A stretch of DNA of 42,438 nt, from NCBI RefSeq assembly GCF_000712295.1, contig NZ_JMKI01000060.1, positions 1-42,438 of the forward strand. Reading direction: 5' to 3'. Position 1 is the stretch's first letter; every line of letters begins with the position of its first letter. The notes below the pieces were generated by a model. It was not told the origin of the DNA and did not search any database. It saw only the letters and a program-made list of their open reading frames with translations. Source of the DNA: Synergistes jonesii. GTDB lineage: Bacteria; Synergistota; Synergistia; Synergistales; Synergistaceae. Made by a program: the position numbers and the translations under genes. This document shows positions 1 through 42,438 of the stretch, piece after piece.

Positions 1-687
1 CCGCGATTACGGATCTCGTTAAGGACACCGACCCAGTACTTGGCGCTCTCATTCCGCCGACCACAGGCCAAGGACTCACGATGCCGTCCAGTCTTGTCCC
101 AATAGCAACATAAACGGCTTTCTTGACGGTTCGGCCGTCTGCCTCACATTGAAATGCACGGCGTCCATAAAGACGACTGCATACTTTTTGGCCAGCGGCC
201 GGTTCTGCCATTCTTTGGCAATCGGCAGAATTCGATCCGTCATTCGCGAAATCATTTCAGCAGAGGCATCCACACCGTAGATAGACTGCAGGTGAGCCGA
301 GATATCCCGGGTCGTCATGCCTTTTGCATACATGGACAGGACCTGATCCTCTATATTTGAGATATCGGTCTGGTTCTTTTTGACTGACTGCGGTTCGAAG
401 TCACCCTTGCGGTCTCTGGGGACGTCGATCGGGATATCTCCGGCCGAAGAGGTGACTGTTTTAGGGCTGTAGCCGTTGCGGCTGTCATCTGTATGCTTGT
501 TCTTGTAGTCATATTTGCTGTAACCGAGATGGTCATCCATCTCGGCTTCCAGCATCTGCTGGATCGTATCTCCGAGAAGATCCCTCAGCATAGCCTGTAC
601 GTCCTGGGCGTCTTCCGGTTTGTAGTGGGAAAGGAGACTCTGAATAAGCGCTTTTCTTTCCGGTGTCAGTTTTCTCTGTCTTGCCAT
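1..687 (-). pseudogene. IS256-family (mutator-type) transposase, partial and frame-broken
   Basis: The protein read from 687 leftward matches the N-terminal half of IS256 transposases: a lead helix region, LEAEMDDHLGY, a DVPRDRKG block, and the DDE-type core opening FMDAVHFNVRQ. The usual length is about 400 residues and the window holds about 225. Two single-base losses break the frame. After NVRQ (around 138) the sequence continues in another frame as the expected GRTVKKAVYVAIGTRLDGI. Around 77-79 it shifts again to give ESLACGRRNESAKYWVGV. The start is ATG at 685-687 with AGGAGG upstream. It is either a dead transposase or a locus with two sequencing errors; neither break lies in a homopolymer, which favours real decay. 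Confidence 0.8.
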
Positions 688-695
688 AAAAATAT

Positions 696-734
696 CCTCC
701 TGGATTGAATTTATCTTAACACCAATCCAGGAGG
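696..734 (-). promoter_or_regulatory. Hairpin covering the transposase ribosome-binding site
   Basis: Positions 696-707 and 723-734 are perfect 12-base inverted repeats with a 15-base loop. The minus-strand AGGAGG of the transposase (696-701) lies inside one arm, so a transcript entering from outside the element would fold and hide the site. IS10 and other elements use this layout to block translation from read-through transcripts. The hairpin is seen directly; the role is inferred. Confidence 0.6.
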
Positions 735-795
735 CTTGCTTTCTTCTCTATGGAGTTTACACAGAATTTGTTATACTCTCGAGCCGGCTGCTTGA

Positions 796-1194
796 TTACG
801 AGCCGATTCTCTCTTCTAAAGCTTCCTGCAGGACCTGTGAGAAGTTGATATTCCGCGCTTCGGCTCTCGCATTCAGCCACGCGGGAATGGTCAGATTTTT
901 TCGCACCGCCTTATTGCCGTACTTGGCGGCGTAGCCGTCCATGTCGAGGACGATAAGGTTTACGAAGCCGCCTTCCTTCGGCGCGACGTCCGACATTTTG
1001 CTGGGAGCCGGCGCGGCTTTTCCGTCTTCGAGTTCGTCCAGCACCCAGCCGGACGCGGCGTCCGTAGCCATCAGAATGGCGTCTGCGAGAGAATCGCCCT
1101 GTGTCACGCATCCCGGAAGGTCGGGCACTTCAACGGTGTAAGCGCCTTTCGTTTCTTCGCAGGGGTAGAAACAGGCCGGATAGATTAATTTCAT
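796..1194 (-). CDS. hicB: HicB-family antitoxin, chromosomal copy
   Basis: This 132-residue protein has the HicB layout: an N-terminal partial RNase-H-like fold (YPACFYPCEE, VPDLPGCVTQGDSLADA) and a C-terminal ribbon-helix-helix segment (TIPAWLNARAEARNINFSQ). In the family, HicB neutralises the HicA mRNA interferase and represses the operon through its C-terminal domain. The start is ATG at 1194 behind AAAGGAGGC. It differs at only four residues from the copy at 28324-28722. The reading frame is intact although its partner toxin gene and the operon promoter are both broken. It may be kept as an anti-addiction antitoxin against the prophage copy, or may simply not have decayed yet. Confidence 0.9.
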   Translation of the reverse strand: MKLIYPACFYPCEETKGAYTVEVPDLPGCVTQGDSLADAILMATDAASGWVLDELEDGKAAPAPSKMSDVAPKEGGFVNLIVLDMDGYAAKYGNKAVRKNLTIPAWLNARAEARNINFSQVLQEALEERIGS

Positions 1195-1234
1195 AATAAA
1201 CAGCCTCCTTTTATCGGCGGACGGCGCGGGGCTT

Positions 1235-1417
1235 CTAAAGCCCCGCCTGTTCCAATATCGACCTTACTGTTCTTTGGTCGAGATCCCCAGTGTGTCTCAG
1301 GATTGTGATTTTGCCGTTTTTTGTGGGGTGGATGTATCGATAATGGAAACCTTTGACGTTTTTCAACCTCCATCATCCATCCTTCAAAAGGATTTTTTCA
1401 ATTTCCCGAAACCTCAC
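1235..1417 (-). pseudogene. hicA: HicA toxin, chromosomal copy, inactivated
   Basis: Aligned codon by codon with the intact copy at 28763-28942, this gene has a three-base insertion that creates an in-frame TGA at 1373-1375, after residue 14. The start codon is GTG instead of ATG. The serine before the catalytic histidine is phenylalanine (KGFHYRY against KGSHYQY), and a proline in the ITIP strand is leucine. HicA is a small dsRBD-fold mRNA interferase whose histidine is needed for cleavage, so the product should be dead. It lies just upstream of hicB in the usual hicA-hicB order. Confidence 0.85.
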
Positions 1418-1439
1418 ATCCCTACCCCCTTGTGATTAT

Positions 1440-1459
1440 ATTATACGCATAACTGTCAA
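1440..1459 (-). promoter_or_regulatory. Decayed hicAB promoter (8-bp spacer)
   Basis: On the minus strand TTGACA (1454-1459) is followed by TATAAT (1440-1445), but only 8 bases separate them. In the sister copy at 28966-28994 the same boxes are 17 apart. The missing 9 bases equal one ATGCG repeat plus CATA, the expected result of slippage between two ATGCG repeats. The loss also removes the TATGCGCATA palindrome, a likely operator. Confidence 0.75.
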
Positions 1460-1540
1460 GAATATATAAAACTTTTTGACTGAAATGAAAAACGCGCCTT
1501 TTGAAATATTGGGGTAAATCGAGAATTTTCATAGATAAAA

Positions 1541-1569
1541 CAAAAAGAGGCTTCCGTAAGGGAGCCCCT
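1541..1569 (-). terminator. Rho-independent terminator downstream of the Arg-tRNA
   Basis: On the minus strand GGGGCTCCC and GGAAGCCTC form a stem with a TTAC loop (one wobble pair, one mismatch) followed by TTTTTG. It lies 12 bases past the tRNA 3' end, so it is probably the original tRNA terminator. This supports the stretch left of 1581 being host DNA. Confidence 0.7.
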
Positions 1570-1580
1570 GTATTCACAAA

Positions 1581-1626
1581 TGGCGCGCCGGACAAGATTT
1601 GAACTCGTAACCTTCGGATCCGTAGT
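1581..1626 (-). tRNA. 3' half of tRNA-Arg(ACG): prophage attachment core
   Basis: Read on the minus strand this is a tRNA from the anticodon loop (CTACGGA, anticodon ACG) through variable loop and T arm (GTTCAAATC) to acceptor strand CCGGCGC, discriminator G and an encoded CCA. Similarity stops at 1627, so the 5' half is absent. Many tyrosine integrases recombine at the anticodon loop or 3' end of tRNA genes, and the integrase gene starts 165 bases away. This half is therefore the attachment core left at the integrase-proximal end. The functional tRNA should have been rebuilt at the far end, outside the window. Confidence 0.85.
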
Positions 1627-1704
1627 TATTTTTTTTACGTTTTAGACTAATTTTAAACAATTGTAAAAGTTAATTTTTCTGTTGCTAATACTGAATTAAC
1701 ACAC

Positions 1705-1741
1705 TTCCATTATTTTTTGAGCTTGCTATAATATTGCTCAA
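1705..1741 (+). promoter_or_regulatory. Probable integrase promoter with flanking inverted repeat
   Basis: TATAAT at 1727-1732 makes a good -10 box; the -35 (TTCCAT, 1705-1710) is weak. TTGAGC (1717-1722) and GCTCAA (1736-1741) are perfect inverted repeats on either side of the -10, a good place for a repressor or excisionase. Just downstream the sequence GAGTACC occurs twice, 12 bases apart (1757 and 1768). The rest of 1627-1791 is AT-rich and probably holds integrase arm sites, but no individual site can be proved by eye. Confidence 0.45.
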
Positions 1742-1791
1742 ACGATATAGCTCGTGAGTACCCGGCGAGTACCGGAGGTGCGATTTTTTCA

Positions 1792-2979
1792 ATGGCAAAT
1801 ATCAACCTTACAATCAATTACGTCGAAAAGCTCAAGCCTTCCGACAAGAAGTTCAACGTACGCGATAAACTCATAAATGAACTTATCCTGCGCGTTTCGC
1901 CCTCCGGCACTAAAACCTATTACCTTGATGTCAAGCTTCCAAATCGCCGCACGATGAAGAAGATCGGCGATGCAGTCGTGCTCACTCCACAGATGGCGCG
2001 AGAAAGAGCCAAAGAGATGCTGCTTCAAATTCAAGCCGGCGAAACCTTCAAACCGAAGCTCACTCTTAGAAAACTGCTCGATAAATATTATACTACTCAT
2101 GAGCTGGAAAATTATAAAACCGGACAATACACCATCGATTGTATCAAAAAACATTTCACGTGGCTGTTCGACCGGCCTGTTGAAAGCATCACCTTCATCG
2201 AAATCGAACAATGGCGTTCGAAGCGGATAAAAACAGTTACGGCCGCGACGGCCAACAGGAACGTCGATATGCTCAAAGGCGCGCTGACATATGCATATAA
2301 GCACAAACTTATTGACAGCAACCCGCTGAAAGGCTTCCCAAGGCTTCCGGAGGCCGACAGCGAGGAGAAAGTCCGCTATCTTACAGATGAAGAATACGCA
2401 GCGCTCATGGTTGCGCTCGACGAACGCGAGGACGAACTGCGCGCCAAGCGCGCCCGTACTCGCGCCCACGCCAAAGGGCAGCATCTGCCGGATACCAGCG
2501 CCACAGTCTATGCCGATTATTTCAAGCCGCTGATACTTACGGCGCTCGGCACCGGCATTCGCCGTAACGCGATATTCCATCTGCTTTGGAGCGACATTGA
2601 TTTTGACAACGACACTATCACGCTGCGCGCTTCATGGGCTAAGAATAAGAAGACGGCGATTATCCCGATGAGCAGGAAGGTCAAAGCCGTTTTAGAGGCA
2701 TGGCGCAAGGAGTGCCCTGGCGAAATCGTATTCCCTTCGCCGAAAGACGGCGGTTATCTGGATAACGCAGATCAGTCTTTCGCGGTAGTTCTTAAAAAGG
2801 CCGGCATCAAAAATTTCCGTTGGCACGACATGAGGCACGACTTCGCCTCGCGCCTCGCCATGGCCGGCGTGGACTTGAACACTATCCGCGAACTGATGAC
2901 GCACAGCGACATATCCACCACCATGCGCTACGCGCACCTGTCGCCGAATGTAAAGAAAAAGGCTGTTGATATGATATAA
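1792..2979 (+). CDS. int: Tyrosine-type site-specific integrase (P4-like)
   Basis: This 395-residue protein has the three parts of P4-type integrases: an N-terminal DUF4102 arm-binding domain (about 1-85), a SAM-like core-binding domain (about 90-185) and a catalytic domain (about 195-390). The catalytic residues are visible: Arg257 in GTGIRRNA, lysines around 284-287, His345 and Arg348 in WHDMRHDF, His371 in MTHSD, and the nucleophile Tyr380 in MRYAHLS. ATG at 1792 follows GGAGGTG at good spacing. Its place next to the Arg-tRNA half indicates that it integrated this prophage there. Confidence 0.95.
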   Translation: MANINLTINYVEKLKPSDKKFNVRDKLINELILRVSPSGTKTYYLDVKLPNRRTMKKIGDAVVLTPQMARERAKEMLLQIQAGETFKPKLTLRKLLDKYYTTHELENYKTGQYTIDCIKKHFTWLFDRPVESITFIEIEQWRSKRIKTVTAATANRNVDMLKGALTYAYKHKLIDSNPLKGFPRLPEADSEEKVRYLTDEEYAALMVALDEREDELRAKRARTRAHAKGQHLPDTSATVYADYFKPLILTALGTGIRRNAIFHLLWSDIDFDNDTITLRASWAKNKKTAIIPMSRKVKAVLEAWRKECPGEIVFPSPKDGGYLDNADQSFAVVLKKAGIKNFRWHDMRHDFASRLAMAGVDLNTIRELMTHSDISTTMRYAHLSPNVKKKAVDMI

Positions 2980-3027
2980 AGTCTATATGCCTATTTACAT
3001 AATTCGATAAAATCATATAATAACCTT

Positions 3028-3119
3028 AAAGTTAACTTGTGAGGGATATAGGCTGGGTTCCCGAATGGGAGTAGGCGCTTGGCGCCAAGAATTCCCTTGC
3101 CCCCGGGGTTAACTTTTTT
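3028..3119 (+). terminator. Structured element downstream of integrase, ending in a T run
   Basis: AAAGTTAAC (3028-3036) pairs perfectly with GTTAACTTT (3108-3116), and a run of six T starts at 3114. The 70-base interior has further pairing potential, including the perfect 12-base palindrome CTTGGCGCCAAG (3078-3089) and GGGA/TCCC segments around it. At the least it is a terminator for int transcription facing the convergent defence genes. The interior is much longer and more structured than a terminator needs, so a small RNA is possible. Confidence 0.45.
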
Positions 3120-3210
3120 GTTTGCTTTTTATTTTCGCTATTATGTCAGGGGCTTTCTTGTATTCTTCCACGTTTTCAGATAGAACGATTTTATCCTGTG
3201 TAGGCCACAT
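3109..3210 (-). CDS. Possible 33-residue protein after the DUF2326 gene
   Basis: ATG at 3210 opens a 33-codon frame just downstream of the DUF2326 stop codon, with a lysine-rich, helix-prone product (VEEYKKAPDIIAKIKSKQKS). The ribosome-binding site is poor, and the 3' end runs into the structured element. It could be a remnant of a longer gene or a chance frame. No function is recognised. Confidence 0.25.
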   Translation of the reverse strand: MWPTQDKIVLSENVEEYKKAPDIIAKIKSKQKS

Positions 3211-3215
3211 TCATT

Positions 3216-4931
3216 TTATTTATCATCGAAATAAATGCCTAATAACTTGTCTGTATCCTTTTCTCCAGATAACTTCATAATCACGCGTTCTTGTAATTTT
3301 TGCAGTATATCTTCTGACCAGTAAGGAGAGCTTTTTTCAAAATTCTCTGAGTTGATAGACATAATATACTGTTTCCCTGTATCAATGCTATTTTGATAAA
3401 TAAATTCCATCCATTTTGCGCGATGTCCGGCGTCTATATCGGCAAATAGTGCATTATCATGCCAGACAAAGCCAAGATCATGGTTACTGCCATGGGTCAA
3501 CAGCAGCCAGTCGTATGCTAAGGTCATCTCGTGCGTGATGCCGGTCGATTTGCCTGATTGAGCAGACACCTTTAAGTCGAATTGTATCTGGTTATTACCA
3601 CCATTAGCCGTAATGGATATGCCAGCAGGTATATCCTCCCCGAACTGTAACATCAGCCGTTGAAAGAGTCCTGACTGACAATCGAGCGGAGAGCTCGCTA
3701 CATACTTAGTCGCCTCGAAATTATCGTTTGCAATAATACTCCGTATTTTTGCCTGCTGCTGCTCCAGTGCCGCGATCTCCTTCTGAACTACTCCAAGCCG
3801 CTCTATTTCAAGCTCATGCATATTTTTTTCTTGTAGCAAAGCCTGATATTCATTTTCAGAGTGCCTATTCTTTAATTGTGCCTCCAACCGTTTCGCGGAT
3901 TCCTTTAAATGCAAATATTCATTATTTAATCTTTCATTTTCTGCCTGTATCTGTTGCTTATCACATTCAAGCCTATGTGTCCTGTTTTCTGCCATTTGCT
4001 TATGAAAAACCTCTACTTTATCGAAATGCTCTAACGCACTTTCTTTGAAAAGCTTTTTCAATCCCTCATAGAGACCTTTTAGCTCATCTGCCGTCATATC
4101 TGGGGTGTAATCCAGGGCTTTGTTTATGGAAGCTAATTGATAATTATTTATCGAGATTTTCTGAAATAATGTTTCTATCTTTTCTTCTTTGTCTTTTATT
4201 TCTCTCCGAATATCATCAAAAGCTTCAAATATGTTCATATTCTCAAGCTGCGCCTTCAGTCTCTCTAATCGTTGCTTATGAGAAGCCAGATCTGCATCTA
4301 TGCCCAGCTCGTTATTTCTGGAGTTTTTCTTTATCTCTTTATATTGTTTAATTTGATTTCTGATGTTATTCAGTTTTACAGCATTTAGTTTCTTTCGTTC
4401 TGCCAGAAGGTAGGCTGCACCCAACAAATAGAGAGAACGAATAGTTGCGTCACTGGGCTTCTGATCGCTGCTGACAGGATAAATTTCATCTGAAATATCC
4501 TCACGTCTGTGCCTCATGAAGCGAGTGATGAGACTTCTGAATGATAGACCGCTTACATTTTTATCAATTAAGAATGGTCCGTTTCCATCAAAAAATTTTT
4601 GTAGCCGAGCAAGCTTTATAGCCTTGTCATCCAAAGCAAGCGTATTATTACCGACTGAGCGTTCAATCCGATGATTTTGTCCATTTAACTCAAACTCAAG
4701 AAAGAACGACCATTCTTTTGGGATTTTCTTTAAACCTTCGTTGCTATTCGCAGCTAGACAGAAATTTACCAGGCGCAGCGCCGTAGTTTTACCTACGCCA
4801 TTACAATTCCCCTTAAGAGAAGCATTTTCGCCGGATTGAGATGTCTCTCCCATAATGATAGACAGCCCAGTCGGATTGAACTGTATATCGTGGAACGATG
4901 GGTTGTTAGAATAAAGTTTTAACAGTTTCAT
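3216..4931 (-). CDS. ABC-3C system ATPase, DUF2326 family
   Basis: This 571-residue SMC-like ATPase belongs to the DUF2326 family, the ABC ATPase of ABC three-component (ABC-3C) conflict systems. The P-loop region is GNCNGVGKTT (about 41-50), embedded in an early strand and a GETSQSGENASLKG segment. A coiled coil fills roughly residues 190-400. The C-terminal half carries the second ATPase half (MTLAYDWLLLTHGSN, GFVWHDNALFADID). These ATPases are thought to sense invading nucleic acid and switch on an effector; that is a family inference. ATG at 4931 overlaps the end of the middle-component gene by 26 bases, pointing to coupled translation. Confidence 0.88.
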   Translation of the reverse strand: MKLLKLYSNNPSFHDIQFNPTGLSIIMGETSQSGENASLKGNCNGVGKTTALRLVNFCLAANSNEGLKKIPKEWSFFLEFELNGQNHRIERSVGNNTLALDDKAIKLARLQKFFDGNGPFLIDKNVSGLSFRSLITRFMRHRREDISDEIYPVSSDQKPSDATIRSLYLLGAAYLLAERKKLNAVKLNNIRNQIKQYKEIKKNSRNNELGIDADLASHKQRLERLKAQLENMNIFEAFDDIRREIKDKEEKIETLFQKISINNYQLASINKALDYTPDMTADELKGLYEGLKKLFKESALEHFDKVEVFHKQMAENRTHRLECDKQQIQAENERLNNEYLHLKESAKRLEAQLKNRHSENEYQALLQEKNMHELEIERLGVVQKEIAALEQQQAKIRSIIANDNFEATKYVASSPLDCQSGLFQRLMLQFGEDIPAGISITANGGNNQIQFDLKVSAQSGKSTGITHEMTLAYDWLLLTHGSNHDLGFVWHDNALFADIDAGHRAKWMEFIYQNSIDTGKQYIMSINSENFEKSSPYWSEDILQKLQERVIMKLSGEKDTDKLLGIYFDDK

Positions 4932-5190
4932 GTTCTATCACACATACTCTGTCGTATGACGTAAAGTCGATTTTTTTTATTGCATACAGAGTGTCCAGTG
5001 CCAATATGATATAGTCCATCGATGGCTTAAACCTCCAACCGGAGCCCTCTGAATTCAAAGCCGCGTACAGTTCGTCCGCTGTCTTAGGCGTGTCAAGCAT
5101 GGTAAGACAATGTCCAGCCAAAGCTAAGATTGACTGGTCTATCCTTACATGCTTATTGGGAATCAGGGCTAAATGGCGGTTCAAAAACAT
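4906..5190 (-). CDS. ABC-3C system middle component
   Basis: This small protein of about 94 residues lies between the REase-like gene and the DUF2326 ATPase. That is the fixed place of the middle component in ABC-3C systems, whose products commonly start with a short strand and a PNKHIRI-type motif, here IPNKHVRIDQSILALAG. It probably bridges the ATPase and the large C-terminal-domain protein. The frame also has an upstream TTG (5202) and GTG (5193); ATG at 5190 is chosen because it best fits the family start, though no strong ribosome site precedes any of them. It overlaps the upstream gene by 38 bases. Confidence 0.8.
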   Translation of the reverse strand: MFLNRHLALIPNKHVRIDQSILALAGHCLTMLDTPKTADELYAALNSEGSGWRFKPSMDYIILALDTLYAIKKIDFTSYDRVCVIEHETVKTLF

Positions 5191-6109
5191 CACAGCTTTC
5201 AAAGTATTTTGTAAAAATTATCTCGGCTGCATAGTAATAGCTTTTCTGTGTTTCAAGATCCATATCTTTAACATCTGATGGCAACATAGAACGTATCATT
5301 TCATGATAACGTATGTCCGGCGCGTTAGCAGAATAGTCATGCACTTCGTCTATTACTTTGCAATATATTCGCCTTAATAAAGCTGCTATTTTTTGTTCTT
5401 CATCTGGTGAAGAGACAAAATAATCCTCCACATCACTAACATATTTGCTATTTTCCAATATTCTATCACGAATTTTTTGAGTGAGTCCATTGCTCCTAAT
5501 TTTTTCTTCTAACTTTGGAGATACTAAAGGGCTATCAACATTTGAGCGGTGTTGCATATTTAGGAAATGAGTGAGTATATTTTTTAAATATTCATGATTA
5601 GGAATCCCGCTTCCATCAAGTGGGATATACTCTATAATTAGCATTTGCTTGTCTTGCTGAAGCTGGGAGAACATTTTGTACAAACGATCCATACCGATCG
5701 GATCGGCTGTTTGCAGATTAGGGTCCGAATCTTTTATTTTTGTAAGCTGCAAGACAACATTCGGATCGATTCCTCTCATATGATCGTTTAAAACAAAGTG
5801 GAAATGCTCGACTGGTCCCCAATGTTTTTTCAGCTTATTGTAGTCTGTGTTTAACTTTTGCACTGCGTATTGCGATACTGTTTGTTGGGACGTTGAAGGA
5901 GCTGGAGCGTATACTTGATAATATCGTTTTTCTTCTGTAATACACCCGTCATTACCGCCATCGCCTCGGTAGCTGGCAATTTTTATGAACCTTGAATCTA
6001 TGGCTATCATTATATCTGAAAAAAATTCTTGAAATTCCACGCCGGATTTCTGATGCACACGCAGTTCAAAATAATCTCGTATCTGTCGTTCCATGATATG
6101 GGTTGACAC
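5153..6109 (-). CDS. ABC-3C system large component with REase-like N-terminus
   Basis: This 318-residue protein is the third ABC-3C component. Its N-terminus resembles an Mrr-like restriction-endonuclease fold: Glu25 in GVEFQEFF, then RGDGGNDGCI (48-57) and RYYQVYAP (62-69). Where Mrr-type nucleases have Q-x-K, this one has Q-V-Y, so cleavage may be lost or altered, as is common in this family. The C-terminal part should contact the middle component. GTG at 6109 follows AAGGAGGATG at good spacing and is a clear start. It is the first gene of the three-gene set, 61 bases after the FRG gene. Confidence 0.82.
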   Translation of the reverse strand: MSTHIMERQIRDYFELRVHQKSGVEFQEFFSDIMIAIDSRFIKIASYRGDGGNDGCITEEKRYYQVYAPAPSTSQQTVSQYAVQKLNTDYNKLKKHWGPVEHFHFVLNDHMRGIDPNVVLQLTKIKDSDPNLQTADPIGMDRLYKMFSQLQQDKQMLIIEYIPLDGSGIPNHEYLKNILTHFLNMQHRSNVDSPLVSPKLEEKIRSNGLTQKIRDRILENSKYVSDVEDYFVSSPDEEQKIAALLRRIYCKVIDEVHDYSANAPDIRYHEMIRSMLPSDVKDMDLETQKSYYYAAEIIFTKYFESCDVFEPPFSPDSQ

Positions 6110-6170
6110 TTTACATCCTCCTTGTTCCGAGCCAGTCCGCGTGCCCTGAAAAACGAAGTTCTATCTCTCT

Positions 6171-7205
6171 TTAGCTTACGTGTTGTTCTGTCTTGTTTTT
6201 GATTGGCATTATATCGTCCATTTGTACCTTTCTATAAGATGTCACCTTAGGTTGTAAGGGCTCAGTCTTGTATTTTAATTTTATTTCTTCTATGAGTTCC
6301 TGCATTTCTGGGAAAAGTGTTGATTTTGTAATATTCATACTTCCCAATTCTTCAAGCATTGTTTCTTTAACAGTATTTTTTATTTCATATAATTTAATGT
6401 CTACCCTTCTACATTTGTGCTCTTTTGAAGAGCGATAGTCTCTTGCTCCGAATAAGAGAAAACCTCCCGACTGAGCTTTTATACGCGGATTATTTATTTT
6501 AGCACTTACACAAATGCCCCCATTTAAATCTTTGTTGATATTTTTTACGTAATAGGAATTACTACAACTTGACCTTTCTTTATTTATCAGAGACATTAAA
6601 TCCTTAACAGCCTCTTCTTGTTTTTTCTTTTCATCTTCACGCATTTTATATTCCATTTTTGAATTAAATTCGTCATTCAGTTTTTCAGTAAGTTCTTCTC
6701 CCATAGCAGGCACAATAAGACCCTTTTCTTTCATATCCGTGTTAAGCATGGCAAGATTTGCATACATTGATACAAGATAGTCATCAGGCGAAAATACTTT
6801 TGAAGCGTTTATGACAAAAAATTCTCCATTATTGTCTTTGTGTTTTTCTTCTATACAAGCGAAGTAAAGAGCAACATAAGGATTTAATGTTATGTCCAGT
6901 AATCTTGTCGGTAATCCGTAATGTTGAAGTTTTACCAAACTATCAAAAGTTGTTTTGTCTTCCTCTAAAAAATATGCATATTTAGAAAATGCATCTCTAA
7001 CCATATTAGATTCGTTTTGTATATATCCATCATCTCTAAATAACGACGGAATAAGTTCATTATAATGCTTATTTTGCCCTCTAAAAAGCAAAGTCGAGTT
7101 ACTTTTTTTTGAACAATTCTCCTTTTTGATTACGTCCTGAAATTCTTTAAAAGTCCCTATTTCTCCTACAAATTGTATATTCTTGTATTTTTCATTGTTT
7201 TTCAT
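6171..7205 (-). CDS. FRG-domain protein
   Basis: This 344-residue protein has a clear FRG domain (PF08867): LLFRGQNKHYNELIPSLFR with the Phe-Arg-Gly at 41-43, then LQHYGLPTRLLDIT (93-106) and NPYVALYFA. The fold is related to ADP-ribosyltransferase-like domains, and FRG proteins recur in phage-defence islands; the reaction is unknown. A charged helical segment follows (about 170-205). ATG at 7205 follows AAGGAGAGGC. The coding sequence is AT-rich compared with the prophage late genes, suggesting separate acquisition. Confidence 0.87.
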   Translation of the reverse strand: MKNNEKYKNIQFVGEIGTFKEFQDVIKKENCSKKSNSTLLFRGQNKHYNELIPSLFRDDGYIQNESNMVRDAFSKYAYFLEEDKTTFDSLVKLQHYGLPTRLLDITLNPYVALYFACIEEKHKDNNGEFFVINASKVFSPDDYLVSMYANLAMLNTDMKEKGLIVPAMGEELTEKLNDEFNSKMEYKMREDEKKKQEEAVKDLMSLINKERSSCSNSYYVKNINKDLNGGICVSAKINNPRIKAQSGGFLLFGARDYRSSKEHKCRRVDIKLYEIKNTVKETMLEELGSMNITKSTLFPEMQELIEEIKLKYKTEPLQPKVTSYRKVQMDDIMPIKNKTEQHVS

Positions 7206-7520
7206 GAACAGTTGCCTCTCCTTCTTAATGACTTCAATTCGGTTTGCATCTCGTACTTTCAGTTTCCTGGCTATGGCTTGTGCTTCGGGTTTTTTACTTT
7301 TTCACCGTTACGGTTTTTCTCTCGCCCGGCGCGCTTCTGACGTCATTGCGAGGCTGGAAACGGCTGAGCATTTGGGAGCAGGGGGCCGTGGTGTAAAATA
7401 AATCCCGATGATCGTCTTTTTCCTTGCTTTTTTCTGGGTTGCTAATCATCTGCAATAAGCAAAAGATTTTGCTAATCGTAAAACGTAAAATACGCGTAGC
7501 AAAAAGTTTATAAAAGTAAT
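7206..7520. other. 315-base gap between the Fic and FRG genes
   Basis: No convincing complete gene. On the minus strand the FRG frame stays open for about 27 codons before its ATG (IARKLKVRDANRIEV) but has no start codon, so this may be a gene remnant. The segment CGTCATTGCGAGG (7340-7352) is a motif met in dispersed repeats of many bacteria. TTGCTAATC occurs twice (7439 and 7471). A separate promoter for FRG and ABC-3C could lie here, but no strong -35/-10 pair is visible. Confidence 0.4.
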
Positions 7521-8615
7521 TTATTTTTTTACGATATCCAATAAACTATGGAAACAGTATACGCTTGGCGATCTTCCTTTTCCAGTTTTGAGTTCTTTCA
7601 CGATGTCATGCTTTTTTAATTTGCGTATGATTGTGGTTACCGTGGCTCTGGGGACATTGGCATTTTTGGCAAATTCTATAACATTAAATACCGGACTCCA
7701 GAAAAGACTGTCCAGTACCGCGACAGTAAATCGCGAGTGTGTTATGGACTGTATTCTACCTTTCATTTCCTCGTACAAAGCCATGATTTGACCTGCTTTC
7801 CGCACATTTGCCACAGCCTGCTCCGTAACGGCGTTTAAGAAAAATTCAAGCCATTCATTCCATTCTTTGTTGCTTGAGATATTGCGCAGTCTTAAGTAAT
7901 ACTCGTCTCTGTGTCCTTCGAGATATGAGCTTAAATAGAACATCGGCCGCGAGATAACTTTTTTCTGATATAAGAATAATGGGATAAGTATGCGCCCCAA
8001 ACGGCCATTGCCGTCTTTAAATGGATGAAGCATCTCAAATTGGGCATGTAGAACTCCCGCTTGGATGATTGCGTCTTTCTCGTTTGCGCGGGCATATTGC
8101 TCCCAATTCTCCAGGAAACCAGAGAGCTGCATTGGGTCAGGTGGGATAAAACTTGCGTTTTCCATAGAACATCCAGCTGGACCAATCCAGTTTTGCTCGT
8201 TTCGCACTTCGCCGGGAGATTTATTTTGGCCTCGTACACTGTCCAGCAGAATACGGTGCATTTCCCGAATGAGATACATAGAAACGGGTTTGTCTTCGAG
8301 GTGTTTCTGTGCCGAGAGCAATGCCTTACGGTAATTAATGATTTCCTTGATATCTTCGTGGTTGCTTTTAGGGCTGACAAGACCGGCCTCATGCTCCAGA
8401 ACTTCATCTACCGTTGCTTGTGTGCCCTCTATCCTGGAGGATAAAACAGCTTCTTCGTTCATTAGCGGCGAGAGCATTATTGTCGGATTTACAATACCGC
8501 AAAGTAACCCGTCATAACGCCCTAACATCATATTTGCCCGGGCGACAAATGTAAGTAAACGTTCGCAATCTATGATGCCCTTAAGTGGAAGCATTTCTGG
8601 AATATACGGTTCCAT
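7521..8615 (-). CDS. Fic-family AMP-transferase with C-terminal winged helix
   Basis: This 364-residue protein carries the full Fic core HPFKDGNGRLGR (197-208), whose histidine is catalytic. N-terminal to it is the class II inhibitory helix, SSRIEG around residues 59-64, matching S-x-x-x-E-G. Fic enzymes usually transfer AMP from ATP to a protein hydroxyl, and the glutamate holds the enzyme off. The C-terminus is a winged helix (VIEFAKNANVPRATVTTIIR), the common Fic-HTH layout. The reported start is ATG at 8615, 7 bases after AGGAGG; a TTG one codon upstream is too close to it. It lies in the minus-strand block between the PD-(D/E)xK and FRG genes. Autoregulation or a toxin-like defence role are both possible. 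Confidence 0.93.
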   Translation of the reverse strand: MEPYIPEMLPLKGIIDCERLLTFVARANMMLGRYDGLLCGIVNPTIMLSPLMNEEAVLSSRIEGTQATVDEVLEHEAGLVSPKSNHEDIKEIINYRKALLSAQKHLEDKPVSMYLIREMHRILLDSVRGQNKSPGEVRNEQNWIGPAGCSMENASFIPPDPMQLSGFLENWEQYARANEKDAIIQAGVLHAQFEMLHPFKDGNGRLGRILIPLFLYQKKVISRPMFYLSSYLEGHRDEYYLRLRNISSNKEWNEWLEFFLNAVTEQAVANVRKAGQIMALYEEMKGRIQSITHSRFTVAVLDSLFWSPVFNVIEFAKNANVPRATVTTIIRKLKKHDIVKELKTGKGRSPSVYCFHSLLDIVKK

Positions 8616-8626
8616 CAAAAATCCTC

Positions 8627-8656
8627 CTAAAAGTTCCTCCTACCTTGCAAATTCAT
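8627..8656 (-). CDS. Possible 9-residue leader peptide before fic
   Basis: A short frame (MNLQGRRNF) sits between the PD-(D/E)xK gene and fic, with its own GGAGG upstream. It reads two adjacent AGG arginine codons, and its stop codon overlaps the fic ribosome site. Tandem AGG codons can stall ribosomes where the cognate tRNA is scarce. This may couple fic translation to leader translation, or may be chance. Confidence 0.25.
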   Translation of the reverse strand: MNLQGRRNF

Positions 8657-8675
8657 AATGTCGCCCTCCTACTTG

Positions 8676-9767
8676 CTATTTATCATTACGGTCATTAAAA
8701 TATTTTTCTGTTACTTTAACTAATTGTTCTGTATAATTATATAAATCACCTATATTCTCTAACGGATACCTTGTTTCTTTTTTTACTTCATCGAATATAC
8801 CGACAGAAGCACCTTTAGTGTTGAAATATAGTCTGCAAATAGGTAGCCTGTTATTGTCATCGAAAATAATTCCGCAATAACTCTGCGTGTCGCGCATTGC
8901 CACACGGTCTATAGGGACAATCCGGCATAAGATTGCGCGGATTATATTAAAGGCGTCAATTTCTTCTTGGGTAGTTATAATTTTGCCTTTTTCATTCTCT
9001 TCTGCTGTTGGTGTTTCTGAAACCGTCTCTGGCGGCATCGAAGCAGAGGCTTTTTCTTCTTGTAGGGCAGAGGCGAGACGGTCGCTCACCCTATCGCTTA
9101 TAAACTGCGAAAGAGCTTTTTTGGTGATTGCCTTAAATTTTTCTAAAGATGGAGCGGTAAGCCTTCTATCATACACCTGCTTCGTAAGCAACTTCGTAAA
9201 GTCCTCATCCGGATCGGCAAGCATATCTGCAAGATAGTTTTTCATCTCATTTGTATATTTTAATTCCTCAGCTGCGGGAATAATTGCATCAATGCTGAAT
9301 GCATTTTTACTGTATTTTTTAAGCTCTCGAAGTGCTGTTTCATTCACATCGTTGATATTGAATTTCAAAAAAGGTTTATTATCCAATTGCTTTGATTCGT
9401 CAAGGTCTGCATAAAACTCATATTCTACGCCATTTGTAAGAATGCCGATCCTTGCGGGCACCACCATGAAGTAACGCGCAAGCTGTACACGATGGTCCTG
9501 TGTAAGATCACCACCGCTCCACTTACACTCAATTAACATTATGGGCTCATTGTTTTTCATAATTGCATAGTCAATTTTTTCGCCCTTGCGGTCAACAATA
9601 TCAGCCACGAATTCAGGAACGACCTCTGCAGGGTTAAATACATCATATCCAAGTGCTTGGATAAAAGGCATCACAAGGGCGGTTTTTGTTGCTTCTTCAG
9701 TCTGAATACTCGCCCCCATGTTCTTATTGCGTTGAACAATAACTTTTATTGCGTCAATAAGCTCCAT
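8676..9767 (-). CDS. PD-(D/E)xK nuclease-like protein (HsdR-N type)
   Basis: This 363-residue protein has the type I restriction HsdR-N-like nuclease fold: a lead helix with EEATKTALVMPFIQALGYDV (24-43), Asp66 in KIDYAIM, then IECKW with Glu80 and Lys82. The motor and specificity parts of a type I enzyme are missing. A second conserved domain follows (about 255-360, ILCRIVPIDRVAMRDTQSY). Stand-alone genes like this are common beside phage repressors and in defence clusters; the target is unknown. ATG at 9767 follows GAGGAGG. Its start is only 28 bases from the repressor stop, so it is probably co-transcribed with the repressor. Confidence 0.85.
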   Translation of the reverse strand: MELIDAIKVIVQRNKNMGASIQTEEATKTALVMPFIQALGYDVFNPAEVVPEFVADIVDRKGEKIDYAIMKNNEPIMLIECKWSGGDLTQDHRVQLARYFMVVPARIGILTNGVEYEFYADLDESKQLDNKPFLKFNINDVNETALRELKKYSKNAFSIDAIIPAAEELKYTNEMKNYLADMLADPDEDFTKLLTKQVYDRRLTAPSLEKFKAITKKALSQFISDRVSDRLASALQEEKASASMPPETVSETPTAEENEKGKIITTQEEIDAFNIIRAILCRIVPIDRVAMRDTQSYCGIIFDDNNRLPICRLYFNTKGASVGIFDEVKKETRYPLENIGDLYNYTEQLVKVTEKYFNDRNDK

Positions 9768-9795
9768 GATATATCCTCCTCTGAAATTATTTACT

Positions 9796-10512
9796 TTAAA
9801 TCACTGGTTTCGGTTTTGAAACTCGGATTATTCGCAAGACCCTCCCATAGACTAAAAAGAACGAATCCACGTTGACTTGGATGTCCATGTAGTCCCTATT
9901 GGTAGAGCGAAGAATCGGCGGTTTGCCTTCTCCCTGGCTGACCATACCCTTCACCATGAGCCGCCCGTCCAAGCAGACGACCATGACATTGCCGCTCACC
10001 CAATCATGGCTGTGGTTGAACACGACGATGTCGCCGTCATGTATCTGCGGCTCCATGCTGTCACCCTCTACCGTCATGCAGCTGAGCGATTTGTCAGAAT
10101 AAAATGCGGACAGCTCTGCGTCGAATACCGGCCACGTGCCGACGAATTCAAGCTCTGGCGCGTCGACGTCGTAGTTATTGCCGTTACCCGCCGAAAGGCG
10201 TATTTCTGGCGATACCATAGGCACCATCAGGATATTCTCAGGCGGTATGGGGCGCACGTTAGATTGAAGCTCCAGATCCGGCGTGCCCACACGGGACGCC
10301 TGCGGCGGCGTTGGATCGTCGGTCTCACCCATCAGATAGGCGACGCTGGTGTTGAGGGCGGAGGCGAGGCGCTGTTTTGTCTCATCGTCCGGCTCGTTTA
10401 TGTTATTCTTCCAACGCGATAAGGTAGCCCCCGTAACATTAATAATGTCCAACAATTCATTAGTTTTTATTCTTATTTCCTTTTGTCTGAGAGAAATCCT
10501 TTCGCCTATCAA
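9796..10512 (-). CDS. CI-type repressor (XRE HTH plus S24 peptidase)
   Basis: The N-terminal XRE helix-turn-helix (about 15-65, VTGATLSRWKNNINEP) is joined to a C-terminal LexA/S24 self-cleaving domain. The catalytic serine lies in GDSMEPQIHDGD and the lysine in RLMVKGM. Such proteins repress lytic genes and are inactivated by RecA-stimulated autocleavage. TTG at 10512 is chosen because it lies 7 bases from AAAGGAGG; a TTG two codons earlier is too close. It is divergent from cro with operators between. As the first gene of the minus-strand block it could co-express the defence genes in lysogens. Confidence 0.93.
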   Translation of the reverse strand: MIGERISLRQKEIRIKTNELLDIINVTGATLSRWKNNINEPDDETKQRLASALNTSVAYLMGETDDPTPPQASRVGTPDLELQSNVRPIPPENILMVPMVSPEIRLSAGNGNNYDVDAPELEFVGTWPVFDAELSAFYSDKSLSCMTVEGDSMEPQIHDGDIVVFNHSHDWVSGNVMVVCLDGRLMVKGMVSQGEGKPPILRSTNRDYMDIQVNVDSFFLVYGRVLRIIRVSKPKPVI

Positions 10513-10670
10513 GCTCAACCCTCCTTTGTAATTATAAGGATACGAAAAGCGTAATATTTTGGCAATCGCGTTTCTTGTAATTGCATATTACATAAAACGA
10601 AATATGGGCTTTTAGACCTATTGAATTATTACATATTGCGTAATATTATGTAATGCAAGGAGGTGAGAAA
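10513..10670. promoter_or_regulatory. cI/cro switch: divergent promoters and operators
   Basis: A recurring half-site GTAAT/ATTAC marks the operators. A perfect GTAAT-N5-ATTAC palindrome lies at 10577-10591. Further half-sites are at 10528, 10551, 10628-10632 (ATTAC), 10640 and 10650. For the repressor, TTGCCA (10560-10565, minus) and TATCCT (10537-10542) are 17 apart. For cro, TTGAAT (10621-10626) and TATTAT (10644-10649) are 17 apart, and two half-sites overlap that -10. Binding at these sites would control both promoters. Confidence 0.7.
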
Positions 10671-10904
10671 ATGAATTTAGACAGGATTATGAAAGATAAA
10701 AAAATTACGAATATCGTAATAGCAAAACGCTTTAATACAACAACTGCAACTGTATCACGCTGGCGCAATGGCGTAAATAATCCAGATCCAAGCATTCTGC
10801 CCGAGCTTTGTGATTATCTCGGCTGCACGTTGGACGAACTTCTGCGCGACGACGTAAACCCTACGTCGTCCCCGTCTGCGAAAACGGGCGGGGAGACGGC
10901 ATAG
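10671..10904 (+). CDS. Cro-like XRE regulator
   Basis: This 77-residue protein is a single XRE helix-turn-helix domain: IAKRFNTTTATVSRWRNGV is the recognition unit, followed by PSILPELCDYLGCTLDELL. It is divergent from the repressor and is therefore the expected Cro partner that shuts off repressor transcription in lytic growth. ATG at 10671 lies 5 bases after AAGGAGGTG; a further ATG at 10653 lacks a ribosome site. Confidence 0.85.
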   Translation: MNLDRIMKDKKITNIVIAKRFNTTTATVSRWRNGVNNPDPSILPELCDYLGCTLDELLRDDVNPTSSPSAKTGGETA

Positions 10905-11056
10905 CTGAGGCGCGGGAACTTTCCGAGGCGTATGCGGGATTTTATTTCGGCATCGAGGAAGCACTCGACCTTGGAGCAGACGGCCGCATCGACGAACCGG
11001 GAACTCGCGGCTCGGCTGAGCGGCTGATGAACGCACTATCCGCCGCGCTGGCGTAA
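10901..11056 (+). CDS. Possible 51-residue protein with non-standard start
   Basis: A frame overlapping the end of cro encodes an alanine- and glutamate-rich product (SEAYAGFYFGIEEALDLGA) that looks like real protein. It has no ATG, GTG or TTG in a useful place. The best start is ATA at 10901, 5 bases after GGGGAG, and this would be a rare AUA start. Alternatively the gene is the shifted tail of a once longer cro, or has lost its start. No family is recognised. Confidence 0.35.
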   Translation: MAEARELSEAYAGFYFGIEEALDLGADGRIDEPGTRGSAERLMNALSAALA

Positions 11057-11065
11057 TTGGAAGGT

Positions 11066-11090
11066 GCACCATGACAATCGAATACCGGGC
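11066..11090 (+). repeat. 25-bp early-region repeat, copy 1
   Basis: First of three identical 25-base copies (others at 11920-11944 and, inverted, 12513-12537). The sequence begins GCACCATGACAATCGAA and ends TACCGGGC. Each copy lies 25-41 bases before a small gene read in the same direction, here the RHH gene at 11124. Similarity stops sharply at both edges. Confidence 0.9.
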
Positions 11091-11148
11091 GAAACAAAAA
11101 CTTCATGAAAGAGGGGTGGAGACGTGGAGAAAAAACAGAGCACGGTAA
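11071..11148 (+). CDS. Possible 25-residue protein starting in the 25-bp repeat
   Basis: ATG at 11071, inside the repeat, is preceded by GGAAGGTG at 4 bases. The frame encodes a basic peptide (MTIEYRAKQKLHERGVETW) and overlaps the RHH start by 25 bases, so translation could be coupled. In the two other repeat copies the same ATG gives only 8 and 10 codons. It could be a leader peptide or the original gene whose 5' end was copied elsewhere. Confidence 0.35.
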   Translation: MTIEYRAKQKLHERGVETWRKNRAR

Positions 11149-11306
11149 TCAACATAAGGCTTGACGACGATACCGTGCGTAGGGTTGACGAGTGCGCGGC
11201 ACGGGTGGATAGGAGCCGGTCAAATCTTATTCGGCATTTGATTTTAACAGGGCTGGATGCGCTTCAAGATAACGCTCGATTGCGTCCTTCAGCAACCAGC
11301 TCATAG
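11124..11306 (+). CDS. Ribbon-helix-helix protein A (plus strand)
   Basis: This 60-residue protein has an Arc/MetJ-type ribbon-helix-helix fold: strand VINIRLDDDTV, then helices with VDECAARVDRSRSNLIRHLI. RHH proteins bind DNA as dimers through the paired strands, usually as repressors or antitoxins. GTG at 11124 follows GAGGGGTGGAG. The last 80 bases overlap the 3' end of a convergent RHH gene (11227-11400), so the two mRNAs are complementary there. Confidence 0.75.
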   Translation: MEKKQSTVINIRLDDDTVRRVDECAARVDRSRSNLIRHLILTGLDALQDNARLRPSATSS

Positions 11307-11400
11307 TATTGCTAATGCTTCGGTCTTCGGCAGAGGCAATCAGCAGTAGTTTTTCGTCAACAGTATCATCGATTCTCATGTTCCTGACTTTTGTCGTCAT
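11227..11400 (-). CDS. Ribbon-helix-helix protein B (minus strand)
   Basis: This 57-residue RHH protein (VRNMRIDDTVDEKLLLIASAEDRSISNTMSW) is convergent with RHH A and shares 80 bases with it. ATG at 11400 follows GGAGGTG at 6 bases; a GTG at 11409 would sit within that ribosome site. Its upstream region holds an array of GTGGTAAT repeats, the likely operator for this gene and the divergent RHH C. Confidence 0.75.
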   Translation of the reverse strand: MTTKVRNMRIDDTVDEKLLLIASAEDRSISNTMSWLLKDAIERYLEAHPALLKSNAE

Positions 11401-11437
11401 TGTTACCACCTCCGGCTACAGAATATCATAAATAGTT

Positions 11438-11509
11438 GTGGTAATTGGTGGTAATATGTGGTTGCTTTTATCATATGTTTATGATATTATTTGTGGTAGA
11501 AACAACCAC
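11438..11509. promoter_or_regulatory. 10-bp-spaced repeat array and promoter between RHH B and RHH C
   Basis: GTGGTAAT occurs at 11438-11445 and 11448-11455 with a variant GTGGTTG at 11458-11464, one helical turn apart. GTGGT (11493-11497) and ACCAC (11505-11509) form an inverted pair. For the plus strand TTGCTT (11462-11467) and TATTAT (11485-11490) are 17 apart, so the array abuts the -35 and the inverted pair overlies the transcription start. Side-by-side repeats of this length are typical RHH operators. Confidence 0.6.
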
Positions 11510-11530
11510 GACAGCATGGGAGGTGAGCCG

Positions 11531-11677
11531 ATGGAACTGATAATCAGCCAGATACGATGGCCGGCGGAGGTCTACAGGCAGGTTAAGGAGCGCGCCTATC
11601 AGGAGCGCAAGAGCGTGAACAAGATGGTGGTCGAGCTGGTGCTAGAAGCGCTGGCTAAAGACAAGAAAGTGAGGTAA
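11531..11677 (+). CDS. Arc-like ribbon-helix-helix protein C
   Basis: This 48-residue Arc/Mnt-like protein has strand IISQIRWPAEVYRQV and helices KERAYQERKSVNKMVVELV. ATG at 11531 follows GGGAGGTGAG; the frame is open upstream but lacks a ribosome site there. It is divergent from RHH B across the GTGGTAAT array, which one or both products probably bind. It is followed at 5 bases by the next small gene. Confidence 0.78.
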   Translation: MELIISQIRWPAEVYRQVKERAYQERKSVNKMVVELVLEALAKDKKVR

Positions 11678-11682
11678 TCACT

Positions 11683-11883
11683 GTGAATTACAGCGGAGAA
11701 GTTGAAATTATTTGTTACCCGGGCGGCAGCTGCCGTGTACGTATCAACATTCCGTTAGATTTTAGGCTAACCGAGGATGAAGCCGCGGAGAAGATGCGCT
11801 CGATTTGGGCAGAGTACGTTACCCCGCGGCAGAAAGGGCTCCCGCTCCCGCCAGAGCGAAAGCTGCCTTTTAAGACCGCTTGA
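11683..11883 (+). CDS. Unknown 66-residue protein
   Basis: GTG at 11683 lies just after the RHH C stop codon, with GTGAGG as ribosome site inside the previous gene. The product is compact, with a strand-rich first half (GEVEIICYPGGSCRVRINIP) and a helix (TEDEAAEKMRSIWAEYV). It probably forms an operon with RHH C. No family is recognised and the first half contains only two cysteines. Confidence 0.55.
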   Translation: MNYSGEVEIICYPGGSCRVRINIPLDFRLTEDEAAEKMRSIWAEYVTPRQKGLPLPPERKLPFKTA

Positions 11884-11919
11884 TTATTTTGTCAAAGCAG
11901 CCGCTGAGTGGGCGACAAA

Positions 11920-11944
11920 GCACCATGACAATCGAATACCGGGC
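11920..11944 (+). repeat. 25-bp early-region repeat, copy 2
   Basis: Identical to the copy at 11066-11090 over 25 bases, with unrelated flanks. It ends 25 bases before the TTG start of the small gene at 11970. The internal ATG opens only an 8-codon frame here. Confidence 0.9.
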
Positions 11945-11969
11945 ATATTAAATTTAAGGGGGTGTGATA

Positions 11970-12140
11970 TTGGAATCTACGCTTATTGCTGCAATAGAAA
12001 ATATGACAGAACAGATTAAGCTGCTCCGTCAAGATTTTCAAGAATTCGAACATATAAATATAGAAATCGGAAATCCATCATTAACAAAAGAGCAAGAGAG
12101 AGCTATTGGCAATCAACTTCAACGTCTCCTGACAAGGTAA
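11970..12140 (+). CDS. Unknown 56-residue helical protein
   Basis: A TTG start at 11970 follows AAGGGGGTG. The product looks like one long helix (IAAIENMTEQIKLLRQDFQE) and a shorter one, so it may form a coiled-coil dimer. Its last 38 bases overlap the end of the convergent gene at 12103-12471. No family is recognised. Confidence 0.5.
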   Translation: MESTLIAAIENMTEQIKLLRQDFQEFEHINIEIGNPSLTKEQERAIGNQLQRLLTR

Positions 12141-12471
12141 GGCCGACAATCTCATCAGTGAATAGTATTAGGCTGCCAATGTTGATTTCCCTAGAGCCGG
12201 TGATGATTTTTACATCTTTAAGGATTATATACTTGCCTTTAATACTTTCCTGAAGTTCCAATTCTTCTATCTTTTGATGAGTCTGTTCGACAACCGCCCT
12301 AATGCACTCCTCTTGCAGATTAGAGCTTCCTTTGTTAGATGAGGGTATTCCTGAAATCAATCCGGCAGAAGTAAGAAAGTTTAACCTCATATTTTTAAGA
12401 GGCGGCTCTTCTGCCCCAAACAGAGTAGAGAATGCACCAGTAAATGTTTCTTTACAAGTTAAATCTTTCAA
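12103..12471 (-). CDS. Unknown 122-residue protein, convergent
   Basis: TTG at 12471 follows AAAGGAG. The C-terminal half is strand-rich (KGKYIILKDVKIITGSREI) and the middle is helical (EECIRAVVEQTHQKIEELE). It is preceded, in its own direction, by the inverted copy of the 25-bp repeat, and its 3' end overlaps the plus-strand gene by 38 bases. It could be a small phage-encoded host-interaction protein; nothing in it is diagnostic. Confidence 0.6.
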   Translation of the reverse strand: MKDLTCKETFTGAFSTLFGAEEPPLKNMRLNFLTSAGLISGIPSSNKGSSNLQEECIRAVVEQTHQKIEELELQESIKGKYIILKDVKIITGSREINIGSLILFTDEIVGLTLSGDVEVDCQ

Positions 12472-12512
12472 AATGGGGCTCCTTTCATTTCTATAACCCC
12501 TATAAAAAACAA

Positions 12513-12537
12513 GCCCGGTATTCGATTGTCATGGTGC
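12513..12537 (-). repeat. 25-bp early-region repeat, copy 3 (inverted)
   Basis: The reverse complement of the repeat at 11066 and 11920, identical over 25 bases. It lies 41 bases before the TTG start of the minus-strand gene at 12471, so again it sits upstream of a gene in the same direction. Copies 2 and 3 face each other around the two convergent genes. Confidence 0.9.
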
Positions 12538-12571
12538 ATATAGCACAGCGCAAAAGCTTGGAGGTGAGGAT

Positions 12572-12754
12572 GTGGAGAATATAAAAAGCATATTGCATAC
12601 GCAGCTACGGATAGATCCAAGCTTATGGAAAACGGTCAAGCACGAAGCCGTTGATAATAGCGTATCCACAAATCAAATGGCTATTATCTTGATTTCAGAG
12701 GCTCTGGAAGCGCGCCATGCTCATTCTCATAACGTTCTACCTCGGACTGGATGA
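12572..12754 (+). CDS. Ribbon-helix-helix-like protein D (plus strand)
   Basis: This 60-residue product has an RHH-like pattern: strand LHTQLRIDPSLW, then helices KTVKHEAVDNSVSTNQMAIIL. GTG at 12572 follows TTGGAGGTGAGG. Its last 71 bases overlap the 3' end of convergent RHH E. The start GTGGAGAA is the same as in RHH A, suggesting a distant common origin of the two pairs. Confidence 0.65.
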   Translation: MENIKSILHTQLRIDPSLWKTVKHEAVDNSVSTNQMAIILISEALEARHAHSHNVLPRTG

Positions 12755-12869
12755 TCCTTGATGCGAAGGCGTTAAACGATTCGTCGTAAACAGCGGCTAA
12801 AATTTTAGCTTTTGCAAAGAGCCGATTATCAATTCTCAACTGAGTGGCAACAATGTCTGACAACTGCAT
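12684..12869 (-). CDS. Ribbon-helix-helix-like protein E (minus strand)
   Basis: A 61-residue RHH-like protein (IVATQLRIDNRLFAKAKILA, then ESFNAFASRII) convergent with RHH D. TQLRID is shared with RHH D, so the partners look like paralogues. ATG at 12869 has only a weak GGGGG ribosome site. The region upstream contains the inverted pair CTAT/ATAG (12900-12910), a possible operator. Confidence 0.65.
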   Translation of the reverse strand: MQLSDIVATQLRIDNRLFAKAKILAAVYDESFNAFASRIIQSEVERYENEHGALPEPLKSR

Positions 12870-12902
12870 AACCCCCTATGTAATATGATACTAAACAACC
12901 TA

Positions 12903-12931
12903 TTGCATAGTAAAATAAGTTGTGCTAATAT
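12903..12931 (+). promoter_or_regulatory. Probable early-operon promoter
   Basis: TTGCAT (12903-12908) and TAATAT (12926-12931) are 17 apart, about 60 bases before the gene at 12992. The -35 lies within the inverted sequence CTATTGCATAG. The motif TTGCTAATA / TGTGCTAATATT occurs twice nearby (12921 and 12943). This probably starts the plus-strand early operon and may be controlled by a neighbouring RHH protein. Confidence 0.5.
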
Positions 12932-12991
12932 TCCAGATGTAATGTTGCTAATACACCTATTAAATTTAAGCTACAGAAAGGAGACAAAAAA

Positions 12992-13252
12992 ATGACAGAG
13001 ATTGAAACAAAGCTCGATTACCTGATCGAGCTGCTTGAAAAGGAGCAGCGGGGGCTGCGGCGTTTTCTTACGCGCGACGAGGCGGCGGAGTATATGGGTA
13101 TGAGCGGCTATACGCTGGACGAATATCAGCGCAAAGGCACGCTGCAGATCCCGTCGGTGAAGATCGGCAAAATGGTGCGGTACGACCTGAAGGATATCGA
13201 CCGCTACGCCGACGGACTGCCGAGAAGGGAGCGTGTGAAAGGGGAAAGGTAA
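12992..13252 (+). CDS. Excisionase-type helix-turn-helix protein
   Basis: This 86-residue protein has a short N-terminal coiled coil (ETKLDYLIELLEKEQ) and a MerR/AlpA-like winged helix-turn-helix (RDEAAEYMGMSGYTLDEYQR, then IPSVKIGKMVRYD). This fits the helix_turn_helix_17 excisionase-type family. It could help the integrase in excision or act as an early regulator. ATG at 12992 follows GAAAGGAG. The next gene starts immediately after its stop codon. Confidence 0.75.
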   Translation: MTEIETKLDYLIELLEKEQRGLRRFLTRDEAAEYMGMSGYTLDEYQRKGTLQIPSVKIGKMVRYDLKDIDRYADGLPRRERVKGER

Positions 13253-13441
13253 ATGATCATCACAGGCGGCGAACCCGGCCGCTGCGTATGCGGCAACAGA
13301 CTGGTATCGGTGATATGCGCTAACAACAAGGTAACCGTGCTCTGCCCGCAATGTTACAGGCAGACGACGCGCCGGACGCGCAAAGAAGCGGCCGCGGCGT
13401 GGGACGAAAGAAGGAGGAAAGCGGATGTTAAAAATTTTTAG
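13253..13441 (+). CDS. Small zinc-ribbon protein (Lar-like)
   Basis: This 62-residue protein has two cysteine pairs, CVCG near residue 11 and CPQC near 34, the spacing of a zinc ribbon. The C-terminal ARKEAAAAWDERRR-like stretch (here TRKEAAAAWDERRRK) is typical of Lar-family restriction-alleviation proteins, in which a zinc ribbon is followed by EAI..WN. The role here is inferred from that likeness. ATG directly follows the upstream stop codon. Confidence 0.6.
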   Translation: MIITGGEPGRCVCGNRLVSVICANNKVTVLCPQCYRQTTRRTRKEAAAAWDERRRKADVKNF

Positions 13442-13643
13442 GAGATTATTCGCGGCGAAGAAAGGCGTGTTTCTGTCCTGCTCCTGCGGGACGAAAGAAA
13501 AACGCATCGGCAACGCGGACGGCATGGCGCGCTATACGGCGAAAGGCGCCCAGCTGCGAAATATGGACTGTTACGGCTGTCAGAGGCTCGGGCGCGGCTG
13601 CTGGGGGCCGAGGGTGGAAGTAAGAGGGCAAAGGGATGTCTGA
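13425..13643 (+). CDS. Small cysteine-rich protein
   Basis: This 72-residue protein contains CSCG and CYGCQ pairs, suggesting zinc binding, in a basic background. ATG at 13425 lies inside the end of the preceding gene with AAGGAGG at good spacing, so translation is coupled. No family is recognised. Confidence 0.55.
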   Translation: MLKIFRRLFAAKKGVFLSCSCGTKEKRIGNADGMARYTAKGAQLRNMDCYGCQRLGRGCWGPRVEVRGQRDV

Positions 13644-13731
13644 TATAAAGACGAGACGGTATATCTACCATGGCAGGGTGAGGCCCCTTGGCGTTTTTGC
13701 CCAAAAGAAAAGTTTGAAGGAGGCATCCTAA
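13636..13731 (+). CDS. Possible 31-residue basic protein
   Basis: ATG at 13636 overlaps the previous stop codon. The frame encodes a basic peptide (SDIKTRRYIYHGRVRPLGV) and ends one base before the next start, with the next ribosome site inside it. The packing fits a real phage microprotein, but its length gives little support. Confidence 0.4.
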   Translation: MSDIKTRRYIYHGRVRPLGVFAQKKSLKEAS

Positions 13732-13732
13732 G

Positions 13733-14062
13733 ATGCCGGAATTCGACGTCCCGGGGCTTGGCCGGGCGCGTATGGCTTTGACCGAGCTGGCGCGCAACCC
13801 GCGCGCTTCATACGGGCAGAAGCAGCTGAAGACGCAGCTCATCGAGTCCCTTTATACCGAGATACGCGCCGCGCGTATGGCCGGGCATACGTGGAAAAAA
13901 ATCATGGAGTCTATCCGGAAGAGCGGCGTAGTTATAAGGTTTTCGTTGGTTTTTCTCCAGAAAAGCTTTGCCGAGATAGACAAACGGTACGAAAAAGAGA
14001 CCGGTGTGAAGGCTCTGCCGCCGGCTACGTGCAGGCGAGAAAAGAAGAGCCCCTCGGCGTAA
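13733..14062 (+). CDS. Unknown 109-residue protein, possible HTH
   Basis: ATG at 13733 follows GAAGGAGG. The middle is helical (QLIESLYTEIRAARMAGHTW, then KIMESIRKSGV), which resembles the helix pair in small mobile-element DNA-binding proteins; the C-terminus is basic. The assignment is only by pattern. A GC hairpin spans its stop codon (14051-14070) and a perfect 9-base stem (14097-14105 with 14112-14120) follows, neither with a T run. Confidence 0.55.
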   Translation: MPEFDVPGLGRARMALTELARNPRASYGQKQLKTQLIESLYTEIRAARMAGHTWKKIMESIRKSGVVIRFSLVFLQKSFAEIDKRYEKETGVKALPPATCRREKKSPSA

Positions 14063-14151
14063 GCCAAGGGGGAGTGCGAAAAACAATTTGCAAATGAAAT
14101 GGAAGCTACAACTTCCATTTCCAATTATATCACAATTGGGAGGCATACAAG

Positions 14152-14362
14152 ATGTCGGCAAAAGCGGATACGGAATTTGATTATGAGATAGTGAATGATA
14201 AGATACGGCCCATTGCTGAAAAGCTCATTCAAAAATACGACAAGAATTCGTTCCAAAGACGAACTCTGCACCCTGTTTGCAGAAAATTTATATCTATCGG
14301 CCACGCGTGGGGCTCCAGATGAAGGGGGCAGTGTTGCCGCACGCCCCGGATTGTGTTTATGA
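14152..14362 (+). pseudogene. Small early gene split between two frames
   Basis: The first frame (ATG 14152, good GGGAGG site) reads TEFDYEIVNDKIRPIAEKLI, resembling the start of phage metallopeptidase-like proteins. It then degenerates into poor sequence and stops at 14322. From about 14254 the +1 frame reads DELCTLFAENLYLSATRGAP and ends at 14362, just before the next gene's ribosome site. This looks like one protein broken by a one-base change, or two short overlapping genes; the second frame has its own ATG at 14195. The family assignment is weak. Confidence 0.4.
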
Positions 14363-14378
14363 AGGGAGACGAATAAAA

Positions 14379-14621
14379 ATGAAACGCTACATAATAACTG
14401 AGAAGCAGCTCGACGAGCTGAAAAAGCTGCTGGAAAGGTACGAGGAGGGGTTGCCGACAAGGTATTGCGGTGGGAGCGCTGTTGATGACCTTGAGGCGGC
14501 GCAGGATTTGATCGACGAGATGGAGGAGTCTGTCGAAAAGGATTGGAACAGTCTTTTTGAGACGTGGCGCGATCTTAAATTCTTGATCGAGGACGTCGAG
14601 GGGCAGGAGGAAAGAAAATGA
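14379..14621 (+). CDS. Unknown 80-residue acidic helical protein
   Basis: ATG at 14379 follows GAAGGGAG; the frame is open further upstream but without a ribosome site. The product is helical and acidic (TEKQLDELKKLLERYEEG; DDLEAAQDLIDEMEE), like small phage early proteins with a coiled coil. Its stop codon overlaps the next start. Confidence 0.6.
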   Translation: MKRYIITEKQLDELKKLLERYEEGLPTRYCGGSAVDDLEAAQDLIDEMEESVEKDWNSLFETWRDLKFLIEDVEGQEERK

Positions 14622-14797
14622 AAGCGCGAAAAGGCAAAATCGTAGAATGCACCGAGTCTGAGCTGTACGCATACTACCTTCGCCACGGCTGGGATGAACT
14701 CTACCCGTTCGACGAATACAAACGGAGATGCGAAGCCAACGGAACGAGAATTTTAGGGAGGAATAATGATGCAGCAGACACATCACTTGAAGCTTGA
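14618..14797 (+). CDS. Unknown 59-residue protein
   Basis: ATG at 14618 overlaps the previous stop codon and follows GGAGGAAAG. The product includes CTESELYAYYLRHGWDELYP and FDEYKRRCEANG, compatible with a small helical phage protein. The 3' end overlaps the DUF3850 gene by 32 bases. Confidence 0.55.
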   Translation: MKARKGKIVECTESELYAYYLRHGWDELYPFDEYKRRCEANGTRILGRNNDAADTSLEA

Positions 14798-15020
14798 TAA
14801 ATACTACTGGGACGCAGTCAAGAGCGGCGACAAGCCTTTTGAGGTGCGCAAGAACGACAGAGGCTTTCAGAAAGGCGACGTCTTGTGCTTCCACAAATAC
14901 GACTGTTCTGAGCCGAACAATGCCCGGCATTTGACTTTTATGATTGGAGGCGGCGATAAATGTGTAAACGTTATCTTTACCGTAATCGGACCCTTTACGT
15001 TAAAGCATATCAGTCCGTGA
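14766..15020 (+). CDS. DUF3850 (ASCH-like) protein
   Basis: This 84-residue protein matches the DUF3850 pattern: HHLKLDKYYWDAVKSGDKPF, EVRKNDRGFQKGDVL and a late strand CVNVIFTVIG. DUF3850 is an ASCH/PUA-like fold thought to bind RNA or modified bases. ATG at 14766 (or 14769) follows AGGGAGG. It lies in a compact run of early genes together with a second ASCH-type protein. Confidence 0.8.
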   Translation: MMQQTHHLKLDKYYWDAVKSGDKPFEVRKNDRGFQKGDVLCFHKYDCSEPNNARHLTFMIGGGDKCVNVIFTVIGPFTLKHISP

Positions 15021-15181
15021 ACGGCGTAAATTTTGCAACCTTTTTTGTCGATTCGAAAGGCTATGAGCGCATATTCCTTTTTGCCAACGAATTAACCATG
15101 CGCCATACGATGGAAGACGCACAGGCCGACCTGGACGCCTTTGCGCGGAAAAGAGGGCTCCATGAAGCAAAAGCTAAATAA
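14960..15181 (+). CDS. Unknown 73-residue protein
   Basis: ATG at 14960 lies inside the DUF3850 gene, 9 bases after GGAGG, and overlaps it by 61 bases. The product has strands then helices (FATFFVDSKGYERIFLF; MRHTMEDAQADLDAFARKRG). No family is recognised, but the ribosome site and order support it. Confidence 0.55.
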   Translation: MCKRYLYRNRTLYVKAYQSVNGVNFATFFVDSKGYERIFLFANELTMRHTMEDAQADLDAFARKRGLHEAKAK

Positions 15182-15764
15182 AGAACGCCCTATCCTCTTC
15201 AGCGCTCCAATGGTTAGAGCGTTGTTAGAGGGACGCAAGACGCAAACGCGCAGGCCGCTGAAACCGCAGCCCGAAAAAGATAAAGCCGTGCAGGAATTTT
15301 ACTCTGTCCGGTGCCCATTCGGGAGCGTTGGAGACCGCCTCTGGGTGCGTGAAACATACAAAATCGTGCCGGCGGCCGTCTGTCAATGCGGCGAAGGAAT
15401 ACGGCGGAAGGTAAGCCCGTCCGACCCAGACAGTGTGGCTGTATACAAATGCGAATGGGATCGCAGTCCCGCCGGCGGGCCTTGGATACCGTCGATTTTC
15501 ATGCCGTATTGGGCCTCAAGGATAAAGCTGACGATCTTGGAGGTAAACATACAGCGCCTACAGGACATAACCGAACTGCAAGCCATGGAGGAGGGCGTAA
15601 AACCTTTATGCTGCTCGGAAAGCTATCGCGCCGCGTTCCGCCGCACCTGGGATTGGCTGCATAAACCTTACGGGCTCGCCGGATGGGACGCCAACCCCTG
15701 GGTGTGGGCTATCGAATTTAAGGGGGTCGAGGACGATGGAACGATACGTGCGACAGGAAATTAG
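15162..15764 (+). CDS. Phage ASCH-type protein
   Basis: This protein of about 200 residues carries the features of phage ASCH-like proteins: PILFSAPMVRALLEGRKTQT with RRPLKPQP, GDRLWVRETY, and the closing NPWVWAIEF. These proteins have a PUA-like fold and are probably nucleotide or RNA binders; function in phages is unknown. ATG at 15162 is used, with AGAGGG before it; the frame runs 7 codons further upstream. It overlaps the genes on both sides. Confidence 0.8.
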   Translation: MKQKLNKERPILFSAPMVRALLEGRKTQTRRPLKPQPEKDKAVQEFYSVRCPFGSVGDRLWVRETYKIVPAAVCQCGEGIRRKVSPSDPDSVAVYKCEWDRSPAGGPWIPSIFMPYWASRIKLTILEVNIQRLQDITELQAMEEGVKPLCCSESYRAAFRRTWDWLHKPYGLAGWDANPWVWAIEFKGVEDDGTIRATGN

Positions 15765-15942
15765 AACTACGATGGACGGCGAGATGTGCGCTTCTGATTG
15801 CTACTTCTACTCGGAGAACAAGCGCAAACCCATCTGCTGGCTCGGTCGCGGCTGTGAACGGCTCCGCGACGGATACCGGACGGCTCTGTGCAAATATATG
15901 GAAGAAAACAATGACGTAAGGGGAACTGAAAAATATGCCTGA
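15736..15942 (+). CDS. Small cysteine-rich protein
   Basis: This 68-residue protein has spaced cysteines (MCASDCYFY, PICWLGRGCERL, ALCKY) suggesting a small zinc fold. ATG at 15736 follows GGGGGTCGAGG and overlaps the ASCH gene; its own end overlaps the initiator start. No family is recognised. Confidence 0.55.
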   Translation: MERYVRQEIRTTMDGEMCASDCYFYSENKRKPICWLGRGCERLRDGYRTALCKYMEENNDVRGTEKYA

Positions 15943-16819
15943 AGTGAACGAAAAAACAATGACCCCGGAAGAAACCACTTTACACATACAGGACACTCGC
16001 GATTTCTGGTTTGCGACCGTAGATATCTGCGTACTGCGCGACAAAACACTTTCCTTCAACGCCAAAGGTGTCTATGCCGTACTTGTCGCCTTTGTGGATA
16101 TCGGTACCAGAGAATGGGCGCTCAAAACCGAAACACTCGCGGCGGAGTGCGGCGTCAGCCGCCGCACGGTGATGTACGCGCTCAAAGAACTTGAAGAGCA
16201 CGGGTACATCAAACGTAATCGACGTTTTGCTGACGGACATCAGATTGCTTCAATGTATAAAATTATCGGACATAAGGCAGAGTGCAATATTTGCACCCAG
16301 CAGGAGCAGAAGCAGCCCGAACAACCAGAGTGCAAAATATGCACTCAGCAGGGTGCAAAATATGCACACCAATTACAAGAACCAGAATCAAATAATACAT
16401 TACCTACGGTAATGGAGGCTGACGCCTCCGAAGCCGAGCCGGAGGATATCGGACTCATCGAAAAAATCCCTTTGGTGATGCGCCCAACGGCGGAATATTT
16501 ATTGCTCAAAACGGGACGCAAGAGCCTGATACCCTCGGAGGTGGGTTCGCTGATGGCGCTTGAAAAAATACATCTGCCCGCGCGTATCCAGCAGGAAATC
16601 AATACCGCCGTGAAGCGGTTTAACGCGCGAGGGCGTCCACTGTCGGGCATCACCGCGGATTATCTTTACGAATCGCTTCGGCGCCAGAACTCGCGTGTGG
16701 CAAGAAAAAAGGCTCCGCCGGACAACAGCGCGGCACTGACGCAGGCGCAACAGGAGGAAGCCGAGCACGACAAGTACCTGTTTGAAAAATTCGGAAAGGG
16801 AGTCGAGCAAATTGAGTGA
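15935..16819 (+). CDS. Phage replication initiator (O-like)
   Basis: This 294-residue protein has an N-terminal winged helix-turn-helix of the HTH_36 type: LSFNAKGVYAVLVAFVD (40-56) and ETLAAECGVSRRTVMYALKE, then HGYIKRNRR. A low-complexity linker and a C-terminal helical domain (about 180-275) probably contact the loader. As in lambda gene O, repeated palindromes lie in the middle of the gene and may be the origin it binds. ATG at 15935 follows GTAAGGGG. The helicase-loader gene begins at its stop codon. Confidence 0.78.
   Translation: MPEVNEKTMTPEETTLHIQDTRDFWFATVDICVLRDKTLSFNAKGVYAVLVAFVDIGTREWALKTETLAAECGVSRRTVMYALKELEEHGYIKRNRRFADGHQIASMYKIIGHKAECNICTQQEQKQPEQPECKICTQQGAKYAHQLQEPESNNTLPTVMEADASEAEPEDIGLIEKIPLVMRPTAEYLLLKTGRKSLIPSEVGSLMALEKIHLPARIQQEINTAVKRFNARGRPLSGITADYLYESLRRQNSRVARKKAPPDNSAALTQAQQEEAEHDKYLFEKFGKGVEQIE
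16282..16414 (+). repeat. Iteron-like palindromes, candidate replication origin
   Basis: Three 15-base sites GTGCA-N5-TGCAC lie at 16282-16296, 16330-16344 and 16353-16367; the last two are identical and all cores are A/T only. An AT-rich stretch follows, and a further palindrome, CATTACC-TAC-GGTAATG, lies at 16398-16414. Repeats beside an AT-rich unwinding stretch inside an initiator gene are the layout of lambdoid origins. The function is inferred. Confidence 0.65.
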
Positions 16820-17672
16820 ATACGCTAAAAAACTTGAAATACTTGAATGGGTGCGGCAGTCTTGCCCTCAAGCCTCTATGTGTGATATCCCTGACAATAC
16901 GATAGAGCTTGAAATCGCAATGGAGCAAAAAGACTGCTATCAGCATTGCCCCGGCATCTCCGGTTGCAAACATCACGGGTATATTTATCTGCCAGTGCTA
17001 TACCCTTACTCCGCGTCGCGCCCGCCGTACTACAAGACTGCCTGCACTCCCTGCAAAGTTCGAATCATGGCTGAAAAGAAAGCGGCGATCGAAACCTACG
17101 TAAAAAACTGTGGGATACCGGATCTATTTAAGCATGCGACATTTGAGAATTTCACCACCATACGGCGCACGCCTAAAATCGGGCTGGCAAAGTCAATAGC
17201 TCAAGACTGCGTGGCGCAGGAGCTCGCCCTCACCCTCATGGGTACGCCCGGCACCGGCAAGACGCATCTTGCCGCAGCAATGGTTCACGCGTGGCTCGCC
17301 AAGGGAAAGTCGGCGATATTTATCCCCGTTGTGGCTCTGCTGGACGAAATAAGGCGTGGGTATGGCCCCTACTCTCCGCTGCCAAAAATCGAGGACGCCA
17401 TAAAAAGCACGGACTTTGTCGCCCTCGACGACCTCGGCGCACAGAAAGACAACGATTGGGTAACAGAGCGCCTTTGGGAGCTTATTGACCAGCGTTACCG
17501 GGAACGCAAGCCAATCACGATTACATCCAACGCTGTGAGCAAAGATCATCTCGTAATAATAGCCGGCGAACGCGGACCTCAGATTGTAAGCCGCCTGACC
17601 GATCAGACTTTCGGGCACTACATTGTGCTGGAAGACATCGATTATCGCAGCCTTAAGCGGCAGGATCGCTAA
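16812..17672 (+). CDS. DnaC-like helicase loader ATPase
   Basis: This AAA+ ATPase of about 286 residues has Walker A GTPGTGKTHLAAA and Walker B FVALDDLGA, then a sensor region ITITSNAVS, as in DnaC/IstB-type loaders. A cysteine-rich segment (CYQHCPGISGCKHH and CTPCK) precedes the ATPase domain and probably binds zinc. The TTG start at 16812 is preferred because AAGGGAG precedes it and it overlaps the initiator stop; an ATG ten codons upstream has no ribosome site. It should deliver the host replicative helicase to the initiator-bound origin. Confidence 0.88.
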   Translation: MSEYAKKLEILEWVRQSCPQASMCDIPDNTIELEIAMEQKDCYQHCPGISGCKHHGYIYLPVLYPYSASRPPYYKTACTPCKVRIMAEKKAAIETYVKNCGIPDLFKHATFENFTTIRRTPKIGLAKSIAQDCVAQELALTLMGTPGTGKTHLAAAMVHAWLAKGKSAIFIPVVALLDEIRRGYGPYSPLPKIEDAIKSTDFVALDDLGAQKDNDWVTERLWELIDQRYRERKPITITSNAVSKDHLVIIAGERGPQIVSRLTDQTFGHYIVLEDIDYRSLKRQDR

Positions 17673-17690
17673 GCTGCTAAGGAGACTGCG

Positions 17691-18224
17691 ATGGGCGAAA
17701 AAGTGCATCCTTCGGATCTGGTAGATTTTTTCAAATTCATTATTTCGAAGAGCGAAAACGGATTGGCTATATTGCTGGGAATAGCCCCGCCGCCTGGAGC
17801 TGTTCAAATGTATGAAATGCTCGGGGGGAATAAAGTGGAGTATGGCGTGCGTATCGACGGAGGCGAAAAAATTCCGCAGGCACAGAGGATACTTGAATCC
17901 GTTGAGCATCTCGAAGATATCATTAGCGCTGTTGGAGGCTGGAGGGAGATACACGCGGCAACTCTAAAGTTTAAGGCAGACTATCCCGACCAGTGGAAAA
18001 TACTTGAAACACACGCTCTCTTCGTTCGTCCGGGTGGGCTCCTGCGGGACGGGCAGGGCGGTATGAGCGCGATCATCTGCCGCCGTCATAGTGATATAAC
18101 GCCCAAAACCCTTCGCCGTCGCTACAAAAAAATCCTTCGCGCCCTTGCAATCTTTTTGTTGTCATGGAGTTATTCAGACGGATTCAACCTTAACTACTTT
18201 CCCAAGCACAAAAGGCTTAATTGA
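17691..18224 (+). CDS. Unknown 177-residue protein, possible late regulator
   Basis: ATG at 17691 follows AAGGAG, 18 bases after the loader gene. A helical protein; the C-terminus (TPKTLRRRYKKILRALAIFL) is basic and could form a DNA-binding helix-turn-helix. It is the last early gene before the late-region promoter, the usual place of a late transcription activator (RinA/ArpU-like). That role is inferred from position only. Confidence 0.5.
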   Translation: MGEKVHPSDLVDFFKFIISKSENGLAILLGIAPPPGAVQMYEMLGGNKVEYGVRIDGGEKIPQAQRILESVEHLEDIISAVGGWREIHAATLKFKADYPDQWKILETHALFVRPGGLLRDGQGGMSAIICRRHSDITPKTLRRRYKKILRALAIFLLSWSYSDGFNLNYFPKHKRLN

Positions 18225-18251
18225 TAAAGTATGGTGTCCGCACTAAGGGCC

Positions 18252-18279
18252 TTGCTGTGTCCCGTCAATAGCGTATACT
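18252..18279 (+). promoter_or_regulatory. Probable late-region promoter
   Basis: TTGCTG (18252-18257) and TATACT (18274-18279) are 16 apart in the gap after the early operon. Two terminator-like hairpins follow before the next gene, so transcripts starting here may be attenuated unless an antitermination factor acts. Confidence 0.45.
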
Positions 18280-18316
18280 TATAACGTCACATATTTTGCA
18301 ATCACAATGATGCGAA

Positions 18317-18350
18317 GCCCCGGCAAGCCCAGCTTTTCGGGGTGTTTTTT
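18317..18350 (+). terminator. Terminator-like hairpin ahead of the late genes
   Basis: CCCCG (18318-18322) pairs with CGGGG (18338-18342), followed by TGTTTTTT. The loop is large, but an inner GC/GC pairing can tighten it. It probably ends the early operon. Confidence 0.5.
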
Positions 18351-18370
18351 ATGTTTGGAGGCGAAGGAGT

Positions 18371-18400
18371 GCCCCGCCCTTCACAATGGGCGGGGCTTTT
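18371..18400 (+). terminator. Strong rho-independent hairpin before the second recombinase
   Basis: GCCCCGCCC (18371-18379) pairs perfectly with GGGCGGGGC (18388-18396), followed by TTTTAT. It sits only 22 bases before the recombinase start, so it can act as an attenuator for that gene or insulate it from early transcripts. Confidence 0.7.
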
Positions 18401-18417
18401 ATAAAGAAGGTGATGGC

Positions 18418-19017
18418 TTGAAGTTAGTCCAGCCGATACGAAAGATCGCGCAGATAAAGCGCATGAAAGAAATAGCCTCGGTGCGGCCGAGGGACCTCTG
18501 TCTGCTGGAAATGGGTTTTCATACAGGGCTGCGCGTGCAGGACCTTCTTTCGCTCCGCATCTCGGATGTGGCACGGAAGATCGGCGGCAAGTGGCAGGTG
18601 GCACGCTCCTATGTCGTGAACGAACAGAAGACGCGCAAAGGAAAGCAAGTAGAAATCGTCAAGTCGGCGCGCGCCGCGATAGAGCGTCAGCTTGACGCGC
18701 TCGACGCCTGCGGCATGGCGGCGGCCGGGGGATGGCTCTTCCCGTCTCCATATAGGCGGGGGAGCAAACCGTTGTCGCGCCGACAGGCGGGAAGGTTGAT
18801 AAAGGCAATCGCCATGCGAGCCGGCGTCACGGAGCCCGTCGCATGCCACTCGCTGCGCAAGAGCTTCGGATACCACGCGTTTCGCTCCGGTGTTGACATT
18901 ATGTATCTAAAAGAGATTTTCAACCACTCCGATATCGCCGTCACAAAACGCTATATCGGGATAACTCAAGATGAACTAAACTCGGTCTACCAGCGGATCG
19001 GCGCGATAATGGCCTGA
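18418..19017 (+). CDS. Second tyrosine recombinase, catalytic domain only
   Basis: This protein of about 199 residues has the tyrosine-recombinase catalytic set: Arg in GFHTGLRVQDLL, Lys in EQKTRKGKQVEI, CHSLRKSFGYHAF, His in FNHSDIAVT and Tyr in KRYIGI. It lacks the arm and core-binding domains of the prophage integrase. TTG at 18418 follows AAGAAGGTG; frames further upstream run through the terminator and are rejected. Its place between early and terminase genes suggests a phage-internal job, such as multimer resolution or a DNA inversion, rather than integration. A 9-base inverted repeat lies 115 bases past its end. Confidence 0.88.
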   Translation: MKLVQPIRKIAQIKRMKEIASVRPRDLCLLEMGFHTGLRVQDLLSLRISDVARKIGGKWQVARSYVVNEQKTRKGKQVEIVKSARAAIERQLDALDACGMAAAGGWLFPSPYRRGSKPLSRRQAGRLIKAIAMRAGVTEPVACHSLRKSFGYHAFRSGVDIMYLKEIFNHSDIAVTKRYIGITQDELNSVYQRIGAIMA

Positions 19018-19131
19018 CTTACCCTTCATTGGTCAAACCGCCGAAAATGGCCGGGCGAAAATACTCAAGTCCAGAAGTGAGAAAATCCGCTGTGTAGCCG
19101 TATATTTTTGAAATCGTCGCGGCGTCGTTCA

Positions 19132-19161
19132 AATGTCCCACAATATAAGATATGGGACATT
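19132..19161. promoter_or_regulatory. Inverted repeat downstream of the recombinase, candidate recombination site
   Basis: AATGTCCCA (19132-19140) and TGGGACATT (19153-19161) are perfect inverted repeats around 12 A/T-rich bases. Two arms around a short spacer is how tyrosine-recombinase crossover sites look, and this one lies next to an orphan recombinase gene. It could equally be an operator; there is no T run, so it is not a terminator. Confidence 0.4.
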
Positions 19162-19227
19162 GGTATCGTTTATGGACGTTTCTCGTGTTGTGGTAACTAA
19201 AAGTAAATAAAACAAGAGGTGATTCGA

Positions 19228-19608
19228 ATGCCGAAAGCGGCGAAGAAGCCCTGCGCTTTTCCAGGGTGCGGCGTGTTGGTCGAATACAACAAACGGTATT
19301 GCTTCGCGCATAAATATTACGAATCAGACCGGCAGGCGGAAAGCAACCGCGCATATGACCGCAACCGTCCGGAACGTCATCGTTTCTACCACTCTCACGA
19401 GTGGCAGAAGATACGCCAGCGTTTTCTCGCGCGGCATCCTCTCTGCGAGATGTGTCTGCGGGATAACCGGATCAGCGCCGCGGTCATAGCTGACCATATA
19501 GTGGAGATTTCAGACGGAGGATCGCCTACAGACCCTGCAAACCTTCAGGCTCTGTGTGTGTTCCACCACAATCAGAAGACAGCGGCGGAGCGGAAAAAGC
19601 GCTGTTAG
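19228..19608 (+). CDS. HNH endonuclease
   Basis: This 126-residue protein has a C-terminal HNH domain: CEMCLRD, ADHIVEISDGG, NLQALCVFHHNQKT, with a matching second zinc-binding pair. The N-terminus has CAFPGCG and a further CxxH-type motif. HNH nucleases directly before terminase genes are common in HK97-type phages and aid packaging-linked cutting. ATG at 19228 follows AGAGGTG. The 161 bases after it hold no gene, only a GTGGCC/GGCCAC hairpin (19646-19668), and could include the packaging site. Confidence 0.92.
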   Translation: MPKAAKKPCAFPGCGVLVEYNKRYCFAHKYYESDRQAESNRAYDRNRPERHRFYHSHEWQKIRQRFLARHPLCEMCLRDNRISAAVIADHIVEISDGGSPTDPANLQALCVFHHNQKTAAERKKRC

Positions 19609-19769
19609 GGCACGAAAAATTGAGAGTTGCGACGTAGTTGATCCGTGGCCGTTTGTGGTAGGGCCACATGGGAGGGGGATGTCAAATCTCTGGTCGTTTC
19701 CACTCTTAGACCGAGCTCGAAACGCTGCGGAAACGCGCCCGAAATGTGGGAAAAGGAGGGGGGCGGAAA

Positions 19770-20243
19770 ATGGCGACAAGGGGTAGGAAGCCGAAACCGG
19801 AGGCGATAAAGAAGCTCGGCGGCAGAAGCCATAAGAAGAAGGAGCCGCCGCTCGTCGAGCTGCCGATGGACGCTCTTACGGACGCCGGCGACTTGGCGAT
19901 GCCGGGCGAAAAAGAGCTTTGGGCGAGCCTCGTCGAAGCGGGCGTGGCGAAGAAGAGCGACAGACAGGCGTTTGTGCGCTACATAGATATGATTTCGGTC
20001 TACGTGAAAGCCCGCAGTGACGTCGAGGAGCGCGGGGCGGTCTTGGACGTAGGCACGAAAAACGAGAGGAATAACCCTTCGTGGCGGATCATGCGGCAGG
20101 CGCAGACGGAGCTGCTTAAGCTCGAGGTGGAGTTCGGGCTTACGCCCTCGGCGAAACAACGCGTAATGAAGGCGCTGCTCTGCGACAACAAAACGGGAGG
20201 CGACGGCGGCTATGCTGCAATCAGGCGCGGGGCGTCCTCGTGA
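19770..20243 (+). CDS. terS: Terminase small subunit (P27 family)
   Basis: This 157-residue protein starts MATRGRKPKPEAIKKLGG, typical of P27-family small terminases, and continues with a helical oligomerisation region (AFVRYIDMISVYVKARSDVE) and a C-terminal helix. The small subunit recognises phage DNA for packaging. ATG at 19770 follows AAAAGGAGGGGGG; an upstream ATG at 19746 is inferior. It overlaps the large-subunit gene by 32 bases. Confidence 0.9.
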   Translation: MATRGRKPKPEAIKKLGGRSHKKKEPPLVELPMDALTDAGDLAMPGEKELWASLVEAGVAKKSDRQAFVRYIDMISVYVKARSDVEERGAVLDVGTKNERNNPSWRIMRQAQTELLKLEVEFGLTPSAKQRVMKALLCDNKTGGDGGYAAIRRGASS

Positions 20244-21909
20244 GAATTCCCTGCGCTGGGCGCTTCGCTATATAGATACAGCCATAAACGACAAGGTGCC
20301 GGTCTGTAACTGGGTGAAGCTCGCCGTCAGGCGTCACGTGGACGACCTGAAGACGGCGGGGAAGCGCGGTTATTATTTCGACGAGAAGGAAGCCGAACGG
20401 GTGCTGAAGTTCTTCTCTTTTCTGCACCACTCTAAAGGCGAGTGGGCGGGGAAGCCGTTCATCCTTTCGCCGTGGGAGCAGTTCGTGACTTACTGCCTCT
20501 ACGGCTGGCGGCGAAAAAAGGACGGGCTGCGGCGTTTTCGCACGTCTTATCTTGAAGTTGCGCGCAAGAACGGCAAATCCACTTACGCGGCGGGGAACGG
20601 TATTTATCTGCTCGACGGCGACGCCGAGCCGGGCGCGGAGGTCTACACGGTCGCCACGAAACGCGACCAGGCGAAGATCATTTTCACGGAAGCGCAGCGC
20701 ATGGTGCGAGGTTCGGCGGATCTGCAGAAATATATAACGGTCAACGCAAGCAATATGTACGTCGCAGATTCAATGTCGAAATTTGAGCCGCTGGGCTCGG
20801 ACAAGGACACGCTGGACGGGCTGAACGTACACGGCGGGATAATCGACGAACTGCACGCGCACAAGACGCGGGACGTCTACGACCTGCTCGAAACGGCTAC
20901 GGGCGCGCGGCGGCAGCCGCTTATCTTCTCCATCACGACCGCCGGCGTGAATCAGAACGGCATATGCAGGGAGAAGCATAACCATACGGAGAAGGTCTTG
21001 CAGGGGATTTTGCCGGACGATGAGTTTTTCGGCATGATATATACGCTGGACGACGGCGACGATTGGGAAGATGAATTTAATTGGATGAAGCCGAATCCGA
21101 ATCTCGGCGTCTCCGTGCATGTCGACGACCTGCGCATGAAGGCGCGCAGGGCGAGGCATTCTCCGGCTTCGCTGAATCCGTTCCTGCGGCTGCATATGAA
21201 CGTGTGGACGAACGCCGAAAGCGTCTGGATAACGCCGGACAGATGGAATGAGACGGCGGGCGAGGTCGACGCACAGGCGCTCGCGGGGTGCGAATGCTAC
21301 GGGGGGCTCGACCTTTCGACGACGACGGATATTTCAGCGCTGACGCTGACGTTCCCTATGCCGGACGGCTCGTATAAAAATCTCTATGAGTTTTGGATAC
21401 CGAAGGACCGCATCGAGGAGCGCGTGCGGCGCGACCGCGTGCCCTATGACGTATGGGTGCGCGACGGTCTGATCCATGCGACCGACGGGTCGGTGATCGA
21501 CTATGACTTCATCGAGCACCGCATCCTCGAACTGTCGCGGCTCTATAGGATGCGCGAACTGGCCTATGACCCTTACAACGCGACTGAGATAACCAATCAC
21601 CTGATAGACAACGGCATTGAAATGGTCGTTTTCAGGCAGGGGTTTGTGAGCGTTTCGCCGGCGGCGAAACAGCTGGAGATACTCATCATGTCGCAGAAGT
21701 ATCATCACGGCGGCAATCCGGTGATGAACTGGATGATGAGCAACGTTGTCATCCGACAGGACCCGGCGGGCAACATAAAGCTCGACAAGGAAAAAAGCCG
21801 CGAGAAGATAGACGGCCCCGTCTCGGCGGTGATGGCGATAGGGCGCGCCACGGCGCAGGGCGGCAAGGCGCCCAGCGTTTATGAGCTTCGCGGCGTGGTC
21901 TCAATATAA
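20212..21909 (+). CDS. terL: Terminase large subunit
   Basis: This 565-residue packaging motor has a Walker A variant ARKNGKST (117-124) and Walker B with catalytic Glu in GGIIDELHAH (208-217). The C-terminal nuclease domain has an RNase-H-like acidic set: YGGLDLSTTTD, LAYDPYNATE and DGPVSAVMA. It belongs to the Terminase_1/YmfN-like group that goes with P27 small subunits. It pumps DNA into the prohead and cuts it. The whole length is present without breaks. Confidence 0.96.
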   Translation: MLQSGAGRPRENSLRWALRYIDTAINDKVPVCNWVKLAVRRHVDDLKTAGKRGYYFDEKEAERVLKFFSFLHHSKGEWAGKPFILSPWEQFVTYCLYGWRRKKDGLRRFRTSYLEVARKNGKSTYAAGNGIYLLDGDAEPGAEVYTVATKRDQAKIIFTEAQRMVRGSADLQKYITVNASNMYVADSMSKFEPLGSDKDTLDGLNVHGGIIDELHAHKTRDVYDLLETATGARRQPLIFSITTAGVNQNGICREKHNHTEKVLQGILPDDEFFGMIYTLDDGDDWEDEFNWMKPNPNLGVSVHVDDLRMKARRARHSPASLNPFLRLHMNVWTNAESVWITPDRWNETAGEVDAQALAGCECYGGLDLSTTTDISALTLTFPMPDGSYKNLYEFWIPKDRIEERVRRDRVPYDVWVRDGLIHATDGSVIDYDFIEHRILELSRLYRMRELAYDPYNATEITNHLIDNGIEMVVFRQGFVSVSPAAKQLEILIMSQKYHHGGNPVMNWMMSNVVIRQDPAGNIKLDKEKSREKIDGPVSAVMAIGRATAQGGKAPSVYELRGVVSI

Positions 21910-21924
21910 AGGAGGCGTTGATAT

Positions 21925-23175
21925 GTGAGTTTATTGACGAGGTTTAAAAAGGCGCTGTCCGCGCTGAGAGAGGAGCCGAGGGACCCGATAGAGCGTTGGC
22001 TCATGGGGCTGCCGATGTTCAAGACGCTTTCGCAGGCGGGGGTAGAGATTGGGGAGTCCGACGCGGTGAAGATAATGGCCGTATATGCCTGTATCCGCGT
22101 GATCGCTTCGGAGATAGCGGCTACGCCGGTCCAGTTCCTGCGCAACACGCCTACCGGGAAGGAGCGTGTCCCTGGGAGGCTCGCTTCGCTTCTGCGCTAC
22201 GAGCCGAATCCGGAGATGACGGCTTCGGATTTCAAGAGGACGATGACGCTCAATCTGGAGCTGTGGGGAAACGCCTACGCCGAGATAGTGAGGAACAGGA
22301 GCGGGGAGATAACCAGCATCTGGCCGATTCCCGCGTGGCGCGTGACGAAGAAGCGCGACGAAAAGAAAGACCTCTATTATTCGGTCATGGTCGAGGGCGG
22401 AACGGCTGCGACGCTGAAGGACTCACAGATGTTGCATCTGCGGGCGATGGGCTCGGGCGTCGTCGGCATGAGCTTCGTAGCACTGGCGCGCGACGCGCTG
22501 GGGTTGGCTCTCGCCGCCGAGGTCTACGGCTCCAATTTCTTCAAGAACGGTGCTATGGCCTCCGGCATCGCCACTTATCCGAGGGCTTTGAGCCAGGAGG
22601 CGCTCGATAATTTCAAGACGTCGTTCCGCGAGAGCTATGAGGGACTGACGAACGCGCAGCGCATCATGTTCCTTGAGGAAGGCTTAACGTTCCAGCAACT
22701 GACGATCCCGAACGACGCGGCGCAGTTCTTGGAAACACGGACGTATCAGATGTTGGAGGTCTGCCGCTTTTTCGGCGTACCGCCGCACAAGATAGCGATA
22801 CTCGACCACGCGACGTTCAGCAATATCGAACATCAGAGCATGGAGTTCGACCAGCAGTGCATCCAGCCGCGAATCATCCAATGGGAGGAAGAGCTGCGGC
22901 GCGTGTTGCTGACGAAGGCGGAAAAAGAGTCGGGATATTTTTTCAAATTCAATCTCAATTCGCGCTGGCGCGTGGCCCTCGCCACCAAAACGGCCTATTA
23001 CACCAGCATGCGGCAGAACGGGATTCTCAACGCCAACGAGATCCGCGAGCTCGAGGATATGAACCCGATACCCGCGGAAGACGGCGGCGACGATTATCTT
23101 ATCAACGGCAACATGATCCCGATCACGGCGGCCGGACGACAGGACGCCCCTGGTCAGAAAGGAGGAGGCGAATGA
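21925..23175 (+). CDS. Portal protein (HK97 type)
   Basis: This 416-residue protein has the Phage_portal family signature: KIMAVYACIRVIASEIA, YRNRSG-type strand after LELWGNAYAEIV, IWPIPAWRV, and CRFFGVPPHKIAIL. The portal forms the dodecameric ring through which DNA passes. GTG at 21925 follows AAAGGAGGCG. Its TGA overlaps the protease ATG. Confidence 0.94.
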   Translation: MSLLTRFKKALSALREEPRDPIERWLMGLPMFKTLSQAGVEIGESDAVKIMAVYACIRVIASEIAATPVQFLRNTPTGKERVPGRLASLLRYEPNPEMTASDFKRTMTLNLELWGNAYAEIVRNRSGEITSIWPIPAWRVTKKRDEKKDLYYSVMVEGGTAATLKDSQMLHLRAMGSGVVGMSFVALARDALGLALAAEVYGSNFFKNGAMASGIATYPRALSQEALDNFKTSFRESYEGLTNAQRIMFLEEGLTFQQLTIPNDAAQFLETRTYQMLEVCRFFGVPPHKIAILDHATFSNIEHQSMEFDQQCIQPRIIQWEEELRRVLLTKAEKESGYFFKFNLNSRWRVALATKTAYYTSMRQNGILNANEIRELEDMNPIPAEDGGDDYLINGNMIPITAAGRQDAPGQKGGGE

Positions 23176-23921
23176 AGCGAAAGTTTTCGATCGGCGCGCC
23201 GCTTTTTCTCACGCCCGGCGACGACCTGCGGAATTACGTGGAAGATTGGCTCGATGAGCCGAAAGACGTGCGAAGGGCGGCCGCCGACGACATCGACGGC
23301 GCGGTGGTCGACGCGGGGGTGATGACGCTGAGGCTGAACGCCTATGTGACGGCCAATATGGTGCAGTATTTCCACGCGATAGAGAACAGTTACAACTCGA
23401 AGATCGCGGGCCGGTGCAATGAGGTCAGGATTTCCCTCAACACTTACGGCGGCACTGTGGCCGACGGTTTTGAGATCGTCGATATGGTGCGCGAATGGAA
23501 CGCCAGACGCGACGTAAAGATATCGATGATCGGCGCGGGAGCCGTCTACAGCATGGGGGTCCCCATCATGCAGGCGGCGGCGAGGCGGTATTCGTATCCC
23601 AACGCCGAGTATCTGATTCATCCGGTGTCGGCGATTCTTTACGGGACCCGCGAGCAGATAGAGGACGGGCTGACGAGCGTGAAGAACAGCGAGGCGGCCA
23701 TCGTCAATCTCATCGCCGCGCGATCCGGTATGTCGGCGAAAGAAGTCTCCGAGATGATGCGGCGCGATTCGTATCTCACGGCGGAGAAGGCGCTCGATCT
23801 GGGGCTGATCGACGAAATCATAAATCTCGACGACGACGGCGGCGAAGAAGACGCGGCGCAGGCTGATAGGCGCGCGCAGGAGATGCGGGCGCTGGAAATT
23901 TATCTTACGGAGGCAATGTAG
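23172..23921 (+). CDS. ClpP-family prohead protease
   Basis: This 249-residue serine protease of the ClpP type has the nucleophile region GAGAVYSMGVPI and the histidine region AEYLIHPVS, preceded by the substrate-binding LNTYGGTVADGFEIVD strand. It should process the capsid protein during head maturation. ATG at 23172 follows GGAGGAGG and overlaps the portal stop codon. A longer frame upstream runs through the portal gene and is not used. Confidence 0.93.
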   Translation: MKRKFSIGAPLFLTPGDDLRNYVEDWLDEPKDVRRAAADDIDGAVVDAGVMTLRLNAYVTANMVQYFHAIENSYNSKIAGRCNEVRISLNTYGGTVADGFEIVDMVREWNARRDVKISMIGAGAVYSMGVPIMQAAARRYSYPNAEYLIHPVSAILYGTREQIEDGLTSVKNSEAAIVNLIAARSGMSAKEVSEMMRRDSYLTAEKALDLGLIDEIINLDDDGGEEDAAQADRRAQEMRALEIYLTEAM

Positions 23922-25226
23922 ATGGACAAAGTTGAAAAGCTTAGGGACATCGTGGCGAAAATGAAAGAAGTGAACGCCGCGGGGAATGTGGATCAGGCGA
24001 AATGGGATGAGCTTCAGAAGGAGGCGGCGCAGCTCAAGGCGGATATCGCGGCCGAAGAAGAGCGCCGCAGGTCGCTCGAAGAGCTCGACGGATTTGTAAA
24101 CGAGGCGCCGGAGCCGGCTTCGGGACGTCCGGGCGTAAAGGCGCCGCTGACGCCCAAGGACAAGAACGAGCGCCCGTTCAACACGCTCGGCGAGCAGTTG
24201 CAGGCCGTGGCGCGCCTTTCCGGGCGCGAAGACGTGAATTACCCCGTCGACCAGGCCGAGAACCGCATGAAGGCGGTAAACGCCGCCGCCGGTGTATCGA
24301 CTACGCTGTCGGGCGAGGTCGGATTCCTCATTCAGACGGATTTCGCGACGACTCTGCGAGAATCCGCCGTGGAAGAGGGGCAGCTCTCTTCGCGCGTCGA
24401 CCGCCAGCCGATAGGGCCGAATTCCGACAGCTTCGAGTATATGGAGGCCAAGGACAAAGACCGCAGCAAGGGGCCCTGGGGCGGCGCTTTCGCCGTCTTC
24501 CGCAAGGGCGAGGCGGAGGAGATGACGGGCGGTAAGACGGCTGCTATGGAGCCGCGCGACGTCCGCCTGGAGGATATGTACGGGCTGCTGTACGTGACCA
24601 ACCGTTCGCTGCGCGACGCGACGGCGCTGACGGCGCTGATCCAGCGCGGATACCGCGCGAACTTCGCCTTCAAGCTCGACGCGGAAATATACGAGGGCAC
24701 GGGCGCGGGGCAGTGCCTCGGATTCATGAACAGCCCGGCGCTGGTGACTGTCGCCAAGGAATCGGGGCAGGCGGCGGATACCATCGTGAAGGAGAATATC
24801 CTGAAGATGTTCTATTCGATGCCGGCGAGGTATGTCCAGCGCGCGGTGTGGCTGGTGTCGCAGGTCGGAGTGCAGGAGGCCCTGCCGCTCCTGATGCTGG
24901 GGGACGTGCCGATCTATATTCCGCCGACGGGCCTGAGCGGTGGGCTGTACGGCACGCTGCTCGGCAGGCCGATAATCCCCTGCGAGCGCTGCCCGCAGAT
25001 AGGGGATAAGGGCGATATCATTTTCGCCGACCTGAGCCAGTATCTGCTGATCGAGAAGGGCGCGACGGAGATCGAAACGTCGATCCATGTGAAGTTCGTG
25101 ACGGACGAGACGGCTTTCCGCTTCATCCAGAGGAACAACGGGCAGCCGTGGGATTCGTCGCCGTATACGACGCTAAAAGGGAACAAGAAGATGAGCCCGT
25201 TCGTCTGTCTGGCGGAGAGGGCGTAA
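23922..25226 (+). CDS. Major capsid protein (HK97 fold)
   Basis: This 434-residue HK97-family capsid protein begins with a coiled-coil delta domain (about 1-70, KLRDIVAKMKEVNAAGNVDQ and an EEERRRSLEEL stretch). The delta domain is normally removed by the protease; a cut in the EAPEPASGRPGVKAP region is likely. The mature part shows the usual SGEVGFLIQTDFATTL, GDIIFADLSQYLL and late strand blocks. ATG directly follows the protease stop codon. Confidence 0.95.
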   Translation: MDKVEKLRDIVAKMKEVNAAGNVDQAKWDELQKEAAQLKADIAAEEERRRSLEELDGFVNEAPEPASGRPGVKAPLTPKDKNERPFNTLGEQLQAVARLSGREDVNYPVDQAENRMKAVNAAAGVSTTLSGEVGFLIQTDFATTLRESAVEEGQLSSRVDRQPIGPNSDSFEYMEAKDKDRSKGPWGGAFAVFRKGEAEEMTGGKTAAMEPRDVRLEDMYGLLYVTNRSLRDATALTALIQRGYRANFAFKLDAEIYEGTGAGQCLGFMNSPALVTVAKESGQAADTIVKENILKMFYSMPARYVQRAVWLVSQVGVQEALPLLMLGDVPIYIPPTGLSGGLYGTLLGRPIIPCERCPQIGDKGDIIFADLSQYLLIEKGATEIETSIHVKFVTDETAFRFIQRNNGQPWDSSPYTTLKGNKKMSPFVCLAERA

Positions 25227-25238
25227 GGAGGAATCGAC

Positions 25239-25721
25239 ATGGGTAGATTTTCACTTGCGGAAGAGACGCGGATCGTAGAAGCGATAGCCCCCTGCACGGG
25301 GGCTGCCGCGGCGGCCGGGGACTATATAAATATGAGATATACGCCGCGCGTCGCGATAGTGGTGCATATCGCCCAGGGCAACGCGGCGACGGTGGCGCTC
25401 ACCATCGAACAGGCTAAGGCGGCGGCCGGCACGGGATCAAAGCCCATAACGGAGGGAGTGCCGATATGGGCGAACGAGGACTGCGCCGCCGACGACAAGC
25501 TGACGGAAAAAGACAAGGCTGTAGGCTTCACCACTTCGGCGGCGCTAAAGAACAAAATAGTCGTCTTCCACGTTGATACCGACGTTCTGGACAAGGCGAA
25601 CGGCTATGAGTGGATATGCGTCAAAGCCGCCCAGTCCAACGCCGCCAATCTGATTTCGGCCGAGTATATAGTAGGAGATCTGCGTTACGGCGCGCAGGAC
25701 AGCCCGTCGCTCATCTCCTGA
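25239..25721 (+). CDS. Probable head decoration protein
   Basis: This 160-residue protein directly follows the capsid gene, with AAGGAGG before ATG 25239. It is alanine-rich and strand-rich (YTPRVAIVVHIAQGNAATVA, EYIVGDLRYGAQ), as in small capsid-associated proteins of this gene order. The cementing role is inferred from position and composition. A terminator follows. Confidence 0.65.
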   Translation: MGRFSLAEETRIVEAIAPCTGAAAAAGDYINMRYTPRVAIVVHIAQGNAATVALTIEQAKAAAGTGSKPITEGVPIWANEDCAADDKLTEKDKAVGFTTSAALKNKIVVFHVDTDVLDKANGYEWICVKAAQSNAANLISAEYIVGDLRYGAQDSPSLIS

Positions 25722-25727
25722 ATTTAT

Positions 25728-25749
25728 GAGGGGCCCCGCGCCCCTCTTT
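25728..25749 (+). terminator. Intra-operon hairpin after the decoration gene
   Basis: GAGGGGC (25728-25734) pairs perfectly with GCCCCTC (25740-25746), followed by TTTG. The short T run suggests partial termination, which would keep capsid and decoration transcripts above connector and tail transcripts. Confidence 0.6.
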
Positions 25750-25768
25750 GCTTATGGAGGTGAGGCAA

Positions 25769-26092
25769 ATGACGGAGCCGATAACGCTCGCGGAGGCGAA
25801 GAGCCATCTGCGCGTGCTGTATGACGACGAGGATGCGTATATCGAGATGCTGATAGCGGCGGCCAGGGAATATGCGGAAAATTATCAGAACCGCGTGTAC
25901 GTCGAACGGACTGACGTCAATGGCAATCCCGTTGAGGCGGAGGCTATGCCGGCGATGGAGAAAGCGGCCTGCCTGCTGCTCATCGGTCACTGGTTCGAAC
26001 ACAGGGAAACGGTGAATATAGGGAGCACAGCGACGGAAGTTCCGTTAAGCGCCACCATGATACTCAACCTGCGAAGGAATCTGCCGATATGA
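25769..26092 (+). CDS. Head-tail connector (gp6-like)
   Basis: This 107-residue protein has the connector pattern PITLAEAKSHLRVLYDDEDA, then ARE-rich helix and LLIGHWFEHRETV. It matches HK97 gp6/SPP1 gp15-type adaptors that sit under the portal. ATG at 25769 follows GGAGGTGAGG; seven upstream codons are excluded. Its end overlaps the next start by 4 bases. Confidence 0.88.
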   Translation: MTEPITLAEAKSHLRVLYDDEDAYIEMLIAAAREYAENYQNRVYVERTDVNGNPVEAEAMPAMEKAACLLLIGHWFEHRETVNIGSTATEVPLSATMILNLRRNLPI

Positions 26093-26409
26093 ACCCCGGG
26101 CGCCGCGACAGGAAGATAGCGATCGAGCGCCCCGTATCGACGCAGGACGATCAGGGCGGGCGCGCGAAGACGTGGCGGACCGTCTGCACGGCGTGGGGCG
26201 AATTCAAACGCCCGCGCATGAATACAGCGGTGGTGCAGGGCGGGGTCGCCGCCGTGATCGCGCAGGAGATAGTGATCCCCGCGTGCGACGTGCGCCCCGG
26301 GTATCGGGTGGTTTACGACACGAGGATATACCGCGTGCTCGGCGTGAGCGCCGACGACAGGCGCTATGTCACGCTCGTCTGCGAGGAGGTCGAGCATCAT
26401 GCGGGTTGA
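26089..26409 (+). CDS. Head closure/adaptor protein (gp16-like)
   Basis: This 106-residue protein has the head-tail joining family pattern: MNPGRRDRKIAIERPV, DDQGGRAKTWRTV, and RVVYDTRIYRVLGVSADDRR. SPP1 gp16-type proteins close the filled head. The ATGA overlap with the previous gene shows tight coupling. Confidence 0.88.
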   Translation: MNPGRRDRKIAIERPVSTQDDQGGRAKTWRTVCTAWGEFKRPRMNTAVVQGGVAAVIAQEIVIPACDVRPGYRVVYDTRIYRVLGVSADDRRYVTLVCEEVEHHAG

Positions 26410-26848
26410 CGTTACGGCGTCAAGCGCCGCTATACGCAAAGCGCTCGGGGATATAAGTATCTATGACGCTAAGTCGCGGCTCGGGCTGGAAAGGGCGATA
26501 AATAAAGCGGTAAAGCGCATGGCTTATCGCACGCGGGCAAGGGTGCCGCGCCGGCGCGGAGTTTTGCGGAGGTCTATTTTCATGTCGTTCAGCCGCGTAA
26601 GGTGCAGCGGCGAATTCGGTGCAAAAAAACCGCATGCGCATCTCGTCGAACGGGGAACACGCGGGCACTGGATAAAGCCGAATAAAAAGAAGGCGCTGAA
26701 AATCGTCGACCAGCACGTTCGGCGCTTTGTCCGCCGCGCCGTCTATATCCCTGCGATTCCCGCCAGACCTTTTGTAGAGCCGGCGTATAAGGCGGAGGAG
26801 CCGAAGCTGATAGACGAAATAGCGAAGGTCATGAAGGAGGCGCGTTAA
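26399..26848 (+). CDS. Neck/tail-joining protein (HK97 gp10-like)
   Basis: This 149-residue basic protein matches the HK97-gp10 family: AVKRMAYRTRARVPRRRGVL near the middle and PARPFVEPAY near the end. ATG at 26399 follows GAGGAGG inside the preceding gene. It joins tail to head. Confidence 0.87.
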   Translation: MRVDVTASSAAIRKALGDISIYDAKSRLGLERAINKAVKRMAYRTRARVPRRRGVLRRSIFMSFSRVRCSGEFGAKKPHAHLVERGTRGHWIKPNKKKALKIVDQHVRRFVRRAVYIPAIPARPFVEPAYKAEEPKLIDEIAKVMKEAR

Positions 26849-26849
26849 A

Positions 26850-27266
26850 ATGCTGATAAACCGTATCCCGATGTGTACGTTTCAGCGCGCGGTCTACGCG
26901 CTGCTGACGGCTTACCAGACGACGCCGGTCTATGACGACGTCGGCGATACCGAGACGGCGGATGTCGATTATCCCTGCGTCTCTTTCGGCGCCTACCGAT
27001 GCGAGCCGAACGGGGCGAAGGATGTCGTTATCTTCGACGTCACGCTCGATCTCGAGATATGGTCGAATTATGAAGGTAAAAAAGAGATAAACGAAATAGC
27101 GGACGATTTGGCGGCGGTCTATACGTCATATGGGCTGGATTTATCCGGCGACGGGTTTATCGCCGTCGCGCAGGGCATCGAGTCGCTTGAAGCGTTTCCC
27201 GAGGAGGAGCACGGCTATCACGGGACGCTGACGGTCGCCGCCAAGATTCAGTATAGGGGGAGGTGA
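26850..27266 (+). CDS. Tail completion protein (DUF3168)
   Basis: This 138-residue protein has the DUF3168 pattern: an N-terminal helix (FQRAVYALLTAY), PVYDDVGD, YPCVSFGAY and a closing HGTLTVAAKIQYR. DUF3168 proteins cap the head-proximal end of the tail tube. ATG at 26850 is one base after the previous stop codon. Confidence 0.85.
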   Translation: MLINRIPMCTFQRAVYALLTAYQTTPVYDDVGDTETADVDYPCVSFGAYRCEPNGAKDVVIFDVTLDLEIWSNYEGKKEINEIADDLAAVYTSYGLDLSGDGFIAVAQGIESLEAFPEEEHGYHGTLTVAAKIQYRGR

Positions 27267-27274
27267 CAGGGGAT

Positions 27275-27838
27275 ATGCCGGTGACATTGCCAGACAACCC
27301 GAATACGTCTAATGCGCAGGTCGGGAAGGATTTTTTGTTGAAGATAAATCTCGGCGACGCGTCCTATCCCACTTGGACGATCATCGGCGCCCAGCGCAGC
27401 ACGGACTTGAACAGGACGGCTGACAGCATAGACGTATCGCACAAGACGTCGGGCAGCTGGAAGGGCTTCAAAGCGGGGCTCCGCGGCTGGAGTATCGACT
27501 TGGGCGGGCTCGTGCTGCTGGGCGATACGGGGTTGGAAGCGCTTGAGGCGGCGTATGAGCAGGGGATAGAGATCAACGTCTGCTTCATGTATCCGGACGG
27601 CTCTATCCAGGAGGGATGGGGCTCTATCACGGAGCTTTCGATATCCACGCCGCACGACGGAGCTGCCGAGATTTCCGGCACCATAGAAGGCAACGGGCAG
27701 CTCACGCCGCGCCGCGTAATAGAGGACGGCGGAGGCGCGCGCGTCTACGCTGGGGCGCAGGATGAGACTATAGACGGCGGCGTCGCGGACACAACGGACT
27801 ACGGCGCAGTCGTAGACGGCGGCAAGGCCGCAGACTAA
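27275..27838 (+). CDS. Major tail tube protein 1 (with C-terminal extension)
   Basis: This 187-residue TP901-1-type tail tube protein has GKDFLLKIN, DSIDVSHKTSGSWKGFKAGL, RGWSIDLGGLVLLGDTG and HDGAAEISGTIEGNG. It is a close paralogue of the next gene but continues for about 42 residues after the shared end, in an acidic, glycine- and aspartate-rich tail (GARVYAGAQDETIDGG). ATG at 27275 follows GGGGAGGTG; a GTG at 27263 is less likely. Such extensions often project from the tube. Confidence 0.9.
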   Translation: MPVTLPDNPNTSNAQVGKDFLLKINLGDASYPTWTIIGAQRSTDLNRTADSIDVSHKTSGSWKGFKAGLRGWSIDLGGLVLLGDTGLEALEAAYEQGIEINVCFMYPDGSIQEGWGSITELSISTPHDGAAEISGTIEGNGQLTPRRVIEDGGGARVYAGAQDETIDGGVADTTDYGAVVDGGKAAD

Positions 27839-27853
27839 AAGGAGGAATAAGAT

Positions 27854-28297
27854 ATGCCGGTAATACTGCCGACCAACCCGAATACGTCGAACGCGCAGAT
27901 CGGGAAGGATTTTCTATTAAAAATAAACACGGGGCAGGCGGTAAGCCCCACATGGACCACGGTCGGGGGGCAAAGGTCGGCCGATCTGAACCGCAACGCG
28001 GACAGCATAGATGTTTCGCATAAGACGTCGGGCAGCTGGAAGGGCTTCAAGGCGGGGCTGCGGGGCTGGTCGATAGACTTGGGCGGGCTGGTGTTGCTCA
28101 CCGACGCAGGCGTCGAGGCGCTGGAAACCGCCTTCGTGCAGGGCAAGGAGGTCAACATAGCGCTCTTTTACCCGGACGGCACGAAGCAGACGGGGTGGGG
28201 CTCCATAACGGAGTTTTCCATCAGCAGCCCGCACGACGGGGCGGCCGAGATAAGCGGAACCATAGAAGGCAACGGCGCGCTTAGTGAAAGGACGTAA
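27854..28297 (+). CDS. Major tail tube protein 2 (tandem paralogue)
   Basis: This 147-residue protein is very similar to tail tube protein 1 over its whole length (same NPNTSNAQ start, same DSIDVSHKTSGSWKGFKAGL block) but lacks the extension. It follows 15 bases downstream, with AAAGGAGG. The two may be mixed in one tube, like the long and short forms made by frameshifting in some phages. A strong terminator follows. Confidence 0.9.
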   Translation: MPVILPTNPNTSNAQIGKDFLLKINTGQAVSPTWTTVGGQRSADLNRNADSIDVSHKTSGSWKGFKAGLRGWSIDLGGLVLLTDAGVEALETAFVQGKEVNIALFYPDGTKQTGWGSITEFSISSPHDGAAEISGTIEGNGALSERT

Positions 28298-28300
28298 AGA

Positions 28301-28325
28301 AGCGCCCCTGACGGGGCGCTCTTTT
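28301..28325. terminator. Bidirectional terminator between tail tube and hicB
   Basis: AGCGCCCC (28301-28308) and GGGGCGCT (28313-28320) form a perfect stem with a TGAC loop, followed by CTTTT on the plus strand and by TTCTTT on the minus strand. It should end tail-tube transcripts and, from the other side, hicAB transcripts. Confidence 0.8.
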
Positions 28326-28722
28326 ATACGCCGATTTTCTCTTCAAGCGCTTCTTGCAAGACCTGCGAGAAGTTGATGTTCCGCGCTTCGGCTCTCGTAT
28401 TCAGCCACGCGGGAATGGTCAGATTTTTTCGCACCGCCTTATTGCCGTACTTGGTGGCGTAGCCGTCCATGTCGAGGACGATAAGGTTTACGAAGCCGCC
28501 TTCCTTCGGCGCGACGTCCGACATTTTGCTGGGAGCCGGCGCGGCTTTTCCGTCTTCGAGTTCGTCCAGCACCCAGCCGGACGCGGCGTCCGTAGCCATC
28601 AGAATGGCGTCTGCGAGAGAATCTCCCTGTGTCACGCACCCCGGAAGGTCGGGCACTTCAACGGTGTAAGCGCCTTTCGTTTCTTCGCAGGGGTAGAAAC
28701 AGGCCGGATAGATTAATTTCAT
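28324..28722 (-). CDS. hicB: HicB-family antitoxin, prophage copy
   Basis: This 132-residue HicB differs at four positions from the chromosomal copy at 796-1194. The RNase-H-like N-terminus and C-terminal RHH segment (TIPAWLNTRAEARNINFSQ) are both intact. ATG at 28722 follows AAAAGGAGG at 8 bases; a longer frame starting at 28752 is not preferred. It should hold HicA in check and, through the RHH domain, repress the operon. It lies antisense within the tail operon. Confidence 0.93.
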   Translation of the reverse strand: MKLIYPACFYPCEETKGAYTVEVPDLPGCVTQGDSLADAILMATDAASGWVLDELEDGKAAPAPSKMSDVAPKEGGFVNLIVLDMDGYATKYGNKAVRKNLTIPAWLNTRAEARNINFSQVLQEALEEKIGV

Positions 28723-28762
28723 AATAAACAGCCTCCTTTTATCGGCTGACAACGCGGGGCTT

Positions 28763-28942
28763 CTAAAGCCCCGCCTGTTCCAATATTGATCTTACGGTCC
28801 TTGGGTCGATATCCCCCGTATGTCTCGGGATTGTGATTTTGCCGTTTTTTGTTGGGTGGATGTATTGATAATGGGAACCTTTAACGTTTTTCAATTTCCA
28901 TCCATCTTTCAAAAGGACTTTTTCAATTTCCCGAAACTTCAT
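28763..28942 (-). CDS. hicA: HicA toxin (mRNA interferase), prophage copy
   Basis: This 59-residue protein has the HicA fold and motif: KVLLKDGWKLKNVKGSHYQY with catalytic His24, then HPTKNGKITIPRHTGDIDP. HicA cleaves mRNA when HicB is lost, so the pair can keep the prophage or limit phage spread. ATG at 28942. It is intact where the chromosomal copy has a stop codon and a mutated serine before the histidine. It is too short for many gene finders but has a consensus promoter. Confidence 0.92.
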   Translation of the reverse strand: MKFREIEKVLLKDGWKLKNVKGSHYQYIHPTKNGKITIPRHTGDIDPRTVRSILEQAGL

Positions 28943-28965
28943 ATCCCCGCCCCCTTTGTGATTAT

Positions 28966-28994
28966 ATTATACGCATTATGCGCATAGTTGTCAA
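28966..28994 (-). promoter_or_regulatory. Consensus hicAB promoter and operator
   Basis: On the minus strand TTGACA (28989-28994) and TATAAT (28966-28971) are both perfect consensus and exactly 17 apart. The spacer includes the 10-base palindrome TATGCGCATA and a second ATGCG, a good HicB operator between the boxes. It transcribes against the tail operon. Confidence 0.88.
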
Positions 28995-29035
28995 GGGCGT
29001 ATAGAAACTTTTTTGAAAAAATGGAGGAATCTTAA

Positions 29036-29404
29036 ATGAAAAAATCGGTACCTTTTGAAGTGTTCGGAGCGAATCAGTTCATCTACTTCGACATCATGCG
29101 CCTCGCGCAATTGGAACAGGCGATGGGGCGCTCTATATACCAGATCATATCCAGCGGCGAGGCTGGGATAAATTTCTGCCTTAACGCGCTGACGGTCGGG
29201 CTGCGCCATCATTATTCAAAAGCCAGCCCGCAGCTGTTCGCGGAAAAAATCGACAAATATCTGGAAGAGGGCGGCGAGCTTGACGACATCGCAGTTCTCA
29301 TCGTGAAAGCCATAATCCTCAGCGGCATCTTCGGCAAGGGGATAACGGACGAAGAAGAGGGCGAAGAAAAAAACGCGCTGGCGACGGCGGGGCAGTCCGA
29401 ATAG
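29036..29404 (+). CDS. Tail assembly chaperone, short form (gpG-like)
   Basis: This 122-residue protein follows the hicAB insert with ATGGAGGAATC before ATG 29036. The position, size and acidic C-terminus fit the gpG tail chaperone that coats the tape measure before tube assembly. A slippery heptamer near its end allows read-through into the next frame to give a long form (gpGT-like). Confidence 0.83.
   Translation: MKKSVPFEVFGANQFIYFDIMRLAQLEQAMGRSIYQIISSGEAGINFCLNALTVGLRHHYSKASPQLFAEKIDKYLEEGGELDDIAVLIVKAIILSGIFGKGITDEEEGEEKNALATAGQSE
29368..29374 (+). promoter_or_regulatory. Programmed -1 frameshift slippery site
   Basis: AAAAAAC at 29368-29374 is in the exact X-XXY-YYZ phase (A AAA AAC) ten codons before the short-form stop codon. 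A -1 slip continues as RAGDGGAVRIDSFADWVAWAE and joins the downstream frame without a stop codon, giving a predicted 246-residue fusion. GC-rich sequence with pairing potential follows. Confidence 0.85.
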
Positions 29405-29421
29405 ACAGCTTTGCCGACTGG

Positions 29422-29775
29422 GTGGCGTGGGCGGAGCCCGTCGCCTACGGGGAGCTCGCGCTGAAGCCGAGGGAATTCGAGCGGCTGCAGCCGCATGAAT
29501 ATTATGCGTTGTGTGACGGGTATGAATATAGGCAGCGCCGGCGCAGGGTAGAAGTCGGGAATGAGATTTTTGTCTACTCTTATTTTGTCGCACATTTATT
29601 GAATATTTCCGGCAAGTATTTGAAAAAGAATATTTCGCCGAAAGAGCTGTGCAAGCCGCTGCTCGACGCCATGAGCGGCGGGGAAAAGCGTAGTGTGCAG
29701 GACAGGAAACAGGATGAGGAGTATCTGCGCAGGATTTTCGATCTGCCGCCGGAAGGGGTGAAGGAAGATGGCTAA
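29422..29775 (+). CDS. Tail assembly chaperone, frameshifted C-terminal part (gpT-like)
   Basis: This frame is in -1 phase to the short chaperone and starts with no ribosome site, so it is almost certainly made only as the C-terminal half of the frameshift product. It includes EPVAYGELALKPREFERLQP and ends in a charged helix (RKQDEEYLRRIFDLPPEG). In lambda-like systems this domain links the chaperone-covered tape measure to tube protein. The tape-measure start overlaps its end. Confidence 0.8.
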   Translation: MAWAEPVAYGELALKPREFERLQPHEYYALCDGYEYRQRRRRVEVGNEIFVYSYFVAHLLNISGKYLKKNISPKELCKPLLDAMSGGEKRSVQDRKQDEEYLRRIFDLPPEGVKEDG

Positions 29776-32700
29776 GATAGCGGATCTGCTGGTAAGGATA
29801 TCGGCGGACAATTCCGATTTGCGTAGGAAGTTGGACGCTACGCAGCGGCAGATAAAAGACAAGTTCGGGGGCAGCGCCATCGCGTCGTCGCAGAAAGCGC
29901 TTTCAAAGCTGAAATACCTCACGGCCGGATTTATCGGCGCAGGAGTCGCCTCCATAAAACTCGCCGCCAATGTGGAGCAGACGAAAATGGCTTTTGAAAC
30001 TCTGCTCGGCTCGGCGGAAAAGGCTGACGCGATGGTGAGAAAGCTGACCGATTTCGCCGCTAAAACCCCCTTCCAACTGCCGGGCGTCACAAAATCCACA
30101 CAACAGCTGCTCGCCTACGGCTTTACGGCCGAGTCGGTGATCCCCATGCTCACTTCCGTCGGCGATGCCGTAAGCGGGCTGGGCGGCGACGATGAGATGA
30201 TGCAGTCCGTGATCCGCGCGCTGGGACAAATGAAGGCTAAGGCCAAGGTCAGCGCCGAAGAGATGAAACAGCTCGGAGAGCAGGGGATAAACGCCTGGCA
30301 GTACCTTTCGGAGGCGGCGGGGAAATCCATCTCCGAAACGCAGGAACTCGCCAAAAAGGGAGCCTTCAACGCCGAAGCGACGATAAAAGCTATCCTTGAC
30401 GGCATGGCCAAGCAGTTCAAGGGTGGCATGGAAAAACAGAGCCAGACCGTCAACGGGCTGCTATCGACGATAAAAGACAACGTCGTAGGCGCAGCTCGCG
30501 TCATAGGCGAGGGGCTTACCGACGCCTTTGACCTTAAAGGCGTCCTTAAGCGGACAAACGCCTACTTGACGCAGTTTACGGCGTTGGCCGAAAAGTCCGG
30601 CTTTGGGAAGGCGCTGAAAGAGATGGTGCCCGACTCGCTGAAAATGGGAGTTATAGGTTTGGCTTCCGCCTATTCCGCCAAGCTCGCGCCGGCACTTTAC
30701 ATGGCGGCCACGAACGCCGTGAAGGCGAATTCCGCGTTCCTGCCGATGATAGGGATAGTCGGGGGGATATACTTCGCCATCGCCGAACTGAGCGGCGTGA
30801 CCGACGTTTTGAGCCCGCTGGGCGAATCCTTCCTGCAAAGCGGGATCGCCGCTATTGGCGCTTATAAGGGCATATCCGTAATGACCTCCGCGCTGCAATA
30901 CTGTAGGACGGAATGGGTCAAGGGGACGTTCTTTCTTAGAGACGCGACAAGCATAGTGGCAAAAATGGGCAACGCTTTTACCACTGCGCGGTTACACGTT
31001 ATAGAAGCCGGCGGCGCCATGGGTGCGCTTAAAGGAACGGTTTACGGGTTAGCGGCGGCTTTCAAGTCGCTTTTGGCATGGATGGGCCCCGTTGGCTGGA
31101 TGGCGCTTGCCATCGGCGGCGGCGTCTGGCTCGGCATGCAGGCGCAGATGAAGGAGGCGGAGCGCCAGGCCGGCATAACGCAGGCGGCTATAGAAAAGGT
31201 GAACGGCGAGTTTGCCAACGCCGATTCGAGCGCGATAGAAAAGGCGATAAAAGCTTCTGAGAAAAAGCTCGCGGATCTCGAGGCGCAGGCGAAAAAGACT
31301 ACCTCGGCGATGAGCGTGACGGCGAACGTAAATACCGGACATAAAAAAAGAAGCACGTTGAAAAACGTACAGGGCAACAAGGAGAACCTTGAAGCCGTAG
31401 GGAAGGTCAGGGATCAGATCGCCGCTGAAAAGGCGAGGCAAAAAGAGCTCGGCGAAATATACAAGCGACGCAAAGAGCTTGAAGATCAGCTGAACAACGT
31501 CGGCAATCTCGGCAAAATACAGCTTCCCGACCTTCTCGGAGCAGGCGGCGACGACAAGGCCGCCAAGAAGCAGCAGCGTGAATATGAGCGGCTCGTCGAA
31601 AAGGCGAAGGATACGTCCGACCGCATCGAAGATGAGTGGATAGAGATGACGGGCACGAAGATGGACGTGCTCGACAAATGGTACGCCGACGAAACGAAGG
31701 CGGTAAACGAGAACTATCAGCGCGACCTGACGCGGCTGGAAGAGACCTACTCGGAGAAGCGACGGAAGATACTGCACGACGAAGCCAAAGAGCGCCAGCG
31801 GACGATGGAGGAGATAGTGCGCGGCTATTCCGACATCAGGGGCGAGCTCGCGAAAGGCTCGCTCGAAGGGGCCGACCTCGACCTCTACGAGATGAGGAAG
31901 GAGGCGGAAGACTCCTATCGCAGCGTCAGCGACTTCTTCGCGAAGATCATCGCCGACTACGCCGACGGCACGGAGCAGCAGAAGCAAAACATCAGAGATG
32001 CGCTGAAAAAGGCCGGCGTCGAATTCGTGCAGACGGAAAAAGACACGCTCGACTTCACCGCCGAGCTGAATGCGGTGCACGTGGAAAAGGAAAAACAGCT
32101 CTACGACGACTTCGTCCGGTACTATAGCAAGTGCAAGGATATACAGGCGAACATCGACAGGGCGTATAACAACAACAGCTTCGCGCAGCTCAAGGCGGCG
32201 TTGAGCAGGGAGAACGCGCTGCGGCTCTCGGCCTTCGAAGCCCAGCGCAAGTCCATGGAGCTGTATCAGGACTCCTGGACCAAGGCCAACGTCTCCGGAG
32301 CCGAGCAGGCGATAGACGTGCTGGACGGAACGCGCGACTCCTTCAAGACCTTCTTCTCGGACGTGCTCACAGGCGCAAAAGACTTCGGCGAAGCCTTCGG
32401 CGACTTCTTCAAATCGCTCTGGGCGGACATCGTCGATTCCTTCGCCGAAAAATGGAGCAACCAGATAGTCAACAACCTGCTGGGAAATATGTTGGGGCAG
32501 GAGGGCGGGCTGCTGGGTAACCTTTTCGGATTTGACTCTAGTCAAATTCAACAGCAAATCGCTCAGGAGACGACGTTGTCCTCATTAAAAATCGCCAACA
32601 TTTCGGCAGAAACAGCCGCGTTCACAGCCGGAGAGGCAACGAAGTCGGCCGCAACTATTGCGGGAAATGAAGCAATTGCCGCGGCCGCTGCGGCTTCTCT

Positions 32701-33406
32701 TGCAGCGCAGACAGTAGCGTCATCTGCGGCCGCTGCCGCAATCGCTTCTGCGTGGGCTCCGGCCGCAGCCGCCGTTTCTCTCGCTTCTTTTGGAAAGAAC
32801 GCCGCCCCGGCGATGGCTGGGATAACGGCGACTCATGCCCTGTCTCAAACTCTTGCTAAGGGCGGAGGCGGCGCAATAGGCAATAGCGTGAAAGGTGCCG
32901 CTGCTTTCGCCTCCGGCGGCTGCGTCTCCGGCCCCGGCTCGGGCACGTCCGACTCCATACCGGCGATGCTCTCCAACGGCGAATACGTCGTCCGGGCGTC
33001 GGCTGTGGAGCGGCTGGGCGTGCCTTTCCTGGACAGGCTCAACTACGGCGGCACGGATATTTTCAACACCGTCAACCGCTTCGCCTCCGGCGGCTGCGTC
33101 GGCGTGCCGGTGATAAAGTCGTTGGACATGCCCGGCTTCGCCGCTGGCGGCTATGTCTCGCTCGCGGACGCTTCCATCACCGTGCCGGAGTTCCGGGCGG
33201 AGCCTGAGCGGATCGATCTGGCGGCGCTGTCCGTCCCCGCGAAGCTGCTCAAGGCGCTCGTCGCCGGGCATACCGGCGAGCGGCGGGACGAAGCGGCCGA
33301 AATGGAAGTGAACATATACGGCGACATCAATAACAGCGCCGACGAAAAGCGGCTGCTGAACAAAATGAACGCCAAGATGCGCGCGGCGCTGATGGGGGGA
33401 TACTGA
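29768..33406 (+). CDS. Tail tape measure protein
   Basis: This 1212-residue protein sets tail length. The N-terminus (about 70-250) matches the tape-measure domain of TP901/lambda-like phages (FETLLGSAEKADAMVRKLTD; EEMKQLGEQGINAWQYL). Hydrophobic segments lie around 290-350 and 420-470, with coiled coils around 490-700. An alanine-rich stretch and glycine-rich repeats (FASGGCVSGPGSGTSDSIPA; RFASGGCVG) end the protein. ATG at 29768 follows GAAGGAAG and overlaps the chaperone. Confidence 0.96.
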   Translation: MAKIADLLVRISADNSDLRRKLDATQRQIKDKFGGSAIASSQKALSKLKYLTAGFIGAGVASIKLAANVEQTKMAFETLLGSAEKADAMVRKLTDFAAKTPFQLPGVTKSTQQLLAYGFTAESVIPMLTSVGDAVSGLGGDDEMMQSVIRALGQMKAKAKVSAEEMKQLGEQGINAWQYLSEAAGKSISETQELAKKGAFNAEATIKAILDGMAKQFKGGMEKQSQTVNGLLSTIKDNVVGAARVIGEGLTDAFDLKGVLKRTNAYLTQFTALAEKSGFGKALKEMVPDSLKMGVIGLASAYSAKLAPALYMAATNAVKANSAFLPMIGIVGGIYFAIAELSGVTDVLSPLGESFLQSGIAAIGAYKGISVMTSALQYCRTEWVKGTFFLRDATSIVAKMGNAFTTARLHVIEAGGAMGALKGTVYGLAAAFKSLLAWMGPVGWMALAIGGGVWLGMQAQMKEAERQAGITQAAIEKVNGEFANADSSAIEKAIKASEKKLADLEAQAKKTTSAMSVTANVNTGHKKRSTLKNVQGNKENLEAVGKVRDQIAAEKARQKELGEIYKRRKELEDQLNNVGNLGKIQLPDLLGAGGDDKAAKKQQREYERLVEKAKDTSDRIEDEWIEMTGTKMDVLDKWYADETKAVNENYQRDLTRLEETYSEKRRKILHDEAKERQRTMEEIVRGYSDIRGELAKGSLEGADLDLYEMRKEAEDSYRSVSDFFAKIIADYADGTEQQKQNIRDALKKAGVEFVQTEKDTLDFTAELNAVHVEKEKQLYDDFVRYYSKCKDIQANIDRAYNNNSFAQLKAALSRENALRLSAFEAQRKSMELYQDSWTKANVSGAEQAIDVLDGTRDSFKTFFSDVLTGAKDFGEAFGDFFKSLWADIVDSFAEKWSNQIVNNLLGNMLGQEGGLLGNLFGFDSSQIQQQIAQETTLSSLKIANISAETAAFTAGEATKSAATIAGNEAIAAAAAASLAAQTVASSAAAAAIASAWAPAAAAVSLASFGKNAAPAMAGITATHALSQTLAKGGGGAIGNSVKGAAAFASGGCVSGPGSGTSDSIPAMLSNGEYVVRASAVERLGVPFLDRLNYGGTDIFNTVNRFASGGCVGVPVIKSLDMPGFAAGGYVSLADASITVPEFRAEPERIDLAALSVPAKLLKALVAGHTGERRDEAAEMEVNIYGDINNSADEKRLLNKMNAKMRAALMGGY

Positions 33407-34155
33407 TGGAATACCTCAGGCTGGTGAAAGACGCCGACGAATGGGCGCTCCCTCCCGACTCCTGGATAGGCTCTATGCCCGCCTCGACTCGGTCGGATAC
33501 GCAGGCGCGGGCCTTTCAACACGGCTCGGTCAAGACCGGCAGCGGCAAGGTCGCCGAGCGCGTCCTGCCGCTTTCGATACTCGTTTCAGCCGCCACGCAG
33601 GCGGAATATTTAGCTAAGGTGGACGAAATCAAGCGGCGGCTGTACCGCGAAAACCAGCGGCTCTACATCGCCCCCGACCGCCACATCAACCTGGCGGTAT
33701 TGGACAGCCTCGAAGAGAAATTCGACAAAGGCTTCCTGCTGCGGCAGGCGGTGCTCACGGCGGAGTACAAATGCACAGATCCCTTCTGGCACGCGCCCCC
33801 AACGACGATGACCGTCTCTGCTACCGGTGCGCCGCGCGTCTTCACCGTTTCAAACGGCGGCAACGTCGATACGGCGCCGGTGATAACGGTCACGGCCCCG
33901 GCCTCCGGCGCCGTGCCGGACGTGCGCATATCCAACGCGGCCAACGGGCGCGAGTCCGTCTTTCGCGACCCGCGGCTGGCGAACGGCGCCTCTGTGGTGA
34001 TAGACAGCGCCGCTGGGACCGTCGCGCTGGCCGGCGGGAACGCCGTCAACGCCTTCTACGGTGCCTTTCCCCGGCTCGAGCCGGGGAACAACCTGCTGAC
34101 TTACACCGGCGCGCGCTGCACGATACAGATCGCCTACGAGCGGAGGTGGCTGTGA
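33406..34155 (+). CDS. Distal tail protein (Dit)
   Basis: This 249-residue protein has the Sipho_tail/Dit pattern: an N-terminal tube-like half (RLVKDADEWALPP; KRRLYRENQRLYIAPD; AVLTAEYKCTDPFWHA) and a C-terminal galectin-like half ending in LEPGNNLLTYTGARCTIQIA. Dit forms the hexameric ring at the tail tip. It overlaps the tape measure by one base and the next gene by one base. Confidence 0.92.
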   Translation: MEYLRLVKDADEWALPPDSWIGSMPASTRSDTQARAFQHGSVKTGSGKVAERVLPLSILVSAATQAEYLAKVDEIKRRLYRENQRLYIAPDRHINLAVLDSLEEKFDKGFLLRQAVLTAEYKCTDPFWHAPPTTMTVSATGAPRVFTVSNGGNVDTAPVITVTAPASGAVPDVRISNAANGRESVFRDPRLANGASVVIDSAAGTVALAGGNAVNAFYGAFPRLEPGNNLLTYTGARCTIQIAYERRWL

Positions 34156-35375
34156 TGTCCTTCATATACGGCCGCCCTGACCGCTACGGGCGGCGGATAT
34201 ACGCGGGGAAAAGCTACGTCGGCGCGAAAAACGCCGTCGTGCTGCCGGAGATAGAGGGGCACGTCGCAGTCGACTTCTACAACGAACAGGGCGTGAAGAC
34301 GTACTCGCTCACCTCCGACATGAAAGAGAGCCCGCTGCTCAAGCTGGAATTCGAGAACAACGAAAACGGCTGCGCGGGCTTTACGCTTGAACTGGCGCGG
34401 GGGCACGGCATAGACATAACGCTCGGGCAGAGGGTAGACGTCCGCCTGCTTGGCGGCGCCGCCCCCTGGTACAGCGGATACGTCCAGACCATGCCGATGC
34501 GCGCTCTGGATACGGAAAAGGTGCAGACCTACGCGGGATACGGCTACTTCGCGCGCCTTGGACACATCATCGTCGACAAAATATATGAAGATACGGAAAT
34601 CGCGAAAATCGCCGAGGACGTGATCCGGCGGTATGTAGAAGGCAACGGCGCGACATACAACGGCTCCAAGCTCTACTTCACCGGATATGCGGCGACGAAA
34701 GTCAACTTCGCGCACGCGACGGCCAAAGACGCGCTGCAGCAGCTGTCTGAGTTCGCCGTCAACTACGTCTGGGGAGTGGACGAATATCGCGAAGTCTTCT
34801 TCAGGCCCCGCCGCGACGAAGTGAACGACTACATGCGCCTCTGGGTGGGCGAGCATGTCGAAAGCGTCGAGACGGAAGAGGACATAGAGAGCGTGGAAAA
34901 CGAAATCCACGTAGAGGGCAACGTCGAAACGACGGACGAAGAGGGGAACATAACCACGACCAAAGGGATATTGGCCGTCTGCCGGGACAACGCGAGCATA
35001 AGGCGGTACGGGCTGCGCGCCGCGGTAAAGACGCTCCCCTCGGCGCTCAAGGCGGAAGACGCCAGACAGTGGGGCGAAAGCGAACTCGCACAGAGCAAAG
35101 ACCCTGGGCGCAGCGTGTCGCTCGGCGGCATCCGCCCCGAGATAATAAGGCGGCGGATAACGCCGGACGGGCTCGCGAGCATCACGAGCGAAGACGGGGC
35201 GGATGTGGAAGTCTTCCCGATCTCCTCGGTCAAATACATCTGCTCCAAGTCCGGCATCTCCATGGAGATAGGGCTGGGCGAATACAAGGCCGGATTCGAA
35301 CAGTCCATCTTGAAAATGAAGCGCGACATCATCAACGCCGAACTGCTCTCGCGAGCAGGCGAAACAGGCGGATAA
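34155..35375 (+). CDS. Baseplate hub / tail-associated protein (Tal-like)
   Basis: This 406-residue protein follows Dit, the place of Tal/gp27-like hub proteins. It contains LGQRVDVRLLGGAAPWYSGY and YAGYGYFARLGHIIVDKIYE, the typical early beta-domain region, then a domain with WGVDEYREVFFRPR and an acidic linker. No peptidase motif is visible; wall cleavage is probably done by the NlpC/P60-like protein further on. ATG at 34155 overlaps the Dit stop codon. Confidence 0.85.
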   Translation: MSFIYGRPDRYGRRIYAGKSYVGAKNAVVLPEIEGHVAVDFYNEQGVKTYSLTSDMKESPLLKLEFENNENGCAGFTLELARGHGIDITLGQRVDVRLLGGAAPWYSGYVQTMPMRALDTEKVQTYAGYGYFARLGHIIVDKIYEDTEIAKIAEDVIRRYVEGNGATYNGSKLYFTGYAATKVNFAHATAKDALQQLSEFAVNYVWGVDEYREVFFRPRRDEVNDYMRLWVGEHVESVETEEDIESVENEIHVEGNVETTDEEGNITTTKGILAVCRDNASIRRYGLRAAVKTLPSALKAEDARQWGESELAQSKDPGRSVSLGGIRPEIIRRRITPDGLASITSEDGADVEVFPISSVKYICSKSGISMEIGLGEYKAGFEQSILKMKRDIINAELLSRAGETGG

Positions 35376-35388
35376 GGAGGTCGATACA

Positions 35389-36198
35389 GTGGGCGCGATA
35401 AACTACAGGCTCAACCCGTTCACCGGTGCGATGAACGCGGTGTTGATAACCAACGAAGAACACATAATCCCGTCCGTCTCGCCGTACTGGGTGCGGCTGA
35501 ACGAAGTGCCGCTGAAGGAGTCGCCTTCGTCGATGAAGGTATACCTTTTCACCGGCAGCGCGTTCGTGCAGATGAGCGAGGTCGCGGCGCAGCCCGCCAG
35601 CGGCCAGTTCTGGCCGGACTATTCCGCGGCGCCGGGCGGCGATACGGAATGGAACACCGGCTTGCTGCTCTTTTCTTCCGCGCAGGCGGGCATGAAGATC
35701 CGCGTCAACTACAAAGGCACGGGAATGCCGGTCGCCGCGGAAAGCGAGGAAAAAATACACGGCGTCGCGCGCTTCGACACGCCGGGGAACTACACGTGGG
35801 ACTGCCCGCACGGCGTCACTAAGGTATACGTCACGGCCGTCGGAGGCGGGGGCATCAAGGGAAACTCTCATCCGGACGGCGGTCCGGGCGGATTGGGCGG
35901 CAACGGATATTCCTGCTTTAAAGCGCCGGTCGCCGTCGCTCCGGACGCGTCATACGCCGTACACGTCGGCGCCGCGGCATATCGAAATATGAGCGGGGGC
36001 GGCGGGATAGTCGACGCGGAAGACACGACGTTCGGCTCCCTGCTCACGGCGGCGCATGGAGAGAACGGCGGCAACGCGACCGGCGCTGGCCCCGGAACGG
36101 ACGGCGCCGGCGGTTGGAACATCCTCCAGTACGGCGTCGGGCAGGGGCAGCCCTACAGCGCCGCCGCGGACGGCGGGCTGCTGATAATCGAGTGGTGA
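35389..36198 (+). CDS. Tail-tip protein with glycine-rich C-terminus
   Basis: This 269-residue protein has an N-terminal helical-and-strand part and a C-terminal glycine-rich domain (VTAVGGGGIKGNSHPDGGPG; GAGPGTDGAGGWN) of the kind found in phage fibre tips and adhesins. GTG at 35389 follows AAGGAGG. It probably forms part of the receptor-binding assembly. Confidence 0.72.
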   Translation: MGAINYRLNPFTGAMNAVLITNEEHIIPSVSPYWVRLNEVPLKESPSSMKVYLFTGSAFVQMSEVAAQPASGQFWPDYSAAPGGDTEWNTGLLLFSSAQAGMKIRVNYKGTGMPVAAESEEKIHGVARFDTPGNYTWDCPHGVTKVYVTAVGGGGIKGNSHPDGGPGGLGGNGYSCFKAPVAVAPDASYAVHVGAAAYRNMSGGGGIVDAEDTTFGSLLTAAHGENGGNATGAGPGTDGAGGWNILQYGVGQGQPYSAAADGGLLIIEW

Positions 36199-36228
36199 GC
36201 ATCATGTTGTGACTGGGAGTGATAAAAA

Positions 36229-36657
36229 ATGAAGATGCCAGAGCGCGACATCAACCGGCCTATGCAGGGCAAGGATTTTTTAGTCGAAGTCTATATTCCG
36301 GGCGTGCTCGGCAAATGGTGTGTTTTTGGCGGACAAAGGGACGGCTCCCTTGATGTTGAAGCGGATGTCGTCGACATGACGGAAGCGCGCTCTGACGGAT
36401 GGGGATACGCGCGCGTTGCGGCTCGAAGCTGGAAGATGGATATAGATACGCTGTTCATGCTGACGGACGAAGCGCGCGACTACATACGTGTCGCCGCCGC
36501 GATGGGCACGCCCGTGTACTTGCGCATACGCGATTCCATCGGCGCCATGCGCACTGGACGCGGTATCATCACGGATACGAGCGAGGACTGGGCGCATGAC
36601 GAAGCAGCGGGATTCTCGATCACGATAGAGGGCCTCGGCCCTCTAAATAATACATAG
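36229..36657 (+). CDS. Third tail-tube-like protein, in the fibre module
   Basis: This 142-residue protein shares the tail-tube pattern with the two genes at 27275 and 27854: GKDFLVEV for GKDFLLKI, GGQRDGSLDVEADVVDMTEA for GGQRSADLNRNADSIDVSHK, ARSWKMDIDTLFMLTDEA for LRGWSIDLGGLVLLTDAG, and a closing FSITIEGLGPL. It is clearly diverged and lies far downstream, among the receptor-binding genes. It may make a ring or spike collar at the tail tip. ATG at 36229 follows GGGAGTG. Confidence 0.75.
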   Translation: MKMPERDINRPMQGKDFLVEVYIPGVLGKWCVFGGQRDGSLDVEADVVDMTEARSDGWGYARVAARSWKMDIDTLFMLTDEARDYIRVAAAMGTPVYLRIRDSIGAMRTGRGIITDTSEDWAHDEAAGFSITIEGLGPLNNT

Positions 36658-36669
36658 GAGGCTAATAAA

Positions 36670-37686
36670 ATGGCGTATAAAACAATAAAACTTCGCGGTG
36701 ACACGGCAACTAACTGGAGAACAAAGAATCCTATACTTGCAAACCGTGAAATAGTCTGGGAAAAGAGCACTTCCGGCAAGATACGTTTCAAGATAGGCGA
36801 TGGCGTGACGCCGTATAACGATCTTGCTTATAACACAGATGATTCATATTCAAACAAAAATTATCTGCACAACTGGGATTTCCGAAATCCTGTATTGCGT
36901 GGGGGGGATAATGATGTTGGACCATGGACAATAACGCGTAAATACACAATAGCGCGCTGGCTTATGTATGGATCGGGAACAGTATCGTTAACTCCCCAGG
37001 GAATAATGTTAACACCTATCAACAATGGCAGTGTATATTTAGAACAGTCGATAGAAAATATGCAAGGATTTTTAGGGCGCATGGTATCCGCTGGAGTGAA
37101 TGTTGTTTCTGGAGAAGCTCGCTTTGGAATTGTGCTTGCTAACGATAACTACTCGATATCCGGCTCCGAGGCGGAGATATTAACCTCTAGAAAAGGCGGC
37201 CCTGGAATTATAAATGTATTCACAATGCTTCCTGCATCGAGCGGAAAAACATATCTGAAACAATATATAGCCGCGGATTCCTCCTCTGGCCCCGTGGTAA
37301 TAGAAACAGCAAAATTTGAAATCGGTTCAAAATGCACAATAGAGTATGACAGCATGGTTGATGCAAATGAAGAGTTTATAGCGTCGGCGAGATATTCACA
37401 ATTCTTTAGTGTCAATCAGCGTGCACGTATGGTCTCATACGGCACGAAATATATGGATTTTCTTCTTCCAGGATTTGTCCCGATGCGTATATTACCGACA
37501 ATAGAAAGCGGTGAATTTGATATACGAAACTTAAGTGGGAGCACGGCAGGACTTGAGACTACGCCATCTTTCATAAGCAAGACGCCGAATCTCATTCTTC
37601 GTCTCTCAACAGAAGAAGCACATGGGCTTACGGATGGTATCGTTGTAGCGAAAAGTGGCGGCGTGCTTGTGTCCGCGGATCTATAA
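36670..37686 (+). CDS. Tail fibre protein
   Basis: This 338-residue protein begins with a phage fibre N-terminal motif (KLRGDTATNWRTKNPILANR; GKIRFKIGDGVTPYNDLAY) that also occurs at the start of major tropism determinants. Next comes an NYLHNWDFRNPV carbohydrate-binding-like region. The coding sequence is visibly more AT-rich than its neighbours, as is usual for exchanged receptor-binding genes. ATG follows AGGAGGC. No reverse transcriptase or template repeat is seen. Confidence 0.8.
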   Translation: MAYKTIKLRGDTATNWRTKNPILANREIVWEKSTSGKIRFKIGDGVTPYNDLAYNTDDSYSNKNYLHNWDFRNPVLRGGDNDVGPWTITRKYTIARWLMYGSGTVSLTPQGIMLTPINNGSVYLEQSIENMQGFLGRMVSAGVNVVSGEARFGIVLANDNYSISGSEAEILTSRKGGPGIINVFTMLPASSGKTYLKQYIAADSSSGPVVIETAKFEIGSKCTIEYDSMVDANEEFIASARYSQFFSVNQRARMVSYGTKYMDFLLPGFVPMRILPTIESGEFDIRNLSGSTAGLETTPSFISKTPNLILRLSTEEAHGLTDGIVVAKSGGVLVSADL

Positions 37687-37706
37687 CTTAAGATGGAGGT
37701 AAAAAT

Positions 37707-38285
37707 ATGTATGCAGTATACGTAAAAATCGACGGCGAACGCAACATCACGATGGTAAATTCCGACACCTTCCTCGGCGATCCTGTACCGGAGGGCTGGA
37801 TAAAGGTGGACGAAGGCACGGGCGACGCCTACTTCCTGGCGCAGAACAACTATCTGCCGCAGCCGCTCGTGACCGACGACGGCAAATACCGCTGGCGGCT
37901 CGACGGCTCCGGGCAGATAGTGGAAAACGACCTGACGCCGACGCTCGACGAACTGAAAGCCGTCAAGCGCGCTGAGATTGCGGCGGCACGCTACGCGGCT
38001 GAAATCGCGGGCATCGCGCTCAACGGCGCTCTGATACGCACTGACCGCGAAAGCCAGGCGCTCATCACAGGAGCGGCACTTGCGGCGTCACAGAGCGAGG
38101 ACGAAACCTACAGTGTGACATGGAAAGCGAAGAGCGGCTTTGTGACGCTTTCAGCCGCGCAGGTCATAGCGGTCGCACAGGCGGTGCGTCAGCACGTGCA
38201 GAGCAGCTTCGACAGAGAGGCGGCTTTGCAAGCGGCGATTGACGCGGCGGCGACGGAAGCGGAGCTCAACGGCATTACGTGGTAA
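37707..38285 (+). CDS. Fibre-associated protein, DUF4376
   Basis: This 192-residue protein has a C-terminal DUF4376 domain: KAVKRAEIAAARYAAEIAGI, ALIRTDRESQALITGA, VTWKAKSGFVTLSAAQ. DUF4376 proteins usually follow fibre genes and are thought to aid fibre assembly or form part of the tip. ATG at 37707 follows GATGGAGG. A terminator follows. Confidence 0.85.
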   Translation: MYAVYVKIDGERNITMVNSDTFLGDPVPEGWIKVDEGTGDAYFLAQNNYLPQPLVTDDGKYRWRLDGSGQIVENDLTPTLDELKAVKRAEIAAARYAAEIAGIALNGALIRTDRESQALITGAALAASQSEDETYSVTWKAKSGFVTLSAAQVIAVAQAVRQHVQSSFDREAALQAAIDAAATEAELNGITW

Positions 38286-38294
38286 ATAAGTGGG

Positions 38295-38320
38295 CGGGGC
38301 GAAAGCCCCGTTCTTTTTTA
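38295..38320 (+). terminator. Rho-independent terminator after the DUF4376 gene
   Basis: CGGGGC (38295-38300) and GCCCCG (38305-38310) form a stem with a stable GAAA loop, followed by TTCTTTTTT. It lies 15 bases before the next gene, so expression of the tail lysin may depend on read-through. Confidence 0.8.
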
Positions 38321-38334
38321 AGGGGGTATTTCCT

Positions 38335-40242
38335 ATGACGGAAAGCATTGTAAATAAGAATCTTGTTAGGCATTCTCAATGGTGTTGGTTTACCGGTTTC
38401 CGCAATGCATCTGGCGAGGTCTGCGACGCGCCGGACGACAGCAGCAATGGTTATTATCACAGGTATTTTCTGCGCAGCGAGATGATTCCGGTGGAGGGCG
38501 GAAAAGGCTATACGCTTAAGGCCTGGAGTGCAGTCTGCCTCTGTGCGCTAAGTTTTTTTGATGAGACCGGAACATTTTTGTCGAAGAATACAAGCTTGTC
38601 GCAAAGCGCGCTTCAGGTGGGGGCGAGTTTTACATCTCCGTCAGATGCGGCGTATATGGAGATTCTCAGCTGGTTGCCTATGCCTCCTTCAGGATATCTT
38701 TTTACTTGCTTGGAGGATGTGGGATATAAGCATTTGTATAAACTAGAGGAAGGGAGTTCTCCGACGGCCTTTACGCCTGCACCTGAAGACGCGCAGGACC
38801 AGTATATCCCTAAGTTCAACACAAGACCTAAAAATGACCCTGAAGCGGCGAGACAGCTTGTCTCTTGCGCGGAAAGTTATATAGGGCATGGCTGGAAATA
38901 CGGGAACGCTCAAACGTTGCACGACACTATGACGCCTACAGGACCGTCCGTTTCATATCTGAAATCAGACGGCGTGAAGCAAATAGACTGTCTGACGCTT
39001 GCTATGCTGGCGGTTGGCGGTATCCCGTATTTCCAGAGCAAGTATTTCTGCAGCTCTTTTCTGTGGCGCTCAGCGAAATATTACGAGTGGGGCCTGTATT
39101 CTCAGCAGAAGTTTCTGGAGGGCTTCGCACGCTGGATATACGAAAACGGTTGGGAAATCGACCCTGGGGAGAATTACCGTAATTTGCAAGCCGGTGATCT
39201 GGTTTTCTGGGGAATGAATTACAGAAAGACGAATTACGAAAAGACTAAAACGAGCTTCCGCGGAATCGATCATGTAGGAATGTTTACAGGACGCTGGCTA
39301 AGAGATACGGTACCGGCTAACGGCCGTTCTGACGATGGGCTGCTGCATCCGCAGACAATTGAAATATCCAATACCGGGAATATAGTCGTGAATAACTTCC
39401 TTGACAGAGTAAGCAGCGAATCAGGGGGAAGCTCCCCGCCTGCCGGATGCAGCGTTGAGTTTATCCAGATGTTCGCGCGCATCCCGCTTTCAAGTCCGTA
39501 TACGGAGTATGACAGTAACGCACATATGAACACGAATAATGTAATTTACAGCTCGCATTATCAGCCATCTGTGGTAGTTGAGGGCAACGGTAAGCGTATC
39601 AATATCGATATTTACGGACGCAATGCGGCTATATGGGAACGCGGTGATATAAGTGCCAACGGCGTTGTGGAGACATCCAATCAGCACCAGTTACATACGA
39701 ACCTGGTTCCGGTCTTCTGTGTAGCGAAGAACTTAGAGCGCCTGAGAGAACTAGGGTTTATCGTCTATCACTTTTTCTGGTATGACGCGGATGAAACGTT
39801 TATTTCTGAAACGACGGCATGGGCGGATTCTGTGCCGGAGGGAGCGGCTTATTACCGTCTGCGCTACCGGAAAATAAACGCAACGCCGTGGACGGACGAA
39901 GACATCGCACTTTTTAAGAAACATCAGGCAATACAGCCGTACTGGCGCGGCAATGCGCAGAGCGGCACTGGGACGGCTCTTGACGACGGAGATGACCCCT
40001 CGGTCGCGCAGTATCCACAGGGATATCACAGTTACGCATACCTTGAGACCGTCATTCCGAGCGGCAGTTACATCGGCCGCCACAACGGCAGATACGCCCA
40101 CACGAGCGACGGCCTCGTATGGACGGAGCTGCCAGAAGCCGACCAGGCTAAGCTCGTGGCGCTGCGCATCGGCGACGGGGAAAACAATATCTATATCCCG
40201 AACGGGCAGCACGTGAAGCTGACGAGACGGCGGATAGACTGA
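38335..40242 (+). CDS. Tail protein with NlpC/P60-like cysteine peptidase
   Basis: This 635-residue protein has an N-terminal beta-sandwich-like part (about 1-150) ending DVGYKHLYKLEEGSSPTAF. An NlpC/P60-like peptidase follows (about 165-400): Cys219 in KQIDCLTLAMLAV, LQAGDLVFWG (284-293) and His313 in GIDHVGMFTG. NlpC/P60 enzymes cut peptidoglycan peptides, so this is probably the tail-borne enzyme that opens the wall for DNA entry. The C-terminal 200 residues look like an adhesin or fibre foot. ATG at 38335 follows AAGGGGG; the 15 upstream codons lie in the terminator. Confidence 0.78.
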   Translation: MTESIVNKNLVRHSQWCWFTGFRNASGEVCDAPDDSSNGYYHRYFLRSEMIPVEGGKGYTLKAWSAVCLCALSFFDETGTFLSKNTSLSQSALQVGASFTSPSDAAYMEILSWLPMPPSGYLFTCLEDVGYKHLYKLEEGSSPTAFTPAPEDAQDQYIPKFNTRPKNDPEAARQLVSCAESYIGHGWKYGNAQTLHDTMTPTGPSVSYLKSDGVKQIDCLTLAMLAVGGIPYFQSKYFCSSFLWRSAKYYEWGLYSQQKFLEGFARWIYENGWEIDPGENYRNLQAGDLVFWGMNYRKTNYEKTKTSFRGIDHVGMFTGRWLRDTVPANGRSDDGLLHPQTIEISNTGNIVVNNFLDRVSSESGGSSPPAGCSVEFIQMFARIPLSSPYTEYDSNAHMNTNNVIYSSHYQPSVVVEGNGKRINIDIYGRNAAIWERGDISANGVVETSNQHQLHTNLVPVFCVAKNLERLRELGFIVYHFFWYDADETFISETTAWADSVPEGAAYYRLRYRKINATPWTDEDIALFKKHQAIQPYWRGNAQSGTGTALDDGDDPSVAQYPQGYHSYAYLETVIPSGSYIGRHNGRYAHTSDGLVWTELPEADQAKLVALRIGDGENNIYIPNGQHVKLTRRRID

Positions 40243-40262
40243 TGTAACTGGAGGTGTCGGCT

Positions 40263-40388
40263 GTGGCTTGGGTGCCAAGTGACAGGGTGTCCCGCTGGCG
40301 GAGACCGGCGGAAATATGGAGCGCCGGGATATCCGCCCGAGCTGATTTTGGTGGTTGTGAAGGAGCGAGAAATAAGAAATGGACGTAA
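40263..40388 (+). CDS. Possible 41-residue basic protein
   Basis: GTG at 40263 lies 6 bases after GGAGGTG, 20 bases past the tail lysin. The product is basic and tryptophan-rich (VPSDRVSRWRRPAEIWSAG). It overlaps the next small frame. Position between tail and lysis genes fits an XkdX-like microprotein, but the sequence does not show it. Confidence 0.4.
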   Translation: MAWVPSDRVSRWRRPAEIWSAGISARADFGGCEGARNKKWT

Positions 40389-40465
40389 AAATGGCTGTGG
40401 TCTGGGCCGGCGTGATAGCCGGCTCTTGTCTTTTCTGGCGGGGCGTGATCACCCTGCTTGCGTAG
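40379..40465 (+). CDS. Possible 28-residue membrane peptide
   Basis: ATG at 40379 with AAGGAGCG upstream opens a 28-codon frame encoding one membrane segment (AVVWAGVIAGSCLFWRGVIT). It lies at the start of the lysis cassette and could be a small holin-like or regulatory peptide. Confidence 0.4.
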   Translation: MDVKMAVVWAGVIAGSCLFWRGVITLLA

Positions 40466-40477
40466 GGGGAATGAAAA

Positions 40478-40729
40478 ATGAACATCACGCTGGACGTCAT
40501 AATCGCTGGGATAACGATTGCCACGTTCACCGCCGCTGTTATGCGCGTGACGGTGATACGGCCAATAAGCGACAAGCTCACGCAGATAAACGACTCGATA
40601 GTCTCCCTGCGCAACAAGCTTGAGGAAATCGACCGCCGCAGCAACGACCTGCGCGTGCGTATCGCCGCGATAGAGACGTCCATCAAGTCTCTACAACATC
40701 AGATCAACGACCTCAAGGAGGGAAAATGA
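40478..40729 (+). CDS. Membrane-anchored coiled-coil lysis protein
   Basis: This 83-residue protein has one N-terminal membrane segment (LDVIIAGITIATFTAAVM) and a long coiled coil (DSIVSLRNKLEEIDRRSNDL and on). The design resembles XhlA-type or spanin-like accessory lysis proteins, reversed in that the anchor is N-terminal. ATG at 40478 follows AGGGGGAA. It may serve as holin or holin partner. Confidence 0.65.
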   Translation: MNITLDVIIAGITIATFTAAVMRVTVIRPISDKLTQINDSIVSLRNKLEEIDRRSNDLRVRIAAIETSIKSLQHQINDLKEGK

Positions 40730-40730
40730 A

Positions 40731-41054
40731 ATGTGGATGCGAATAAAAAAGTGGCTGCTCGTCAACGCCGAACGCGTCGTGCCCTCGCTGCGCCTTTGGG
40801 CGCTGCAGCTGGTACTGGAAGCGGAAGAGAAAATACCCGGAAAAACCGGTGCGCAGAAAAGGGAATACGTCGTGCGGAAGCTCGATGAAGCCGTTCGTTT
40901 GCCATGGTGGCTGGAACCGTTTGACGCTCCTCTCTTCGGTTTGCTGGTAGACATCATTTGCAACCGGCTAAACGAAAAACATGGGCATGTATGGAACAAT
41001 CTTTTGGCGAAGGAGATCATAGCGACAACTTTTGCCAAGGAGCAGCCTCGGTGA
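40731..41054 (+). CDS. Lysis-cassette protein, LLH-holin-like C-terminus
   Basis: This 107-residue protein has GKTGAQKREYVVRKLDEAVR, like the C-terminal region of LLH-type holins (G-x-x-K-x-x-Y-V-x-x-x-L), but the N-terminal membrane segment is at best short (VPSLRLWALQLVLEA). It lies between the coiled-coil protein and the endolysin. A holin or an endolysin partner are both possible. ATG at 40731 follows AAGGAGG. Confidence 0.55.
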   Translation: MWMRIKKWLLVNAERVVPSLRLWALQLVLEAEEKIPGKTGAQKREYVVRKLDEAVRLPWWLEPFDAPLFGLLVDIICNRLNEKHGHVWNNLLAKEIIATTFAKEQPR

Positions 41055-41593
41055 GCTGGGACCGCGCAATAAGCTTCACGCTGCCGTGGGAAGGCGGACT
41101 TTCGAACCATCCGGCCGACCGCGGCGGACTGACGAACATGGGCATAACGCAGACGACCCTAAACAGGGCGCATAAAAAAGGAACGGTGAAACACAACAAC
41201 GTGCGTGCTTTGTCGAAGGACGAAGCACGCATAATCTATAAAGCTTTCTACTGGGCTCCGTTTGCCTGGGACAGATACACGGAGCCCATAGACATGATCC
41301 TCTTCGACTGTTGTGTGAACCACGGCATGGGCGGCACCGCCGACATCGTTCAAAGAGCTTGCGTGTCGTTGGGAGCGTCCCTCATGATCGATGGCAAATG
41401 GGGCCCGCAGACGCGCGGCGTCCTGTATGAAGTTGCCTGGAAAAATGGGCTAGCGCTCTCGAAAATGCTGATCACCAAGAGGCTCGCCTTTTATGATCGC
41501 ATAGTCGTCGCCAGACCGTCGCAGAAAAGCTTTTTAAAAGGCTGGCGCAATAGGACGCTGGCGCTGGCGAAGACGTGCGGCGTGCGTGTGTGA
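41051..41593 (+). CDS. Endolysin, GH108 N-acetylmuramidase
   Basis: This 180-residue protein has the GH108 signature: LPWEGGLSNHPADRGG with catalytic Glu14, then LTNMGIT. The C-terminal PG_binding_3-type region includes LMIDGKWGPQTRGVL. It cuts the glycan strand at the end of infection. GTG at 41051 overlaps the previous stop codon; frames further upstream run through the preceding gene. No signal peptide, so export depends on a holin. Confidence 0.92.
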   Translation: MSWDRAISFTLPWEGGLSNHPADRGGLTNMGITQTTLNRAHKKGTVKHNNVRALSKDEARIIYKAFYWAPFAWDRYTEPIDMILFDCCVNHGMGGTADIVQRACVSLGASLMIDGKWGPQTRGVLYEVAWKNGLALSKMLITKRLAFYDRIVVARPSQKSFLKGWRNRTLALAKTCGVRV

Positions 41594-41610
41594 CAACAGA
41601 TAGATTGCGG

Positions 41611-41640
41611 GGCGGACGCCTTTGGGGGTCCGCTTTGCTC
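41611..41640 (+). terminator. Terminator after the endolysin
   Basis: GCGGAC (41612-41617) pairs with GTCCGC (41628-41633), followed by TTTGCTCTTT. It ends the late operon and separates it from the accessory gene downstream. Confidence 0.6.
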
Positions 41641-41717
41641 TTTATATGAAAGGACTAAGGGGCTAGGCACGAAAAAGTATTTTATTGCTCTATTGATGTG
41701 ATTACAGTGCATTAAAG

Positions 41718-41726
41718 TGTTATAAT
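41718..41726 (+). promoter_or_regulatory. Extended -10 promoter for the terminal tail-protein gene
   Basis: TGTTATAAT is a perfect extended -10 box 42 bases before the next ATG; the -35 region (GATTAC) is poor, as extended -10 promoters tolerate. Surrounding sequence is AT-rich. It would let the gene be expressed apart from the late operon. Confidence 0.55.
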
Positions 41727-41767
41727 TTTCAGACAACCAAATTTTAGTTTATGGGAGGGAATTACAT

Positions 41768-42438
41768 ATGGCAAACGAAAATCTTATCAGCCACAGACGA
41801 CATTTATGGGCAGAAGGTGCGGTTCTGGGGGCAACTGGAGAGATATTGAATAATGAAAGTATGCGGTTGTCCTATATACACTCAGATTTCTTCCCCATAG
41901 AGAGTGGGGCTGCCTATACTTTCCGTTCCCTTGGTCCATGTAAGGGATTTTTAGTATTCTTCGACGCTGACAAGGTATACTTGGGGGTAAGGGCTCCAAA
42001 TCTGGCTGCGCAGCAGCAAGAAGGAGGCTATACCTTTACGTCACCAAATGGGGCTGCCTGGTTCCGTGTTACGAGTTCCGTGCGTGACAGCAACGATACA
42101 CTGCTGCGCTCTACCATTTATGACCTTGGCTATAAGCACCTTTACAAGCTGGAAAAGGGATCAGCGGCCACATCGTTTATCCCGTCAAAGCGCGATAGCC
42201 AGGAACCTGTTTATCTGGAATCCAGCGAAAGACCGAAAAACAACGCAGAAGCGGCAAGGCAATTGGTCAGTGTGGCTGAGAGTTACTTAGGTAGAGGCTG
42301 GGTCTATGGGCAGGAGCCTTCCAGACAGGATACATATACGTTGGAAGGACCACCGGCAGAAAGTCTGGTAACCGAAGCTGGCATAAAACAGATAGACTGT
42401 ATGACACTAGCCGTGCTTGCTATAAACGGAATTGATTA
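41768..42438 (+). CDS. Second NlpC/P60-like tail protein, partial at window end
   Basis: The frame from ATG 41768 (GGGAGGG upstream) stays open to the edge, 223 codons. It is a paralogue of the tail lysin at 38335: DLGYKHLYKLEKGSAATSF matches DVGYKHLYKLEEGSSPTAF, AARQLVSVAESYLGRGW matches AARQLVSCAESYIGHGW, and KQIDCMTLAVLA carries the same catalytic cysteine. The N-terminal sandwich is diverged. Lying after the endolysin with its own promoter, it is an added gene, perhaps an alternative tail tip or a lysogen-expressed surface enzyme. Confidence 0.8.
   Translation, partial: MANENLISHRRHLWAEGAVLGATGEILNNESMRLSYIHSDFFPIESGAAYTFRSLGPCKGFLVFFDADKVYLGVRAPNLAAQQQEGGYTFTSPNGAAWFRVTSSVRDSNDTLLRSTIYDLGYKHLYKLEKGSAATSFIPSKRDSQEPVYLESSERPKNNAEAARQLVSVAESYLGRGWVYGQEPSRQDTYTLEGPPAESLVTEAGIKQIDCMTLAVLAINGID

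Follow-up and report, generated by a model that had tools for sequence, protein, structure and literature searches.

The modules of lambdoid phages have boundary or linker sequences between them. Other systems close to the sequence described here act in RNA. The RNA signal boxA brings in NusB-S10, and in rRNA it works against Rho (PMC5725501). The same text describes how boxA near a start codon represses suhB and CKO_00699, a ParE-like toxin gene, and gives a rule of less than 50 bp for this distance. Mycobacterial rRNA operons have both boxA and boxC, and NusA binds boxC (PMC6614801).

Here we describe a 25-nt sequence, GCACCATGACAATCGAATACCGGGC, which is repeated in a prophage of Synergistes jonesii. 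We consider it probable that this is a phage-borne rRNA antitermination element, consisting of boxA and a boxC-like part, which would act through host Nus factors and which would also be a seam between gene cassettes. The element is like the boxA-boxC elements of rRNA leaders and spacers in sequence over the full 25 nt, in strand and in leader position. Unlike those, it is found in putative prophage mRNA leaders, repeated and on both strands, and it has neither an rRNA promoter nor an upstream boxB-like hairpin. With the nut sites of lambda, which consist of boxA and boxB and depend on N, it shares a phage setting, several copies, a place downstream of a Cro-like gene and a boxA. Close to it in this way is also mEp021, a phage with three nut sites (PMC11893012). 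In contrast to lambda nut, the copies in the window (the whole stretch of 42,438 nt that was analysed) lack a boxB hairpin and have a boxA of the host rRNA type, and no N-like gene was recognised. The leaders of suhB and of the ParE-like toxin gene are similar in that fewer than 50 nt separate boxA from the start codon, but they repress, and they come from a different phylum with a different consensus (PMC5725501). Like the lambdoid linkers, this is a conserved short sequence at module seams; unlike them, what marks the seam in Synergistaceae has been identified as an RNA element. Phages are known to carry boxA sites, and what is new is the host-rRNA type, the lack of boxB, the repetition on both strands and the role as a seam. 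A literature search by titles and the beginnings of abstracts, with most subscription journals outside its range, found no paper on rRNA-type boxA in Synergistota prophages or actinophages.

Copies of the element in the prophage

The window is a whole contig (C60) of the 2.74-Mb host genome (G000), and IMG/VR lists it as a viral record. It contains a prophage with a CI-type repressor, a Cro-like gene and a replication-initiation gene. The features around the element are the following:

9796-10518, minus strand: CI-type repressor, helix-turn-helix (HTH) plus peptidase S24 (PF00717, 8.1e-15)
10671-10904, plus strand: Cro-like HTH gene, upstream of copy 1 (PF13443, 2.2e-12; PF01381, 5.6e-9)
11066-11090, plus strand: element copy 1 in a nutR-like place after the Cro-like gene, with boxA at 11066-11077 and boxC-like CAATCGAATA at 11075-11084 (putatively assigned by alignment with rRNA leaders and the mycobacterial boxC)
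11124-11306, plus strand: CopG-type ribbon-helix-helix (RHH) gene after copy 1 (PF01402, 6.3e-8; phrog_4738, 3.5e-10)
11920-11944, plus strand: element copy 2, putative leader of the small gene 11970-12140
11970-12140, plus strand: small gene after copy 2, no family match, alternative start GTG at 11964
12103-12471, minus strand: 122-aa gene after copy 3 (phrog_3773, unknown function, 3.3e-8)
12513-12537, minus strand: element copy 3, putative leader of the leftward gene 12103-12471
15935-16819, plus strand: replication-initiation gene (phrog_270, 5.3e-16), in the same direction as copy 1 and about 4.9 kb downstream of it

A preliminary description of this DNA had reported three identical 25-mers, two on the plus strand and one on the minus strand, and all three are present at the positions it gave. 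Within three mismatches they are the only matches in the window, and 100 dinucleotide shuffles of it gave none, which rules out a chance repeat. Identity between copies 1 and 3 runs one base further (26 nt). A weak inverted match of 41 nt (83%) connects the flanks of copies 2 and 3, and the other flanking DNA is unrelated. These two copies enclose the convergent genes 11970-12140 and 12103-12471, as had been described. The start on the same strand is 33 nt from the end of copy 1 (GTG 11124), 19 or 25 nt from the end of copy 2 (GTG 11964 or TTG 11970) and 41 nt from the end of copy 3 (TTG 12471). The small gene noted earlier after each copy is thus present in the window; it does not hold as a rule, being common but not universal in relatives.

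The region 10500-13300 was scanned for other signals. The placement of the copies and the reading frames after them agree with transcribed 5' leaders on the sense strand. Promoter prediction gave 10 sites where 5.2 were expected (sd 2.6), and no site type recurs at every copy. An ordinary sigma-70 promoter was rejected, as the element's ATGACA is paired with a -10 sequence, TAAATT, at copy 2 only and the total is near that of shuffles. The five terminator-like sites (2.8 expected) are little over chance. Rfam, with E up to 1, gave no family in this region, nor did it in the part of the host 16S leader that was searched. When window DNA from 11056 to 11110 was compared with 50,697 phage records, only two weak coding matches were found. 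Sense-strand folding with up to 10 nt of flank gave weak structures for the window copies (-3.2 to -7.4 kcal/mol), and no boxB hairpin was found beside boxA. A PHROGs scan of 20 window proteins named no antiterminator; N proteins are small and diverse.

Relation to rRNA leaders

The 11-bp core of the element, CACCATGACAA, occurs seven times in the 2.74-Mb host genome, and its reversed control does not occur. Three occurrences are in rRNA leaders (contigs C5, C27 and C49), where 16S rRNA starts about 150-160 nt downstream; three are the window copies, and one is in another prophage (C37, position 40544). The fourth host 16S leader (C53) has the variant GAACCATGTCAATAGAATACGGTGT, and the host's 16S-23S spacer carries AAGAACCATGACAAGAAGCC. 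The phage element is identical to the C53 type of leader at 19 of 25 positions and to the C49 type at 17 of 25. The leader of G006, a genome of another genus, agrees at 21 of 25 positions, counted by eye. Since the element is closer to leaders of another genus, it is not a fresh copy of the host's own operon.

Similarity to rRNA leaders was also scored with a matrix trained on 18 leaders (13 unique), all from other genomes. The three copies came out on top of the window with 26.4 bits, and the fourth site had 10.3 bits. The maximum in 100 simulated first-order Markov windows was 18.8 bits, and the host's own rRNA leaders scored 24.0-24.1 bits. Training excluded the leaders of G005 and G008, which contig ends truncate, the diverged L105 and L113 with its one-base insertion, as well as L112 and L117, which are copies of leaders already used. 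L105, from G040, departs from the others after GCACCATGAC.

A sequence-only model (R1) gave matches in 38 of 52 family genomes with E up to 0.05. Because R1 was built jointly from phage and rRNA sites, it recovers those by construction, and the matrix is the independent test. The nine R1 hits in the host genome are four rRNA leaders, four prophage elements and one 5' UTR. This last hit (C37, 103227-103247, minus strand) precedes a gene whose KH and HD-type sequence suggests, by reading, RNase Y (rny). Similar leaders (L055, L056, L161 and L162) are found in G003, G004, G013 and G048. Nus control of rny through the boxA-like element in its 5' UTR is possible.

Judged by its sequence, the 25-mer is the antitermination element, boxA(-boxC), that Synergistaceae have in their rRNA leaders. 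The CAATCGAATA part presumably corresponds to boxC, the NusA site, as alignment with the mycobacterial leader suggests. A binding site had been among the earlier suggestions, and this idea gains support in RNA form, with boxA as the NusB/S10 part and the boxC-like sequence probably as the NusA part.

Occurrence in relatives

Absence from relatives was to have spoken against the preliminary description, and the element was instead found, within three mismatches, in 7 of 52 family genomes (reversed control, 0). An exact match is present in a Synergistaceae MAG record. The copies in relatives are often clustered and face inward; G009 has five, and G006 and G017 have two apiece. Across 185 genomes of the phylum, a looser pattern gave matches in 11. 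Some of these matches proved to belong to rRNA operons: the one in G084 immediately precedes 23S, and those in G006, G007, G009 and G012 fall in leaders that lie at contig ends. The match in G115 looks like a chance match in a coding region. With a wide pattern used on viral contigs, L089-L092 and L094-L096 showed no further similarity to the element and were dropped as chance; L087 was also dropped.

Downstream genes were scored for 28 sites, two of which are probably one phage. At 19 of them, an open reading frame that has 25 or more codons and a Shine-Dalgarno-like site begins within 150 nt downstream (within 60 nt at 18 of these 19). The script rule gave no directly downstream gene for the other nine, although one of these, L027, has such a gene by eye. 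Upstream on the same strand, a Cro-like HTH gene is present at 11 of 14 plus-type sites, which were chosen by hand from 24. Both L024 sites, which by reading follow RHH-type genes, and the site at L023:4302 are the exceptions. At several of the Cro-linked sites a short gene comes after the Cro-like gene and ends with its stop 9-18 nt before the element. The position after the Cro-like gene is the place of nutR in lambda, so that these 11 sites have, by position, the placement of a lambda-type nut site in the early transcript.

Proposed antitermination and the alternative of a repressive leader

The 25-mer matches the signal of host rRNA leaders, and the virus therefore probably uses the host transcription machinery on its early genes. 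In the proposed mechanism, the RNA GCACCAUGACA would bind host NusB-S10 and the overlapping RNA CAAUCGAAUA would bind NusA. RNA polymerase with the host rRNA-type Nus complex would then resist termination downstream, mainly of the Rho-dependent kind. The rightward early transcript would be the target of copy 1, after the Cro-like gene. Cargo genes would have copies 2 and 3 as leaders, one on each strand, with the same antitermination. Host factors may suffice, as there is no evident boxB hairpin or N-type protein. The host genome encodes both NusB (2.1e-30) and NusA (7.7e-115). We infer Nus-factor binding and antitermination from the resemblance to rRNA leaders. Genes on both strands overlap the element region, which is awkward for a single long antiterminated transcript.

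Position and identity favor antitermination, and the main rival is repression of the suhB kind. With boxA 20-40 nt ahead of the start codon, a Nus complex bound there would block translation and lay the message open to Rho, and the cargo genes would be kept low. The gaps in the window, which are 19-41 nt when counted from the end of the 25-mer, fit the rule of less than 50 bp in PMC5725501, and copy 1 is located before a CopG-type gene. However, copies also follow Cro-like genes in the nutR position, nine of the 28 sites have no directly downstream gene by the script rule (L027 has one by eye), and the downstream genes in relatives are unrelated cargo. Repression of this kind is a serious alternative that we nevertheless consider unlikely.

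Cassette boundaries

The preliminary description had also suggested that the repeat is a boundary for cassette exchange, and prophage comparisons agree with this, since on either side of the variable cargo the element is where homology ends. L022 2946-3782 matches L021 4131-4970, ending at the element, and L022 3754-4516 matches L021 8565-9333, beginning at the element. Between its direct copies at 4943 and 8566, L021 holds 3.6 kb more than L022. On the right side, L022 5024-5104 is similar to L021 9788-9864 and L022 5024-5114 to L088 7931-7842, both beginning at the terminal element. L022 3473-3779 is similar to L088 9092-8791, ending at the element. Homology in L007 and L023 breaks at the element too, to within a few bases, and the two copies in L024 have upstream DNA in common. 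On these alignments the element is also a seam for gene-cassette exchange. Identical copies at the edges of cargo would be homology seams for gain and loss of cassettes, with homologous recombination as the inferred route of exchange. Such a role would explain, nearly to the base, why recombination of cassettes is confined to a single place. Inversion of 11945-12512, which had been proposed, is unsupported, as the cassette common to L021 and L022 has one orientation in both genomes.

A reading with the emphasis reversed would make the element a DNA boundary or recombination sequence first and its resemblance to rRNA secondary. The breaks in homology in several pairs, the 3.6-kb insertion between direct copies in L021 and the common DNA upstream of two L024 copies all fit. 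It is improbable to us, however, because it leaves unexplained both the occurrence of the sequence in rRNA leaders and at the rny-like gene and the strand-consistent placement in leaders.

The extra DNA of L021 holds, at 4968-7841, an inserted second CI/Cro-like HTH pair with its own element, together with Abi_alpha (PF14337, 2.2e-22) and pentapeptide-repeat (3.1e-43) genes. Among nine proteins scanned with PADLOC, only that of L021:4981-5670 matched (PDC-S47); it is Abi_alpha in Pfam. Defence cargo was rejected on this result. The cargo of L088 ends at an antirepressor with Bro-N and ANT domains. To the right of copy 3 in the window there is a small gene (12572-12754) and no antirepressor.

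The right-hand copy in L021, L022, L023, L007 and L088 is preceded by (G/A)CCCGG, which pairs with the CCGGGC end. On the opposite strand this pairing makes a hairpin followed by a T-run, present at 5 of 17 folded sites (-16.8 to -17.9 kcal/mol), and L026 has a longer stem (-27.1 kcal/mol) with no clear T-run. The window copies lack this terminal-type hairpin. These right-hand copies are possible terminators at the end of the cargo on the opposite strand, while in the other direction they carry boxA.

Two other explanations of the element have little in their favor. An operator or other DNA-binding site for a phage regulator would suit an immunity region rich in HTH and RHH genes, but the element is asymmetric and common to rRNA leaders, and host rRNA operons would be bound as well, which makes it very improbable. 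A translated leader peptide, MTIEYRA, that controls the next gene had been raised earlier and is hardly credible: 22 of 24 phage-associated elements (13 loci) keep the ATG, but the other two have TTG or TCG, two more have an in-frame TAG at codon 5, most rRNA leaders have the ATG equally, and peptide length varies between 4 and 123 residues in differing frames, so selection is not on the peptide and the conserved reading frame of a leader-peptide attenuator is missing.

Similar elements in actinophages

The actinobacterial rRNA boxA-boxC 18-mer, used as a query, matched eight viral stretches, of which two are one and the same AT-rich sequence. None of the eight was found to contain rRNA. A 33-base query from one actinophage site (L147) gave 41 phage records with E up to 1, namely 26 of Mycobacterium, 14 of Streptomyces and one of Nocardia, and 40 of the 41 have no annotated gene under the match. 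Relaxing E to 10 raised the number to 146 records, among them chance-looking coding matches in E. coli phages. The right-end operon begins with a gene about 350 nt downstream of the site in Streptomyces phage Manuel and about 480 nt downstream of it in Mycobacterium phage Bongo. Actinophage sites of the rRNA boxA-boxC type (L165:1178-1203 and L166:1394-1417) are intergenic and near right genome ends of Mycobacterium and Streptomyces phages.

Actinophages carry a candidate for the equivalent actinobacterial element in intergenic DNA, and the phenomenon may therefore be general. Our broader proposal, to which we give somewhat less than even weight, is that phages of unrelated phyla each took over the rRNA boxA-boxC antiterminator of their host clade, so that early transcripts would be treated as rRNA without an antiterminator made by the phage. 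In Synergistaceae, the element would bound an island of swappable cargo between cro and the antirepressor, with the right-hand copy a terminator one way and an antiterminator the other way. An rRNA-type element in a temperate phage would let it avoid Rho-dependent silencing by simple means, with host factors only. It would also give a sequence rule: scanning little-studied phages for the rRNA boxA of their own host would point to the starts of early transcripts and to cargo islands.

Other features of the window

Pairs of small RHH-like genes, overlapping convergently, are located at 11124-11409 and 12572-12869. A leftward gene block (3216-9767) lies between an integrase-like reading frame (1792-2979) and CI and reads as defence or moron genes, with a Fic-like gene at 7521-8618 and an FRG-like gene at 6171-7205, both named by reading. 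The structural region has a tandem gene duplicate at 27272-28246 (72-83% identical, period 579). A 300-bp direct repeat at 802-1101 and 28330-28629 is 96% identical over a distance of 27.5 kb, and a reading frame at 76-687 reads as an IS256-like transposase.

Follow-up and report, generated by a model that had tools for sequence, protein, structure and literature searches.

Overlapping twin pairs of ribbon-helix-helix (RHH) genes in prophages of the Synergistota resemble a viral on/off switch of a type not described before. In each pair, a rightward gene, named A throughout, and a leftward gene, named B, meet tail to tail and share coding bases on opposite strands. Both genes evolve as proteins, they carry the same residues at the positions predicted to read DNA, and they seem to travel between phages together with a putative operator. 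The window, that is, the whole stretch of DNA analysed, is an entire prophage contig of 42,438 bases from the Synergistaceae, the content of which matches the IMG/VR record 2609460167_000002. It harbours two such pairs.

The overlapping pairs and their genetic setting

The genes relevant here are the following, with C denoting the Arc-like gene divergent from B1:

9796–10518 (−): CI-like repressor (Pfam Peptidase_S24, 8e-15; HTH_3, 9e-5)
10653–10904 (+): Cro-like HTH regulator, start of the rightward early operon (Pfam HTH_26, 2.8e-12; HTH_3, 6.8e-9)
11124–11306 (+): A1, rightward RHH protein on the cro side, 60 aa, GTG start, strand VINIR
11227–11400 (−): B1, leftward RHH protein, 57 aa, strand VRNMR, 72% identical relative in G006
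11227–11306: antisense coding overlap of A1 and B1, 80 nt, equal to 2 mod 3
11531–11677 (+): C, Arc-like RHH protein heading the operon divergent from B1 (Pfam Arc, 2.3e-6)
12572–12754 (+): A2, rightward RHH protein, 60 aa, GTG start, strand HTQLR, homologue in G007 with the same layout
12684–12869 (−): B2, leftward RHH protein, 61 aa, strand ATQLR, homologue in G007 with the same layout
12684–12754: antisense coding overlap of A2 and B2, 71 nt, equal to 2 mod 3
12992–13252 (+): HTH_17/excisionase-like protein heading the operon divergent from B2 (Pfam HTH_17, 9e-7; phrog_66, 6e-10)

A first-pass annotation of this DNA had described five RHH genes, including two tail-to-tail pairs that share 80 and 71 coding bases. 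All of these open reading frames are present at the same coordinates, and the overlaps are exact (11227–11306 and 12684–12754). A1 and A2 both begin with GTGGAGAA, the common start reported for the plus-strand members, and the motif TQLRID can indeed be found in both A2 and B2. Further leftward, beyond the CI-like gene, the contig encodes a Fic-domain protein (Fic_N, 2e-22; 7521–8618(−)) and a protein with DUF2326 (3216–4931(−)).

With regard to the fold, A1 matches Pfam RHH_1 above the cut-off (6e-8) and has a 55% identical relative in G006; the Pfam Arc match of C likewise exceeds the cut-off. A2, B1 and B2 singly fall below the Pfam cut-off and reach E values of 1e-19 to 1e-25 against an RHH profile whose input sets contained these proteins. 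A profile of the B members matches chains of Arc, Mnt and CopG (E 0.007–0.05). The AlphaFold (AF2) models of A1 and B1 (pLDDT 83.8 and 89.1, respectively) display two helices after an N-terminal stretch, with the strand unassigned in these monomer models, and their best Foldseek matches are the RHH domains of Arc, CopG, PutA and antitoxins, none better than E 0.03. The predicted structures of A1 and B1 and these matches thus agree with an RHH fold.

Recurrence of the layout in Synergistota

A search with the B proteins across the family and the phylum, in which the loci were read, afforded 18 further tail-to-tail overlapping RHH pairs (L060, L061, L062, L063, L099, L101, L104, L106, L109–L115, L117 (twice) and L126) that are spread over several families of Synergistota. 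Together with the two pairs of the window, this amounts to 20 pairs, 18 of which are non-redundant after removal of the near-duplicates L112 and L115. The overlaps range from 47 to 95 nt, and their length equals 2 mod 3 in 20/20 cases. In this phase, the two genes have their first codon positions opposite each other, while the third position of A faces the second position of B. Since 18 further pairs exist in Synergistota, each with an overlap of 2 mod 3, the layout did not arise by chance. A Shine-Dalgarno-like site precedes nearly every pair member. Conservation of the overlap in relatives, the lack of which had been named beforehand as refuting the initial proposal, is borne out by these 18 pairs. 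The notion that the repeated layout is functional is now strongly supported by 20 pairs, by both members evolving as proteins and by the co-variation of their DNA-contact residues (see below).

A looser case is L125 with a 26-nt overlap, also 2 mod 3. A second convergent RHH pair in L112 and one in L123 belong to a different type, with overlaps of just 4 nt. Among the 48 loci scanned, no non-overlapping convergent version of the A/B pair was found. Scans of viral contigs with five RHH proteins yielded, besides the window's own record, only one additional pair (L126) and L127, the pair of which is that of L101. Genes of type B also occur alone in L097 (twice) and L116, and a solo A gene is found in L120; pairing of A and B is hence not obligatory. 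In other families, B homologues on chromosomes mostly lack a partner. The RHH5 homologues L064–L069 were ruled out as further pairs, being chromosomal and unpaired. Unpaired B2-like RHH genes (TRFDE/TQVRIDE type, 70–90 aa) were observed in L064–L069, L098, L100, L102, L103, L105, L107 and L108, and several such genes in Synergistota chromosomes adjoin a gene for a large conserved membrane protein.

Outside Synergistota, a shallow search of phages at the DNA and protein level (including tblastn) and the viral-contig scans revealed no overlapping RHH layout. The weak matches to phage records included IME10, MT837744, MW202577 and bajarodino virus 80, and inspection of IME10, MW202577 and bajarodino virus 80 gave no evidence for an overlapping RHH partner. 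Likewise, no description of this design was found in the open-access literature.

Codon evolution of A and B

Substitutions were compared in five pairs of loci, each pair related yet independent of the others, and the counts were pooled. Outside the overlap, 83/147 changes in A and 77/104 in B affect third codon positions, a concentration that proteins under selection should show. Inside the overlap, wobble changes drop to 21/80 for A and 34/80 for B (Fisher p 1.4e-5 and 1.9e-5, respectively). If a single gene were in use, it should retain its wobble excess; the vanishing of this excess for both genes in the overlap therefore indicates that both are in use. By this measure, the substitution patterns show that A and B are both translated.

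Shared recognition residues and allele-specific repeats

In Arc, the bases are contacted by Gln9, Asn11 and Arg13 (PMC12645479), and the equivalent residues in RelB are S3, D5 and R7 (PMC2812701). Numbered back from the invariant arginine, positions R-4 and R-2 of the proteins considered here correspond to Gln9 and Asn11 of Arc. The residues at these positions differ widely between pairs (VN, TQ, QY, QS, QT, ST). Within pairs, A and B have the same residue at R-2 in 17/18 cases (5.0 expected after shuffling, p about 2e-5; the mismatch is L099 with N vs Q) and R-4 in 13/18 (3.7 expected, p about 2e-5). When shuffling is confined to the two sequence classes, the matches at R-2 and R-4 yield p values of 1e-4 and 3e-4, and adjacent buried or distant positions exhibit a much smaller excess of A/B matches. 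As the recognition residues are located in the non-overlapping halves of the genes, shared DNA cannot account for this agreement. Carrying the base-contacting residues of its partner B, A most likely occupies the same operator, so that A and B of one pair would probably read the same site. This sharing of predicted recognition residues is new here and generalises the TQLRID motif seen in one pair.

Two regions of the window are candidates for such operators:

11437–11497: putative operator O1, TGTGGT-type repeats about 10 bp apart (11437, 11447, 11457) and one at 11492
12870–12991: putative divergent operator/promoter O2 between B2 and the next operon, equivalent in position to O1 and to the operator of L060

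The target regions first proposed, 11438–11509 and 12870–12931, fall within the divergent intergenic regions, which are the likely operators. O1 covers the predicted leftward −35 element of B1 (11454–11449), for which the promoter scan is weak on its own, and its repeat array recurs beside the VN/VN pair in L061. In O2, k-mer counts gave no clear repeat. Across the alleles, the gap that separates B from the following operon contains TGTGGT in the case of VN (window and L061), CAATTAC in the TQ group, TCGCA with QY, TTTAGT with QS and SS, CATTGA/TCAAAGA with QT, and TTGTAA/GGTTG in the T group. The alignment-free k-mer similarity of the gaps is 0.44 within the same allele vs 0.21 for others, a value reached by 0/5000 permutations (p < 0.001). 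The repeats, which were chosen from the gaps, number 46 copies there, against 0 in the 87 nt that precede A. These allele-specific repeats, the putative binding sites, sit solely between B and the divergent next operon.

Exchange of the pair with its putative operator

Phage immunity regions are exchanged as units, and the flanks of the A/B pairs display the corresponding pattern. L109 and L112 are 100% identical between −20 and +40 of A; similarity resumes at +410, immediately ahead of C, with 93% identity, and the stretch in between shows no match. L060 and L061, which belong to one genus, have only the downstream operon in common (92%). The window, L117 and L126 share C (80–86%) and contain three different A/B alleles, and L104 shares C and a ligase-like gene with L115/L106, while the alleles differ. 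Altogether, A, B and the gap repeats were exchanged against constant neighbours at least four times. The swaps in these comparisons of flanking sequence show A, B and the gap, with its putative operator, to act and to move between phages as what appears to be one specificity cassette.

A model for the switch and alternative readings

Clues to what the pairs control come from the neighbouring operons. In L097, two solo B genes are divergent from genes for Bro-N antirepressors, Bro-N or Rha genes come after the pairs in L114 and L099, and an Arc-like C is present at 11 pairs. No antirepressor was identified in the window's operons divergent from B1 and B2, the first genes of which are Arc-like and HTH_17. 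In the immI region of phage P22, mnt and arc control ant (PMC8022706). The position of B, alone or paired, beside antirepressor genes follows the same logic, which suggests that B represses the next early or antirepressor operon as well as itself. On balance, the A/B pair is thus rather probably a secondary-immunity switch, similar to P22 immI, of temperate Synergistota phages.

In this switch, the leftward B would bind the repeats in the divergent region between its gene and the next operon, and thereby repress the latter, i. e. the Arc-like C, a Bro-N/Rha antirepressor, or genes of the excisionase or replication type. Probably, B represses its own promoter too. A, which is read rightward from the cro side, could occupy the operator of B either as a homodimer or as an A/B heterodimer, and may then displace or poison B once the early promoter fires. 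In addition, the crossing transcripts may contribute transcriptional and antisense interference, favouring whichever side is on. An overlap of 47–95 nt leaves no room for a terminator, so that each mRNA must enter the other gene; terminator scanning found no consistent terminator between A and B. In L109, L111 and L112, a terminator of the B transcript is predicted within the first codons of A, and the B mRNA would hence be antisense to nearly all of A. The first-pass annotation had proposed mutual antisense control, and competition between the proteins is at least as likely. Tentatively, and with less than even confidence, the pairs could represent a new design, in which competing repressors of the same specificity are encoded antisense to each other, competition and transcript collision generate a bistable switch, and the whole is traded together with its operator.

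A doubtful alternative that still carries some weight is an overlap without regulatory role. One ancestral pair would have been inherited and reshuffled, with dual coding serving to lock or link A, B and the operator. The single antisense phase in 20/20 pairs suggests such a common origin, and the cassettes move as a unit. Yet, with lengths spread over 47–95 nt, small changes could lose the overlap, and still the 48 loci include no non-overlapping version. It is unlikely that A and B share the operator in order to co-operate, A being a second repressor or an obligate heterodimer partner in a graded or two-condition lock. Their recognition residues are the same, and RHH proteins dimerise through the very strand that contacts DNA, which makes heterodimers plausible. 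However, opposite directions and overlapping transcripts make joint high expression unlikely, and the occurrence of B alone beside antirepressors implies that it does not need A. Very improbably, the RHH genes might encode partition (ParG-like) proteins or antitoxins, with the repeats as a centromere or a toxin-antitoxin operator. RHH antitoxins are indeed among the closest folds, and some loci contain a gene of the ParB-like/KorA-HTH type downstream (L111), but no recurring ParA or toxin gene adjoins the pairs, antirepressors recur instead, and the pairs are positioned between cro and the next early operon. A conserved toxin gene, as typical of type II toxin-antitoxin systems, was found at none of the loci read; given the recurring layout and the lack of a recurring toxin or ParA gene, chance, toxin-antitoxin and partition readings were rejected. 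Finally, a spurious or decaying reading frame as one partner in each pair is scarcely credible and, by the substitution patterns, already contradicted: annotation pipelines usually drop overlaps of this kind and A2, B1 and B2 singly stay under the Pfam cut-offs, but both genes show a wobble excess in their non-overlapping halves and lose free wobble in the overlap, nearly all members have Shine-Dalgarno-like sites, and the recognition residues co-vary between partners.

Comparison with known systems

The immI-like switch preferred here resembles its P22 counterpart in several respects. B, like Mnt, would be an RHH repressor divergent from an operon with an Arc-like C or an antirepressor; an Arc-type RHH gene heads the divergent operon, the window's C being a Pfam Arc member. 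Both are a second control region beyond the main cI/cro-type one that varies among related phages (PMC8022706). In contrast, immI belongs to the late operon, where genes 16 and 9 flank it, whereas the Synergistota pair adjoins cro, and no overlapping RHH gene lies tail to tail with mnt; in the P22-like IME10, the Mnt-like gene faces the ORF of gene 16. To our knowledge, an A gene with the recognition residues of B has no counterpart. The A/B pair would hence work like immI, yet is not classed as immI.

As with CI and Cro of phage lambda, two small DNA-binding proteins encoded in opposite directions would share one operator. However, A and B are RHH instead of HTH proteins, and their genes are convergent and overlapping instead of divergent around the operator, which lies on one side only. 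In excludons or noncontiguous operons, convergent genes without a terminator between them give rise to overlapping mRNAs, and mutual exclusion is possible (PMC7154746). The coding overlap of A and B makes overlapping mRNAs unavoidable as well, and these may repress each other. Excludons involve UTR overlaps between unrelated partners, unlike the coding overlap of two RHH proteins with the same recognition residues. An antisense overlapping gene, laoB of E. coli O157:H7, exemplifies two proteins from opposite strands (PMC5810103). This gene is an orphan ORF overprinted on an old gene, whereas A and B share one fold and their layout recurs across families.

In bacteria, it is rare for two translated genes to overlap in antisense over a long stretch, and such cases are often met with doubt. 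The pairs described here provide 20 overlaps that all share one phase; evidence at the codon level supports both proteins, and there is a natural reason why they should stay together. In addition, the many matched sets of RHH residues and operators make a recognition code, the exchange of immunity cassettes and antisense switching testable in one small system.

A 25-nt repeat and further convergent genes

The region also contains three copies of a 25-nt repeat:

11066–11090 (+): copy 1, GCACCATGACAATCGAATACCGGGC, at the cassette border
11920–11944 (+): copy 2
12513–12537 (−): copy 3, inverted

In prophages of the Synergistaceae, this repeat (GCACCATGACARTCGRATACCGGGC) borders variable gene cassettes beside cro, in either orientation. 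It is also found in L007, L013, L028, L029, L030, L031, L061 and L117, with five copies within 5 kb in L028, and 5/183 genomes of the order contain it. Some copies belong to a strong hairpin that has a GCCCGG arm (L061, −22.9 kcal/mol). The repeat could serve as a terminator, a recombination border or a protein site. A role as RHH operator was ruled out, as the repeat is invariant across the RHH alleles and missing from many pairs.

Between inverted copies of the repeat, L028 harbours convergent ORFs (7893–8159(+) and 7978–8298(−)) with a 182-nt overlap, one of which may be spurious; by eye, a similar DGW/QGW stretch is seen in both. The window itself contains a third convergent pair, which is not of the RHH type (11964–12140(+) and 12103–12471(−)). 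Its 38-nt overlap likewise equals 2 mod 3, inverted copies of the 25-nt repeat flank it, and the leftward protein matches phrog_3773 (3e-8).
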